From Bacteroidota bacterium (GTDB lineage: Bacteria; Bacteroidota; Bacteroidia; Chitinophagales; Chitinophagaceae): a DNA stretch of 38,597 nt. Position 1 is the stretch's first letter; each line of letters starts with the position of its first letter. The translations under genes and the position numbers were made by a program. Shown in pieces: positions 1-38,597 of the stretch. The notes below the pieces were generated by a model. It saw only the letters and a list, made by a program, of their open reading frames with translations. It was not told the DNA's origin and did no database searches. Location of the stretch: the NCBI GenBank assembly GCA_030706685.1, contig JAUZOA010000048.1:1-38597 (forward strand), written 5' to 3'.

Positions 1-1
1 A

Positions 2-100
2 ACCATGCCATTAGATAAAATGTTCTGGGGCGCTTATTTCGGAATGTGCACCGATAAGTTCGGCATTCAGTGGATGGTAAGTTATGATCAAAACAATTAA
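2..100 (+). CDS. VOC / PhnB-like family protein, C-terminal fragment (runs off left edge)
   Basis: Only the last 32 codons are inside the window. The reading frame that ends at the TAA at 98-100 contains MFWGAYFGMCTDKFG followed by IQWMVSYDQNN. The pattern F-W-G-A-x-F-G-x-x-x-D-x-F-G-x-x-W-M is the typical C-terminal strand of the PhnB/YjdN-like branch of the vicinal oxygen chelate (glyoxalase/bleomycin-resistance) superfamily. These are small cytoplasmic proteins, usually near 140 residues and often of unknown substrate. The real start lies upstream of the window. Its neighbours are other small cassette genes often seen with such proteins (RibD-C-like, SRPBCC, ArsR). The family call rests on the tail motif alone. 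Confidence 0.75.
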   Translation, partial: TMPLDKMFWGAYFGMCTDKFGIQWMVSYDQNN

Positions 101-119
101 ACAATGAACAGCTATCCTG

Positions 120-338
120 ATGATAGAAGTTTTTAAAACCGGTGTACAGGAAGTTTCGCAGGTAAAAAGCTGGCCGACCTCCTTCTTCACCGTTTTCCGG
201 ATAGCAGGATAAGTTTTGACCTGCATGACTGTAATAGAGTGCAGGATTAAGGGAGAAAATTTTATGACCGAAAAGGTAATGATAATCCTAAAGGAGAACG
301 GGGCTGCGTGTAATATATTGGAGCAGGCAGTATCTTAG
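120..338 (+). pseudogene. Frameshifted remnant of a small conserved hypothetical protein
   Basis: Three consecutive plus-strand segments in different frames join into one plausible protein of about 73 residues. The first begins MIEVFKTGVQEVSQV (from ATG 120). The second reads KLADLLLHRFPDSR then ISFDLHDCNRV. The third reads RIKGENFMTEKV then MIILKENGAACNILEQ, with a stop at 336-338. The first break falls in the A run near 162-168 and is explained by loss of one base. The second, near 240-243, needs loss of two bases or gain of one. The layout (MIEVFKT..., a central FDLHDC, a GEN..TEKV..IL.ENG tail) resembles a short Bacteroidota protein type of unknown function that I recall only by shape. 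Two separate breaks make a decayed gene more likely than one sequencing error, though a low-quality consensus could also produce both. Confidence 0.6.
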
Positions 339-368
339 TAACGCGTTTCCGGTCAAAACAGGATCAGT

Positions 369-944
369 ATGAGAAAAGTAATTTTTCAAATGATGATAAG
401 CCTGGATGGGTTTTTTGAAGGGCCAAACAGTGATATCAGCTGGCACAAGGTTGATGAAGAGTTTAATAACTATGCAATCGGTTTTCTTAATGAGGTAGAC
501 ACTCTTTTATTCGGCCGGCTGACCTATGAACTTATGCAAGGCTACTGGCCAACACCTGGTGCTATTAAAAATGATCCAATCGTTGCTGAAAAGATGAATA
601 GTTTATCTAAGATCGTCTTTTCAAAAACATTATCAAATGCGGTATGGAATAATACAAGACTGGTCAGAAAAAATATAGCTAATGAGGTACTTGCCTTAAA
701 ACAAAAACCGGGAAAAGATATGGCCATATTCGGGAGTTCCAACCTGGCATTAACTTTTATTAAGCATGGCCTGATAGATGAATACCGTGTGTTTGTCAGC
801 CCGCTTGTTTTAGGCAAAGGCAAAACTTTATTCAGTGGAATAAAGGATCGGCTTAATCTTAAATTACTGGATGTAAGCGTATTCAATTCGGGCAACGTTC
901 TGCTTTATTACCAGCCCGGTCAGCAGGTTCATCAATCTTCCTGA
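369..944 (+). CDS. RibD C-terminal / dihydrofolate reductase-like family protein
   Basis: A 191-residue cytoplasmic protein. It starts MRKVIFQMMISLDGFFEG, the usual N-terminus of the stand-alone RibD-C/DHFR-like family. It continues with VDTLLFGRLTYELMQGYW, a central GKDMAIFGSSNLA nucleotide-binding-like turn, and the C-terminal LIDEYRVFVSPLVLGKGKTLF and LNLKLLDVSVFNSGNVLLYY. Length and motif order match complete family members. Such proteins are NADPH-dependent-reductase-like, but most have no proven substrate. It is not DHFR of folate synthesis by position or length. The ATG at 369 fits the family N-terminus. It precedes the ArsR/SRPBCC cassette by 94 bases, and a deleted relative lies at 2814-2929. 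No good -7 element was seen immediately upstream. Confidence 0.88.
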   Translation: MRKVIFQMMISLDGFFEGPNSDISWHKVDEEFNNYAIGFLNEVDTLLFGRLTYELMQGYWPTPGAIKNDPIVAEKMNSLSKIVFSKTLSNAVWNNTRLVRKNIANEVLALKQKPGKDMAIFGSSNLALTFIKHGLIDEYRVFVSPLVLGKGKTLFSGIKDRLNLKLLDVSVFNSGNVLLYYQPGQQVHQSS

Positions 945-981
945 AATTCATAACTATCCCGGAAAAGTTTTTTGAAAATTA

Positions 982-1012
982 TTTTGAGAAACCAAAAGGT
1001 TACATATATTTG
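982..1012 (+). promoter_or_regulatory. Bacteroidota-type promoter of the arsR-SRPBCC operon
   Basis: TTTTG at 982-986 serves as the -33 element. After an 18-base spacer, TATATTTG at 1005-1012 is a perfect match to the Bacteroidota -7 consensus TAnnTTTG. The inferred transcription start is around 1017-1020, giving a leader of roughly 20 bases before the ATG at 1039. The element pair and spacing are seen directly; the start site is inferred. Confidence 0.75.
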
Positions 1013-1027
1013 TGCAACCAAAAGGTT
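990..1027 (+). promoter_or_regulatory. Paired ArsR operator, two copies of AACCAAAAGGTT
   Basis: The 12-mer AACCAAAAGGTT occurs exactly at 990-1001 and again at 1016-1027, 26 bases apart. Each is an inverted repeat (AACC-N4-GGTT), the size expected for a dimeric winged-helix repressor. Copy 1 fills the spacer between the -33 and -7 elements, and copy 2 covers the predicted transcription start. Occupation of either would block RNA polymerase, so the adjacent ArsR-type gene very probably represses its own operon through them. Confidence 0.8.
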
Positions 1028-1038
1028 CCCTATTTATC

Positions 1039-1395
1039 ATGAGAAGAGATGTGTTCCAGGCCATTGCCGATCCCACCCGAAGAGAGATCATCAACATGAT
1101 CGCCCACAAGCCGCTAAATGTTAATTCCGTGGCGGGAAATTTTGATGTAAGCCGTACCGCTATTTATAAGCATGTAAAAATTCTGACAGAGTGTGGTCTC
1201 GTAGTGATTAAACAGTATGGACGGGAACGGTACTGTGAAGCAAAACTGCAAAAACTGAACGAAGTGTCTGATTGGGTGGAGCAATACAGGAAATTATGGA
1301 ACGCTAAACTGGATTCACTGGAAGAATACCTGAATAAGTTACAGGCTGATGATAAAGCTACCCCTAAAACCAAAAAAAATGCTAAAAGAAAGTAA
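1039..1395 (+). CDS. ArsR/HTH-20 family winged-helix transcriptional repressor
   Basis: From ATG 1039 this is a 118-residue DNA-binding protein: MRRDVFQAIADPTRREIINM, the classic ArsR N-terminus (ADPTRRxII), then VAGNFDVSRTAIYKHVKIL as recognition helix region, and REKYC-like wing residues GRERYCEAKL. It ends with a Lys-rich tail (TPKTKKNAKRK). No metal-binding CxC motif is visible, so this is the SRPBCC-associated, non-metal subgroup. An in-frame GTG at 1012 was rejected because it is the last base of the -7 element and lies before the predicted transcript start. It overlaps the next gene (ATG 1379) by 17 bases, so the two are probably translationally coupled. Two operator copies sit in its promoter. 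Confidence 0.9.
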   Translation: MRRDVFQAIADPTRREIINMIAHKPLNVNSVAGNFDVSRTAIYKHVKILTECGLVVIKQYGRERYCEAKLQKLNEVSDWVEQYRKLWNAKLDSLEEYLNKLQADDKATPKTKKNAKRK

Positions 1396-1855
1396 AGCAA
1401 AAAAAAATATATCGGATAGGGAACTCAGCATTACGCAGGTCGTTAATGCGCCGAGAGAACTGGTTTTTAAAGCATGGACTGACAAAAAAATGCTGGCCAA
1501 ATGGTGGGGACCAAATGGCTTTACAAGTCCTGTTTGTGAAATGGATGCAAGGCCCAACGGAAAAATCTATATTGATATGAAAGCGCCGGACGGAACCGTG
1601 TACCCTATGGGTGGAGAGGTTCATGAAATCAGTGCTCCCGAAAAATTCGTATTCACGAGCGCTGCCCTGGATGAAGACAATAGACGGCTTTTTGAAGTAA
1701 TGAATGCTGTTACATTGACGGATGAAAGTGGCAAAACCAAACTAACCCTGCATATTAAGGTTTCTAAAATCAAATCGCCTGGCAGGCACCATCTCAAAGG
1801 AATGAATGAGGGCTGGGCTCAGAGCATTGAAAGACTCATCAATCTTGTAGAATAA
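1379..1855 (+). CDS. SRPBCC (AHSA1-type, START-like) domain protein
   Basis: 158 residues from ATG 1379. The segment SDRELSITQVVNAPRELVFK then AWTDKKMLAKWWGPNGF is the family's standard N-terminal strand and helix (NAPRELVFxAWT, WWGP). The C-terminal half ends with the long helix GMNEGWAQSIERLINLVE. SRPBCC/AHSA1 proteins have a helix-grip fold with a hydrophobic cavity and probably bind small ligands; the substrate of this one is unknown. The longer reading frame begins at 1349 (ATA-type context inside the arsR gene), but 1379 removes an unlikely basic leader and gives a 17-base overlap with arsR. It is the second gene of the operon and is similar to the first half of the next protein. Confidence 0.9.
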   Translation: MLKESKAKKNISDRELSITQVVNAPRELVFKAWTDKKMLAKWWGPNGFTSPVCEMDARPNGKIYIDMKAPDGTVYPMGGEVHEISAPEKFVFTSAALDEDNRRLFEVMNAVTLTDESGKTKLTLHIKVSKIKSPGRHHLKGMNEGWAQSIERLINLVE

Positions 1856-1881
1856 AACCAATCAACTTAAAAATAACAACT

Positions 1882-2784
1882 ATGCCTGCTGTAATAAACA
1901 AAACTTCAGACCGGGAACTTGTTATTACCCGTCTTCTTAATGCCCCGAGAGAATTAGTCTGGGAAGTATGGACTAAGCCTGAGCATGTTAAACATTGGTG
2001 GGGGCCCGACGGCTTTACCAATACCATTCATGAAATGGAAGTAAAACCCGGCGGTGTATGGCGATTTATGATGCATGGCCCCAATGGCATGAATTTTCCC
2101 AATAAGATTGTATTCAATGAAGTAGTAAAACCGGAACGTCTCGTTTATACACATAGTTCTGAAGATGAAAATGACCCTACTTTATTTCAGACAACGGTCA
2201 CTTTTGAAAAACAAGGCAACAAAACTAACCTGACCATGACAGCAGTATTCGCGACTGCCGAGGAAAGAGACAGGGTGGTTAAAGAATATGGCGCGGCTGA
2301 AGGTGGTACCCAGACACTGAGACGTTTACAGGAATATTTACTGAAAATGAATACCGAACCGTTTATTATAGAAAGGGTGTATAATGCCCCGGTAGTAAAA
2401 GTGTGGAAAGCCATCACTGATAAAGATGAAATGAAGCAATGGTATTTCGATCTCGCAGCGTTCAAACCTGAGGTCGGATTCGAGTTCCGGTTTTATGGAG
2501 AAGGACATAAGGGAGAGAAATATTTACACCTGTGCAAGGTCATGGAGGCAGTACCCGGCAAAAAACTTACCTATAGCTGGCGCTATGATGGGTATGAAGG
2601 AAATTCTTTTGTAACATTTGAATTATTTGGAGAAGGTGATAAAACAAGATTGAAACTGACACATGAAGGGCTGGAGACATTCCCGGCAAACAACCCCGAT
2701 TTTGCAAAAGAAAGTTTTGCAGGCGGCTGGACTCATATAATCGGCATATCTCTCCCGGCATTTGTAGAAACAAGGCCTGTTTAA
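1882..2784 (+). CDS. Tandem SRPBCC-SRPBCC fusion protein
   Basis: 300 residues, about twice the normal family size. Domain 1 (about 1-155) reads SDRELVITRLLNAPRELVWE and KHWWGPDGFTN and ends in GAAEGGTQTLRRLQEYLLKM. Domain 2 (about 156-300) starts at FIIERVYNAPVVKVWKAITD and includes KQWYFDLAAF and a C-terminal GWTHIIGISLPAFVE helix. The join lies at KMNTEP, where an in-frame ATG (about 2347) looks like the former start of a separate gene, so a stop-codon loss between two tandem genes is the simple origin. Domain 1 closely resembles the preceding protein; domain 2 is of a different SRPBCC subgroup. It lies 26 bases after the previous gene and shares its promoter. Ligand unknown. Confidence 0.88.
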   Translation: MPAVINKTSDRELVITRLLNAPRELVWEVWTKPEHVKHWWGPDGFTNTIHEMEVKPGGVWRFMMHGPNGMNFPNKIVFNEVVKPERLVYTHSSEDENDPTLFQTTVTFEKQGNKTNLTMTAVFATAEERDRVVKEYGAAEGGTQTLRRLQEYLLKMNTEPFIIERVYNAPVVKVWKAITDKDEMKQWYFDLAAFKPEVGFEFRFYGEGHKGEKYLHLCKVMEAVPGKKLTYSWRYDGYEGNSFVTFELFGEGDKTRLKLTHEGLETFPANNPDFAKESFAGGWTHIIGISLPAFVETRPV

Positions 2785-2813
2785 CTTCCGATAACAGATT
2801 ATAATAAACAAAA

Positions 2814-2929
2814 ATGCGGAAAATAGCTTTGTTGGAGCATGTATCCCTGGATGGTTTTGCAGCAGGATCAATCTTGAGCTGATAAGAGCCAAAAAATATG
2901 ATTTGGCGTTGTTGGGCTTCATTACATAA
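2814..2929 (+). pseudogene. Internally deleted remnant of a RibD-C/DHFR-like gene
   Basis: From ATG 2814 the frame reads MRKIALLEHVSLDGFAAG, the family's N-terminus, then stops at once (TGA at about 2880-2882). In another frame from 2873 the sequence reads LELIRAKKYDLALLGFIT with a stop at 2927-2929. This resembles the family C-terminus (compare LKLLDVSVFNSGNVLLYY in the intact gene at 369-944). About 150 codons between the two ends are missing. The piece sits exactly where a cassette gene would be, between the SRPBCC fusion and the DoxX gene. Each half is short, so the match is by pattern only. Confidence 0.6.
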
Positions 2930-2951
2930 CTAAACATTAATATTATCACAA

Positions 2952-3326
2952 ATGAAAAAAATAAAAATTACTTACTGGATAGTGACAGGTTTATTTGCAG
3001 CATTTATGATCTTTTCTGCTATCCCTGATATGATGAGCACACCGGAAGCCGTCGCTATCGTTACTACACACCTGGGTTATCCTGTTTATTTTATTCCTTT
3101 TATCGGGGTAGCAAAATTATTAGGTGCTGTTGCAATATTGATCCCGGGCTTCCCCCGCATCAAAGAATGGGCTTATGCCGGTTTAGCTTTTGATCTTATC
3201 GGCGCTGCCTATTCCAGTATAAAAGTGGGTGATCCGGTCAGCGGCTGGTCTTTTATGTTCCTCCCCCTGATTTTTTTAGCCGCTTCATATATTTTTTATC
3301 ATAAAAAGCTAGCTGCTGCTATATAA
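2952..3326 (+). CDS. DoxX-like family membrane protein
   Basis: 124 residues with four predicted membrane helices: about 8-24 (ITYWIVTGLFAAFMIFSAI), 46-66, 74-92 and 97-117. The N-terminal basic residues (MKKIKI), the ending FYHKK and the pattern Y-P-x-Y-F-x-P-F-I-G-x-A-K-L-L-G-A are typical of the DoxX-like/DUF4267-type small membrane proteins. They are inner-membrane proteins of poorly known function, often linked to redox or thiosulfate-quinone proteins, and commonly found beside SRPBCC/ArsR cassettes. It is the last gene of this cassette, 23 bases after the reductase remnant. No hairpin terminator is evident before the convergent gene that ends at 3368. Confidence 0.85.
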   Translation: MKKIKITYWIVTGLFAAFMIFSAIPDMMSTPEAVAIVTTHLGYPVYFIPFIGVAKLLGAVAILIPGFPRIKEWAYAGLAFDLIGAAYSSIKVGDPVSGWSFMFLPLIFLAASYIFYHKKLAAAI

Positions 3327-3367
3327 AAGCCATAAAGCAGCCAATCCAATCCGCCAAGACGTTTTTG

Positions 3368-6178
3368 TTATCGTTTGATTACCCTCATCATTCCTCCACC
3401 AGCACTGTTATTCAGTCCGGTTTTACTCAGGCTGTAAGTAAACGTTAGCATAAAGAAGCGGCGCAATGTATTCACCCGGCTATCTTCAATATAATTCTGG
3501 TTAGTGGTACGGTTGATACTGATATTCTTGTTCAACAAATCAGAGGCGCTGAGTTTTAATTCACCCCTGTTAAATCTTAAGAATTGTTTGCTGATGCCTG
3601 CGTTCCAAATTGGTACTTTGGTATTAAAACCTTGCGCGCGCTGGCTATTAATGGTATAGGTAAAATCTGTAGTCAGGAAAAACAGCTTTGGCAGCTGCCA
3701 GTCGAATGATGTATTGTAGTCCTGTGAGAGATAATTGGTGTTCAAAGTCGATTGTAAAGAATACTTTGTATTATTATAACTTATATTCATTCCGAGGGAA
3801 ATATTTATTTTATCGTTAGGGTTCATATCAAGACGAAGTTCTGGTCCAAGTGACCATGTCTTAATATCATTGGCTAATGTATTAATGAATTGTTTGGTTT
3901 TTAAATATCCTGTCCGGCTTCCTATTTCAACCGTCCCTTTCAGGAAACGAGCGGGCAGGCTGTAACTGATGTCGCTATTAATAGTATAAACTCCATTTAC
4001 ATTTACAGGCATGGAATATCGTTTACCTGTTTGCAGGTTGACCGAATCATAATTCACGATTTTATCGCGGGTAGCCTGTAAAGTAAAAAACAGGAAAAGA
4101 TTTTTGTTCTTGTAAGGATTTAAAAGATTCAGGTTAGCCTGTATGTTATGATTATATTCCTGTTTCAGGTCCGGGTTGCCGTTGCGGATATATAATGGAT
4201 TGGTAAGATCGGGTACCGGTTGCAGTTGTGACATGGAAGGCTGGTTTGTATTGGCGCCGTATACGATTGAAAGGCTTCTATATTTCGATATATTATACTG
4301 GAACCTCGCATTGGGCAACAGGTTGTGAAACGTTTTAGTGATCACAGAATCCTTGACCCCACTAATGATTTTGCCTTCCAGTTCTGCCTGCTGCCAGGTG
4401 AGACCTAAAGAATAATTATATTTTTTCTTCTGTGTACGCATCCGAATTCCGGCATTGGTAAAGCTGTAGGTATTCTGGTAATCGTTCGTCTGCACATCAT
4501 TCAGTTCATCGAACTTACCCGATAGCTTATTAAAATCATAAGTACTCAACGCCGATTTATTTTGAGTATTATTTTTTCCCACGCTAAACTCGAGCAAAGA
4601 CCTTTTCAGCAAAGGTTCTGTATAGACAGCTCTTGCCGCATAGGCACGCAGGCTTCCTTTGCTGTTGCTATGTTGATTGAGGGTATCGCTTGCTGCGGGA
4701 TTATAAAAATTGGTAACGGAGCTTAATTCCCCGTTTCCATTACTTTCATTCAGGCTCGTTTGTAATGAGAGAGAAAATGTCCTGCCTTTCCGTCTGAATT
4801 TTTTACGGAAAATAAGGTCATTCCTGAAATTAAACCCCTCATTGTTGGTAAGGTTACTGTTGGAGCCATCATTGATCTTTGTTATATTGTCAGCCGCCAT
4901 TGTTTGATAGCTGGATGTCGACCTGTTCCTTGTCTTCTGGTAGCTGAATGAAGGAACGACCCGCAGTGAAGTGGAAGAATCTATCTGGTACAGCATATTC
5001 AGGTTAAGCCGCTGTGAATTATTCAGGTTGTTTGAAAATGAGTTCTCGTTATAATAGCTGGTGGGTAAAAAATTCTGACGACTAACTTGTCTTTCCATAT
5101 CGGGATTATACCGGTTATAAAAATAATTACTCTGGAGATCGAGTTTATTACCGATAATGTTATTATAGTTAATACCACCACCCCATGCTGTATTGATCCC
5201 ACCATTGCGGTTGCCGCCAATACCCAGCGCTGCTGCATCATCCCCGGAAATATTGATATTAATGTTGCCACCCCCGCCACCTCTTTGCATACGGGCCAGT
5301 TCTCCCGTAAAGTTTAAAATATCCAGGAAAGAAAATCCTTCAGCATTGGTATTGTTACCCATCCCGATTGCGGACATCTGCCGGGCTCCTTTAAATGAGT
5401 TGACATTGAACTTACCTTCATATCTTTCCCCGGTACCTCCGCCTGTTGCTATTTTTCCAAAAACACCTTTCTTTTTATCCTTCTTCAGTTTAAGGTTTAT
5501 TGTTTTTTCATAATTACCGTCTTCAAAGCCGGTAAGCTGGGCCTGGTCGCTTTGTTTATCATATACCTGCACTTTATCGACTGCGTCAGCAGGCAAATTT
5601 TTTGTAGCGACCTTAGGGTCATTGCCAAAAAATTCCTTGCCATCTACCAGCACTTTGTTTACTTTTTCTCCCTGCGCTTTTATCGTGCCGTCTTTTTCTA
5701 CTTTGACACCCGGCAATTTTTTTAATAGCTGTTCCACGCTCGCGTTCGGCTGTACTTTGAAGGACCCGGCATTATATTGAATCGTATCATCCACCATCGT
5801 TACCGGAGGCGCTTCATTCGATACAACGACTTCCTCCAGTACTTTGTTTTTATCATTCATCGTGATATTCCCGAAGTCTTTGTTCTTACTGTTATCGGTG
5901 ATAGAAAAAAGAACATTACTGTTGTGGTAATTGACATGACTGATCAGCAGCCTGTATTCTCCGTTGGGAATTCCTGACAGCTCAAACCGGCCGGCATTAT
6001 CTGTCATGGTAAATGAAATAAGAGAGGAATCTTTCTTTTGTACTAAGGTAATGGTAGCGCTCGCTACAGGCTGACGCGAAGCCGTATCAAAAGCAACACC
6101 TTTTATACTTCCATTCTTCTGGGCAAAGACAATAATTGCAAAAAGAACAAAAATTAACGATAAGTATATTTTTCTCAT
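3368..6178 (-). CDS. Outer-membrane beta-barrel protein with carboxypeptidase-regulatory and plug domains
   Basis: 936 residues. Signal peptide about 1-19 (cleavage after VFAQ). A carboxypeptidase-regulatory-like beta domain spans about 22-105 (GSIKGVAFDTASRQPVASAT). A TonB-plug-like region spans about 110-225, with [17 protein letters not shown] and [20 protein letters not shown]. The rest is a beta-barrel with alternating aromatic strands, ending GGGMMRVIKR. This is the OMP_b-brl family of Bacteroidota, related to TonB-dependent receptors but usually without a SusD partner, and none is present here. A Gly-rich stretch (RGGGGGN) lies near residue 299, probably in a loop or turn. It has a paralogue at 7293-10202 of the same architecture. 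Substrate unknown; a transport or adhesion role at the outer membrane is inferred. Confidence 0.9.
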   Translation of the reverse strand: MRKIYLSLIFVLFAIIVFAQKNGSIKGVAFDTASRQPVASATITLVQKKDSSLISFTMTDNAGRFELSGIPNGEYRLLISHVNYHNSNVLFSITDNSKNKDFGNITMNDKNKVLEEVVVSNEAPPVTMVDDTIQYNAGSFKVQPNASVEQLLKKLPGVKVEKDGTIKAQGEKVNKVLVDGKEFFGNDPKVATKNLPADAVDKVQVYDKQSDQAQLTGFEDGNYEKTINLKLKKDKKKGVFGKIATGGGTGERYEGKFNVNSFKGARQMSAIGMGNNTNAEGFSFLDILNFTGELARMQRGGGGGNININISGDDAAALGIGGNRNGGINTAWGGGINYNNIIGNKLDLQSNYFYNRYNPDMERQVSRQNFLPTSYYNENSFSNNLNNSQRLNLNMLYQIDSSTSLRVVPSFSYQKTRNRSTSSYQTMAADNITKINDGSNSNLTNNEGFNFRNDLIFRKKFRRKGRTFSLSLQTSLNESNGNGELSSVTNFYNPAASDTLNQHSNSKGSLRAYAARAVYTEPLLKRSLLEFSVGKNNTQNKSALSTYDFNKLSGKFDELNDVQTNDYQNTYSFTNAGIRMRTQKKKYNYSLGLTWQQAELEGKIISGVKDSVITKTFHNLLPNARFQYNISKYRSLSIVYGANTNQPSMSQLQPVPDLTNPLYIRNGNPDLKQEYNHNIQANLNLLNPYKNKNLFLFFTLQATRDKIVNYDSVNLQTGKRYSMPVNVNGVYTINSDISYSLPARFLKGTVEIGSRTGYLKTKQFINTLANDIKTWSLGPELRLDMNPNDKINISLGMNISYNNTKYSLQSTLNTNYLSQDYNTSFDWQLPKLFFLTTDFTYTINSQRAQGFNTKVPIWNAGISKQFLRFNRGELKLSASDLLNKNISINRTTNQNYIEDSRVNTLRRFFMLTFTYSLSKTGLNNSAGGGMMRVIKR

Positions 6179-6384
6179 AGCTGGTTATTTCAGCTACGAA
6201 AATATTCTTAGATAACTTGAAAACGGGTTAACCAGTCTTGCTTTAATGTTAATGAAGGTTAAAAGCCAGCAGATAAAAAGAGAAAAGAGTTAATGCTATA
6301 TTCTGCCCGGGTTTGAAAGGATTCCAAAATTGGAAGAATCTTCAACTTGACTCTTTGCCTCTTTTTCCTCCTTTCCCTCTTAGC

Positions 6385-6960
6385 CTAGTTCTCTTTTTCT
6401 TCACCTTTCTCATCATCGTCCCTGTTGCGGTCATATATCAGTACTTTCACTTTCCAGGACATTATTTCCGCTTCTATCACTAACTCGATTTTCAGGTTTT
6501 TAACAGTGCCTCCGGGTGGGTCAAAAGAAAAAAGCACGCTGGTAAATCTTTTTTCTTCCGCCGGCGATTCATACTCGCCTTTGAGGTGCATAGATTCGGC
6601 TGAAAGATTATTGAGCTGGTTATAAAGTGATCTGAACTTTCTTTTTGCCTCATCAAAATTCTCTGTAGTAAGCATTACAGCCTGCCAGCTGCTGATAGTA
6701 TTCTTCTTTCCTGAATATCTCGTAATGGTACATTCTTCAGCGCCGGTCACTTTAAAATTGCACTGGTAATCGGTTGATTGGGGATTTTGTATGATTGGAT
6801 CCCCCAGTATATTCTGAAAATGATTGGGATAATTATCAATAACTTTTTTGACATCGGTAGCGATGGTACCGGAAGAACCGAAGTTGAATTGAGCGTTAGT
6901 AAAGCTGAAATAGAGGAGAAAAATAGTAAGAAAGGCAAGTGTTTTTACGGGTGGCTTCAT
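6385..6960 (-). CDS. Small secreted hypothetical protein between two barrel genes
   Basis: 191 residues from ATG 6960. The longer frame (to 6996) adds MHLILHPLNSKF, which is not signal-like. From 6960 the protein begins MKPPVKTLAFLTIFLLYFSF then TNAQ, a good signal peptide with cleavage near residue 23. The mature part contains two cysteines close together (YQCNFKVTGAEEC) and ends in a very acidic, charged tail (RDDDEKGEEKEN). No catalytic motif was recognised. It is probably periplasmic or loosely attached to the outer membrane. Its place between two paralogous barrel genes on the same strand suggests a related function, but the 206-base gap to the next gene argues against tight coupling. 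Confidence 0.75.
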   Translation of the reverse strand: MKPPVKTLAFLTIFLLYFSFTNAQFNFGSSGTIATDVKKVIDNYPNHFQNILGDPIIQNPQSTDYQCNFKVTGAEECTITRYSGKKNTISSWQAVMLTTENFDEAKRKFRSLYNQLNNLSAESMHLKGEYESPAEEKRFTSVLFSFDPPGGTVKNLKIELVIEAEIMSWKVKVLIYDRNRDDDEKGEEKEN

Positions 6961-7073
6961 AAATTTTGAATTTAAGGGGTGGAGAATAAGATGCAATATT
7001 ATTAAATCTCGTAGCTATTACATACTTTTAATAGGAATTTTCCGTTATCCTTTACCACTAAACGATCCAGAAT

Positions 7074-7232
7074 ATGAAAAACAAGCATATTGTTCATGCT
7101 CACGAGGAAGCAAAAATCTATCACGATTACTACAAACCTTCCTTCAACATTTTCCGGTTATTGAAATCTGTATTATCTGTCTTTATTTCCGGTTCATCCC
7201 CGGCTGCAGGCAGTTCGGCCAGAAGAAATTAA
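7074..7232 (+). CDS. Small plus-strand ORF, 52 residues, with its own terminator
   Basis: ATG 7074 opens MKNKHIVHAHEEAKIYHDYY, passes through a short hydrophobic segment (FNIFRLLKSVLSVFISGSS) and ends GSSARRN at TAA 7230-7232. It is the only plus-strand ORF between minus-strand genes (6385-6960 and 7293-10202). Thirty-odd bases after its stop there is a GC-rich hairpin followed by eight Ts that reads in the plus direction, so the region is very probably transcribed. No family was recognised. An imperfect -7-like TACTTTTA is at 7023-7030, without a clear -33. It could instead be a non-coding RNA whose ORF is accidental. Confidence 0.5.
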   Translation: MKNKHIVHAHEEAKIYHDYYKPSFNIFRLLKSVLSVFISGSSPAAGSSARRN

Positions 7233-7263
7233 AGTCTTTTACTAACCCTTGCATTATACCAAA

Positions 7264-7294
7264 GCGTTCCCGCCTCCGGCGGGACGTTTTTTTT
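7264..7294 (+). terminator. Rho-independent terminator, plus strand
   Basis: CGTTCCCGCC (7265-7274), a TCC loop, then GGCGGGACG (7278-7286) form a nine-pair GC-rich stem with one bulged T, followed by eight Ts (7287-7294). The T run is on the plus strand only, so it ends transcription of the small ORF at 7074-7232. The T run overlaps the stop codon of the convergent barrel gene. Confidence 0.85.
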
Positions 7295-10202
7295 AATTGA
7301 CCCTCATATTCTGCATTCTTCTTTCCATTCCGCGGGGCATACCCGGCATCATGGGCTGCTGGTTCTTTCCTCCCATCCTGTTCAGGTTGAACAAAAGACT
7401 TATCATAAAATAACGCTGAAGTACCATGCTACGGGTATCTTGTATATAATTATCACTGGTCGTGCGGGTAACGCTCTGGTTCTGGTCAAGTATATCATTG
7501 ACGGAGAACTTGATTTCGCCGTTTTTCTTTTTGAATACCTGTTTACTCAGGCTGGCATTCCAGAGCGGTATATTGAGATTATACCCCTGGCCCCGGCCTG
7601 TATTCAGGTAATAATCAAAATCAGAGGCAAGAATAATGCTCAGCGGGAAGGTATAAGAAAAATCAGCTGAGTAAGTTTGAGTGAAATAATTCGAATTCAC
7701 CTGGGTGTTGACAGTAGCTTTTGCGTTATTATAGGCAACATTAGCTCTTATCCCCACATCAAATTTCTCTTTATTGAAGTTGATACCGACACCCTGTGAA
7801 AACGTATATGTCTTTGTAGTATTTTTTATTCCCAGCCCCGTAAAACGATCCTGTACCATGCTTATATCATTTGTATAAGATTCGCTATGGGTAAAGTTCA
7901 GGCTCGACCCTTTTAGTTTAGGGTTTTTGAAAGGAAGACCTAATGTAAAAAAGCCCGATGCCCTGAAATAGCCATTCAGGTTCAGGTACCTTGTTGTCTT
8001 GCTAAAACCAGAAGTGGTAATATCGTTGACGATTTTATTTTGCGTCGTATTAAAACTGAGATTAGCGGCGATATACCTGAATGTAAGAATATTGAAAGTA
8101 TTATATCCCAGGTTGAAATTATGATTGAATTCCTGCTTCAGGTTGGGATTACCGATCTTGATATTGGTCGAATCAGAAACATCAGGCACATTCTGCAATT
8201 GTGAGATGCTGGGCTGGTTTGTTCTCCCATTATAACTGAAACGAAGGTTTTTGCTCCGGCTTGGTGTAAAATTGAAATTGGCGGTTGGAAAGAAATTAGT
8301 GTAGCTGGCTTTGGTCAGCGAATCTTTATTACCCATTGCCTGGTGGCTAAAGCTTTCTAATGTTGCCTGCTGTACCCCAATCCCAAACTGGTAATTGTAT
8401 TTTTTATTCTGTACCCTGAAATTGGTTCCAAAGCGGTGAGCTTTAAATTTATTTTCAAAATTATTGGTAAGCGGAAGATTAAGCTCATCATATTTCAATG
8501 AGCCAGGATCATAATTATAGGTTGATTTGTCAGAAGTGTTGTTGTTGAATGTATAGGCATAGTTGAACTCCAGGAGCTTATTAAGGCCTATTGGCTCCGT
8601 ATAAGAGGTACTGACCACATTATTGTGTGTATTAGTCGTTTGCTTGTTTTGCTGATCCTGCACAATCTGTTTGAAAATGTTTCCGTCACTATTATAGCCT
8701 GTGTATTTAGAAGCAGTAAAACCTTCGCCTTCGCTTTGCCCGAACGTATTGGACCAGCCCAGGGTAAGAGTTCTGCCGGTTTTTTTAAATTTTTTCCGGT
8801 ATAATAAGTTATTGTTCCAGTTTATCCCGTTTCTTTTGTTCGTTCTCGTGCTGCTGTCTGTTTGCCCCAGGTATTCCTTTCCCGGGATAACGGAATAAGA
8901 AAACAAGGTATCCTCATTGAAATTGTCAGAACGCTGAAACGTAATAGAGGGAGTAAAAAGTATAGAGCTCATTGTATCCAATTGTGCCTCGATACGCAGG
9001 TTGATCCTGTGGTTTTGATTCTTGTTCCTGGAAAAAATATCCCGGCTGGCATTGGCTGTAGAATCATTGGGGTAAAAATTCTGGGTAAAAGTACTTTGTC
9101 TTTGTTCATTGTTTGTATTAGAAAAGAAATAGCTGCCGGTAGCTTTTATTTTATCCGACAAGTCATCGCTATAATTAAGCCCCGTAGAAAGAGATTTGAT
9201 TATGCCAGTAGGAGTGGAACCAAAATTAAGGCCGCCACCACCCAATCCGCCGCCACCTCCACCGCCCCGGCCACCGCCGCCAAAGCCACCACCGGCACCA
9301 CTGTTGCCGAATCCGCTAAAACCGCCCATAGAACTGATGATATCTGAAAAAGAAAAACCTTGCTTGTTTATATTGTTTGTATTAAAAAGCAGCGACATCC
9401 GCTTGGGCCCATCGAATTTATTAAGACTCATGTTTGCTTCATACCTGTCATCATTGCCATAACCGGCCAGGGCTCTTCCGAAAATCCCCTTTCGGCGATC
9501 TTTTTTCAGTTTTATATTTATGGTTTTCGTACGGCTGCCATCATCTATTTTGGTAAACTTGGCCTGGTCGCTCATATCATCAAACACCTGTACGCTCTCC
9601 ACCATATCGGCTGTCAGGTTCTTTGTTGCCAGCTTGGGATCAGTCCCAAAAAATTCTTTACCATCCACGTAAACTTTTTGCACCTGTTCACCCTGTGCTT
9701 TTACATTTCCATCTTTGTCTACTTCCACTCCCGGCAATTTCTTCAGCAGGTCTTCTACCGTTGCATTAGGTTTTGTTTTAAAGCCGCTTGTATTGAACTG
9801 GACCGTATCATTGTTTACTACGATCGGGGCTTCATTCGTAACTACTACGCCGGAGAGTGTTTTATAATCTTTTGGAGGAGTCAATTCACCAAGATCAATC
9901 ATTTTTTTATTCGCGGTAATAGAAATATTTTTTCTGAATGGCTCATAAGCCTGGTGTGAGAAGACCAATTGATAATCGCCGGGATCAAGGCCCTTTATTT
10001 CAAAAATGCCTTGTTTTGTACTTATAGTAAAAGTGACGAGAGAAGAATCCTTCGCATTGATTAAAGAAATAGTTGCATCAGTAATAGCTTGTTTGGAAGC
10101 AGTATCCATCAATTTTCCTTTGATACTGCCATCAGCCTTTTGAGCCATGACAGCGCAGGATGCCAATGCGATGAAGATAAACAGTGCCAGTGCCTTTCTC
10201 AT
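7293..10202 (-). CDS. Outer-membrane beta-barrel protein, paralogue with glycine-rich loop
   Basis: 969 residues from ATG 10202; the nominal longer start at 10208 is a TTG. Signal peptide about 1-20 ([18 protein letters not shown]). A carboxypeptidase-regulatory-like domain follows ([20 protein letters not shown]), then a plug-like region with [17 protein letters not shown] and [19 protein letters not shown], then the beta-barrel. It shares architecture and many motifs with 3368-6178, so the two are paralogues. The most unusual part is about residues 296-326, where roughly two-thirds of residues are glycine ([16 protein letters not shown] and following). The C-terminus is Met/Arg-rich ([19 protein letters not shown]). 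No SusD-like partner is adjacent. Outer-membrane location is confident; the substrate is unknown. Confidence 0.9.
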
Positions 10203-10375
10203 AAACAATAGTGTGTACGAATTTAGACGTAATAAGCGAGAATATCCTGTGGTGGCTGTTAAGGGAGTTTAAAAAAATAGATGAAATGGTCAAAAACTCA
10301 GATAAGCGGTTAAGAATACTAAGAAAAAGACCAGTTGGGGAGATCTCCACTATCCACCTGATAGTTATCCGCCTC

Positions 10376-13300
10376 TTAGCTGAATAAATATTCCACATCC
10401 TCTCTCGACAGCGACTTTACAAAACCGGTGTCATCAGCAATCAGCTCCCTGGCCAGGATCCGTTTCTTTTCCTGTAGTTGAAGAATTTTATCCTCGATGG
10501 TATCCTTACAGATCATGCGATAGGCAAAAATATTTTTAGTCTGGCCGATACGATGAGTCCGGTCAATAGCCTGCTGCTCTACGGCCGGGTTCCACCAGGG
10601 ATCAACAATATAAACATAATCCGCAGCCGTTAAATTAAGACCAACGCCACCGGCTTTCAGGGAAATCAGGAATACTCTTACTTCCTCATCATTCTGGAAA
10701 CTTTGTATGGCTTTTTCCCTGTCGGGCGCTGAAGTACTGCCGTCAAAATATTCATACTTTACTCCGAGTTCTTCCAGCTTTCCTTTTATCAATGCCAGCA
10801 TGCCGAGAAATTGTGAAAACACCAATGCTTTGTGATCACCAATATTTTCCACGATCTCTCTTGCCAGTTCATCCAGCTTGATAGAATGATTTTCAAACTT
10901 CTCTTCTTCATTCAGGATGGCTGGTGAATCACATATCTGCCGTAATTTCATCAACCCCTGCAGGATCGTAAGCTGTGAACGCTGGATACCCTGTTCCTGT
11001 ATTGTTCCTAAGATCTTATCCCGGAAATCATTCCTGTATGCATCATAGATTTTCCGCTGTTCATCCTCCATTTCACACCATAATATCATTTCCAGTTTTT
11101 CAGGAAGATCTTTTGCCACCTGTTCTTTTGTCCTGCGCAGGATAAATGGATATAATATTTTACGGAGATGATCTTTTCGGTCCGTCTCACCAAACTTATC
11201 AATCGGTATGGCAAATTCCTGGCGGAAAAATTCCATAGTGCCCAGCATTCCGGGATTCAGGAAATTCATTTGGGCAAACACGTCAAAAGTGTTGTTTTGT
11301 AATGGCGTACCGCTCATACAAAGCCTGTTCCTGGCATTCAGTAAGCAGGCAGCCTTGGTCACTTTACTTGAAGGATTCTTGATTGCCTGCGATTCATCGA
11401 GTATCACATAATCAAATTCAACACTCATCAGCAACTTGATATCGCCCCGCAGTGTACCGTAAGTGGTGATAGTAATTTCATGGTCCATCATCTCCTCCTT
11501 TATCCTTGTCCTTGCAGCGCCATGATGAATACGATAAGTGAGCCCGGGGGTAAATTTTTTTATTTCATTTTCCCAGTTATAAATCAGCGTAGTAGGACAA
11601 ACAACCAACGCCTTTAAGCGCCCGTGCTCTGCCCGGTAGTGTTCCAAAAATGAAAGAGCCTGCACTGTTTTCCCCAATCCCATATCATCAGCCAGTATCC
11701 CGCCCCATTTGATCTCTCTTAAATAATTGAGCCATTGATATCCCGCTACCTGGTAGGGCCGCAATATCATTTTCAGGTTGTATGGCGGTTCAATCTCTTT
11801 GATCTTATTGAAATTCCTGAGGTTCTCATATTTTTCTTCCAGTTGAACCACCAGTTCTTCTTCATCGCGGTTTTCATACAACTCATCCACTACACTGAGA
11901 TGGTAGCGGGATAATTTCAGGTTGTTTGCATTGCCTTCGCCTACGCGAAAGAGTAAAGAATATTTTTTCAGCCATTCTTCCGGCAAGATGCCGAGAGTGC
12001 CGTCATTCAACTGAACAAATTGCTGTTTATTGGCTAAGGCCCGCTTCACTTCCGCTACTGTTACTTTCTGTTCCCCGAAAAAAATATCCACTTTAGCATC
12101 GAACCAATCCGTATTGCTGCTGATGAAGATTTTTGTCTGGGGCTTGGCCGTATTAAACCGGAAATTCTTTAAGGCCTCAAACCCAAACACCGGGGTTTTC
12201 ATATCCTTCATGGCATCCACAAACAGGAAGAACCAGTTGTTTTTGAGAACGTCTGTTCCTTTCAATGCCAGTGAGCCAGCTTCTTCATTAACAATAAAAT
12301 TCGAATGAAGGCCTTTCAGGTTGTCAACAAATTTTTTTTCTGCTTCCCGGTTACGGTGAACAATCATTACTTTATCTCCCACCGGCACTACCATTTCATC
12401 CCTGTCCTTTATCCTGGTTTCATATCCCTTGTAAGCAAACGAGGGCTGGAAAACCAGGTAATCCCCTTTTTCTATCAGGAATAATTTCACTTCCGGTTCA
12501 CCGGACCTGATCTCCTGTATCAATGATTTATCAAAATCAACTTTATGTTCTTTGGTCAGTGGTAAAACAAATTGCTGCAATGTTTTATTCCATTCTTCCG
12601 GTTCCACAGTTATCTGCCCGGTTTCCAAAAACTTTTCTACGAGGTGGATCACTTCATTGTTTTTCCACAAATGCAATTGGTGATTATATAAAAAGAACAG
12701 GGGCCCGGAGCTTTCATTTTCACCAAGGTCATATTCCATGTTACCGACCTTTACCCGGCATGAAATAGTGTAATGAGAATTTTTCTTAATGATGAAATGG
12801 GGCTTTGCTTCCTCGGTTTCGAGTTGCAGCGGCTCAAGGTTGCCCGTCTTGAATGTTTTATTGCCTGTAAGCAAAAACACAAGCCGGTTCTCCGCTGATT
12901 CTGTAAAAAGTTTTTTCAGCTTTGGCAACAGGTATTCCGTCATTAACTCTTTGGTCTCTTCGGGCAGGTCATCATCTTCCTGGTGAATGATATTTTCCCA
13001 GATACCGGAAAAAGGAGAGTTGCGGCTGATATATTTATTGATCTCTGATTCCTGTAATTTGCGCAGGGAGGTAAGCAATTGTTTGTCCTCTTCCGATAAT
13101 TTGTCGGTCTCTACATAACGGCTGATATCCAGTTTTTCTGCTTTACCGACAAAGGCATCCCCGGAATTATTTATCTCTCCCTGCACCACATCAATGGTAA
13201 ACTGCGGGTAATTCTTTTTGGTGAAATTAAAAACAATACCAAGTCGGTGCGATGGTTTTACCGCCTCCTCTTCTTCTATTACTTCGGGTTGTTCTTCTGT

Positions 13301-14143
13301 CTTACTTTGCGGAATGACAACAGGCTTTACATAGGTGCTGGCCGCCGGAGTCGCCACTCTTTTGATACCGCTGTCCAGTACTCTCAGAAAAGGTTTGCCC
13401 TCCTTGTAAACAAACTCAAATTTTCCCTTCAGGTCATCCTTTAAAGAATAACCATAGGCTTCGAGTAATTTATTTTTCTCTTTATCCCAGTTACGGATAC
13501 TGTCAAAATAATTGGCGCCGTGAATATTGAGCAATTGCAAAAAGACTATGACCTTGGGTAAGCACAAGGGATGATCCGGGTCATCATAATCACAACTGGT
13601 GTCAAAATTTTTTTCTTCATTCTTGCGGATAATCACTTTATAGGTCTCCCCGTTCAATACCATGGAAGCTTTTACCGTTTCGTTTTCAGCAAATTCAATT
13701 TTGGCTTTGTGTGTCCGCAGGTATTTTTCCGCTTCTTCAAATGTTGCCGGTGATGAAAGCAGTCTCACTGTTTTCAATTCGATCGTTTTCATTTTAGCAA
13801 CTGTATGCCGCTGGTCATATTTCACCTCTTCCGCCTGCAGGTGGCCGCGGTCAATCATTTCCTGCAACTGAAACAGGGAAGCAGATTCATGACGACAGAT
13901 ATCTCCCAGGTTATAAGGACAGCTACAACGAAGGGAAAGTGATTGGGGGTCCTTGAACTTCTGAATATAAACTTTATAAAAAGTAGAATAACTGTCATCT
14001 TTCACACGGAATATCGCAGAACCGAAAAGGTCATCATATTCCACCAACTCCACAAAACCGATAGCATGGATTTTTTTCCCGCGCCGGATTACTTCATCAG
14101 TTCCATGGGTATATATATACTTAATAAGGTGCGGTAAGGCCAT
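10376..14143 (-). CDS. SWIM zinc-finger SNF2-family helicase
   Basis: 1255 residues. A SWIM-type zinc site (LRCSCPYNLGDICRHESASL; CxC...CxH) is near residues 70-90. A long N-terminal region of mixed beta content follows. The SNF2 ATPase core is in the C-terminal third: motif I ILADDMGLGKT near 815-825, a DESQ form of motif II near 914 (VILDESQAIKNP), motif III LCMSGTPLQNN, and C-terminal helicase motifs V/VI (GGVGLNLTAAD, WWNPAVEQQAIDRTHRIGQT) near 1180-1215. Bacterial SWIM/SNF2 proteins are DNA translocases linked to transcription recycling or repair; the exact role here is unknown. Length is normal for the family. The ATG at 14143 is preceded by a degenerate 7-bp repeat rather than a clear promoter. 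No toxin or restriction partner was seen nearby, so this is unlikely to be a defence gene. Confidence 0.93.
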   Translation of the reverse strand: MALPHLIKYIYTHGTDEVIRRGKKIHAIGFVELVEYDDLFGSAIFRVKDDSYSTFYKVYIQKFKDPQSLSLRCSCPYNLGDICRHESASLFQLQEMIDRGHLQAEEVKYDQRHTVAKMKTIELKTVRLLSSPATFEEAEKYLRTHKAKIEFAENETVKASMVLNGETYKVIIRKNEEKNFDTSCDYDDPDHPLCLPKVIVFLQLLNIHGANYFDSIRNWDKEKNKLLEAYGYSLKDDLKGKFEFVYKEGKPFLRVLDSGIKRVATPAASTYVKPVVIPQSKTEEQPEVIEEEEAVKPSHRLGIVFNFTKKNYPQFTIDVVQGEINNSGDAFVGKAEKLDISRYVETDKLSEEDKQLLTSLRKLQESEINKYISRNSPFSGIWENIIHQEDDDLPEETKELMTEYLLPKLKKLFTESAENRLVFLLTGNKTFKTGNLEPLQLETEEAKPHFIIKKNSHYTISCRVKVGNMEYDLGENESSGPLFFLYNHQLHLWKNNEVIHLVEKFLETGQITVEPEEWNKTLQQFVLPLTKEHKVDFDKSLIQEIRSGEPEVKLFLIEKGDYLVFQPSFAYKGYETRIKDRDEMVVPVGDKVMIVHRNREAEKKFVDNLKGLHSNFIVNEEAGSLALKGTDVLKNNWFFLFVDAMKDMKTPVFGFEALKNFRFNTAKPQTKIFISSNTDWFDAKVDIFFGEQKVTVAEVKRALANKQQFVQLNDGTLGILPEEWLKKYSLLFRVGEGNANNLKLSRYHLSVVDELYENRDEEELVVQLEEKYENLRNFNKIKEIEPPYNLKMILRPYQVAGYQWLNYLREIKWGGILADDMGLGKTVQALSFLEHYRAEHGRLKALVVCPTTLIYNWENEIKKFTPGLTYRIHHGAARTRIKEEMMDHEITITTYGTLRGDIKLLMSVEFDYVILDESQAIKNPSSKVTKAACLLNARNRLCMSGTPLQNNTFDVFAQMNFLNPGMLGTMEFFRQEFAIPIDKFGETDRKDHLRKILYPFILRRTKEQVAKDLPEKLEMILWCEMEDEQRKIYDAYRNDFRDKILGTIQEQGIQRSQLTILQGLMKLRQICDSPAILNEEEKFENHSIKLDELAREIVENIGDHKALVFSQFLGMLALIKGKLEELGVKYEYFDGSTSAPDREKAIQSFQNDEEVRVFLISLKAGGVGLNLTAADYVYIVDPWWNPAVEQQAIDRTHRIGQTKNIFAYRMICKDTIEDKILQLQEKKRILARELIADDTGFVKSLSREDVEYLFS

Positions 14144-14153
14144 AATAAAATTT

Positions 14154-14237
14154 CAATTGACAATTGGCAATTGACAACCGACAATAAGAATTGACAAACT
14201 CCCCGTTGACCATCGCCTATTGTCCATTGTCTATTGA
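14154..14237. repeat. Degenerate 7-bp tandem repeat array
   Basis: Read in sevens from 14154 the sequence gives CAATTGA, CAATTGG, CAATTGA, CAACCGA, CAATAAG, then weaker units, then CCGTTGA, CCATCGC, CTATTGT, CCATTGT, CTATTGA. The core nnATTGn keeps one phase through most of 12 units (84 bases). It resembles the heptanucleotide short tandem repeats described in cyanobacteria and also seen in Bacteroidota intergenic regions. It lies just before the SNF2 gene start and after the ComB-like gene end. It has no coding potential. Confidence 0.75.
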
Positions 14238-14368
14238 CCGGGCTAATCGGCAAAACTAAAGGATTATAAAGCGGATTTCCAGTAAAAAAGAGAGAAATAA
14301 AAAATAATTTTTATCGCAATGCAGTGAAGAAAAAATGGAGTATCTTGTATGCTTTTTTTGCCCAAAAT

Positions 14369-15103
14369 TCAGGGCTGCTTTATCACCAGTTTCCCATCAT
14401 TATATACCGGTAAAATATTGGCTTCATCCTCGGACAGGCAATACCGCAGATCTTTTTCCAGGCCAAAACCCATCAGGCGGTGATAATGTGAAGCATCATT
14501 CTTTTTAAGAAACCCGAAAAGATCTTTTTTCCCTTTTTCATACATTACTTCTGCCATCTGTGATGAGTCGCAATTGATCGAAAAATGATCCCTGATCCTG
14601 TTGATAATACCCCCTGCGAACAACGTGTCTTCTATATTCACCCTGTCCTTCCAGGCGGCGCAGCCAAGGATCACATTTCGTTTCATCTCAACAAGATGAT
14701 CGCATACGGCTGAAAGATTAGGAAATGACCCGGTAATTATTTCCTTTGCTCCTTTATCCAATGCCATGTGAAGCAATCTTGTTCCGTTGGTAGTAGTAAG
14801 TACCAGCGTTTTCCCTTCAATAAATTCCCTTGGGTATTCAAATGGCGAATTGCCATATTCAAGTCCTTCGGCTATTTTACCATCTCTTTCCCCGGCTGTC
14901 ACCGCTTCAATCTGCCGGCCTATTTCCATGCACCGGGATACACTGTCAACCGGGATAACTGACTTCGCCCCATTGTATAAAGCAGTCGCGATAGTGGAGG
15001 TCGCTCTTAATACATCAATGATTACTACAATACTGTTGCTGACATCGTATAAATGTAAAAGGGTGGGGGAAAGGGATGTATGTAAAGTAGGCTTATTGCT
15101 CAT
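14369..15103 (-). CDS. comB: 2-phosphosulfolactate phosphatase (ComB family)
   Basis: 244 residues. The N-terminal VVIIDVLRATSTIATALYNG contains the family's D-V-L-R-A-T-S-T motif near residues 31-38. It is followed by AGERDGKIAEGLEYGNSP and LVLTTTNGTRLL, the other conserved blocks of ComB. The family hydrolyses (2R)-phosphosulfolactate to sulfolactate, a Mg-dependent step of coenzyme M synthesis in methanogens. In bacteria that do not make coenzyme M its role is uncertain. No comA, comC or other sulfonate gene is nearby. A perfect -7 element (TACTTTTG on the minus strand, 15117-15124) is just upstream. Family call is strong; the pathway role is inferred and open. Confidence 0.88.
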   Translation of the reverse strand: MSNKPTLHTSLSPTLLHLYDVSNSIVVIIDVLRATSTIATALYNGAKSVIPVDSVSRCMEIGRQIEAVTAGERDGKIAEGLEYGNSPFEYPREFIEGKTLVLTTTNGTRLLHMALDKGAKEIITGSFPNLSAVCDHLVEMKRNVILGCAAWKDRVNIEDTLFAGGIINRIRDHFSINCDSSQMAEVMYEKGKKDLFGFLKKNDASHYHRLMGFGLEKDLRYCLSEDEANILPVYNDGKLVIKQP

Positions 15104-15124
15104 GCTGCTTCAGCAGCAAAAGTA
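15104..15124 (-). promoter_or_regulatory. -7 element and small hairpin at the comB start
   Basis: On the minus strand TACTTTTG (15117-15124) matches TAnnTTTG exactly. No good -33 TTG is visible. Immediately downstream, between it and the ATG, GCTGCTGAAGCAGC (15104-15117) is a perfect five-pair stem with a TGAA loop. If the -7 is real, transcription starts within this hairpin and the leader is only about 5-10 bases. Confidence 0.5.
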
Positions 15125-15166
15125 AAGGAACAAAATTTAATTGTCCTCCGTGCGCCTTTTAATGTT

Positions 15167-15643
15167 TCATTTCATTAACAATTTCTTCCACTTTTCAGTC
15201 TCCGCAAAATCTTTAATGGTCTTATTGCGCTGTTCAACCAGGTGTTTCATATAACGGGTTAAGTACAAAGCATTGAACCATTTACCTATCTTCCCATACG
15301 GTATTTCAAAACGGATGAGATCAATCATAATGGTGCCATTGTCACAGGGCTTGAAATGATGCTCGTGTTTCATCATTTTAAAATCACCCTGGGATTGTTC
15401 ATCAACAAAAACAGTTGGCTTGATCATTTCGGTGATCTTCGAACGTAATAATCTTGTTTTAAATAAATGTTTTGCCTTCCAGGTCACTGTTTCGTCTTTT
15501 TCTATCAGGCCGAAACGGATACCGGCAACGGCTTCTTCCTTATGTTTGGTCATGGATTGCTTATGCAAATCAATATTCCGGCTGAGGTCAAACACTCTTT
15601 CTACAGGAGCTTCAATAAATGTTGTAAGATGGATCGTAGGCAT
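15167..15643 (-). CDS. SRPBCC (START-like) family protein
   Basis: 158 residues from ATG 15643, starting MPTIHLTTFIEAPVERVFDL, the normal N-terminus of this SRPBCC subgroup. An upstream in-frame ATG (15664) would add MLTSFFQ and cannot be excluded. The middle has ETVTWKAKHLFKTR and EHHFKPCDNGTIMIDLI, and the end has a long amphipathic helix (LTRYMKHLVEQRNKTIKDF). It is distantly related to the START-like ligand-binding fold and to proteins labelled cell-division inhibitor in some annotations; no function is established. It follows gcvT by 72 bases on the same strand and precedes comB by 63 bases. Confidence 0.82.
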   Translation of the reverse strand: MPTIHLTTFIEAPVERVFDLSRNIDLHKQSMTKHKEEAVAGIRFGLIEKDETVTWKAKHLFKTRLLRSKITEMIKPTVFVDEQSQGDFKMMKHEHHFKPCDNGTIMIDLIRFEIPYGKIGKWFNALYLTRYMKHLVEQRNKTIKDFAETEKWKKLLMK

Positions 15644-15715
15644 TTGGAAAAATGATGTGAGCATGGTGGCGGATTTCCGCTTTTACAGCAAAAATTTTAC
15701 CATAAATCAAATTCG

Positions 15716-16801
15716 TCAGCTAAAAGGAATTTTTGCGACCACTGCCTGCAGTAGTTTATCCCGCACCTTAATGTATATATCCGTTCCGATCCCTGCAAAA
15801 GCCGTCCGTACATATCCCATACCGATAGCTTTACCAAGACTGGGCGATTGTGTTCCCGATGTAACAATTCCAATTGGTGCGCCAAGTTGATCCTTAATCT
15901 CATAGCCGTGGCGCGGGATTCCTTTTTCGATCATTTCGAAGCCTACCAGCTTCCGTTCTACTCCATCCTTCTTTTGTTGTTCCAATATTTCTTTTGCTGT
16001 AAAATCCTTGGTGAATTTAGTGATCCAGCCGAGTCCTGCTTCCAGTGGAGAGGTCGTATCATCGATATCATTTCCATATAGACAAAAACCCATTTCCAGC
16101 CTCAATGTATCCCTTGCGCCAAGGCCAACAGGCTTTAATCCCTGTGAAGCGCCCGCGTCAAAAATTCCTGTCCATATTTTATTGGCATTATCGTCCTTAT
16201 CCTCAAAATAAATCTCTACCCCCCCGGCGCCTGTGTACCCGGTTGCGCTTACCAGTACATTATCAATCCCGGCGAATTTTCCTTTGACAAATGTGTAATA
16301 TTTCAGGTTCAATATATCCATATCGGTCAACGGTTGCAGGATTTTGGTCGCGTTCGGGCCCTGTACGGCCAATAATCCTGTCTTATCGGAGATATTGTGC
16401 AGTTCCGCTTTGTTTTTATTGTATTTACTGATCCAGTTCCAGTCCTTCTCAATATTCGAAGCATTCACCACCAGCATATACACTTTATTCTCTTCGAGGC
16501 AGTATACCAGCAAGTCATCCACAATACCCCCGGTGTCATTGGGCAGGCAACTATATTGGGCCTGGCCGGTTTTTAATTTGGAAGCATCATTACTGGTTAC
16601 CCGCTGTATAAGGTCCAGGGCAGCTTCTCCCTTTATTATGAATTCTCCCATGTGACTGACATCAAAAATGCCGGCATTCTTCCGGACAGCAGCATGCTCG
16701 TCGTTAATTCCGCTATAACTGATCGGCATATTATATCCCGCAAACTCAGCCATCCGGGCTCCAAGCGCTATATGCTTTTGGGTAAAAGGAGTATTCTTCA
16801 T
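15716..16801 (-). CDS. gcvT: Glycine cleavage system T protein, aminomethyltransferase
   Basis: 361 residues from ATG 16801. The nominal longer start (16822) is a TTG that lies inside the -7 promoter element, so it was rejected. The N-terminus [32 protein letters not shown], and [19 protein letters not shown] (the Asp region that binds the folate) are diagnostic. [21 protein letters not shown] and the C-terminal [20 protein letters not shown] complete it. It transfers the aminomethyl carbon of glycine, carried on H protein, to tetrahydrofolate with release of ammonia. gcvH and gcvP are not in the window, as is common in Bacteroidota where the genes are scattered. Confidence 0.96.
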
Positions 16802-16819
16802 GAATAATTTATTAGGCAG

Positions 16820-16827
16820 CAAATGTA
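16820..16827 (-). promoter_or_regulatory. -7 promoter element of gcvT
   Basis: TACATTTG on the minus strand is an exact TAnnTTTG match, 18 bases before the ATG of gcvT. The predicted transcript would have a leader of about 12 bases. No clear -33 TTG was seen at the usual distance. It indicates that gcvT can be transcribed independently of the methyltransferase gene that ends at 16843. Confidence 0.6.
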
Positions 16828-16842
16828 GGATGAAGAGATTAA

Positions 16843-17580
16843 TTATTTTTCTATTCTGCCCATTCTTATATGAAGGGGAAAAATAATTTTCAATCTTTCA
16901 TTACCGGCATAGGGTTTTATTTTTCGAATCAGTTCGTCTACAGGATTATACTCATTGGCAAGAATGAATTTTTGAAGTGCCGACCAGGTATTCAAGTACC
17001 CTTCAAGCTCTTCAATCGTCCAATAATATTCCATGCTAACTGCAGGAGAAGTTATTTCCCGGAAGGGAAAATAAATGGTTTGGTATTGCTCGTCTACATA
17101 TTTGCGCTCTTCATCCCAGTATGGCCCGATAACATCCCTATAAAATGAACGGATCAGTTCGTCAATAGCAGGATGCGTGTACAGCAATGAATAGGACCAT
17201 GCGGCAAAGATAGAATGAGGTTTCGCCACCCGTTTGGCTTCCGTATAGAACTTGTCGGTCGCGAACCAATGCAATGCCTGTGACACCGTAATGAGGTCAA
17301 AAGTGTTATCGGCAAAATTGGTTTGCTCAGCGGGTTGCACGGAATAATAAATGTTAAGGGTCTGTGTCGCTTTATCAATTTGCTTTTGACTGATGTCTGT
17401 AGCATATACGTTTTCAAAATATTCAGCCAGCACTTTTGCGCTTTGGCCATTGCCCGTCGCGCAGTCCCAGGCATTTTGTTTTTCTACTATATGCTGTAAA
17501 ACAAAATCAAATAATTCCTGCGGGTAGGCTGGCCGGTATTTGGCATAAATATCCGCTTGCTTTGAAAAATTATCTTTCAT
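16843..17580 (-). CDS. Class I SAM-dependent methyltransferase
   Basis: 245 residues. The N-terminal [20 protein letters not shown] is typical of the UbiE/Methyltransf_11-like group. Motif I is [15 protein letters not shown] (about residues 37-51) with the G-x-G SAM loop. [10 protein letters not shown] is the acidic ribose-binding strand, and [16 protein letters not shown] is motif IV. The fold is cytoplasmic, and the substrate cannot be predicted from sequence. The T-rich terminator of the upstream PspC gene lies just before it, and gcvT downstream has its own promoter, so it is probably a single-gene unit. Confidence 0.88.
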
Positions 17581-17594
17581 TAGCGCGAAGTTAT

Positions 17595-17627
17595 AGCTAA
17601 AAACAAAAGGCCCCGGTTAAGGGCCTT
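17595..17627 (-). terminator. Rho-independent terminator of the padR-pspC operon
   Basis: Read on the minus strand, AAGGCCC (17621-17627), a seven-base loop and GGGCCTT (17607-17613) form a perfect seven-pair stem followed by a T-rich tail (TTGTTTTTAG, 17595-17606). A second GC-rich inverted repeat (CCCGGC...GCCGGG, about 17632-17648) lies just before it. Both are between the PspC gene stop (17666) and the methyltransferase start. Confidence 0.75.
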
Positions 17628-17665
17628 CTTTCCCGGCATAGGCCGGGGTTCCAACTTCAACCTAT

Positions 17666-19825
17666 TTAGAAAAATGTTTTTACCAATGAAAATATAGGTG
17701 TGGGTGTGCTGGCCATTGTTTCATCCTTGTCATCCATACTTTCCTTTTCGCTGAAAGATTGTTTCTTCCTCTTTTCCCGGTCTTCCAACTCTTTTAATTC
17801 CCGCTTCTTTTGTTCGATAGATCTCTTTAGTTCAATACTGTCATTCTCCCTGTAACGATAGTCATTATTGATTATATCTTGTCCTTTTTCGTCCTTCAGC
17901 GTACCATCGATACCCATTGTGTAATCAACATCAGAACGAAAGTGGTTCATGAATACGTTATCATTTTCCACACTAATGTTAAAACCCCTGCGGTAATATC
18001 TTCTCTTTATTCTGAAACTTGTAGGATTTAATTTATTATTGACGGATTGGTCAAACCTGATCTTTTTACCGACAGGTACCTGGATTTCTACTTCTACCTG
18101 TTGCCCGCGGAATTTGCTGTCTTTATCTATTGCATAACCACTTGCCAGGTCAAGCAGGCTATCTCTTGAATAAGCAGCATATTCTATTTTGCTTGCACGG
18201 TCCTGCGCCTCCGCCACTGTTCTTCCATAGCTATACCTCAGTAATGTAACACGATACAATGAATCGGTACTCGCTTTTATATTGAACCTGACCGTCGAAA
18301 GCTTCAGTGTGTCATGAGATAAGTCCCAGCCATTGCTGCCATCATTGAACCATTCAAACCGGCCTGTATATTCCAATTCGGGTTGAGATACACCTACAAT
18401 CATTTTTCCATTAGCAGGCTGATTGATATTGATCGTTTGGTCTTTGTGTTCATATTCGCGAAAATCTTTTGAAATACTGGCGGCCAAAAAGATAGCACAG
18501 ACCCAGCCAATTGTCCAGAGAAACCCGAATGTCCAGCCGAGATAGCTCCTGCGCGACCTTACCCCGATAATCCGGCGGATGACCCATATAATAAAACCAA
18601 CCAGCGGAACGAGAAGGAAGAATACCAGAGTACCCCAGGCAAAGGATTGCTGCCATTTACTTGTCCATAAAAAATCATTAACAGGCCACCAGGCAACACC
18701 TCCAAATATCAAGGCCATTACCGCAACGAACAAGCCGAAAGCAATGGTACCAACAACAAACAAGAAGAATACTTTGAACAACACTCCGATAACATGTCCT
18801 ATTCCTCTTCCTCCTGTGCGGGCAGTTTCATTTACTTCCCTTGCAAACGTTTTTCCTCTTGTATTGGCAAATTCTTTTGCCCTGTTGCTTAAATTTTGTG
18901 CAGATTCTTTTACTTCTTCGCTCCAGTCTTTTACCCTGTCTTTTACATTTCCCATCCCTTCTTTAACATTCTGGCGAATGCTGTTTACATCTACTTTTTC
19001 TCCCCGCATTTCCATTTTCTCATAAGGTCCTCTTGCCTCAGGCAATACTATCCATAATACTACGTATGCCAGGATGAACGTACCGCTTAAAGAGCCAAAT
19101 ACAATATTGGGGAAAACATTAAAATCATGCCTCCAACTGATTCCATTTAAGAGACTGATAAAAAGACTCAACACGATGGGGGCCGCAAAAATGAGACGGA
19201 CGGTGGATACTCTCGCATTAAAATAGGCTGCCAGGCCTCCGGCCACCCCTCCAATAATCCTGTCATCGGGATTGCGATACAGTCTTTTTCCTGAAAAGCC
19301 TTCCAGGTCCTTGTCCGGTAAGAGGATCCATAATAAAAAGTAAACAAAAAAGCCAAGACCAAAGCCGCCGAATGCGATAATGGCAAAAAGAATGCGGACG
19401 ATAGCCGGGTCAATATTGAGATAATTGGCAATACCACTACATACCCCGCCAATAAATTTATCGCTGCTGTCGCGATACAACCTTCCCCTGCTTTTTCTTT
19501 CAGTATATGAATATTCCTGCCGTGTATTTTGTTTTGATATATCCGCAGCAGCTTCCACATCCGCTGCTTCAAAATCTTCGGGCCTTCCCATGGCGGCGAC
19601 AATTTCATCTATGTCCGCATCAGTTACACAAGAAGCTCCTTTGCGAACTTTTTCATTCATTAATTCAGCGATACGGCTTTCTATATCATTGATGATTTCA
19701 TCACGGCCTTCTTCCTTGGCAAAATAACGCCGGAGACTTTCAATATAACTCTGCAGCTTTTCGTAGGCCGAATCTTCTATCGGTATCACCCGGCCGCTCA
19801 GGTTAATGTTGATGATCTTTTTCAT
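17666..19825 (-). CDS. PspC-domain envelope protein with two PspC modules
   Basis: 719 residues. An N-terminal acidic helical region (about 15-95; EKLQSYIESLRRYF, DADIDEIVAAMGRPEDF) is a common adaptor next to PspC. PspC domain 1 spans about 113-172 (RLYRDSSDKFIGGVCSGIAN, FFVYFLLWILLPD). PspC domain 2 spans about 180-263 (RLYRNPDDRIIGGVAGGLAAYF, VVLWIVLPEA). A charged amphipathic linker follows (290-330), then membrane helices at about 345-470, then a long beta-rich extracytoplasmic region and a coiled-coil tail (SIEQKKRELKELEDREKRKK). PspC proteins sense or buffer inner-membrane stress. This length and layout are typical of Bacteroidota members. It starts 30 bases after the padR gene, so the two form an operon. 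Confidence 0.9.
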   Translation of the reverse strand: MKKIININLSGRVIPIEDSAYEKLQSYIESLRRYFAKEEGRDEIINDIESRIAELMNEKVRKGASCVTDADIDEIVAAMGRPEDFEAADVEAAADISKQNTRQEYSYTERKSRGRLYRDSSDKFIGGVCSGIANYLNIDPAIVRILFAIIAFGGFGLGFFVYFLLWILLPDKDLEGFSGKRLYRNPDDRIIGGVAGGLAAYFNARVSTVRLIFAAPIVLSLFISLLNGISWRHDFNVFPNIVFGSLSGTFILAYVVLWIVLPEARGPYEKMEMRGEKVDVNSIRQNVKEGMGNVKDRVKDWSEEVKESAQNLSNRAKEFANTRGKTFAREVNETARTGGRGIGHVIGVLFKVFFLFVVGTIAFGLFVAVMALIFGGVAWWPVNDFLWTSKWQQSFAWGTLVFFLLVPLVGFIIWVIRRIIGVRSRRSYLGWTFGFLWTIGWVCAIFLAASISKDFREYEHKDQTININQPANGKMIVGVSQPELEYTGRFEWFNDGSNGWDLSHDTLKLSTVRFNIKASTDSLYRVTLLRYSYGRTVAEAQDRASKIEYAAYSRDSLLDLASGYAIDKDSKFRGQQVEVEIQVPVGKKIRFDQSVNNKLNPTSFRIKRRYYRRGFNISVENDNVFMNHFRSDVDYTMGIDGTLKDEKGQDIINNDYRYRENDSIELKRSIEQKKRELKELEDREKRKKQSFSEKESMDDKDETMASTPTPIFSLVKTFF

Positions 19826-19855
19826 TGTAAAATATTTTTGGTTGAAGTTTTTTTA

Positions 19856-20203
19856 TCAGTTATTCAATGGCTGACCGTTTTTATTAGCCAGGGCATTCAC
19901 GCCATTGGAAAGTTCATTCCATGTTTGCTCCAGCTCTTTATAAAATGCCCCGCCTTTTTCTGTAAGCGAGAAATATTTGCGCGGCGGCCCGGAATTACTT
20001 TCTACCCAGCGATATGTCAGCATATCTGCATTCTTTAACCTGGTAAGAAGCGGGTACAATGTTCCTTCCAGTATCTGCAGGTTGGCCGCTCTCATTTCTT
20101 CCACTATATCACTTGGGTATGCTTCTCCCCGGCGGATAATGGAAAGAATGCAAAACTCCAGGATTCCCTTGCGCATCTGGCTCTGTGTGTTTTCAATATT
20201 CAT
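19856..20203 (-). CDS. PadR family transcriptional repressor
   Basis: 115 residues, a compact winged-helix regulator. The segment MRKGILEFCILSIIRRGEAY, followed by EGTLYPLLTRLKNADMLTYR, is the PadR signature (x-L-x-x-G-x-x-Y-P-L-L-x-R-L). The wing GPPRKYFSLTEKG and a short C-terminal dimerisation helix complete it. PadR proteins bind near-palindromic sites and are usually autoregulatory. The strong inverted repeat at 20307-20331 lies on this gene's promoter. It is the first gene of the operon with the PspC protein, a common pairing in Bacteroidota. The inducer is unknown. Confidence 0.92.
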   Translation of the reverse strand: MNIENTQSQMRKGILEFCILSIIRRGEAYPSDIVEEMRAANLQILEGTLYPLLTRLKNADMLTYRWVESNSGPPRKYFSLTEKGGAFYKELEQTWNELSNGVNALANKNGQPLNN

Positions 20204-20288
20204 AAACTCTGCTTTTTATTATTTTAGAAAAGGAAGGTGGAACTAAGGATAAGGCTGTTTCCATCTGCCATTTTCATCATTTCCAGAA

Positions 20289-20319
20289 CAAAGATAAGGT
20301 GATGTTTGGTACTTTGCAA
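20289..20319 (-). promoter_or_regulatory. Promoter of the padR-pspC operon
   Basis: On the minus strand, TTG (20317-20319) is followed after 20 bases by TATCTTTG (20289-20296), an exact TAnnTTTG element. The predicted start is around 20282, giving an 80-base leader. The -33 TTG is inside the central spacer of the inverted repeat described separately. Confidence 0.7.
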
Positions 20320-20331
20320 CACATAGTACCA
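20307..20331. promoter_or_regulatory. PadR operator, 10-bp inverted repeat
   Basis: TGGTACTTTG (20307-20316), a five-base spacer CAACA, and CATAGTACCA (20322-20331) are inverted repeats matching at 9 of 10 positions. It overlaps the -33 element of the padR promoter. The size and near-symmetry fit a PadR dimer site, and the position implies direct competition with RNA polymerase. Confidence 0.7.
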
Positions 20332-20753
20332 TATTTTTTCAGGTAATGATTAATGAACAGGAGATGTTTTTGCCCTGAAACGCAAGACAATCAAGGAAAA
20401 ATAAGGCTTGAGTGAGTTTTTTATTGTTGTAACGAATGTGATGAACGGCAAAATAACAGGATGTAAATAAGTAAATCCCTTTTCTTGAACAATGGGCCCC
20501 TGATTTACTTTAAAGTCAAGCACAAACGCTGACATTCAGGAAAGATTTGCTATTCCCGGTCGTTTAGGAATAAGGGTTTATTCTTAGTGATAATTGGCAT
20601 GAAGGCTTTGAGATAGTTGGAGGACAGGCTTGTTCTTTTTGATAAACAGCCAGCCGATAAAAGCCATAGACGCGATACAGGTTTATGCCTAAAAATCAAT
20701 GCAAATGACAGCTAAAACTACTTTTTGGGGATATTCAACTTACTTTGTCATAT
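20332..20753. other. Intergenic stretch without a recognisable gene
   Basis: About 420 bases between the PadR operator and the DUF3089 gene. A 61-codon minus-strand ORF (20350-20535) has no recognised motif, no clear promoter and a composition like non-coding sequence, so it is not called. A near -7-like TACTTTG (20741-20747) lies seven bases before the ATG at 20754; if used, the transcript would be almost leaderless. Nothing else is evident. Confidence 0.5.
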
Positions 20754-21770
20754 ATGGGCCGTCACCTCATTCTGTCAATTTTGACTTTATTCCTGTTTTC
20801 CTGCTCTGAAAAATACCAGTCATTCAGAAGCAATTATACTTTCAAAAGCAAAGACGGTACTCCTGATTACAATGATCTGCATTATTGGGCAGCACATCCC
20901 TGGAAATGGGATCCATCAGATAGTGTCTCCAAACCGTTGCGAAACGAACCGGTAGATTCATCCGTTGATGTTTTCTTTCTGTATCCTACCACTTATACCC
21001 ATAAAATAAAAAAGAATAATGCCTCTATTGACGATGATTATTTAAATGCCAAAACGGACTATACAACCATATTATACCAAGCGAGTGTATTCAACCAGCA
21101 TTGCAGGGTCTTTTCGCCGAGGTACAGGCAGGCATCTATAAAACTATTTTTCACAAAAGATGAGAAACAAAAAGAACAGGGATTTGATATGGCCTATACA
21201 GATATCAAAACTGCTTTTGACTATTACCTGCAGCACTGGAACCAGGGAAGACCCATTATCATAGCCGGTCATAGCCAGGGTAGTAAAATGGCTGAACGTT
21301 TATTGAAAGAATATTTTGAAAATAAGCCTCTTCAAAATAAATTGGTCGTAGCCTATATTGCCGGCTGGTCTGTACCCAAAGAATATTTCGATTCATTAAA
21401 GATGTGCAGCGATTCTTTGCAAACTGGCTGTATTTGCAGTTGGCGGACACTCCGCAATGGCTATGTTCCTTCTTACCTGAAATTTGAAAAGGGAAATTCA
21501 TTCGTCACCAATCCATTGACATGGACAATTGATCAGCAGTACGCACCAAGAACGCTAAACAAAGGAAGCGTCCTGAAAAAATTCAACAAAATTTATAAGA
21601 ACACCACGGATGCAAAGATCAGTAATGGATTTCTCTATGTAAAAAGACCAAAGTTTCCCTGGAGTTTTCTATACTTCTCTAAAAATTATCATCCGGGGGA
21701 TATCAACCTGTATTATATGAATATCCGGGAAAATATATGGCAAAGGATCAGCGCATTCAATAAAAAATAG
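20754..21770 (+). CDS. DUF3089 family alpha/beta-hydrolase lipoprotein
   Basis: 338 residues from ATG 20754; the nominal longer start (20745) is a TTG. A lipoprotein signal, MGRHLILSILTLFLFSCSEK, has its acceptor cysteine at residue 17. The body holds VDVFFLYPTTYT, characteristic of DUF3089, and the nucleophile elbow GHSQGS near residues 172-177. A conserved RVFSPRYRQASI block and a later ICSWRTLRNGY are also present. The family belongs to the alpha/beta-hydrolase clan; lipase/esterase activity is plausible but not shown. It ends one base before the stop of the convergent exbD gene. Confidence 0.88.
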   Translation: MGRHLILSILTLFLFSCSEKYQSFRSNYTFKSKDGTPDYNDLHYWAAHPWKWDPSDSVSKPLRNEPVDSSVDVFFLYPTTYTHKIKKNNASIDDDYLNAKTDYTTILYQASVFNQHCRVFSPRYRQASIKLFFTKDEKQKEQGFDMAYTDIKTAFDYYLQHWNQGRPIIIAGHSQGSKMAERLLKEYFENKPLQNKLVVAYIAGWSVPKEYFDSLKMCSDSLQTGCICSWRTLRNGYVPSYLKFEKGNSFVTNPLTWTIDQQYAPRTLNKGSVLKKFNKIYKNTTDAKISNGFLYVKRPKFPWSFLYFSKNYHPGDINLYYMNIRENIWQRISAFNKK

Positions 21771-21771
21771 T

Positions 21772-22317
21772 TTACCTGTTTTGTGCTTTCATCCATTCGC
21801 TTTCTTCGGGGCCGGCAGATAAGACGGTGTATTTTGCTACAAGATTTATCATGGCTTCGTCCAGGGATTTTATAACGTTTTGATAGGAAGTTTCCCTGTT
21901 AGCTTTTATTATCAACATCAGTCCGTTTCGCCCCTCTTTTTTGTTGTGCCCGTCCAGCCATTGCTGTTTTTCACGAATCACTTTGCCGAATCCATTAGTG
22001 ACCGACAGGTTTGTTTTAACTATTTCATTTCTTGCCAATGCTTCTTTCCAGTTGCCCTGGTAATAATAGGCTTTGCCATCCTGGTCTAATAAAATGGTTA
22101 ATGCATTGGAGTTGCCAAGCGGCATAGGAGAACCATCTTTCGGCATGGCCAGGTTGACAACCGACGGTCTGTTCAGTTCTGTTGTCATCACAAAAAAAGT
22201 TATCAGTAAAAACCCAAGATCTGCCATGGGCGTCATATCTATTCTTATACCCGGCCTTTTTATGCGGCGTACACCCGCCCGGCGGCGATTGCCACCCGTT
22301 ATAAGTATTTCTGTCAT
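21772..22317 (-). CDS. ExbD/TolR-family biopolymer transport protein
   Basis: 181 residues from ATG 22317. The longer frame (to 22392) adds a leader that is not conserved in ExbD-like proteins. A short basic cytoplasmic N-terminus (NRRRAGVRRIKRPGIR) is followed by IDMTPMADLGFLLITFFVMT, the single transmembrane helix with the Asp that carries protons in ExbD/TolR. The periplasmic domain follows (LMLIIKANRETSYQNVIKSL). ExbD works with ExbB and TonB to energise outer-membrane receptors. No exbB, tonB or second exbD is adjacent, so it is an orphan copy. It may serve the barrel proteins in this window or another ExbB elsewhere; this is inference. Confidence 0.9.
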   Translation of the reverse strand: MTEILITGGNRRRAGVRRIKRPGIRIDMTPMADLGFLLITFFVMTTELNRPSVVNLAMPKDGSPMPLGNSNALTILLDQDGKAYYYQGNWKEALARNEIVKTNLSVTNGFGKVIREKQQWLDGHNKKEGRNGLMLIIKANRETSYQNVIKSLDEAMINLVAKYTVLSAGPEESEWMKAQNR

Positions 22318-22442
22318 AAGCAATTTACCTGTTGAGACGCGAAACAGGAACAATTCCACAATAACATCATTCTGTAAAATGATCTTTGTCATAAAAAGAC
22401 AGGCATTGTTCTTGTTATTTTTATATATATAAAATAGACGGT

Positions 22443-23270
22443 ATGAAAACGATCATCATCCCAACGGATTTTTCTCCTGCTGCTACAACCGCGGTACACT
22501 ATGGAGTGGATATTGCACTTGAGATAAATGCAGATATTTTATTACTGCATGTGTACAATATCCCTATTGCCCTGGGCGATGTTCCGGTTGCTCTTCTTTC
22601 GGTAGAAGAGCTGAAGAGCGGAGCAGAAGTTAATATCGCAAGGTTGAAAAAGGACCTTGAGCATATTACTTCAGGTAAATTAAAGATAAGCGCCGAGGCA
22701 AGGTTGGGTAATGTGATCGATGAACTGGAGGAAGTATGTAAACAGGTACAGCCTTTTGCGGTAGTAATGGGAACAACCGGAACTTCAGCCGTAGAAAGGA
22801 CATTATTTGGAAGTAATACATTAACAGCTATCAAACATCTTACCTACCCGGTGATCTGTGTTCCTAAAGGCAAAGAATATGGTAAAGGAATTCATAAGAT
22901 CGGTCTTGCCTGCGATTTCAGGGAAGTTCTTGAAACGGTGCCGTTAGAAGCGATAAAAGAGTTCGTTAAGGAATTCCATGGAAAATTGTTTGTACTGAAT
23001 GTAGATTATGATGATCACCAGTTCAGGTCCGATACCCCTGAGCAATCCGCCTTGTTACATGAAGCATTGGAAGAGTTGCAGCCCGAATATCATTTCATCA
23101 CACGGAAAGACATCGAAATTGGCATCAACGAATTTGCAGAAGCACATAATCTTGACCTGGTGATCGCCATACCTAAAAAACATAAACTGCTGGAAGGACT
23201 ATTCAAGAAAAGTTCAACACGGCAATTGGTTTTCGAATCCCATGTACCGGTGATGTGCGTACACGAATAG
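22443..23270 (+). CDS. Tandem universal stress protein
   Basis: 275 residues with two UspA domains. Domain 1 (about 1-140) begins MKTIIIPTDFSPAATTAVHY and has an intact ATP-binding loop VMGTTGTSAVERTLFGSNT near 108-126 (G-x2-G-x9-G-S/T). Domain 2 (about 148-275) begins KIGLACDFREVLETVPLEAI and ends LLEGLFKKSSTRQLVFESHV. It lacks the glycine motif, so it probably does not bind ATP. These cytoplasmic proteins respond to stress and nutrient limitation. The gene is transcribed away from exbD and ends before a shared hairpin terminator. Confidence 0.92.
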   Translation: MKTIIIPTDFSPAATTAVHYGVDIALEINADILLLHVYNIPIALGDVPVALLSVEELKSGAEVNIARLKKDLEHITSGKLKISAEARLGNVIDELEEVCKQVQPFAVVMGTTGTSAVERTLFGSNTLTAIKHLTYPVICVPKGKEYGKGIHKIGLACDFREVLETVPLEAIKEFVKEFHGKLFVLNVDYDDHQFRSDTPEQSALLHEALEELQPEYHFITRKDIEIGINEFAEAHNLDLVIAIPKKHKLLEGLFKKSSTRQLVFESHVPVMCVHE

Positions 23271-23328
23271 CTAAGGCACAAAGAGAGAAAAGAATTTGTC
23301 GCCGCTGTTGTAACATATTTCACATAAA

Positions 23329-23356
23329 AAAAGGGGTCATCAAATTGACTCCTTTT
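23329..23356. terminator. Bidirectional terminator between the stress protein and asnS
   Basis: AAAAGGGGTCA (23329-23339), loop TCAAAT, TGACTCCTTTT (23346-23356) form an 11-pair stem with one G-T pair. On the plus strand the stem ends in TTTTCTCTTTC; on the minus strand it ends in seven Ts. It therefore can stop both the stress-protein transcript and the asnS transcript. Confidence 0.8.
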
Positions 23357-23381
23357 CTCTTTCATTCTTTTTATCTCTTAG

Positions 23382-24821
23382 CTAGAACTCGGCGCTCTTG
23401 GGCGTTCGTGGAAAAGCTATAACATCCCTGATATTTGTCATCCCTGTAACAAACTGGGTCATTCTTTCAAAACCTAACCCAAAGCCGGCATGAGGTACGG
23501 TGCCAAATCTCCGGGTATCCAAATACCACCAAAGTTCTTCTGCAGGGATATTCATTTCTTTCATTCTTGCGAGTAGTTTTTCCAATCTTTCTTCCCTTTG
23601 TGATCCCCCGACAATCTCGCCAATCCCCGGAGCCAGGATATCCATGGCTGCCACAGTTTTCCCGTCATCATTCTGCCGCATATAAAAAGCTTTAATTTCT
23701 CTTGGGTAATTGGAAAGTATAACCGGTTTCTTAAAATGTTTTTCTACCAGGTAGCGCTCATGTTCACTTTGCAGATCCATACCCCACCCGGTAATAGGAT
23801 ATTGAAATTTCTTTTTCTTATTATGATTACTTTCTTTCAATATGTCAATAGCTTCTGTATAAGTAAGCCGTTCAAAATTATTATGAAGAACAAATTCAAG
23901 TTTTTCAATCAATCCCATTTCAGCCCGTTTATCCTGCGGCAATTGTTTTTCCTCATCGGCTAAACGTTGCGCCAGGAATTCCAGGTCTTCCCGGTTATTG
24001 TCCATTGCGTATTTGATAATATACCGGATAAACTCTTCGGCAAGGTTCATATTATCTTCCAGGTCATAGAAAGCCATTTCCGGTTCTATCATCCAGAATT
24101 CAGCAAGGTGTCTTGCCGTATTTGAATTCTCTGCCCGGAAGGTTGGTCCAAACGTATAAATATCTCCAAAAGCTGTAGCGCCAAGTTCACCTTCCAGTTG
24201 ACCGCTCACAGTCAGGTTGGTACTTCGTCCAAAAAAATCCTCTTTAAAGTTTATACTGCCATCTTCATTCCTGGGCGGATTGTCAAATGGCAATGTTGTA
24301 ACCCTGAACATTTCACCCGCTCCTTCCGCATCACTGGCAGTAATGACAGGCGTATGCATGTACACAAATCCTTTATCATTAAAGAATTTATGAATAGCGT
24401 AGGCTAATGAATGCCGGACGCGGAATACCGAACCGAATGTATTGGTCCGGAAACGCAGGTGAGCAATTTCTCTTAAGAATTCAAGGCTATGTTTCTTGGG
24501 TTGCAATGGATATTTTTCCGCATCGCTATCGCCAAGAATTTCGATCGTAGCTGCGTTCAGGTCCATCTTTTGTCCTTTTCCCAAAGAAGGAACAAGGGTT
24601 CCGATTACTTTCAATGAAGCGGAAATGGTGATTCTTTTCAAAAGCTCATCATTGAATTTTCCCAGTTGGGCTACTACCTGCAGGTTATTGTTGGTTGATC
24701 CGTCGTTCAGGGCAATAAACTGGTTATTGCGAAAACTGCGTACCCAGCCCATTACCGTTACTTCCTGGCTCATGGGTTCCTGTGCCAATACTTCTTTGAT
24801 CTTTGTCCTTTTGTTGAACAT
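23382..24821 (-). CDS. asnS: Asparagine-tRNA ligase
   Basis: 479 residues from ATG 24821. The longer frame begins at a TTG (24845) that lies within the promoter -7 element, so it was rejected. The N-terminal OB-fold anticodon domain includes [20 protein letters not shown]. The class II catalytic core has motif 2 at [20 protein letters not shown] and motif 3 at [16 protein letters not shown], with VIAFPRTP at the end. It charges tRNA-Asn with asparagine in the cytoplasm. Length and motifs are those of a normal complete enzyme. It is transcribed alone. Confidence 0.97.
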
Positions 24822-24842
24822 CCGCGTGAAATTTATGGAGGG

Positions 24843-24850
24843 CAAAGATA
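24843..24850 (-). promoter_or_regulatory. -7 promoter element of asnS
   Basis: TATCTTTG on the minus strand is an exact TAnnTTTG match, 21 bases before the asnS ATG. No convincing -33 TTG is at the usual distance. Predicted leader about 15 bases. Confidence 0.6.
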
Positions 24851-25033
24851 ACGCAGGAACGGGACTCGCCGCAGAATACGACAGGAGAGTGCGGTAAAAC
24901 AGGGGTTTTTAAAAGACCGATTTCATTACCGATGATACGTATACCCGGTCTAAGGCAACATTCATTTTATAAAGTGAGAATTTAAAATAGCATAGAAGCT
25001 GTTCTCCGTGGATCTGTAAATAAAGAAATACGA

Positions 25034-25453
25034 TCATGCTGCCAAAAGAAGGTCATTTACAAAAGTAAAAACGATAGTAGTTGCCCGGCTGCGTTCGCTG
25101 TTTATGCTGATCGTTCCCCCGATCTTTTCGGCCAATTGCTGTACCTGCCTGATACTGCCGTTAAATGCGGTTTTATTGGGCTGGTGACTTTGCTTTAAAT
25201 GAATCAAAGCCACTTTTCCATAGAGTTTGGCGGATATGCGTATGCAACAATTCTCAGTATGAGTAATCACAGTATTTAGTAAACTTCCGAATATTGTAGC
25301 GAGCATGTTTTCATTGGTATTTACTTCCAGCTCTTTTGGAATATCGTTGATAATGAAACTATGTCTTCTTGTGGCAGATGGGGTAGAGCTGGCTGAAATG
25401 CGGCTTACCATCAGGCTCAGCGCTACATGATTTTGGGTGAATTGGGTTTTCAT
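25034..25453 (-). CDS. Orphan HATPase-like domain protein (histidine-kinase ATPase remnant or partner)
   Basis: 139 residues. The middle reads NTNENMLATIFGSLLNTVIT, the N-box pattern of histidine-kinase ATPase domains, followed by a strand CCIRISAKLYGKVALIHLK. The C-terminal QLAEKIGGTISINSERSRAT with TTIVFTF resembles the G2-box and last strand. The G1 box (DxGxG) that normally forms the ATP lid is missing; the segment between is QSHQPNKTAFNGSIRQV. There is no dimerisation/phospho-acceptor domain and no sensor. It may be a degenerate kinase, an anti-sigma-like regulator or a scaffold. No response regulator or sigma factor is adjacent. ATG 25453 gives the natural N-terminus MKTQFTQNHVALSLM. 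Confidence 0.7.
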   Translation of the reverse strand: MKTQFTQNHVALSLMVSRISASSTPSATRRHSFIINDIPKELEVNTNENMLATIFGSLLNTVITHTENCCIRISAKLYGKVALIHLKQSHQPNKTAFNGSIRQVQQLAEKIGGTISINSERSRATTIVFTFVNDLLLAA

Positions 25454-26022
25454 ACAATTGCTGTTAAAGTGCGGCTTGATTTAAATTAAGCTGGTTTTCA
25501 TATGGTGAGTTCCTTATCCATTCCTGTTCGCTTTTCCTTATCAAAGGAAAGCACAGAAAAGCCTCCAAAAAATAGAATGAGGACTCGTTTTGGCGTAATA
25601 GGGTTTTAATGGAAACTGTAGTGTTCTTTCTACGTTCTGAGAACATCGGCAATGATCAAATGGCTTACCTGTATCATCAAGGCAGTAGCGATGTATTCTT
25701 TTTCCTGGAATTAGTCTCTCGTCAAAAGCAGTAATGGGTCGTTTGACTTCTGTCAAGACCTGCTTTTACATGCTCTTTTTAAAGACCCCGGTATTCGCCG
25801 CAAATAGAAAATTCCATTGATTTCCAACCCTTACCCCTCTTAAAAATTTTTGTTTTTGCAAAAAAGGCTGTATAATTGCATATAGAAAGGGGCTGATTTG
25901 GTTCGTTACTCTCTTAGTTGGCTCATCTGGTTTTTCATCAATTCCTTTATATAAACTCAACATTTTTCAACTTTTTTTCAGATTTGTGATCGGGTTACCG
26001 TGTTAAAATTCAAGCTTTTTGT
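25454..26022. other. Intergenic region upstream of rho
   Basis: About 570 bases. Minus-strand ORFs of 62-71 codons (25464-25963) show no motif and overlap one another, so none is called. GCTTTTCCTT (25530-25539), loop ATCA and AAGGAAAGC (25544-25552) form a nine-pair stem with one bulge, but without a T tail. TGTTCT...AGAACA occurs near 25620-25645 as a weak inverted repeat. No exact TAnnTTTG element precedes rho. Confidence 0.5.
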
Positions 26023-27681
26023 ATGTATGATATTCTGCAACTGAACGATATGCTCGTTCCTGAACTGCTGGACATAGCCGAGCAGCTCAAAATCCCCAAC
26101 GTAAAGAAATTAGATAAACAGGCGCTCGTTTATAAAATCCTCGACAGCCAGGCTATTGCTGATGCCAAAAGCGGTGGCGCCGGCACTGATGATAAAGGAA
26201 AACGCAAACGGATCATTAAAGCTACTACCGGCATCAGTACTGAAGAAGCCGTGGTGGAAGAAAGCGGTGATGATAAAAAATCCTTAAAAAAACCTCACAT
26301 GGCCGTAAAGAAAGAAGAAAAGGTAGCACCTCCAAAAAGAGCCCGAAAAAAGCTGGATGAAAAAGAAACGATGGAGACCACCCGCGAAACTACACAGCTT
26401 CCTGCAGAGGATGCTTCTGCATCAGACCAGGAGCCGGTTGATGAAGCAGAAATAAAAACTGAGACCGGCGAAAATGAGAATGGAGAATCTGAAAATACTG
26501 CCGGGCAGGGTTCCGGTCAGAATAAAGTATATCCATCCCGCCGCGAACAATCCTTTAATATCGAGTTTGACGGTGTAATCTTATCGGAAGGTGTGTTGGA
26601 AATGATGCCGGATGGGTATGGGTTCCTTCGTTCGTCCGACTACAACTATTTATCTTCCCCGGATGATGTATATGTTTCTCCTTCACAGATAAAATTATTC
26701 GGATTAAAAACCGGGGATACTGTATATGGTGCTGTGCGTCCACCGAAGGAAGGTGAAAAATATTTTGCCTTGCTGAAAGTTGATACGATCAATAACAAAA
26801 AGCCTGATGAAGTACGTGACAGGGTACCCTTTGATTATCTCACCCCATTGTTTCCTTTTGAAAAGCTGAACCTGTTTACCACCCCGTCGGATTATTCAAC
26901 AAGGATCATGGATCTTTTTACACCCATTGGTAAAGGACAACGCGGACTGATCGTGGCGCAGCCAAAGACCGGTAAGACCATGTTATTAAAAGCCGTAGCC
27001 AATGCTATTGCCTCCAATCACCCGGAATGCTACCTGATGGTGGTACTGGTGGATGAACGTCCTGAAGAGGTAACAGATATGGAACGCAGCATAAAAGGGG
27101 AAGTTATTGCTTCTACATTTGATGAGCCCGCGGAGAAGCATGTAAAGGTTTCTACCATGGCTTTGCAAAAGGCAAAACGACTGGTTGAGTGCGGACATGA
27201 TGTTGTAATACTTCTTGATTCTATCACCCGTTTGGCAAGAGCGCATAATACGGTAGCTCCCGCATCAGGCAAGGTATTATCCGGTGGTGTGGAAGCGAAT
27301 GCTATGCAAAAGCCGAAACAATTTTTTGGCGCCGCCCGTAAAATTGAATTTGGGGGGTCACTAACGATATTGGCAACGGCCCTGATTGATACCGGTTCAA
27401 AAATGGACGAGGTGATCTTTGAGGAATTCAAAGGAACCGGTAATATGGAATTGCAACTTGACCGGAGGCTTTCCAACAGGCGTATTTATCCTGCTATTGA
27501 CCTTACTGCATCTTCTACCCGTCGCGATGACCTGTTGCTGGACAGGGAAGTATTGCAAAGAATGAACCTGCTGCGTGTTTATTTAACAGATATGAATACT
27601 GAAGAAGCTATGAATGAATTACTGAAACGTATGCGCGGAACCAAGAGCAATGAGGAATTCCTGGCAAGCATGAACGGGTAA
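26023..27681 (+). CDS. rho: Transcription termination factor Rho
   Basis: 552 residues, longer than the about 420 of E. coli Rho. The N-terminal helical Rho-N domain spans about 1-45 ([20 protein letters not shown]). A long charged insertion follows (about 50-175), rich in Lys, Glu, Thr and Asn. The RNA-binding cold-shock-like domain spans about 185-260 ([20 protein letters not shown]). The ATPase core has Walker [11 protein letters not shown] near 310-318, Walker [18 protein letters not shown], the Q loop and [20 protein letters not shown]. It is a hexameric RNA translocase that ends transcription. The insertion is typical of Bacteroidota. A strong intrinsic terminator follows. Confidence 0.97.
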
Positions 27682-27715
27682 TGCGCTCATCCGGAAAATA
27701 GAACTTTTTCATTGT

Positions 27716-27744
27716 AACCGCTGGTATTTTCCCAGCGGTTTTTT
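27716..27744 (+). terminator. Rho-independent terminator after rho
   Basis: AACCGCTGG (27716-27724), loop TATTTT, CCAGCGGTT (27732-27740) with one extra C at 27731, then further Ts to 27744. A nine-pair GC-rich stem followed by a T run, 35 bases after the stop codon of rho. Confidence 0.88.
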
Positions 27745-27830
27745 ATTGAAAATACCGGGGTTTTAGGCCTCCCTTATGCAATTGAATTGATCTAATTTCG
27801 TTTATTGAATGACCATCCAACTATCGTAGT

Positions 27831-29204
27831 ATGAAAACCGTTAAGCTAATCTTCCTCTTCCTGTTTTTTCCTTTTATTTTCCATGGACAATCGCTTACGG
27901 GTCTTTGGGTCGGGACTATCAGTAATGATAGTGCGACCATCCGGAAAGACCAGTCGTTTGAGATCGTACTGACGCAATATAAAAACAAGGTTTATGGCTA
28001 TTCCAGGAGTACTTTTATCGTTAATGATACTTTGTTTTACGTTGTCAAAAGAGTACTGGGTACTATTGATGGAGACGTCTGCGAAGTAAAAGACGATGAC
28101 ATTGTTTCCTATAATTTTCGCGGGCGATTGGATAAGGGCGTTAAAATGATCAGTACTTTTCATTTCGATCACCAGGACAATGCCTGGAAAATGGATGGGG
28201 AATGGAAGACGAATAAAACAAAAAAGTTTTATTCCGTTTCGGGGAAAATGAGCCTGAAAGAAGAAAAAGATCCCGAGAAATCAAAGATTATTCCCCACCT
28301 GGAAGAGTTAAAGCTTACGGATGATATCGCTTTTTATAAAGAATCTAAAAAAGCGGCAGAACCACCGGTAGCGGCAGTCAAACCACGGGTAAAAGACAAT
28401 AATAAAGATCAGGCTGTAAAAGATGTAAAACCTCCTATTGCTTCCACCAAAGAAACAAAAGCGGACAAAACTGCCGCTATCACGCCGAATACCGAATCAG
28501 TTGTACCAACAAAACAACCAGTAACTAATAATAAAAAAGACAGCCTTGTTACTGCACAATCGAAAACTGGTCCTGCCAAAGAGATAAACCAGCCGGTGAA
28601 TAATGCTCAGAAAGACCTGGTTATAAAAGAAGAAAAAACTGCGGAAAAACAACAACCTCAAAAATCAGAGGCGGTCACTATAGCAAAGCCTGTTGAACAA
28701 AAGAAAGAGCCGCTGATTGAACTAACAAATAAAGAAACAAAAAAGCAGGAAGCAATTTCTGCTGATATCGCTGCCAAGGAGAAGAACAAATCGCAACCCA
28801 TAACAAATACTCCTGAACTCAAACCAGCAATTCCCAAAGCTGCAGCCGAGGTGGCGGAAAGAAAAATACAGCCTCCCCAGGTGGTGAATTTCAAATCGGA
28901 CAGTCTTGAGTTATCCCTATATGATAATGGTGAAGTGGATGGTGATACAGTAAGCGTTTTATTGAATGGCGAAATTATTCTTGCAAAACAAGGATTAAAA
29001 GCTTCCGCCATTAAGAAAACAATCTATGTCACTCCCGGAAAAGATGACTCAATGATATTGGTCTTATATGCAGAGAATCTTGGAAAATACCCTCCCAATA
29101 CTGGTTTATTGGTAGTACATGACGGAGATGATGTGTACCAGGTCCGTTTTAGTGCCGACTTACAGCAGAATGCGGCTGTGATATTTAAACGAAAACGGAA
29201 ATAG
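27831..29204 (+). CDS. Secreted protein with disordered Lys/Pro-rich linker and conserved C-terminal beta domain
   Basis: 457 residues. Signal peptide 1-20 (MKTVKLIFLFLFFPFIFHGQ). An N-terminal beta-rich domain (about 21-145) begins SLTGLWVGTISNDSATIRKD. A low-complexity linker of about 190 residues (about 165-355) is rich in Lys, Pro, Thr, Ala and Gln and probably unstructured. The C-terminal domain (about 358-457) contains LELSLYDNGEVDGDTVSVLL, YVTPGKDDSMILVLYAENLG and YPPNTGLLVVHDGDDVYQVR; I recall such a tail in several secreted Chitinophagaceae proteins, function unknown. The basic C-terminus is FKRKRK. No catalytic residues are evident. It is separated from rho by a terminator, so it is its own unit. 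An imperfect -7 (TAATTTCG) is near 27794. Confidence 0.8.
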   Translation: MKTVKLIFLFLFFPFIFHGQSLTGLWVGTISNDSATIRKDQSFEIVLTQYKNKVYGYSRSTFIVNDTLFYVVKRVLGTIDGDVCEVKDDDIVSYNFRGRLDKGVKMISTFHFDHQDNAWKMDGEWKTNKTKKFYSVSGKMSLKEEKDPEKSKIIPHLEELKLTDDIAFYKESKKAAEPPVAAVKPRVKDNNKDQAVKDVKPPIASTKETKADKTAAITPNTESVVPTKQPVTNNKKDSLVTAQSKTGPAKEINQPVNNAQKDLVIKEEKTAEKQQPQKSEAVTIAKPVEQKKEPLIELTNKETKKQEAISADIAAKEKNKSQPITNTPELKPAIPKAAAEVAERKIQPPQVVNFKSDSLELSLYDNGEVDGDTVSVLLNGEIILAKQGLKASAIKKTIYVTPGKDDSMILVLYAENLGKYPPNTGLLVVHDGDDVYQVRFSADLQQNAAVIFKRKRK

Positions 29205-29221
29205 GGGATTTTTCATCGCGA

Positions 29222-29452
29222 TCATAACAATGCATCGATCTTCTTTGCCAGCTTTCTGTCTTTATCCGTTACAATATCGCCGGCATCATGCGTGGAAAGC
29301 CAAACCTCCACGTTATTGTAAACATTGGTCCATAAAGGATGATGATCCATTTTTTCCGCTTCCATAGCCACCCTTGTCATAAAGGCAAATGCTTCGCTGA
29401 AGTTTTTGAAGCTGAATTTCCTGTATAGCTTATTGTTTTTTTCTTCCCACAT
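29222..29452 (-). CDS. Pterin-4a-carbinolamine dehydratase family protein
   Basis: 76 residues, on the short side for the family (usually 90-110) because the N-terminal extension is missing. [20 protein letters not shown] leads into the core [20 protein letters not shown], holding the H-H-P-x-W and N-V-Y-N residues of the active site, and then [20 protein letters not shown]. The enzyme dehydrates 4a-hydroxytetrahydropterin to quinonoid dihydropterin; in bacteria without aromatic hydroxylases the role is unclear, and none is seen here. It is the last gene of an operon with the M28 peptidase and IPExxxVDY genes (10-base spacing). Confidence 0.9.
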
Positions 29453-29462
29453 AAATGATGAA

Positions 29463-29912
29463 TTAAAATACCATATGCTCCTTGTTCTTTATTTTCCCGT
29501 GAGTCAGTTCTGTTACTAATTGCACCCCATGAATAGTCCTGATCGAATGAGAAGTTTGCTGCAATAACTCTTCAGAAACAACATCTCCTTTCATAAGCCA
29601 TAAGAAATCAAAATGTTTGAATTCAGGCAACAGGTACTCGCCATCAAATTGGTTATTATAAATATAATGTGACAGAGATCCTGTTGAATCCCCGTATTCA
29701 AATACTGTGAAAAAATAATCCCTTCTCTTCCTTTTAAGCTGTATCTCGATATCAGGGTTAATGCGGAAATCCATTCCCAGTGTATTATTGAGATGCCAGC
29801 AAAACTGGTAGTCCTTTACCGGCGCTATAATGCCCAGCAGCCGGGTATCTTCAAAGAATTCTTCTGCCAGCTCATGATTATTAAGTGATAGTTTAAAACC
29901 CTTTTCTGCCAT
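29463..29912 (-). CDS. IPExxxVDY family protein
   Basis: 149 residues. The name-giving motif appears as [13 protein letters not shown] near residues 94-106, a relaxed form of I/L-P-E-x3-V-D-Y. The N-terminal half has ARLLGI-like [20 protein letters not shown] and [12 protein letters not shown], also usual for the family. This is a Bacteroidota-restricted cytoplasmic protein of unknown function, usually about 150 residues, so this copy is full length. It follows the M28 peptidase gene by 21 bases and precedes the dehydratase gene by 10, on one transcript. Confidence 0.8.
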
Positions 29913-29933
29913 AGTGGAAATTTAAGCAACCAA

Positions 29934-31586
29934 TTAAAATTCTATTGCCGATTCCAGCACTTCATTTCCCCTCTTGAATTTCACTTTTGTCTTGTCGCCC
30001 TTATTGAATTTGCCGAGTACCTGCATATAAGTGTCCAGGGAATTCACCGGGTAATCTCCCAGCTGAACGATCACATCGCCGGTTTTAATTCCTGCTTTGG
30101 CGGCAGGTCTTCCTTCTGTAACACCATCTGCTCTCACGCCGCTTCCATCGTAAGTATAATCCGGCATTATGCCAAGCGTTACCTTAAATGCAGTAGACCG
30201 GTTTAACGTCTCCCTTGTTTTCAGAAAAGCCATTTTCTGATCCTGCTTATTCAGCGTAGTGATAACCTTGTCAATATAGTTTATTACTCTCAGTTCCCCT
30301 GTATAGTTTATTTTATCTGCATCATCTGTAGGCCTGTGATAGTCCTTGTGCTGACCGGTAAAGAAAAAAAGTACCGGTATGTTTTTCAGGTAAAAGGAAG
30401 TATGATCGCTTGGACCGGTTCCGCTCGAATCAATCTTAATCACGAAGGGCAGTCTCTTCTCTTGTGTATTTATTACCTCAGCCCATTGTGGCGAAGTCCC
30501 AAAACCGCCTACCGACAAAACTTTAGTACTGTCATTCAATCTTCCCACCATATCCATATTGATCATATAATTGACGGAACTAATATCAATTGTCGGGTGC
30601 TCTGTAAAATATTTTGAACCAAACAGGCCCAGCTCTTCACCGGAAAATGCGATAAACAAATAGTTATTATGTTTTGCCTTAGATACCTTCAATATCTTTG
30701 CCAGCTCGATCAATGCCGCTGTTCCGCTGGCATTATCATCTGCTCCGTTATGAATCAGCTTTTCACCGGTCCGTAACATGGAGTTCCCGTCTTCCCCATA
30801 TCCAAGATGATCAAAATGTGCTCCCAATATAACAGTCGTTGCGGCTCCATTATCAACATAGCCCGCCACATTAGTGCCGGTTCTTTTCTTTTCACCAATA
30901 TCAGTTTTCAGTTTAATATCCAATGTTGCGGTTTTGTCCCCGAAATATTTCTTTGCCGCTTCCTTTGAAATGTATATTACCGGCACAGACAGCAGTTCGG
31001 ATTTATCTTTTCCGTTAAATTCTAAATTATCTTCAAGTGTTGACGGGTTATAAAGGATTATGGCAGTGGCTCCCCGGTCAGCGGCTTTCCTGGAATTGTT
31101 ACGTACATATTCATTCAGATCAAAATGCGGGTTGTTTTTGTTTTCTTCCAATATTTCCGACAGGTCGACAAACCAGGGCATATCTGCTTCCTGGACAGCA
31201 ATAGCCGGAGATGCTTCAATCTTCGTATTAGGGCTGAACGGGAAAGGGAAAAAATCTTTTCCTGCCTCAAGAGTATTATTATTTATTGTAAAATAAGTAG
31301 CAGGGTTGATCTGTTTACCTTCATTAATTTCAAAAGGCTGATAATATTGACTGGTCCCTTTGGGTAGCAGGCCAATGGCTTTAAATTGCCCGCTGATGTA
31401 TTCCATGGCTAGTTTTTCACCATTGGTTCCTGTTCGCCTGCCTTCCAGTTTGTCATCGGCCAGGTAAGAGATGTGCCCCTTCAGGTTAGCAATAATAGTT
31501 TGATCGGCTTTCTTAAGTTTCTGGGCTGATGCGGCAACAACTAAAAACAAGAATAAAAAAAGGATCTTTGTGCGCATAGGATTCAT
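29934..31586 (-). CDS. M28 family zinc aminopeptidase with PA and PDZ domains
   Basis: 550 residues from ATG 31586 (a second ATG at 31577 is possible). Signal peptide about 1-22 (LFLFLFLVVAASAQ). A PA-like inserted domain spans about 125-235. The M28 core has its zinc and catalytic residues in order: AHFDHLGYG (H257, D259), NGADDNASG (D283 or D284), FSGEELGLFGS (E317, E318), NMDMVGRL (D345) and SGTGPSDHTSFY (H395). A C-terminal PDZ domain spans about 455-545 (GRPAAKAGIKTGDVIVQLGD). It is a secreted or periplasmic aminopeptidase that removes N-terminal residues from peptides. First gene of the three-gene operon with the IPExxxVDY and dehydratase genes. Confidence 0.95.
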   Translation of the reverse strand: MNPMRTKILFLFLFLVVAASAQKLKKADQTIIANLKGHISYLADDKLEGRRTGTNGEKLAMEYISGQFKAIGLLPKGTSQYYQPFEINEGKQINPATYFTINNNTLEAGKDFFPFPFSPNTKIEASPAIAVQEADMPWFVDLSEILEENKNNPHFDLNEYVRNNSRKAADRGATAIILYNPSTLEDNLEFNGKDKSELLSVPVIYISKEAAKKYFGDKTATLDIKLKTDIGEKKRTGTNVAGYVDNGAATTVILGAHFDHLGYGEDGNSMLRTGEKLIHNGADDNASGTAALIELAKILKVSKAKHNNYLFIAFSGEELGLFGSKYFTEHPTIDISSVNYMINMDMVGRLNDSTKVLSVGGFGTSPQWAEVINTQEKRLPFVIKIDSSGTGPSDHTSFYLKNIPVLFFFTGQHKDYHRPTDDADKINYTGELRVINYIDKVITTLNKQDQKMAFLKTRETLNRSTAFKVTLGIMPDYTYDGSGVRADGVTEGRPAAKAGIKTGDVIVQLGDYPVNSLDTYMQVLGKFNKGDKTKVKFKRGNEVLESAIEF

Positions 31587-31608
31587 AGCAAACGAGGTTT
31601 GTTCCCGG

Positions 31609-31616
31609 CAAAGGTA
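31609..31616 (-). promoter_or_regulatory. -7 promoter element of the M28 peptidase operon
   Basis: TACCTTTG on the minus strand is an exact TAnnTTTG match, 22 bases before the ATG at 31586. No clear -33 TTG. Predicted leader about 15 bases. Confidence 0.6.
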
Positions 31617-31743
31617 TTGAGAGGCTTGCTTATTCTCCTGACCTTTCTCTTTATTTCCGTTAAACTTTTCCAGTGTTTTATAGTTTTGCCTTGAACCCGG
31701 TCAAAAAATCGTAATTCGTAATAACCAATTCGCTTTACCGTTC

Positions 31744-31751
31744 TACCTTTG
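31744..31751 (+). promoter_or_regulatory. -7 promoter element of feoB
   Basis: TACCTTTG on the plus strand, an exact TAnnTTTG match, 17 bases before the TTG start of feoB. It is the mirror-image partner of the same 8-mer for the divergent M28 gene, about 130 bases away. Predicted leader about 10 bases; it makes a start codon further upstream impossible. Confidence 0.6.
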
Positions 31752-31768
31752 CTGCCATTTTATATATT

Positions 31769-33886
31769 TTGGAGAAAAGAAAAGTACATATTGCTTTGGT
31801 TGGCAATCCCAACAGCGGAAAGAGTTCAATCTTTAACTGCCTTACGGGGATGAGGCAAAAGGTCGGCAATTTTCCTGGTGTAACAGTAGATAAAAAAACT
31901 GGTTCCACTACGCTTTCCAATGATACAAAGGCTGAGGTAATTGATCTTCCCGGCACCTATAGCCTTTATCCAAGAAAAATGGATGAATGGGTAAGTTATA
32001 AAGCAGTACTTAACCAGGACAAGGGTATAAAAGCAGATGTGATAGTTGCAGTGGCGGATGCCAGTACCCTGAAAAGAAATTTGCTTTTTTGTACACAGAT
32101 CATTGATCTTAAAGTCCCGGTTGTGATTGCCTTAACTATGATGGACCTGGCAGCCAAGAAAGGGATTAAAATTGATGTTTCCGAACTGGAGAGGGAACTT
32201 GGGGTGCCTGTTGTAGCTGTTAACCCCCGAAAACAAAAAGGTATTCCGCAACTTAAAAAAGCGATTGAGCAAACTTCGCAACAGCTTTATCAGGCGCCTG
32301 TAAGAGATTTTATAGATAACAGGGCATTAGCACCACAGGCTGTTGACACGATTAAGGCCCGTTTTCCCGAACTCAGTGATTATGCCGCCATCCATTATCT
32401 CATCAATCATGAATCATTCTTATTAAACAAGGATGAACAAAGCTTTGTAGAAAAAACTGAACTGGATAATAATTTTAATGGAACAAAAGCACAGGCGGAA
32501 GAAATATTACAACGCTATTCCCGTATCCGCCGTATCATGCAAGTGGCGGTATCGGAGCCGGATCCCCTGCAACGATCATTGTTTACAGAAAAATTAGACA
32601 ATGTTTTATTACACCGCCGGTGGGGATATTTAATACTCCTGGCCGTTTTGTTCCTGTTATTCCAAAGTGTCTTCTGGCTGGCATCTTTCCCTATGGATTG
32701 GATTGATTCCGGCGTCACTGCATTATCACATTCCCTTTCTTCTTCTTTACCGGACACTCGCTGGACTGATCTCTTAGTCAATGGGATTATTGCCGGTCTT
32801 GGCGGTATTGTAATGTTTGTTCCGCAAATCATGATTTTATTCGGGATTATTACTTTATTAGAAGATACCGGCTATATGGCGAGGATCAGTTTCCTTACTG
32901 ACCGGCTGATGCGGAGTGTCGGCCTGAATGGAAAAAGCGTGATGCCTATGATCAGCGGCTTTGCCTGTGCTGTTCCGGCTATTATGAGTGCAAGAAATAT
33001 TGAGAACCGGAAAGAAAGATTACTGACTATATTAATCACCCCTTTAATGAGCTGCTCGGCCAGGCTGCCAGTCTTTACAATCTTAATCGGCCTGGTCATT
33101 CCTTCTACTTACCTGTTTGGCTTTCTAAGTTTACAGGGACTCGTGATGATGGGTCTGTATTTACTTGGACTGGTAATGGCCCTTATAGTTTCTTATGTTG
33201 CCAAATGGTTCATCAGGATAAAAGAAAAAAGCTTTTTTATTCTTGAATTACCAACCTATCGTGCTCCTCGCTGGAACAATATCATGCAAACAATGATCAG
33301 CAAGCCAAAAATATTTGTACGGGATGCCGGAAAAGTAATAATGGTCATTAGCCTGATACTATGGGCCCTGAGTTCTTTTGGGCCTCAAAAAAAGATGGAT
33401 GCTGTTTCGCAGCACTTTGCCGGGCTAAAATCCCAACCGGGTGCAGATACATCGCTGCTTGACAGACAATTCGCCACGGCCAAACTGGAAAATTCCTACG
33501 CCGGCATTATGGGGAAAAGTATTGAGCCGGTCATCCAGCCTTTGGGTTATGACTGGAAAATCGGCATTGCCCTGATCACTTCTTTTGCTGCCAGGGAAGT
33601 TTTTGTAGGGACTATGGCTACTTTGTACAGCGTTGGTGACGAAGAAAGCAACCTGAAGCTGAAAGAAAAAATGAAAACAGCAACCAGGCCCGATGGAAAG
33701 CCCGTTTTCAACCTGGCATCAGGGGTATCGCTGATGATCTTTTATGTTTTGGCAATGCAGTGCATGAGTACATTGGCCGTTGTAAGAAGGGAGACCCGGA
33801 GCTGGAAATGGCCTGTCATACAATTTGCCTATATGACCATACTTGCCTATGTAATGAGCTTAATTGTCTACCAATTATTGAAATAA
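31769..33886 (+). CDS. feoB: Ferrous iron transport protein B
   Basis: 705 residues. The N-terminal GTPase has G1 VGNPNSGKSS (residues 11-20), G3 DLPGTYSL (59-66) and G4 written TMMD (123-126) instead of N-x-x-D. The membrane part begins after about residue 285 (YLILLAVLFLLFQSVFWLAS) with the conserved gate Cys (GFACAVPAIMSARNIENRKE) and SCSARLPVFTILIG. It imports Fe2+ across the inner membrane, driven or gated by GTP. The start is TTG 31769: no in-frame ATG exists before the G1 motif, and the frame begins MEKRKVHIALVG. No FeoA domain or feoA gene is present in the window, although many Bacteroidota carry it fused or adjacent. Confidence 0.95.
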   Translation: MEKRKVHIALVGNPNSGKSSIFNCLTGMRQKVGNFPGVTVDKKTGSTTLSNDTKAEVIDLPGTYSLYPRKMDEWVSYKAVLNQDKGIKADVIVAVADASTLKRNLLFCTQIIDLKVPVVIALTMMDLAAKKGIKIDVSELERELGVPVVAVNPRKQKGIPQLKKAIEQTSQQLYQAPVRDFIDNRALAPQAVDTIKARFPELSDYAAIHYLINHESFLLNKDEQSFVEKTELDNNFNGTKAQAEEILQRYSRIRRIMQVAVSEPDPLQRSLFTEKLDNVLLHRRWGYLILLAVLFLLFQSVFWLASFPMDWIDSGVTALSHSLSSSLPDTRWTDLLVNGIIAGLGGIVMFVPQIMILFGIITLLEDTGYMARISFLTDRLMRSVGLNGKSVMPMISGFACAVPAIMSARNIENRKERLLTILITPLMSCSARLPVFTILIGLVIPSTYLFGFLSLQGLVMMGLYLLGLVMALIVSYVAKWFIRIKEKSFFILELPTYRAPRWNNIMQTMISKPKIFVRDAGKVIMVISLILWALSSFGPQKKMDAVSQHFAGLKSQPGADTSLLDRQFATAKLENSYAGIMGKSIEPVIQPLGYDWKIGIALITSFAAREVFVGTMATLYSVGDEESNLKLKEKMKTATRPDGKPVFNLASGVSLMIFYVLAMQCMSTLAVVRRETRSWKWPVIQFAYMTILAYVMSLIVYQLLK

Positions 33887-33895
33887 TCTTTTCAT

Positions 33896-34804
33896 TCAAT
33901 CGCTCCCTGGTTTTACCCATTTATCTTTCGGCTCGAAGTAATGCCAAAGCAGGCTGGAGATTTTTCGTGCGAGCGCCCAGGCTTCATTACTATGCGTCCA
34001 GCTTATATCCTTGTTATTCTTTGTAAAAATGCAGAATATATAAGGATGGTGAGGAGCATTCACCAGCATTACTTCGCTACGAACAGCATTTACACAACCA
34101 TTTTTACTGAATACTTCAATGTAGGGCGGGATTTCTGAAATAGCCTCGTTCTCGTCCCAGTAATTTCTGCCAAGACATCTCATCATTCTTTCACAAGCGG
34201 AGGGAGAAAAAACTTGGTTACGATAGATCATTTCAATTATTCTTCCAATTTCCGATGGAGTGGTTTGACCCCAGCCATATACTCCCCTGTTACTTTCCCT
34301 GCCGGGTGTTCTTGAATTCACTCTTGTATCTTTAAATCCCAGGCTGTCCAGTATTTCGTTTATCCTTTTTCCGGTTCCGGCAAGGCTTTGCAGCCAGAGG
34401 CTGGCTGTATTATCACTGGTAGTCAGCATTAACATCATCAATTTTTTCAATAGAATCTTCTCCCCGCTTTTAAATGATCCGAGAATATCTGATCCCTCGT
34501 AAAGCAAAGAGTCTTTATAAATCAATTCGCTATCATATTGTAATTCTCCTTTTTCTATTTTATCCATAATACCGAGTAAAATGGACACTTTTACAATACT
34601 GGCTGTCGGAAATATTGTATCTGCATGGATGGAGACCCTTTTTCCTGTACGAAGGTCTTTTACATAAATACCGATCTCGCCATTAAAGCCGGATATTGTT
34701 TCCGCCAGTTTTGCTTCTAATTTTTTATCCGTCTTCTGGCTGTTTACGATAATGAAAAAACACAAAGAGCAAAATAGCAGCAGGTATTTTTTCATATACA
34801 TCAT
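33896..34804 (-). CDS. Class A beta-lactamase-like serine hydrolase
   Basis: 302 residues. Signal peptide about 1-22 (KKYLLLFCSLCFFIIVNSQ). The catalytic landmarks are present in the correct order: S69-x-x-K72 (PTASIVKVS), S130-D-N132 (TTSDNTA), a glutamate at 170 (GRESNRG) in the position of the omega-loop general base, and K234-N-G236 in place of the canonical KTG. The altered third motif and weak omega loop suggest a beta-lactamase-related serine hydrolase that may not be an efficient lactamase; activity cannot be told from sequence. The ATG at 34804 overlaps the TGA of the upstream M20 gene (ATGA), so the two are translationally coupled. Secreted or periplasmic. Confidence 0.88.
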   Translation of the reverse strand: MMYMKKYLLLFCSLCFFIIVNSQKTDKKLEAKLAETISGFNGEIGIYVKDLRTGKRVSIHADTIFPTASIVKVSILLGIMDKIEKGELQYDSELIYKDSLLYEGSDILGSFKSGEKILLKKLMMLMLTTSDNTASLWLQSLAGTGKRINEILDSLGFKDTRVNSRTPGRESNRGVYGWGQTTPSEIGRIIEMIYRNQVFSPSACERMMRCLGRNYWDENEAISEIPPYIEVFSKNGCVNAVRSEVMLVNAPHHPYIFCIFTKNNKDISWTHSNEAWALARKISSLLWHYFEPKDKWVKPGSD

Positions 34805-36111
34805 TTGATATTTTCATAATCAATAACCAGTTGGCAAAACGCTTTAATACCCGTTACCATGCCGGCCTCATCTACATAAAACTCTGCTGTATGATGAGGG
34901 GGCGCCTTTTGGGGATCATTTCCCTTAGGCATACCGCCGAGATAAAAAAAGAAGGAAGGAGCTTTGGTACCATAATAAGAAAAATCTTCGGCCCCGGTCA
35001 CCCATTCTCTTTCAGTCACATTACTGTCTCCTGCCGCTGATCGCAGGGATGGAATCATTTTTTTTACCAGTTCCGGGGTATTGTAGGTCACCAGTGTCTT
35101 TGAATCAATACTTACTTCTGCAGTAGCTCCGCCTGCTTCAGCAATGGTAACTACTGTATGTTTTATTCTTTCATGCACCTCTTTCTGCATCTTGCTATCC
35201 AGGGTTCTTATGGTGCCATCCATTACGCATTCTTCCGGGATAATATTACTCCGGACGCCCGCGTTTATTTTTCCGACTGTGATCACCACCGGAGCTTTTG
35301 TTAATTCTGATTGCCGGCTTACAATGGTTTGCAAACCTTCAATTATCTGCGCTGAAATGACAACCGGATCTATTCCAAGCCAGGGTTGTGATCCATGGCT
35401 TCCTTTGCCTTTTACTACAATATGAAACCAGTCGGATGATGCCATAAAGGCCCCGGGTTTATATTGTATTTGGCCCACCGCGATATTTGATTCTATATGT
35501 AGCCCGAATATTACGTCTACCTTAGGGTTATCCATCACTCCTTCTTTTACCATTAATTCTGCGCCACCTTCTTCTCCTTCGGGCGGGCCTTCTTCAGCCG
35601 GTTGAAAAATGAATTTGACCGTTCCTTTAAGGTCATTTTTCATCTCTGACAGAATCTCAGCCACGCTCATCAAAATTGCCACATGAGTATCGTGACCACA
35701 GGCATGCATTACTCCAACATCCTGGCCGTTATAATTGGATTTTTCTTTTGACGCGAATGGAACATTTGTTTTTTCAATAATGGGTAATGCATCCATATCT
35801 GCGCGGAGCCCGATGCAGGGGCCCGGTTTTGCCCCGTATAATATCCCCACCACTCCTGTTTTTGCTACGCCTTCCTTTACTTCCAATCCCAGTTTTTTCA
35901 AATGCTCCGCAATGAGTTTGGCTGTATTAAATTCCCTGTTACCAAGTTCAGGATGTTCGTGTAGCTGGCGCCGCCATGCAATAGATTTTGGCTCTATTTT
36001 ATTTGCAGCGGATGATATTCTTTCCTTAAACCTGGCAATATCTTTTTCTTTTTGAGCATGAACTTGTGATAAGAAAAAAATAAATGCAGCCATAAAAAGG
36101 GGTTTTCTCAT
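34801..36111 (-). CDS. M20 family amidohydrolase/carboxypeptidase
   Basis: 436 residues. Signal peptide 1-20 (MRKPLFMAAFIFFLSQVHAQ). The metal-binding motifs are complete: HACGHDTHV (C138, H140, D141, H143), QPAEEG (E173, E174) and IFGLHIE (H205). The IAWRRQLHEHPELGNREF start is typical of the M20D amidohydrolases (hippurate, acetyl-amino-acid and indole-conjugate hydrolases). It is a periplasmic or secreted amide hydrolase; the substrate is unknown. It is the first gene of a pair with the beta-lactamase-like protein (ATGA overlap), which suggests a shared peptide or amide-bond substrate. Confidence 0.93.
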   Translation of the reverse strand: MRKPLFMAAFIFFLSQVHAQKEKDIARFKERISSAANKIEPKSIAWRRQLHEHPELGNREFNTAKLIAEHLKKLGLEVKEGVAKTGVVGILYGAKPGPCIGLRADMDALPIIEKTNVPFASKEKSNYNGQDVGVMHACGHDTHVAILMSVAEILSEMKNDLKGTVKFIFQPAEEGPPEGEEGGAELMVKEGVMDNPKVDVIFGLHIESNIAVGQIQYKPGAFMASSDWFHIVVKGKGSHGSQPWLGIDPVVISAQIIEGLQTIVSRQSELTKAPVVITVGKINAGVRSNIIPEECVMDGTIRTLDSKMQKEVHERIKHTVVTIAEAGGATAEVSIDSKTLVTYNTPELVKKMIPSLRSAAGDSNVTEREWVTGAEDFSYYGTKAPSFFFYLGGMPKGNDPQKAPPHHTAEFYVDEAGMVTGIKAFCQLVIDYENIK

Positions 36112-36243
36112 ACTATAATTTTTTATGAATTTACCGGAAAAGCGGCTATACCTGCAGTGTTTTTGAGAAAATCAAAGATCAACCCGGGAGTGGGAGTAAA
36201 TACTATCATGCGTGATTGCTGATTTGTTTTATATTTATGCCAC

Positions 36244-37482
36244 ATGCTGCTTCGCCATTTAGCATTTTTAAAGTCTGTTTTTTTATACAGCATCTCTGCA
36301 ATGGGTGGTCCCCAGGCTCATCTTGCAATGATGCTGAAGACCTTTGTACGCGAAAGATCATATGTGACCGAGCAGGAATTAATGGAATATAGTGCCTTTT
36401 GTCAACTACTGCCGGGAGCTTCCTCCACTCAAACTCTTACATTGATCGGTTATAAAAGAGGCGGGGTTCCACTCGCAGTACTCACATTAATTATTTGGAT
36501 AATACCTGGCTGTACTTTGATGGGGGCTCTTTCTTTCCTGCTTCATAATATTGATCAAACGGCGCTTGGTACCGATATCTTTAAATTTATCGCGCCAATG
36601 GCGGCAGGCTTCCTTTTATATGCTTGTTTTACTGCTTTCCCGGTCGCTATTAAAAATACGATTACATGGGTAATTGTAGTGCTGAGCTCGGCTATGACTT
36701 ATTTCTTCTTCAAACTGCCTGCTATTTTCCCCGTGTTAATAGTTGCAGGGGGCATTGCCACTAATCTTAGCCTGAAACGTATTCCCCAGGTTGAACAGAA
36801 ACCCCGCAAAATAAGATGGTGGAATTTTTGGTTATTCGGAATCATTTTTATTGCCGCGGGTGTTATCAGTGAAACCGCGAAAAATGATAACTGGCCGAAT
36901 CGTAAGCCCATCAATCTTTTTGAAAATACTTACCGGATGGGAAGTCTTGTTTTTGGCGGAGGCCATGTCCTGATGCCAATGATGTATGAACAATTTAGTG
37001 TGAGACCCGAGGCCGTCAAAAAAAGGGATCCCAATGTTGTTCAAATTGATGAAAATGATATGTACACGGGAATGGGTATTGTGCGTGCTATCCCGGGCCC
37101 CGTTTTTTCCATTGCATCGTTTACAGGAGGAATGGCATTAGAAGATATGGGCACAGAGATGCAGGTAGTGGGATGTATTATCGGAACTGTTGCAATTTTT
37201 TTACCAAGCGCCCTGCTGGTTCTTTTTTTCTTTCCTATTTGGAACAATTTAAAGAAATATGCGGCTGTATACCGTTCCCTGGAGGGCATTAATGCTGTTG
37301 TAGTGGGTATAATGATTGGCTCCACTTTTTATATCATGAAAGATATTTCTATTATTGAAGCCAAAACTATCAGTCTTTTAAATGTAAGTGTAATCATCGG
37401 AACCTGTTTGATGTTGCTTTATACACGTATCCCTCCGCCGATTATTGTCGCACTTTGTTTGTTGCTGGGTTATCTTATTTGA
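36244..37482 (+). CDS. chrA: Long-chain chromate ion transporter
   Basis: 412 residues with about ten to eleven membrane helices arranged as two homologous halves. Half 1 has [20 protein letters not shown] and the CHR motif [20 protein letters not shown]. Half 2 has [15 protein letters not shown] and [18 protein letters not shown]. The two-domain form is the common chromate/sulfate transporter that exports chromate from the cytoplasm. No chrB regulator is seen. The ATG at 36244 is a good start ([20 protein letters not shown]). It is the last confident gene before the repeat region. Confidence 0.92.
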
Positions 37483-37786
37483 TTTTACTGCACCCTGAGC
37501 CGTTTGAAATGCTTGCATAGTTGAACACACCTGATGTTGTTTCACAATTATGCTCTCCTGTAAAAGTTTGCACGGAAAATATTTATCCGGGAGGATCAAC
37601 TTCATGATAGCGGGTCATCCGATACCGCTCTTAAAAATAATTTTGATCTCTCTATTATTTTTACATTTTGCTGCAACTCCTGGGTTTTGTATTTTGTCAT
37701 TACTAAGAATCGGTTTTTGCCCGCGCAATTCAATGACTCTTTTTATTTTAGATATTAACCCAATCATAGCAGGTTTTAACCCGGTT

Positions 37787-38050
37787 AGCCGGACAACCCT
37801 GGTTTCCAACCCGGAATTTGCAAGGCGGGAGAACGCCTTTACCTTGCCGGATGAACGCCTTTATCCTACCAGTTGAACGCTTTTACCTTGTAAGAGGGAT
37901 GATACCTGAACGCTTTTATCCCCTTAGCATATTGACCCTTTAATGCTATCATACTGCTACTTCACCGCTATCTCGCCGCTATCCCATAGCTTCAGGCAAG
38001 CATCCGTATAGCTATCCAGTTACTCTCAGCACGCAGGAGAGTCGGACTAT
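37787..38050. repeat. Degenerate 11-bp periodic tandem array, 24 units
   Basis: Cutting the sequence into 11-mers from 37787 places a G at the fifth position in 21 of 24 consecutive units, without any change of phase. Two subregions are well conserved. From 37831, GAACGCCTTTA, GAACGCCTTTA, GAACGCTTTTA and GAACGCTTTTA occur at 37831, 37853, 37875 and 37908 (spacings 22, 22, 33). From 37941, units read TAATGCTATCA, TACTGCTACTT, CACCGCTATCT, CGCCGCTATCC, CATAGCTTCAG, GCAAGCATCCG, TATAGCTATCC. The individual units differ, so this is a periodic rather than an exact repeat. The period is close to one turn of B-DNA. No coding frame fits it. Confidence 0.8.
37831..37921. repeat. 22-bp sub-repeat inside the array (GAACGCYTTTAYC)
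   Basis: Four copies of GAACGC followed by C or T, TTTA, C or T, C start at 37831, 37853, 37875 and 37908. The first three are exactly 22 bases apart; the fourth is shifted by one 11-base unit (33). The second half of each 22-mer (for example CCTTGCCGGAT, TCCTACCAGTT) is less conserved. It looks like a duplicated pair of array units. Confidence 0.8.
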
Positions 38051-38171
38051 GCCGTGCCGGACAAACCTTAATCCTGAATCTGTAAAAGGGTATCACGCAA
38101 AGAGAGTCTTATACTTTGCACCCTTTGCTCCTTAGCCTTTGCATGAAATAAAAAATTATAAGAAATATAAA

Positions 38172-38231
38172 TGCCGGTAAGGCGGGAAGTGATAGTCTTT
38201 AATTTGTCTTTTTCTTACCGTCTTTCCGGCA
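38172..38231. other. Long imperfect inverted repeat / stem-loop
   Basis: GCCGGTAAGGCGGGAAG (38173-38189) pairs with CTTACCGTCTTTCCGGC (38214-38230) at 14 of 17 positions, with one more T-A pair outside, around a 24-base loop. There is no T tail, so it is not an obvious terminator. It could be a structured RNA leader element or a remnant of a mobile element end. Confidence 0.5.
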
Positions 38232-38399
38232 AATACTTGCCTTTTAGTCAGCCACTCATAGGTTTTTGATTGTACGTCTTTTACTTTAAAGAGAGCGGGA
38301 GACCGGATTTATTTTTCCACTCATACAGTTTTTTCGCCCCCAACCGCATTTCTATATATAGGGGCTTTTCCTTTTTTTATTCATTTTAAAACTTTTTAT

Positions 38400-38597
38400 A
38401 TGGCAAAGCAAGCAGGTCCAATTTTTCTTTCGGGTACAATCGGCAATGTTACTTATTACCGGTTGCATGGTAAGCATTATGCCCGGTTAATAAGTTCGTT
38501 GACAGGGAAACGGGTGAAGACCGATCCCTGCTTCAGGAACACGATGCGTAATGCTACGATGTTCGGTAAAGCCTCAAAGATCGCTTCAACCATCTAC
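38400..38597 (+). CDS. Small conserved Bacteroidota hypothetical protein, N-terminal part (runs off right edge)
   Basis: ATG 38400 opens MAKQAGPIFLSGTIGNVTYY, followed by RLHGKHYARLISSLTGKRVK, TDPCFRNTMRNATMFGKASK and IASTIY, where the window ends (66 codons seen, no stop). The pattern MAKQxGPIxLxGTIGxxTFY, then G(K/E)xxAR, then RxxxDPxFxRTxxNxxxFGxA, recurs in Bacteroidota as a small protein of unknown function, which I recall by shape only. No signal peptide or known domain is visible. It is preceded by the long gene-free region with the periodic array. The leader just upstream is very T/A-rich, with no exact -7 element. Confidence 0.7.
   Translation, partial: MAKQAGPIFLSGTIGNVTYYRLHGKHYARLISSLTGKRVKTDPCFRNTMRNATMFGKASKIASTIY

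Follow-up and report, generated by a model that had tools for sequence, protein, structure and literature searches.

The window, by which we mean the whole 38,597-bp stretch of DNA analysed here, is the entire contig C170 of a 5.74-Mb draft genome. Near one end it carries a degenerate array of 11-bp units, which is preceded by a chromate transporter family gene and followed, ~350 bp downstream, by the start of a gene (P0001) of a family that is named MAK here after the N-terminus of its members (Table 1). The earlier note had placed the array in a gene-free region, which is correct locally, but a gene begins at 38400. The short dispersed repeat downstream of the array has 45 more matches across the genome and is tandem, with units ~103-108 bp apart, beside two of the array copies described below. 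The imperfect inverted repeat is broken in the window copy, and no inverted repeat of ≥14 nt was found in window positions 37480-38400.

Table 1. Coordinates of the features in the window and of the stretch shared by two genera.
Feature	Location	Strand	Basis or remarks
Chromate transporter family gene (Pfam PF02417), upstream neighbour, outside the unit	36244..37482	+	
Degenerate 11-bp-phased array, 24 units	37787..38050	.	Unit count, shuffles, four-copy alignment, conservation
GAACGCYTTTA sub-array	37831..37918	+	Units at 37831, 37853, 37875, 37908
nnnnGC(TATC)n sub-array, seven consecutive units	37941..38017	+	
Short dispersed repeat, CTTTGC...TTTGCATG type, one copy	38095..38150	+	
Imperfect inverted repeat CGGAAAGACGGGAAG / CTTGTCGTCTTTCCG, seen in copy C187	38173..38235 (approximate in window)	+	
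MAK-family gene P0001, first 66 codons, cut by contig end	38400..38597	+	Pfam, NCBIfam, PHROG: no match
1,948-bp HTH-array-MAK stretch	L269:15361-17308 and L270	reverse strand (L270)	G286, G122

The 11-bp rhythm of the window array is real. When the 264 bp were cut every 11 bp from 37787, G stood at unit position 5 in 21 of the 24 units, the number that the earlier note had reported; this was the top count for 24 units over all starts, bases, and periods of 5-30 in the 38.6-kb window (the runner-up had 19), and shuffles never reached it. Within the 264 bp, identity was 0.34, 0.44, 0.39, 0.38, and 0.38 at lags of 11, 22, 33, 44, and 55, compared with 0.19-0.24 at the off-period lags of 10, 12, 21, and 23. 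The best lag value was equalled by 0 of 2000 dinucleotide shuffles and the phase statistic by 0 of 500. The 22/22/33 spacing first noticed for the GAACGCYTTTA units is borne out by their starts. The seven consecutive units described as nnnnGCTATCn all have GC at positions 5-6, but the exact GCTATC is present in only four of the seven. Repeat finders returned 11- and 22-bp units without spacers, and the constant repeat with unique spacers of a CRISPR array is not present, in agreement with the initial view that the array is not of that kind. Nor is it coding, as had also been stated, since the 22-bp difference between its genomic copies shifts the reading frame. The array folds no better than its shuffles (z -0.02 and 0.31 on the two strands), and no Rfam family exceeded its gathering score in the window region; the best match there, snoR135 with 31.9 bits against a gathering score of 45, covers the dispersed repeat together with its hairpin and was taken as chance.

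A 451-bp query around the array, searched against its own genome, returned the window and three further copies (C13, C187, and C146) with 83-92% identity, and these four dispersed copies are flanked by different genes. C187 and C146 are shorter by exactly 22 bp, which means that they differ from the window by two whole units with the phase retained, and the difference falls within the GAACGCYTTTA sub-array. The claim that the phase never slips holds for the window, C187, and C146, but C13 carries a single 1-bp deletion near 37826. In the array core (37840-38039), the identity between copies was 88-100% per 40 columns. Upstream (37680-37799), it was 53-89% among C170, C187, and C146, and lower against C13, while downstream (38080-38239) it was mostly 82-97% between the four copies. 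Since the downstream stretch is about equally conserved, the array is not singled out within the window element. The borders of the element vary among the four copies, two of which sit at contig ends. The array sequence of the window was found in none of 6 congeners and in none of 393 other sampled genomes of the taxonomic family (two candidates scored per genome), and it had no match in phage or plasmid records. Absence from close relatives, which the earlier note, together with a lack of length conservation, had regarded as telling against the array, was thus observed for the window sequence, but the class of array, tied to the gene, does occur in relatives.

Further arrays of this period occur in the same genome. 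A scan of 866,665 bases gave 13 regions that scored ≥7.5 at period 11, and nine of these do not resemble the window array; among the other nine periods, period 7 gave five regions, period 14 two, periods 8 and 10 one each, and the rest none. Multiples of three (the coding rhythm) and period 22 (eight regions) also turned up. Four relatives (1,036,427 bases) yielded one period-11 region, L097 in G004, which looks like a low-complexity stretch because eight of the ten periods each gave one match there. By tblastn, a recognisable MAK gene lies within 1.5 kb of 3 of 14 sampled own-genome arrays, and none was found within this distance of the other 11 of 14; L010 is cut by the contig end at the ATGGC of the gene, and L037 and L045 have only a decayed MAK start by inspection. 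Several arrays form multi-copy families with and without the gene, namely L037/L045/L052/L137, L049/L063, and L056/L136.

The L049 and L063 arrays share 117 bp (L049:13875-13990 and L063:4224-4340) with 90% identity in opposite orientation, and both are array-only copies without a recognisable MAK gene. At L020:1200-1330 (C76, approximate), the 11-bp array and the MAK gene have between them another series of short repeats, 9-10 bp long and, by inspection, of the CCGCCAAAT / ACGGCCAAAT type. Strong 7-bp tandem arrays of the ACTGGAT type occur at L065:12440 and 15358 (C201), period 7 being the second commonest of the ten periods counted in the own-genome sample.

The arrays were first linked to the MAK family by three of them lying upstream of genes with a common N-terminal pattern (19-35% identity). 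These three genes were not connected by the first tblastn search, but were connected by alignment and a profile. None of the MAK members scanned matched a Pfam, NCBIfam, or PHROG family above the cut-off or contained a recognised domain, and comparison of the MAK profile with solved structures gave nothing useful (best, NusA, 0.018). The N-terminus looks rich in Lys and Arg by inspection. A profile built from three members detected MAK in 102 of the 294 genomes sampled from the taxonomic family, and in 49 of the 101 genera. The 70 MAK proteins were split by an EFGG-type motif into class B (29) and class A (41). The class B profile matched 30 of 395 genomes of a phylum-wide sample, other families of the class included. 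Neither a class B protein nor the array DNA matched any of 50,697 phage records, and no match was confirmed in IMG/VR; a 25-kb Marivirga plasmid record carries a class A relative at 45.5%. The HTH-array-MAK stretch listed in Table 1 is 99.7% identical in two genera with different surroundings. Since a contig end cuts it in G286, transfer, misassembly, and contamination are all possible.

Helix-phased degenerate arrays are associated with the MAK family across many genera and into other families of the class. In the own genome, the genes found with P0001 and then with the profile (L132, L136, and L137) all have upstream 11-bp arrays, with scores of 9.3, 11.7, and 18.0; the L137 gene is truncated. 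L134 and L135 have no array, and both are contig-end fragments missing the 5' side. An upstream 11-bp array, called when none of 200 shuffles equalled it, was present in 34 of 69 MAK homologues found by protein, the 69 regions being not independent in that genomes and genera recur, L138 was seen before the test, and the matches L140, L182, L200, and L206 start inside the gene. No significant long array was detected in the remaining 35 of 69. At nine other periods, the same upstream regions gave 0-4 of 69. Downstream of these 69 homologues, period 11 gave one array, compared with 8 at period 7 and 6 at period 14; upstream of 300 other ORFs, period 11 gave 7, and periods 8 and 13 gave 7 and 5. 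The homologue arrays, which come from many genera, differ in sequence from the window array and have the same period. In the phylum-wide sample, 7 of 29 loci (one of the 29, L226, misplaced owing to a short contig) have a period-11 array at the same threshold, six of these outside the family, compared with at most 3 of 29 at any other period. In L227, L233, and L235, whose three genomes belong to a single other genus, AT-rich sequence with an 11-bp period extends to 4-12 bp before the MAK start, nearer the start codon than the arrays of the home family.

The two classes differ in how often they carry arrays: among loci with usable upstream sequence, 24 of 28 in class B have one, versus 10 of 41 in class A (P=5e-7). 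By inspection, a class B array has direct units on one side and inverted copies of the local unit on the other, with an AT-rich CTTTWAAAG-like centre between them. The inverted unit matches the local direct unit at ≥9 of 11 positions in 19 of 24 loci, while 25% of 530 mismatched pairs reach this level. When three alignments of five loci each were compared in 40-column windows, pairwise identity was 0.64-0.84 over the arrays versus 0.25-0.52 upstream; gene-ward of the arrays it was 0.30-0.75, and conservation there extended to a promoter-like stretch and to the region of the start codon. The arrays of L147 and L148 differ by one 11-bp unit. In five genomes of one genus with two paralogue groups, the units are about GATATCCCGGA in one group and CGTAYATGTYC in the other, and, by inspection in those five genomes, unit sequence tracks the paralogue group, not the genome. 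Promoter-like AT-rich motifs were seen by inspection downstream of class B arrays, which suggests that the array is probably outside the MAK transcript. Several homologous loci share sequence far past the unit.

The block conserved upstream of class A genes encodes, in divergent orientation, a protein of ~62 residues whose C-terminus is HTH-like. Of the 70 family loci, judged from the flanks examined, 22 have such a gene upstream in divergent orientation, 6 have it downstream in opposite orientation, and 1 has it upstream, reading in the direction of MAK. The divergent upstream arrangement was also seen in 12 of the 15 loci that come from other families, and most of these 15 were chosen because the HTH-like gene had already been seen there. 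HTH and MAK co-occur: the HTH was found in 66 of 102 genomes with MAK versus 7 of 192 without (P=4e-31), and at least 43 of 63 best HTH matches lie within 2 kb of a listed MAK gene. Beside the HTH start, an 11-bp-phased operator with units ATACWCTATCC/ATRCYTTTGCC was recognised in 23 of 33 distinct divergent loci, other families included. Pairs of YAT[AG]C in the 33 loci numbered 26 at 11 bp, 13 at 22 bp, and 6 at 33 bp, whereas shuffles averaged 0.15 at 11 bp and never exceeded 3 at any distance; the motif was picked after viewing the sequences, and the margin over the shuffles is large. The other 10 of 33 loci do not fit this operator, and two of them (L213 and L217) carry long arrays of other units.

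The HTH profile matched nothing in the genome of the window, where 21 of 42 first-look candidates were scored, and no HTH-like gene was seen in the examined flanks of class B loci, though these have the strongest arrays. When the class A operator PWM was applied to the window array, its score was reached by 0-2 of 200 shuffles for 10-unit runs, 2-5 for 6-unit runs, and 13-32 for 3-unit runs. The window array fits the class A operator only weakly and is not convincingly recognised by the PWM; any 11-bp array would gain from the phasing. Matches of HTH members to the PHROG Cox-like excisionase family were weak (best E 5.5e-4, 2 of 8 members) and competed with other weak ones to DUF7026 (0.019), HTH_36 (0.16), and TIGR01764 (0.1); four of the eight members matched a PHROG of unknown function. 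Since the excisionase-type profile matches are weak or below curated cut-offs, we do not claim membership of the HTH in that family. Comparison of the HTH profile with solved structures gave nothing useful (best 0.072, chain 'H12').

We propose that the array is a helically phased multi-site operator for an Xis/Cox/Apl-like cooperative regulator, placed before the MAK gene, and we give this proposal about an even chance of being right. It draws on the array and its phase, on the statistical association with the MAK family, on the small divergent HTH-like gene and its phased operator at many homologous loci, and on the arrays being better preserved than the stretch upstream of them. A small HTH-like protein would bind one subunit per turn, head to tail, on a single face of the DNA. 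A protein touching one DNA face at each unit, as the earlier note had suggested, is still the best model; it is plausible and has been strengthened. Contacts between neighbours would outweigh sequence in binding, so that the 11-bp spacing is kept while the letters drift; changes in array length would come in whole units, and a filled array would switch the promoter or promoters beside it. An Apl-like binding mode predicts strict spacing, degenerate letters, whole-unit length changes, and a site between divergent genes. Judged from the sequences, binding of the array by the HTH-like protein and control of MAK by this binding are candidate roles. For the window copy, the operator role is one that we infer, since no HTH was detected in its own genome; it may be bound by MAK itself or by a regulator that has diverged or, as a relic, by nothing. 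The absence of a significant long array from about half of the MAK upstream regions, the low share of class A loci with one, and the small number of own-genome arrays near a recognisable MAK gene argue against the operator reading. So do the lack of HTH matches in the window's genome and in class B flanks, the weak excisionase-type and PWM matches, the ten divergent loci that do not fit the operator, and the equal conservation downstream of the array in the window element.

Among the other explanations, the one that survives best, unlikely as we consider it, is that the array is a cis part (an end, an origin, or an attachment region) of a small non-autonomous mobile or REP/MITE-like element, in which MAK and the excisionase-like HTH would be passengers or mobilisers and orphan arrays would be dispersed progeny. 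The occurrence of the window element in four different gene contexts and the dyad design of class B, with its direct units, centre, and inverted units, are consistent with such an element. It keeps some probability because array families recur in the own genome with and without the gene and because of the 99.7% identical stretch in two genera, although that stretch ends at a contig end. Terminal repeats were not identified, homologous loci that share sequence well past the unit fit inheritance in place, and the searches of phage records and IMG/VR described above count against it.

Next in rank, and also improbable in our judgement, the array would be an operator for the MAK protein itself or for another regulator rather than for the small HTH. 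Response regulators of the OmpR/PhoB type, for example, also bind 11-bp direct repeats. The arrays without a detected or nearby HTH gene in class B loci and in the window's genome, the unit sequence following the paralogue group, and the Lys/Arg-rich appearance of the MAK N-terminus would fit this explanation. MAK has no known domain, however, and the differing units in one genome argue against one shared host regulator.

That the array is a neutral minisatellite, in which an 11-bp tandem duplication expanded once, diverged, and was carried to four places, appears very unlikely. A copy difference of 22 bp, or two units, is usual for tandem repeats, the window sequence was not found in sampled relatives, and conservation within the element is as high downstream as in the array. 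Nevertheless, the phase has been kept though the units share only 34-44% identity at lags 11-55, with one 1-bp indel among the four copies, and at homologous loci the arrays show higher conservation than their upstream sequence. The gene association also disfavours the minisatellite, since across genera the arrays keep their place beside a single gene family and do so at one period alone. An RNA element (a leader, attenuator, or terminator) is very unlikely too. The A-form RNA helix makes one turn in 11 nt, and base pairing is possible between class B units and their inverted copies, which agree with the direct units within a locus more than between loci. The window array, however, gave neither a fold better than shuffles nor an Rfam match above the gathering score, and the class B array is probably not in the MAK transcript.

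The arrangement of 11-bp arrays before the MAK family is widespread in Bacteroidota and apparently undescribed; it was not found in a literature search, whose coverage leaves out most subscription journals. Returning to the operator reading, we tentatively extend it to a chromosomal 'operator-code' family, a combination that is unlikely to be correct in all its parts. Each MAK copy would have its own 11-bp unit, of which the letters drift while the period is fixed and the sequence follows the paralogue. The units would stand head to tail and, in class B, inverted around a dyad. The copies would multiply, lose the gene, and leave relics, and the array-only relics may act as decoys or mobile control elements. 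If so, a non-phage regulatory or selfish system would exist throughout the class Bacteroidia. If the operator reading itself is right, excisionase-style cooperative binding, in which spacing prevails over sequence, would serve chromosomal gene control. This would account for arrays that look degenerate yet hold phase, and would offer a natural series of operators with differing units, useful for asking how cooperativity replaces sequence specificity. The MAK family gains its first functional handle, namely a proposed phased operator and a neighbouring candidate regulator.

Several known systems resemble this arrangement in part. In the parC centromere of plasmid R1, which holds the ParR sites, a promoter is flanked on either side by five 11-bp direct repeats; this centromere serves plasmid partition with ParM/ParR. 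The BrickBuilt MITE of Porphyromonas gingivalis, with 19 copies in one strain and promoter elements, resembles the window array in that both are intergenic tandem repeats within elements dispersed in the genome of a member of the Bacteroidota (PMC4596501). It differs in its 23-nt unit and inverted-repeat ends, and its abstract mentions no link to a MAK-type gene (PMC4596501). RdfS of ICEMlSymR7A is an oligomeric winged HTH protein that binds its own promoter and the intS promoter region with about one subunit per 10 bp and no clear consensus motif (PMC11963761). Unlike the system proposed here, RdfS acts at attP of an ICE, and the available passages describe no regular 11-bp array (PMC11963761). 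Apl of phage 186, both an excisionase and a repressor, binds to direct repeats with a spacing of 10-11 bp; five of them lie at att and seven between the opposed early promoters, and the protein combines weak single-site specificity with strong cooperativity between neighbours (PMC7498355). The MAK arrays differ from those of Apl in being chromosomal, in occurring in many families of the class, and in lying beside an uncharacterised gene family; no integrase was noticed at MAK loci in the ORF lists of L269-L272. They also run to as many as 24 units and, in class B, have inverted units and a dyad centre as well, and binding here is predicted. What the MAK arrays share with the Apl/Xis/Cox systems are tandem direct repeats one helical turn apart. 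The small HTH-like protein encoded near some of them is a putative DNA-binding counterpart, with weak matches to Cox-like excisionase profiles.
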